Shown in pieces: positions 1 through 6,437 of a DNA stretch of 6,437 nt. The notes beneath the pieces are model-generated. The model did no database searches and had not been told where the DNA came from. It was given only the letters and a program-made list of their open reading frames with translations. This stretch comes from Elusimicrobia bacterium HGW-Elusimicrobia-2 (lineage in GTDB: Bacteria > CG03). A program made the position numbers and the translations under genes. Position 1 is the first letter of the stretch; each line of letters begins with the position of its first letter. Location: NCBI GenBank assembly GCA_002841685.1, contig PHAM01000081.1, positions 1 to 6,437 of the forward strand, in the 5' to 3' direction.

Positions 1-16
1 TTTCAATCCTTTTCAT
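1..16 (-). CDS. 5' end of an unidentified gene, cut by the window edge
   Basis: Only the first five codons are visible on the minus strand (M-K-R-I-E, ATG at 16-14), so no function can be given. The call rests on the start region. Reading toward the ATG, an AAAGGAGGG ribosome binding site (about 33-25) is followed by an 8-nt spacer and the start codon. A consensus promoter lies just upstream at 76-48. It follows the small gene at 81-221 on the same strand with a 64-nt gap, so both may be co-transcribed from the 292-266 promoter, with the inner promoter adding expression of this gene alone. The start codon overlaps one arm of a perfect inverted repeat (15-49). Confidence 0.6.
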
Positions 17-49
17 CGGAACAGCCCTCCTTTACATATCTGTTCCGAT
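15..49. promoter_or_regulatory. Perfect 10-bp inverted repeat around a ribosome binding site (operator or RNA hairpin)
   Basis: ATCGGAACAG at 15-24 and its exact reverse complement CTGTTCCGAT at 40-49 are separated by 15 nt. On the minus strand the loop carries the AAAGGAGGG ribosome binding site, and the last two stem bases are the A and U of the AUG of the partial gene at 1-16. The same repeat reaches the -10 element of the 76-48 promoter and spans its expected start. It could therefore be a repressor operator, or an mRNA hairpin in transcripts that begin further upstream. No T-run follows, so it is not a rho-independent terminator. Confidence 0.55.
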
Positions 50-76
50 TATAGCACTTCTCCTTTTTATGCGCAA
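48..76 (-). promoter_or_regulatory. Sigma70-type promoter for the partial minus-strand gene
   Basis: On the minus strand, TTGCGC (76-71) is followed by a 17-bp spacer and a consensus TATAAT (53-48). TG lies one base before it (TGCTATAAT), an extended -10. The predicted start is near position 41, inside the outer arm of the inverted repeat at 15-49. The transcript would then have a leader of about 25 nt and lack a complete hairpin. It lies just past the stop of the 81-221 gene. Confidence 0.6.
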
Positions 77-80
77 GTAT

Positions 81-221
81 TTATTGCGTTCCATATAAAA
101 ATAATCGCTGATAGCTGATCTCCATGGCGCTTTTGTCAGCGGGCGCGCTCTTTTTCTCCTTGCAGAAAACAGATACCGTCAGCAGTGACAGTGATAGAAA
201 TCCTATAACTAAACTTTTCAT
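81..221 (-). CDS. Small exported peptide, 46 aa, function unknown
   Basis: The product is 46 residues. It has a short positive N-terminus (MK), a hydrophobic stretch at about residues 4-19 rich in Leu, Val and Ser, and Cys20, then a charged tail beginning KEKKSAPADKS. This is a signal peptide or lipoprotein-precursor layout. The residues before Cys20 (S-V-F-C) are not a good lipobox, so lipidation is uncertain. The ATG at 221 is chosen because GGAGGG stands 4 nt upstream. A longer reading frame from 281 would begin upstream of most of its own promoter's expected transcript (292-266 promoter). The mature part would be only about 26 residues. It resembles the short lipoprotein-like peptides many Gram-negative bacteria carry. 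I do not recognise the family. Confidence 0.6.
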   Translation of the reverse strand: MKSLVIGFLSLSLLTVSVFCKEKKSAPADKSAMEISYQRLFLYGTQ

Positions 222-265
222 AAATCCCTCCATTTTTTCAATTCCCCTCCGCAGGGATAAAGGAA

Positions 266-292
266 AGTATAATAAAAGCACTGTTTAGTCAA
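266..292 (-). promoter_or_regulatory. Promoter for the small exported peptide gene
   Basis: On the minus strand, TTGACT (292-287) and TATACT (271-266) are 15 bp apart, or 16 bp if ATTGAC is taken as the -35. Both hexamers are close to consensus but the spacing is short. The expected start near 259 gives a leader of about 38 nt before the ATG at 221. It is arranged back-to-back with the plus-strand promoter at 322-350. Confidence 0.5.
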
Positions 293-321
293 TATCTCAT
301 CCGATTGCGCGAAGATTTCAA

Positions 322-350
322 TAGACAGCGCATGAATCTTGTGCTAAAAT
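322..350 (+). promoter_or_regulatory. Strong extended -10 promoter for the 394 gene
   Basis: TAGACA (322-327), a 17-bp spacer, and TAAAAT (345-350) preceded by TG one base earlier (TGCTAAAAT). Each hexamer matches consensus at five of six positions, and spacing is ideal. The expected start is near 357, giving a leader of about 37 nt before the ATG at 394. Confidence 0.65.
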
Positions 351-393
351 CAGCGAGGAAGATTTTGGCAATAGCAGATAAGGAGGTATTGTT

Positions 394-600
394 ATGGTTG
401 AATACAGCGAGTTTAAGGGTAATCAGATGATTGTTTTAAAAAAAGATGAGAACGACCACTTTCCTTTTCAATTCGGCATTAGCAAGGCAAAGAAAATCGT
501 GGAGAATTTTGACGCGATAAAAAGCTGGGTTGAAAAAATGGAAGCTTCAAAGCTGGCCAAGCCCGCGCCTGCCGCCGGAGAAAAGGAGCCTCTCGCATAG
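394..600 (+). CDS. Small conserved-looking protein, 68 aa, function unknown
   Basis: The start is well supported: AGGAGG at 381-386 stands 7 nt before the ATG, behind the promoter at 322-350. The first 50 residues look like a compact folded domain: MVEYSEFKGNQMIVLKK (probable beta strands), an acidic turn DENDHFPFQFG, then a helix SKAKKIVENFDAIKSWVEKM. The rest (about residues 53-68) is an Ala/Pro/Lys-rich flexible tail. From memory, short proteins with a KGN...IVLK...FPF.FG..KAK..ENF pattern recur as uncharacterised genes in candidate bacterial phyla, but I cannot confirm this. There is no signal peptide or membrane segment, so it is likely cytoplasmic. The frame continues open for 42 codons past the TAG stop (see 601-729). 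Confidence 0.75.
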   Translation: MVEYSEFKGNQMIVLKKDENDHFPFQFGISKAKKIVENFDAIKSWVEKMEASKLAKPAPAAGEKEPLA

Positions 601-729
601 CAGGAACGCAAAAAGACAGGCATTCCTGTCACGGCGAAAACGCTTGACGAGATGCGTCCGATGTGCGGGGAGTCGGGTCTGTCCGGCTGCGACTTTTGTA
701 AAATGGTGGCAGGTATTCAGTTATTCTAA
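601..729 (+). other. Open in-frame extension beyond the amber stop of the 394 gene
   Basis: After the TAG at 598-600 the same frame stays open for 42 codons to a TAA at 727-729. It begins QERKKTGIPVTAKTLDEM and then has a cysteine cluster, CGESGLSGCDFC. No good ribosome binding site precedes the only internal ATGs (652, 661, 703). It may be the remnant of a once longer protein, a readthrough extension, or non-coding DNA open by chance. Its last nine codons coincide with the left 26-bp direct repeat. A small GACAGG-CATT-CCTGTC hairpin at 615-630 has no T-run, so it is not a convincing terminator. Confidence 0.25.
701..726. repeat. Left copy of a 26-bp direct repeat bounding the accessory cassette
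   Basis: This stretch begins AAATGGTGGCAGG and ends TTCAGTTATTC. It matches 2998-3023 at 23 of 26 positions in the same orientation, differing at the 7th, 14th and 15th bases. The copies lie about 2.3 kb apart, one just before the wHTH-MNT promoter and one just after the stop of the AlbA gene. A chance match this good at both edges of a compositionally distinct block is unlikely. It may be a duplicated target, an att-like core, or two members of an intergenic repeat family. Confidence 0.65.
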
Positions 730-743
730 ACAAAGCGCGGTTA

Positions 744-772
744 TTGACAGATGCGGGGTTGTTAAATAGACT
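744..772 (+). promoter_or_regulatory. Promoter of the wHTH-MNT cassette
   Basis: A consensus TTGACA (744-749) is followed by a 17-bp spacer and TAGACT (767-772), four of six matches to TATAAT. The expected start is near 779, giving a leader of about 22 nt before the ATG at 801. One TGTTAA half-site (760-765) lies in the spacer, and a complete inverted repeat of the same hexamer lies just downstream (780-797). This suggests repression by the wHTH product. Confidence 0.6.
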
Positions 773-779
773 TTACATA

Positions 780-797
780 TGTTAAGTGAGGTTAACA
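780..797. promoter_or_regulatory. Candidate autoregulatory operator, TGTTAA-N6-TTAACA
   Basis: A perfect inverted repeat (780-785 and 792-797) is centred just after the predicted transcription start. A further TGTTAA at 760-765 sits exactly 20 bp upstream on the same face of the helix. The spacer GTGAGG is the probable ribosome binding site of the gene at 801, so a repressor here would also cover the translation start. AGGTTAACA (789-797) recurs inside the gene at 915-923. Winged-helix antitoxin-type proteins often repress their own operon. That the product binds here is inference. Confidence 0.45.
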
Positions 798-800
798 CTA

Positions 801-1439
801 ATGGCTATTGATAGAGCGCTCGACAGCGTGCTGAGCACAAACTCAAAGATAAGTATCGTGCGGCTTTTTGTGGCGAGGAGGCATGATTTTATAGCTTCCG
901 GACGGGGAATAGCAAGGTTAACAGGCATAACTCCTCCCGCCGCGCACACTTCCTTAAAAGCGCTTTACAATGAAGATATTCTTAAGCGGGATATCGTCGG
1001 GAAACAGCACATATACCGGCTTAACACGAAGAGCAGGGTTGTAAAAACCATTCTTGTTCCCGCATTCAGCAATGAACAATCGGTCATGAAAGATATAGGC
1101 GCTTTTATTAAGAAGAAGTTAAGAGACAAAAAAATAAGCGCGGATATTGTTTCCGTTGTTCTCTATGGAAGCGCGCAGACCGGACGCGGCATAAAAAAAG
1201 GGGACGTGGGTATTGCCGTAATTGTAAAAGATGCAAAGCGCGTAAAACGGATAAAAAGTGTGTTTGCCGAGGACATAGCGGAAGCATTTTATGAATATTT
1301 CAACGCGCATCTTGATGTTTATCTGAAAACAAAAAAGCGTTTTAAGGAAATGGTGAAGAATAACGCGCCGCCTGTTTCCACGCTTATGAAATCTTACTCG
1401 GTTATATACGGAAAAGATCCCCGTGATTTAGAGCGATGA
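801..1439 (+). CDS. Winged-helix / minimal nucleotidyltransferase (MNT) fusion with altered active site
   Basis: The 212-residue product has two parts. Residues about 12-78 form a winged helix-turn-helix (recognition helix near GITPPAAHTSLKALY). Residues about 95-185 form a polymerase-beta-like minimal nucleotidyltransferase domain. The signature is L-Y-G123-S124, ten residues, D135-V-G137, and a later Asp172 (HLDVYLK). Active family members have GS-X10-D-X-D plus the third carboxylate; here the second metal-binding Asp is Gly, so adenylyltransfer is probably weak or lost. In MNT-HEPN systems the MNT protein is the antitoxin and AMPylates the HEPN toxin. ATG 801 is preferred to GTG 786: GTGAGG lies 9 nt before it, and 786 has no ribosome binding site and sits only about 7 nt after the expected transcript start. 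The stop overlaps the next ATG by 4 bp, so translation is probably coupled. Confidence 0.85.
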   Translation: MAIDRALDSVLSTNSKISIVRLFVARRHDFIASGRGIARLTGITPPAAHTSLKALYNEDILKRDIVGKQHIYRLNTKSRVVKTILVPAFSNEQSVMKDIGAFIKKKLRDKKISADIVSVVLYGSAQTGRGIKKGDVGIAVIVKDAKRVKRIKSVFAEDIAEAFYEYFNAHLDVYLKTKKRFKEMVKNNAPPVSTLMKSYSVIYGKDPRDLER

Positions 1440-1642
1440 CGCCAAAGAAACAAAAAATAAAACAGGAAGATAAATCAAAAGTTTCGGCATTTTTAAAGAA
1501 AGCGGAAGATAACTTTAATCAGATGCGGACAGCCATTGAAGAAGAAAATTTTAATGCTGCCGGTACTCTGGCTGTTCAATGCGCGATATCTTCAGCGGAT
1601 GCGATATGCGTTTATGAAAATGAAAATTGCAGAGAATTTTAA
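1436..1642 (+). pseudogene. Truncated HEPN-domain protein (likely toxin partner remnant), 68 aa
   Basis: The ATG overlaps the MNT stop (ATGA), the usual arrangement of MNT-HEPN pairs. After a Lys-rich start, residues 15-60 resemble the first two helices of HEPN proteins: VSAFLKKAEDNFNQMRTAIE, then N38-F-N-A-A-G and AVQCAISSADAICVY. HEPN proteins usually run to about 110-150 residues. Their RNase motif, RX4-6H, lies in the later helices, which are absent here: the frame ends ENENCREF-stop, 3 bp before the AlbA gene. No remainder of the domain is found between 2996 and 3049. The sequence turns AT-rich near this junction, consistent with replacement of the 3' end by foreign DNA. It is probably catalytically dead. 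A functional short partner of the MNT protein cannot be excluded. Confidence 0.65.
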
Positions 1643-1645
1643 GAT

Positions 1646-2995
1646 ATGAATAAAAACGAATTAGCATTGCTGATGTCTCAAGGAGAGGGATATAATCTTG
1701 AATTTAAAGAAAATTATTCTAAAAACATCGGCAGAGAAATATGCGCTTTTGCTAATGCTTCCGGCGGTACGATAATAATAGGTATCAGCGATAATGGACA
1801 ACAAACAGGTTTTAAAATTTCAAACAGAATCAAATCTGAAATTCAGGATATGGCGAGAAAATCAGAACCTTCTATCAAAATTGATATTGAGAAAGCCGAT
1901 ACGGATTTGGTCGTGATTAGCGTGTTTGAAGGAGAGAATAAACCTTATTCTTACGGCGGAAAGTTTTTCATAAGAGAAGGCGCGAACACACAACAGCTTG
2001 CAAGGGAAGAAATTAGAACTTTTTTTCAAAAGGAAGGAAGAATTCTATTTGATGAAATGCCCAATAGGGATTTTGACATAAAAAAAGATTTTGATAATTC
2101 CAAGTACAGCAAATTTTTAGCAAAAGCAGGCATTTCCGGCATTGCCGATAAAAAAATTGTATTGGAAAATTTGGGGCTTCTTAAAGATGAATGTATGAAA
2201 AATGCGGGAATCTTGCTATTTGCAAAAAATATTGCGAATTTTTTTATTAATGCTTCAATAACCTGTTGCATATTTAAAGGCAAATCAAAAACAGAAATTT
2301 TAGACAGAAAAGAATTTGCTTCTGATATATACTCAAACTATGAGAGCGCAATTTTATATTTACAGAAAAATCTTAAAACAAGATATGTTATAAAAGATGC
2401 CGGTCCGAGAAAGGAAGTTCTTGAAATGCCGGAAGAGGTTTTAAGAGAGGCGATATTAAATGCGATTCTCCACAGAGATTATTTTGAAAAAGGCGCTTGT
2501 GTGATGGTGGAAATTTATTCGGATAGAATTGAAATTAGCAATCCCGGCGGCTTGGCGGGCGGTCTAAAACCTGAAGATTTTGGTAAAAAGAGTTTATCAA
2601 GAAATCCGCTATTGTTTGGATTGGTTCATCGGCTTGGTTTAGTAGAAAAAGTTGGTTCGGGCATAGAAAGAATGCGGTTAGCAATGGGGAATGCCGGCCT
2701 TAAAGAACCGGTTTTTGAATTTGGAACATTTTTTACAGTAAAATTAAAAAGATCTGGTCAGGCGGACACCCAGAAAACACCCAGAAAACACCCAGAAAAC
2801 ACCCAGAAAATAGTAGGCGCTATTTTAGAGAACCCCGCAATAACAATAAAAGAATTAGCCCGGCAATTAGGGTTATCTCAGGATAGTATAAAACATCACG
2901 TCTTAGTTTTAAAAAAGAAAGGCGTTATAAAAAGAGTTGGCCCCGATAAAGGCGGACATTGGGAAGTTATTAAGGCTATTGGAGACGGTTCCTAA
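1646..2995 (+). CDS. Schlafen AlbA_2 / GHKL-ATPase-like / winged-helix transcriptional regulator
   Basis: The 449-residue protein has the usual length and order for this family. Residues about 11-128 are a Schlafen AlbA_2 domain (N17-LEFKE, then ICAFANASGGTIIIGISDNG at 32-51). Residues about 255-368 are an HATPase_c_4-like domain (N-box LREAILNAILHRDY, DRIEISNPGG at 293-302, and the glycine loop GLVEKVGSGIERM at 331-343). A linker encoded by four 11-bp repeats follows (about 375-388), then a winged helix (about 389-445: TIKELARQLGLSQDSIKHHVLVLKKKG). Such proteins are annotated as ATP-binding or RNA-binding-domain regulators; most are biochemically uncharacterised. It is strongly AT-rich compared with the flanking genes, suggesting transfer. 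ATG 1646 is 3 bp after the truncated HEPN stop and has only a weak AGAG 11 nt upstream, so it probably relies on translation from the preceding frame. Confidence 0.88.
   Translation: MNKNELALLMSQGEGYNLEFKENYSKNIGREICAFANASGGTIIIGISDNGQQTGFKISNRIKSEIQDMARKSEPSIKIDIEKADTDLVVISVFEGENKPYSYGGKFFIREGANTQQLAREEIRTFFQKEGRILFDEMPNRDFDIKKDFDNSKYSKFLAKAGISGIADKKIVLENLGLLKDECMKNAGILLFAKNIANFFINASITCCIFKGKSKTEILDRKEFASDIYSNYESAILYLQKNLKTRYVIKDAGPRKEVLEMPEEVLREAILNAILHRDYFEKGACVMVEIYSDRIEISNPGGLAGGLKPEDFGKKSLSRNPLLFGLVHRLGLVEKVGSGIERMRLAMGNAGLKEPVFEFGTFFTVKLKRSGQADTQKTPRKHPENTQKIVGAILENPAITIKELARQLGLSQDSIKHHVLVLKKKGVIKRVGPDKGGHWEVIKAIGDGS
2767..2810 (+). repeat. Four exact 11-bp tandem repeats inside the AlbA gene
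   Basis: The unit CACCCAGAAAA is repeated four times without a mismatch (2767, 2778, 2789, 2800). Because 11 is not a multiple of three, the repeats are read in successive frames, giving the linker TQKTPRKHPENTQK; all three frames are open within the array. Gain of one unit puts TAG (2811-2813) in frame immediately after the array. Loss of one unit gives 24 foreign codons and a TAG at 2884-2886. Either change removes the C-terminal winged helix. It is a candidate phase-variable tract. Confidence 0.9.
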
Positions 2996-2997
2996 AG

Positions 2998-3023
2998 AAA
3001 TGGCGGCAGGCTTTCAGTTATTC
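2998..3023. repeat. Right copy of the 26-bp direct repeat
   Basis: It starts AAATGGCGGCAGG and ends TTCAGTTATTC, matching 701-726 at 23 of 26 bases, and begins 3 bp after the AlbA stop. Its end forms a small tandem duplication, TTCAGTTA twice (3013-3028), of which the left copy has one unit plus TTC. It lies just before the ribosome binding site of the 3050 gene, so this may be the original junction with the host sequence. Confidence 0.65.
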
Positions 3024-3049
3024 AGTTATATGGGAGGAAGGGCGGGATC

Positions 3050-3847
3050 ATGAATGACGGTGCGCAGCGCTACGCTGTGATTTTGAAAAACGCGGAGGAT
3101 TTAGAGCCGCAGCGCCTGGCGCCGCCCTTGAGCAGGGCGTTGAAGATAGCTCTTTACGACGCCGCCCGGCAATCAAGGATGCACAGAGGGATTCCGGCGA
3201 AAAATCTGGACGAGGGAGCCGCTAAGAGCATAGCATCGGAATTTGAGGCGTCGGGTATTGACTGCGCGGTCGTGAGAGAGGAATCCATCGCCTCTATGCC
3301 GGAAGCGCGGAAGGTGCCGAAACTTGAGATGATGGAAGATGGCCTGATTGTTTTTCCCCTCGATGGCAGAGAAGAACTGAAATGGGACGAAATAGCGCTG
3401 ATCGCCGCCGCCACCACCGAGAACAGAGAAACAAAAACCACCGTCAGTCAGATCTCTCCTGGCATGGGCAAAAAAATAGCCGGGTTTGGAATACTGATGA
3501 CGACGGGAATTCCTTTAAAGATGGGAAAAACAAGAAAAGTTGAAAAAACAGAAACGACAACAAAATTAGAATATTTCGCCGAGTTGTTCGCCGGCAATCC
3601 GCCGCGGAGATTTAGAATTGATGCGGAAAGTTTTGATTTCACCTGCCTGAAAGAGAAAATATTCCCTAATATTTACAGCAATTTCACTCTTCTGGTAACA
3701 GAACTGGTGAAAATGGCCCCGCGCGCGTTATTAAACAGGGGCGTGCGCAATTTTCTGAAACCCGGCGAGGGCGAAAGGTTTTCTTATACTGATAACGAAG
3801 ACTTCAATGCGGAAAATCGCTGGCTTTTGACACTTCGGAACATTTGA
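3050..3847 (+). CDS. Unrecognised 265-aa cytoplasmic protein
   Basis: I do not recognise the family. The product has no signal peptide or convincing membrane segment. Residues about 6-90 look like an alpha/beta domain: strand RYAVILKNAE, a helix LSRALKIALYDAARQ, an amphipathic helix DEGAAKSIASEFEASG, and strand IDCAVVREE. Residues about 95-125 (EDGLIVFPLDGREELKWDEI) are beta-rich and lead to a helix, IALIAAATT. A basic/threonine-rich linker (about 158-172, KMGKTRKVEKTETTTK) precedes a C-terminal part with two helices (IYSNFTLLVTELVKMAPRAL) and an unstructured tail. The start is supported by GGAGGAAGG at 3033-3041, 8 nt before the ATG. No clear promoter precedes it, so it may once have been transcribed with the 394 gene. 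The following promoter at 3884 separates it from bioY. Confidence 0.7.
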   Translation: MNDGAQRYAVILKNAEDLEPQRLAPPLSRALKIALYDAARQSRMHRGIPAKNLDEGAAKSIASEFEASGIDCAVVREESIASMPEARKVPKLEMMEDGLIVFPLDGREELKWDEIALIAAATTENRETKTTVSQISPGMGKKIAGFGILMTTGIPLKMGKTRKVEKTETTTKLEYFAELFAGNPPRRFRIDAESFDFTCLKEKIFPNIYSNFTLLVTELVKMAPRALLNRGVRNFLKPGEGERFSYTDNEDFNAENRWLLTLRNI

Positions 3848-3883
3848 CGCGCTGATTGGGAAGGTTACTGAAATAGCGTACAA

Positions 3884-3912
3884 TTGACCTTTGGGCGCTT
3901 ATATAATAAAAT
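3884..3912 (+). promoter_or_regulatory. Strong promoter of the bioY operon
   Basis: TTGACC (3884-3889), a 17-bp spacer, then TAAAAT (3907-3912). An overlapping perfect TATAAT (3902-3907) is only 12 bp from the -35. The expected start is near 3919, leaving a leader of about 35 nt. I looked for a BirA operator (TTGTWAACC and its mirror) or a BioR site (TTATMKATAA) and found neither. An AAGGT/ACCTT pair (3861-3865, 3887-3891) is too short to call an operator. Confidence 0.6.
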
Positions 3913-3953
3913 TTATGCAGGATTTTGGAAGAGGCAGACAGGAGTGATGAGAT

Positions 3954-4586
3954 ATGAATACAGCTGTTTTTTACGGGCGTTTTGAGGATGCCAGGTATAA
4001 TTTTTATGTTTGGAGCAGGGGGAGCGTTTTCGCGAAACGCATTGCTCTCGCGGGAGGGATGGCTGTTGTCACCGGGCTTCTGGCCCTGATAAGGATACAG
4101 CTCCCCTTTACCCCCGTTCCCGTGACGGGGCAGACGATGGGCGTTCTTTTGAGCGGCGTCGTCTGCGGGCCGATGTTCGGCGCTTTCAGCCAGCTTATGT
4201 ACGTGGGCGCGGGTATAGCGGGTGTGCCGTGGTTCGCCGGAGGGGCGCAGGGCTCCCTCGCGACGCTGGCGGGCCCCACGGGAGGTTATCTGATGGGTTT
4301 TATCCTCGCTCCCGTTGTTTCGGGGTATCTCACGGACATATCTTTCGACGGAAGAAAGCGTCTGCCGCAGTTTGTAATAATGACGGCCTCCACCGCAGTT
4401 ATATTAATTTGCGGAGCGTGTTATCTTGCTTTTCTTATGAAATACGGTTTTACCGAAACTTTGATAAAAGGCGTCCTTCCTTTTATCCCCGGGGATATGG
4501 TGAAAATCATCGGCGCCGCCGCGGCAGGTTCGTTAATTCTTCCGAAAAAATCTTCTATGCGGAAATGTAAAGGATTAAAAATTTGA
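3954..4586 (+). CDS. bioY: BioY biotin transporter, substrate-binding subunit
   Basis: BioY is the integral-membrane S-component of energy-coupling-factor transporters that import biotin. The 210-residue length fits. Family hallmarks are clear: residues 51-61 PFTPVPVTGQT; GAFSQLMYVGAGIAGVPWFAGG at 76-97 (split G/P-rich loop); GPTGGYLMGF at 107-116; and near the end PFIPGD (176-181) followed by Lys184, the conserved D-x2-K. About five or six hydrophobic segments are visible between residues 29 and 196. No EcfA/EcfT genes lie nearby, so it would share those encoded elsewhere or act alone. AGGAG at 3940-3944 stands 9 nt before the ATG. It leads an operon of four overlapping genes; its stop overlaps the next start (TTGA). 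Confidence 0.95.
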   Translation: MNTAVFYGRFEDARYNFYVWSRGSVFAKRIALAGGMAVVTGLLALIRIQLPFTPVPVTGQTMGVLLSGVVCGPMFGAFSQLMYVGAGIAGVPWFAGGAQGSLATLAGPTGGYLMGFILAPVVSGYLTDISFDGRKRLPQFVIMTASTAVILICGACYLAFLMKYGFTETLIKGVLPFIPGDMVKIIGAAAAGSLILPKKSSMRKCKGLKI

Positions 4587-5002
4587 CGAAAAATAAAATG
4601 TGCAGGATACGGGCTCATCATTTTTTGTGTCTTTCAGGTTTCCAGAGTTTCGGTTACAGCGATGATTTTACAGATAACATGGGAAAAATAAAAAGTGAAT
4701 TATTGGATAATAACACAGCCGTGGAAATTGTGCGCGATTGTGACGATATTTGTTCATGCTGCCCTCATAAAAAAGCCGGTGTGTGCGGAAAAGAAGGGGC
4801 TGTGCCGGCCGCCGATATGGATAAAAGTGTTTTGGAAAAGCTCGGATTTGATGAAAATTTAAAAATTAAAGCGGCAGAAGTTTTCAACCGCATAAAAGAA
4901 AAAATGAAAAAAACGAATGATTTACTTAGCGTGTGCGCAGGTTGTCAGTGGCATAAAAAATGTCTATTTTTCACGTCAAAAGGAGAAATCCTGTGGGGGT
5001 GA
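4583..5002 (+). CDS. DUF1284-family cysteine-rich protein, 139 aa
   Basis: The family is recognised by its start R8-I-R-A-H-H-F-L-C16-L, then F.SFGYSDDFTDNMGKI (20-36) and two cysteine clusters: C53-x3-C57-x-C59-C60-P with C68, and C118-x2-C121-x5-C127. DUF1284 is predicted to bind iron-sulfur or zinc through these cysteines. Its biochemical role is not established. A TTG start at 4583 is preferred over ATG 4598: AAAGGA (4569-4574) lies 8 nt upstream of TTG, while the ATG has no ribosome binding site. TTG also overlaps the bioY stop by 4 bp, pointing to translational coupling. The end overlaps the next gene by 10 bp. There is no signal peptide, so it is likely cytoplasmic. Confidence 0.88.
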   Translation: MTKNKMCRIRAHHFLCLSGFQSFGYSDDFTDNMGKIKSELLDNNTAVEIVRDCDDICSCCPHKKAGVCGKEGAVPAADMDKSVLEKLGFDENLKIKAAEVFNRIKEKMKKTNDLLSVCAGCQWHKKCLFFTSKGEILWG

Positions 5003-5541
5003 CTGTTCTCGCGGGCTCGCAAAACCCCGTTAAGATAGACGCTGTGAGAGAGGCTTTCTCACTCTATTATGAGAAAGTGAAAGTGACGCCCGTATCCGTT
5101 GACAGCGGCGTGGGTATTCAGCCCGTGGGAGCCGACACTTTCATAGGCGCTGAAAACAGGGCGAATGCTCTTTTACAAAAAAATAAAGCTGAAAAACTCG
5201 GCGCCGATTTTTTCGCGGGCATTGAAGGCGGCATAATAAATCTGCACGGCAGATGGTTTTCTTTCGGGGGTGTGTGCATTATGGATCTCTCCGGCAGAAA
5301 AGGATTCGGAAGCTCCTCCATGTTTGAGCTTCCGGGAAGTATCGTCAGGGAATTGCTCGCGGGAACGGAACTCGGCGATGTGATGGATAAAATACAAAAC
5401 GGCCATAACACAAAACAGAAACACGGCGCCGTGGGTTTTTTCACGAAGGGCAGGATAGACAGGAAAAAATTTTATGAGAGCGGGATAATCTCGGCGCTCA
5501 TACCTTTTGTGAACAGGAAATTATTTGATGAGCTTATCTAA
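4993..5541 (+). CDS. yjjX: Inosine/xanthosine triphosphatase, YjjX/DUF84 family
   Basis: Members hydrolyse non-canonical purine nucleoside triphosphates (ITP, XTP), keeping deaminated bases out of nucleic acids. The 182-residue product shows the expected motifs: VLAGSQNPVKIDAV (5-18), GIQPVGADTFIGAENRA (41-57), FAGIEGGI (75-82), FELP (111-114), and the C-terminal HGAVGFFTKGRIDRKKFYE (144-162). The start is GTG 4993, with AAAGGAG (4978-4984) 8 nt upstream. This gives a protein beginning MGVTVLAGSQNPVK, as the family usually does. A start at ATG 4960 would add 11 unrelated residues and overlap the DUF1284 gene further. It overlaps DUF1284 by 10 bp and the hydrolase gene by 14 bp. The symbol follows the E. 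coli homologue. Confidence 0.9.
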   Translation: MGVTVLAGSQNPVKIDAVREAFSLYYEKVKVTPVSVDSGVGIQPVGADTFIGAENRANALLQKNKAEKLGADFFAGIEGGIINLHGRWFSFGGVCIMDLSGRKGFGSSSMFELPGSIVRELLAGTELGDVMDKIQNGHNTKQKHGAVGFFTKGRIDRKKFYESGIISALIPFVNRKLFDELI

Positions 5542-6361
5542 AACCGTTAAATTCCTGAAATACATAATAGGTTTATTCCTGGTTGGTTATTTCGCTTTTA
5601 TGCTTATGCTGGCTTTTTTTCAAAAAAAATATATTTATTATCCGGCTAAAGAAATTATAACAACGCCCGGACTCAAAGGCATGGAATACGAGGATATATA
5701 TTTTGATTCATCCGACGGCGTCAGGCTCAACGGCTGGTTTTTTCCGCCTTCCGGAGCGCGGGGCGAAATAATCCTTTTCTGCCACGGCAACGCGGATAAC
5801 ATCTCATACTTTATTGAAGATGTCAGGATGTTCACCGAACTCGGCCTTGGCGTTTTTATTTTTGATTACAGGGGATACGGCAGGAGCCTCGGACAGCAGA
5901 GCGAGACGGGGACATATTTTGACGCGGAGGCCGCGTGGGGGTGGCTCACAAAAGAGAAAAAAATCCATCCTTCCCGCATTATCATAGTGGGCAGATCCCT
6001 CGGCGGCGCCATAGCCGCCTGGCTTGCCAAAGAACACAAGCCGCGGGCGCTTTTCCTTGAGACGGCTTTTACCTCGGTTGAGGACATCGCTTCCAAAACC
6101 CATCCTTTTATCCCCGTGAGGTATTTCCTGAGGTACAAATACAGCACGCTGGACTATCTTTTGAAGGTGAAGGCACCCGTGCTGGTCGTGCACAGCAAAG
6201 ACGACATCGTTGTACCATTCATACACGGTCAGAAACTTTTCGCCGCGGCTGGGGAGCCGAAGAAATTCATTGAACTATCCGGCACTCACCGCAACTGTTT
6301 TTTTGAATCCGCGGAAATTTACACCGAAGGCATCAAAGATTTTCTGGAAGTCACCCGCTAA
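5528..6361 (+). CDS. Membrane-anchored alpha/beta hydrolase (ABHD13/BEM46-like)
   Basis: The product of 277 residues begins with one transmembrane segment (about 9-31, FLKYIIGLFLVGYFAFMLML) and then a serine-hydrolase fold. The oxyanion-region motif is HGN (86-88). DYRGYGRS is at 113-120. The nucleophile is Ser157 in GRSLGG (155-160). The acid is Asp225 (HSKDDIVVP, 222-230) and the base is His254 (SGTHRNCFF). Members of the BEM46/ABHD13/YfhR group are serine hydrolases of mostly unknown substrate. Residue order and spacing fit an active enzyme anchored at the membrane by its N-terminus; whether the catalytic domain faces out is not shown. ATG 5528 is chosen with AGGAA (5515-5519) about 8 nt upstream, not TTG 5525. 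It overlaps yjjX by 14 bp and closes the operon. Confidence 0.9.
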   Translation: MSLSKTVKFLKYIIGLFLVGYFAFMLMLAFFQKKYIYYPAKEIITTPGLKGMEYEDIYFDSSDGVRLNGWFFPPSGARGEIILFCHGNADNISYFIEDVRMFTELGLGVFIFDYRGYGRSLGQQSETGTYFDAEAAWGWLTKEKKIHPSRIIIVGRSLGGAIAAWLAKEHKPRALFLETAFTSVEDIASKTHPFIPVRYFLRYKYSTLDYLLKVKAPVLVVHSKDDIVVPFIHGQKLFAAAGEPKKFIELSGTHRNCFFESAEIYTEGIKDFLEVTR

Positions 6362-6373
6362 ACACATCAGGCG

Positions 6374-6418
6374 GCATTTCCAGGCAGCTGAAGAAATCGC
6401 GGCGGGTAGCATTTCCAG
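6374..6418. repeat. Two direct copies of GCATTTCCAG in the 3' flank
   Basis: GCATTTCCAG occurs at 6374-6383 and again at 6409-6418, 35 bp apart, each preceded by a GGCGG-rich stretch. It lies in the 76-nt tail after the hydrolase stop. No clear terminator hairpin with a T-run is visible there, and the window ends before any following gene can be assessed. It could be part of an intergenic repeat. Confidence 0.4.
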
Positions 6419-6437
6419 CGGGCCATATGAGCGAGGG

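Follow-up and report, generated by a model that had tools for sequence, protein, structure and literature searches.

How does an operon built around a toxin-antitoxin pair come to end in a Schlafen-family gene, and do its old and new parts still act together? The question is raised by a window of 6,437 nucleotides (the whole stretch of DNA analyzed here, and an entire contig, C35, of the 1.78-Mb MAG of Elusimicrobia bacterium HGW-Elusimicrobia-2, which is fragmented into 94 contigs), in which three genes follow one another in the same direction, as the first-pass annotation had noted. Their spacing has been kept, with an ATGA overlap between the MNT and HEPN genes and 3 nt between the stop codon of the HEPN remnant and the Schlafen ATG. 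The genes and the features within them are as follows.

801..1439, + strand: gene 1, a wHTH-MNT nucleotidyltransferase of the PDC-M05A family, with GSx10DxG in place of GSx10DxD
1436..1642, + strand: gene 2, what is left of the 5' part of a HEPN toxin gene; the HEPN sequence runs to about 1618, and seven codons from the Schlafen leader follow
1618: junction between the HEPN gene and the Schlafen-gene unit, placed with a DNA query of 1560-1760
1646..2995, + strand: gene 3, an intact Schlafen-family protein with SLFN_AlbA_2 (14-118), HATPase_c_4 (283-366), and wHTH (384-429) domains
2766..2809, + strand: tandem array of four perfect copies of an 11-bp unit, in the part of gene 3 that links the ATPase domain to the wHTH
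2981..2992, + strand: dispersed-repeat copy GGRGACGGTTCC, encoding the last residues of gene 3, GDGS

Gene 1 starts at the ATG at 801, where its homologues also begin, and is 48-53% identical to those of G010 (three copies), G008, and two Omnitrophota MAGs. PADLOC scores the protein as PDC-M05A, as it does the intact relatives, strongly (1e-18); PDC-M05 systems comprise a nucleotidyltransferase and a HEPN protein, are commoner in Archaea, and have an unconfirmed antiviral role (PMC12988326). The AlphaFold model of the MNT is weak (mean pLDDT 67) and was used for its top structural match only, which is MntA. A genome scan with a narrower MNT alignment returned six loci, and a plasmid search with the MNT gave no match, which is why the pairing of MNT with Schlafen is unseen on plasmids. 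The active site reads GSx10DVG and not the GSx10DxD of type VII / PDC-M05 nucleotidyltransferases; DxD occurs in each of the 42 relatives whose motif can be read, and DxG is found only here. Shewanella MntA binds its two Mg ions through D39 and D41 of GSx10DXD, and substitution of both together removes AMPylation and weakens neutralization (PMC7641770). Because the second catalytic Asp has been lost, the wHTH-MNT protein should no longer AMPylate. The Gly codon of DxG is GGT, one nucleotide away from an Asp codon, and the change could be an error of sequencing or a variant of recent origin. The frame is full length and departs at 7 of 60 positions that are invariant among relatives, the catalytic Asp among them, which falls within the 1 to 10 departures per ~60 invariant positions seen in relatives whose sites are intact.

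The first-pass annotation had regarded the MNT-HEPN pair as disarmed, and gene 2 bears this out as well. Over its first ~61 residues it shares 54-66% identity with the intact 134- to 135-aa HEPN proteins encoded directly after MNT in relatives, and it ends at codon ~61 of ~135, upstream of the R-x5-H active site, such that the adjacent HEPN with an intact RxH that characterizes type VII / PDC-M05 pairs is not present. The sequence of gene 2 alone barely reaches the Pfam HEPN family; all members of its alignment match PF05168 (8/8; best 3.9e-8), and the AlphaFold model of an intact HEPN relative (pLDDT 92) matches HEPN structures with TM scores of 0.6-0.77 and a Foldseek probability of 1.0. At these identities (48-53% for MNT and 54-66% for the N-terminal part of HEPN), measured against intact pairs from Elusimicrobia and Omnitrophota MAGs, genes 1 and 2 share common descent with type VII / PDC-M05 pairs. 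General pseudogene acceleration of the two was considered and is not found, in that neither has changed faster than its intact relatives; this fits constraint, and also a very recent break. Indeed, the HEPN remnant is as similar to its relatives as intact copies are to each other, as might be expected if MNT and the N-terminal HEPN helices still formed one unit, for example an RNA-binding or dominant-negative antitoxin, with the Schlafen gene as a passenger. We consider this very unlikely, as the remnant retains only two of the fold's five helices and no R-x5-H, and an intact HEPN of this family that such a unit might neutralize was not found in the source genome.

The third gene had been described as an AlbA regulator. 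The AlbA_2 domain is present (PF04326, 1e-21), but the protein is better read as more than a mere regulator, having the Schlafen RNase architecture of an SLFN AlbA_2 domain, a histidine-kinase-type ATPase (PF13749, 3.5e-22), and a wHTH (PF13412, 6e-10). Residues E14, E19, and D49 are invariant in eight homologues and pair in a HMMER alignment with E206, E211, and D249 of SLFN14; their SLFN13 equivalents form the active site and are required for RNA cleavage (PMC5862951). With this architecture the locus looks like one RNase effector replacing another, and candidate Schlafen RNase effector would be a better name for gene 3 than regulator. The gene is 83% identical to its homologue in G001 and 80% to that in G004, and its low pairwise dN/dS (omega, 0.13-0.15; ~0.14 on the window branch by three-way subtraction) indicates that it is maintained under purifying selection. 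Schlafen-family RNases composed of SLFN, histidine-kinase ATPase, and wHTH domains have been widely reported in the vicinity of BREX loci (PMC12839542). Gene 3 resembles these in the order of the three domains and the conserved E/E/D, but belongs to an MNT-HEPN operon and not to a BREX locus, has a linker of 11-bp repeats, and is a putative RNase. It also has homologues, about 24-33% identical along most of the protein, among the COG2865-type 'ATP-binding / RNA-binding domain-containing proteins' of plasmids and phages. No relative was found among viral contigs searched with the Schlafen alignment; viral contig L191 shares the 11-bp tandem unit, with no Schlafen homologue there beyond the repeat.

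The two units meet at position 1618. With a DNA query spanning 1560-1760, the HEPN gene of G010 matches 1571-1618, and the Schlafen loci of G001 and G004 match 1618-1758; because the Schlafen similarity starts at 1618, the Schlafen unit evidently brought its own leader of ~28 nt, including the ribosome-binding region. At its other end the unit stops around 2969-2976, running into a dispersed-repeat copy, GGAGACGGTTCC; the dispersed repeat GGRGACGGTTCC has 21 copies in the genome, and a reversed-pattern control has none. The HEPN 3' half was not found elsewhere in the genome, where an intact-HEPN query matches residues 1-62 at this locus only, and together with the joint at 1618 this upholds the proposal that the 3' half was replaced by the AlbA gene. 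The junction query recovered no similar composite in 16 genomes of the phylum, and no relative carries an intact HEPN gene here with the AlbA gene elsewhere.

Whether such a joint could have arisen in assembly depends on the flanks of the cluster, which contain the following.

394..600, + strand: up68, a conserved 68-aa gene and left neighbor, with 91% identity to G003:C114 and 89% to G002:C38
574-697: 3' end of an Ldh-family dehydrogenase gene, present after up68 as a duplicated fragment and matching contig C36 and relatives
701-726, + strand: left direct repeat, AAATGGTGGCAGGTATTCAGTTATTC, matching 2998-3023 at 23/26 positions, with one copy at the empty site of G003
2998-3023, + strand: right direct repeat, AAATGGCGGCAGGCTTTCAGTTATTC, differing from the left copy at 3/26 positions
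3050..3847, + strand: 265-aa gene of no known family, also absent from G003

The direct repeats, as first reported, lie exactly at the two ends of the gene cluster. A 26-mer pair scoring 23 was reached once in 60 Markov simulations (best pair in the whole window), so the repeat by itself is modestly significant only. Comparison with a relative lacking the cassette, as the first-pass annotation had advised, was also made: G003, of the same genus, has an uninterrupted site with a single repeat copy, TAATGGTGCCGGGCTTTCAGTTATATGGGG, within the sequence ...TGCGACTTTTAATGGTGCCGGGCTTTCAGTTATATGGGG..., and the left flank of this site matches the flank of the left repeat and the right flank that of the right repeat, as expected if the insertion fell between two copies of one site. 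By blastn, window positions 96-724 correspond to C114:7255-7879 of G003 and 3868-4550 to 7904-8586, with a gap of ~24 nt between the two G003 alignments, and 725-3867 is entirely missing from G003; the 265-aa gene, being missing too, is a second difference from that genome. The right-flank gene is bioY, which neighbors up68 in G003 and is adjoined by other genes in G001 and G002, marking this as a variable spot. The duplicated flanking sequence and the empty site of G003 support a mobile-looking, repeat-bounded insert, and no integrase or transposase ORF, as an autonomous element would have, was found between the repeats.

Two other accounts of the repeat were rejected: it is absent after intact dehydrogenase genes, and so is not their natural 3' flank, and it is not a high-copy element, with just two further diverged matches in the genome. 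A sharp AT-rich shift had also been noted, but it does not lie at the left end of the cassette. The GC content of MNT (0.437) is about that of the left flank (0.434), the drop begins in the HEPN remnant (0.377), and the shift follows the AlbA/Schlafen gene (0.357) rather than marking the cassette as a whole.

Since up68 and bioY are neighbors in G003, one misjoin is not enough to account for the locus; with the locus collinear with G003 on both sides, a chimeric contig joined at 1618 would require two coordinated misjoins. The direct repeats at both ends also fit a real insertion, and the missing HEPN 3' half does not turn up elsewhere in the genome. The arrangement is still that of one assembly, a MAG broken into 94 contigs, and the left end of the window is a repeat common to other contig ends; even so, we regard an artifact as very unlikely, and the locus as a single, real-looking rearrangement of known parts.

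If the rearrangement is real, the question becomes what drives the Schlafen gene. Two control elements precede gene 1.

744..772, + strand: predicted sigma-70-type promoter, TTGACA-17-TAGACT; the same layout of TTGACA and operator precedes the MNT genes of relatives
780..797, + strand: perfect inverted repeat, TGTTAA-GTGAGG-TTAACA, a putative wHTH operator

In the window TTTACATATGTTAAGTGAGGTTAACA comes after the predicted promoter, and in relatives TTGACA is followed by GTTAACATATGTTAAGT at the position equivalent to the window operator. There is no other + strand promoter candidate before 1749, and hence none separate for the Schlafen gene, which agrees with the single shared promoter originally proposed. 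It is plausible from this layout that the wHTH-MNT protein controls the 744-772 promoter and, through it, the Schlafen gene.

The fate of HEPN genes in relatives puts this in perspective. We listed the genes downstream of wHTH-MNT homologues, as had been suggested at the outset, for 43 gene 1 relatives from a 386-genome search and a GTDB scan. HEPN adjoins MNT in 31 of the 43 (25 intact, and 6 split or partial), and none is recognized in the other 12; a Schlafen gene follows MNT in none of them (same strand, within ~3 kb of locus, some loci being shorter), and the MNT-Schlafen arrangement is seen in one genome only. The other MNT-HEPN pair of the source genome (G000:C62) has kept its MNT intact and has a HEPN gene that ends at ~31 codons, where a deletion runs into the following gene; the HEPN genes of G003:C137 and G008 have frameshifts around R-x5-H, and in G005 a C-terminal fragment of MNT stands alone. 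This recurrent breakage indicates that loss of the toxin with retention of MNT is a trend in the group, and that the Schlafen takeover is the exceptional step.

Because HEPN loss without Schlafen is common in relatives, part of the picture is ordinary decay, and the whole locus might be a decaying toxin-antitoxin remnant in which expression of the Schlafen gene is independent and unaffected by the MNT protein. The loss of the MNT catalytic site accords with this, and so does the company that the Schlafen gene keeps. It repeatedly joins other accessory operons, with homologues behind a TaqI-like methylase (G001), an AbiEii-type nucleotidyltransferase and its small partner (G002:C34), and ORF6N proteins (G003:C61), and gene 3 therefore need not depend on the MNT promoter. 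However, the MNT frame remains full length with its departures from invariant positions in the range of intact-site relatives, the promoter and operator are retained, and the Schlafen gene has no promoter candidate of its own. We view simple decay as a serious contender with a somewhat less than even chance.

Our preferred reading, to which we assign a probability of about 50%, is that one RNase has taken the place of another as the effector of a PDC-M05 operon, downstream of the original promoter/operator and of a nucleotidyltransferase-dead repressor. A PDC-M05-type wHTH-MNT/HEPN operon would have inserted beside bioY at the ~26-bp repeated sequence, and later the second half of HEPN would have been swapped at 1618 for a Schlafen-type RNase gene with its own ~28-nt leader, so that three closely packed genes would now be transcribed together from the old promoter with its palindromic operator. 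Without its second catalytic Asp, the wHTH-MNT protein would not be expected to AMPylate and would be at most a DNA-binding autorepressor; the HEPN fragment has no active site, and the Schlafen protein would be the sole effector remaining. Most likely, wHTH-MNT would repress the promoter and so limit the Schlafen RNase, which upon derepression, for example during infection, may cleave RNA. The insertion, the joint, the loss of both active-site motifs, and an intact Schlafen gene under purifying selection are directly evident; repression, RNase activity, and a role in defense are what we infer from this arrangement. The anatomy and origin of the locus we take to be highly secure; that the old repressor is functionally coupled to the new RNase is plausible, at roughly even odds against plain decay. 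It is doubtful, but conceivable, that the exchange of a HEPN RNase for a Schlafen RNase went together with demotion of an AMPylating antitoxin to a pure transcriptional repressor, moving control from the post-translational to the transcriptional level.

Among the closest known systems is the HepT/MntA type VII toxin-antitoxin (PADLOC candidate PDC-M05), which the locus resembles in having a wHTH-MNT gene, scoring as PDC-M05A, followed immediately by HEPN, and from which it differs in that HEPN is cut before its active site, the MNT DxD has become DxG, and an extra Schlafen gene replaces the HEPN 3' half. On the preferred reading, this would be a toxin-antitoxin or defense operon caught as it exchanges one effector for another, at a breakpoint that can be read to the base. 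It makes testable the question of whether an enzyme-dead antitoxin may be retained to repress an RNase that the operon has newly captured, and the pattern of MNT genes outlasting their HEPN toxins is relevant to the aging of such modules.

Broken HEPN toxin genes are found beside other wHTH-MNT nucleotidyltransferase genes. The window's genome carries a second wHTH-MNT gene (contig C62, locus L018 1200-2115) whose DxD active-site motif is intact; the HEPN gene 3' of it has been shortened to ~31 codons by a deletion that extends into the next gene. The HEPN genes of relatives G003 (contig C137, L009 1084-1498) and G008 (L051 647-1052) are each frameshifted around the R-x5-H active-site motif, and their MNT partners are intact.

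Homologues of the Schlafen-family gene (gene 3), and the wHTH domain of the wHTH-MNT proteins, also occur with other partners. On contig C34 of relative G002 (L095 3085-4440 and upstream), an AbiEii-type nucleotidyltransferase gene and that of its 72-aa partner are followed, with a 4-nt overlap, by a Schlafen homologue; here, too, a Schlafen gene lies 3' of a nucleotidyltransferase pair, which makes two such cases. Separately, in an Omnitrophota MAG (L117 2992-3888), a zeta-toxin-like kinase takes the place of MNT and is fused to the same wHTH domain.

Gene 3 and the cassette flanks contain these features:

574-697, duplicate of an Ldh-family dehydrogenase gene's 3' end, lying 3' of the 68-aa gene; also in G003
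2766-2809, four perfect 11-bp tandem units (ACACCCAGAAA) between the ATPase domain and wHTH of gene 3
2981-2992, dispersed repeat GGRGACGGTTCC, encoding the last codons of gene 3 (GDGS-stop)
3050-3847, 265-aa gene without a Pfam match

The sole homologue of the 265-aa gene among 20 relatives is in G008 (38% identity). A 43-bp segment from the 3' end of the 265-aa gene is found again in relative G001 (contig C270). At its left end, the window's contig breaks at a repeat, with positions 1-98 matching the ends of contigs C4 and C53 at 100%.

The dispersed repeat has 21 copies in the window's genome, and likewise forms the last codons of a G001 dehydrogenase gene. As for the tandem tract, addition or removal of one unit shifts the frame, such that the gene 3 product loses its wHTH and is 392 or 409 aa long rather than 449. 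Gene 3 homologues have four units in G001 and seven in relative G004 (4+3, with the frame kept). The run of units looks like a contingency (phase-variable) tract.
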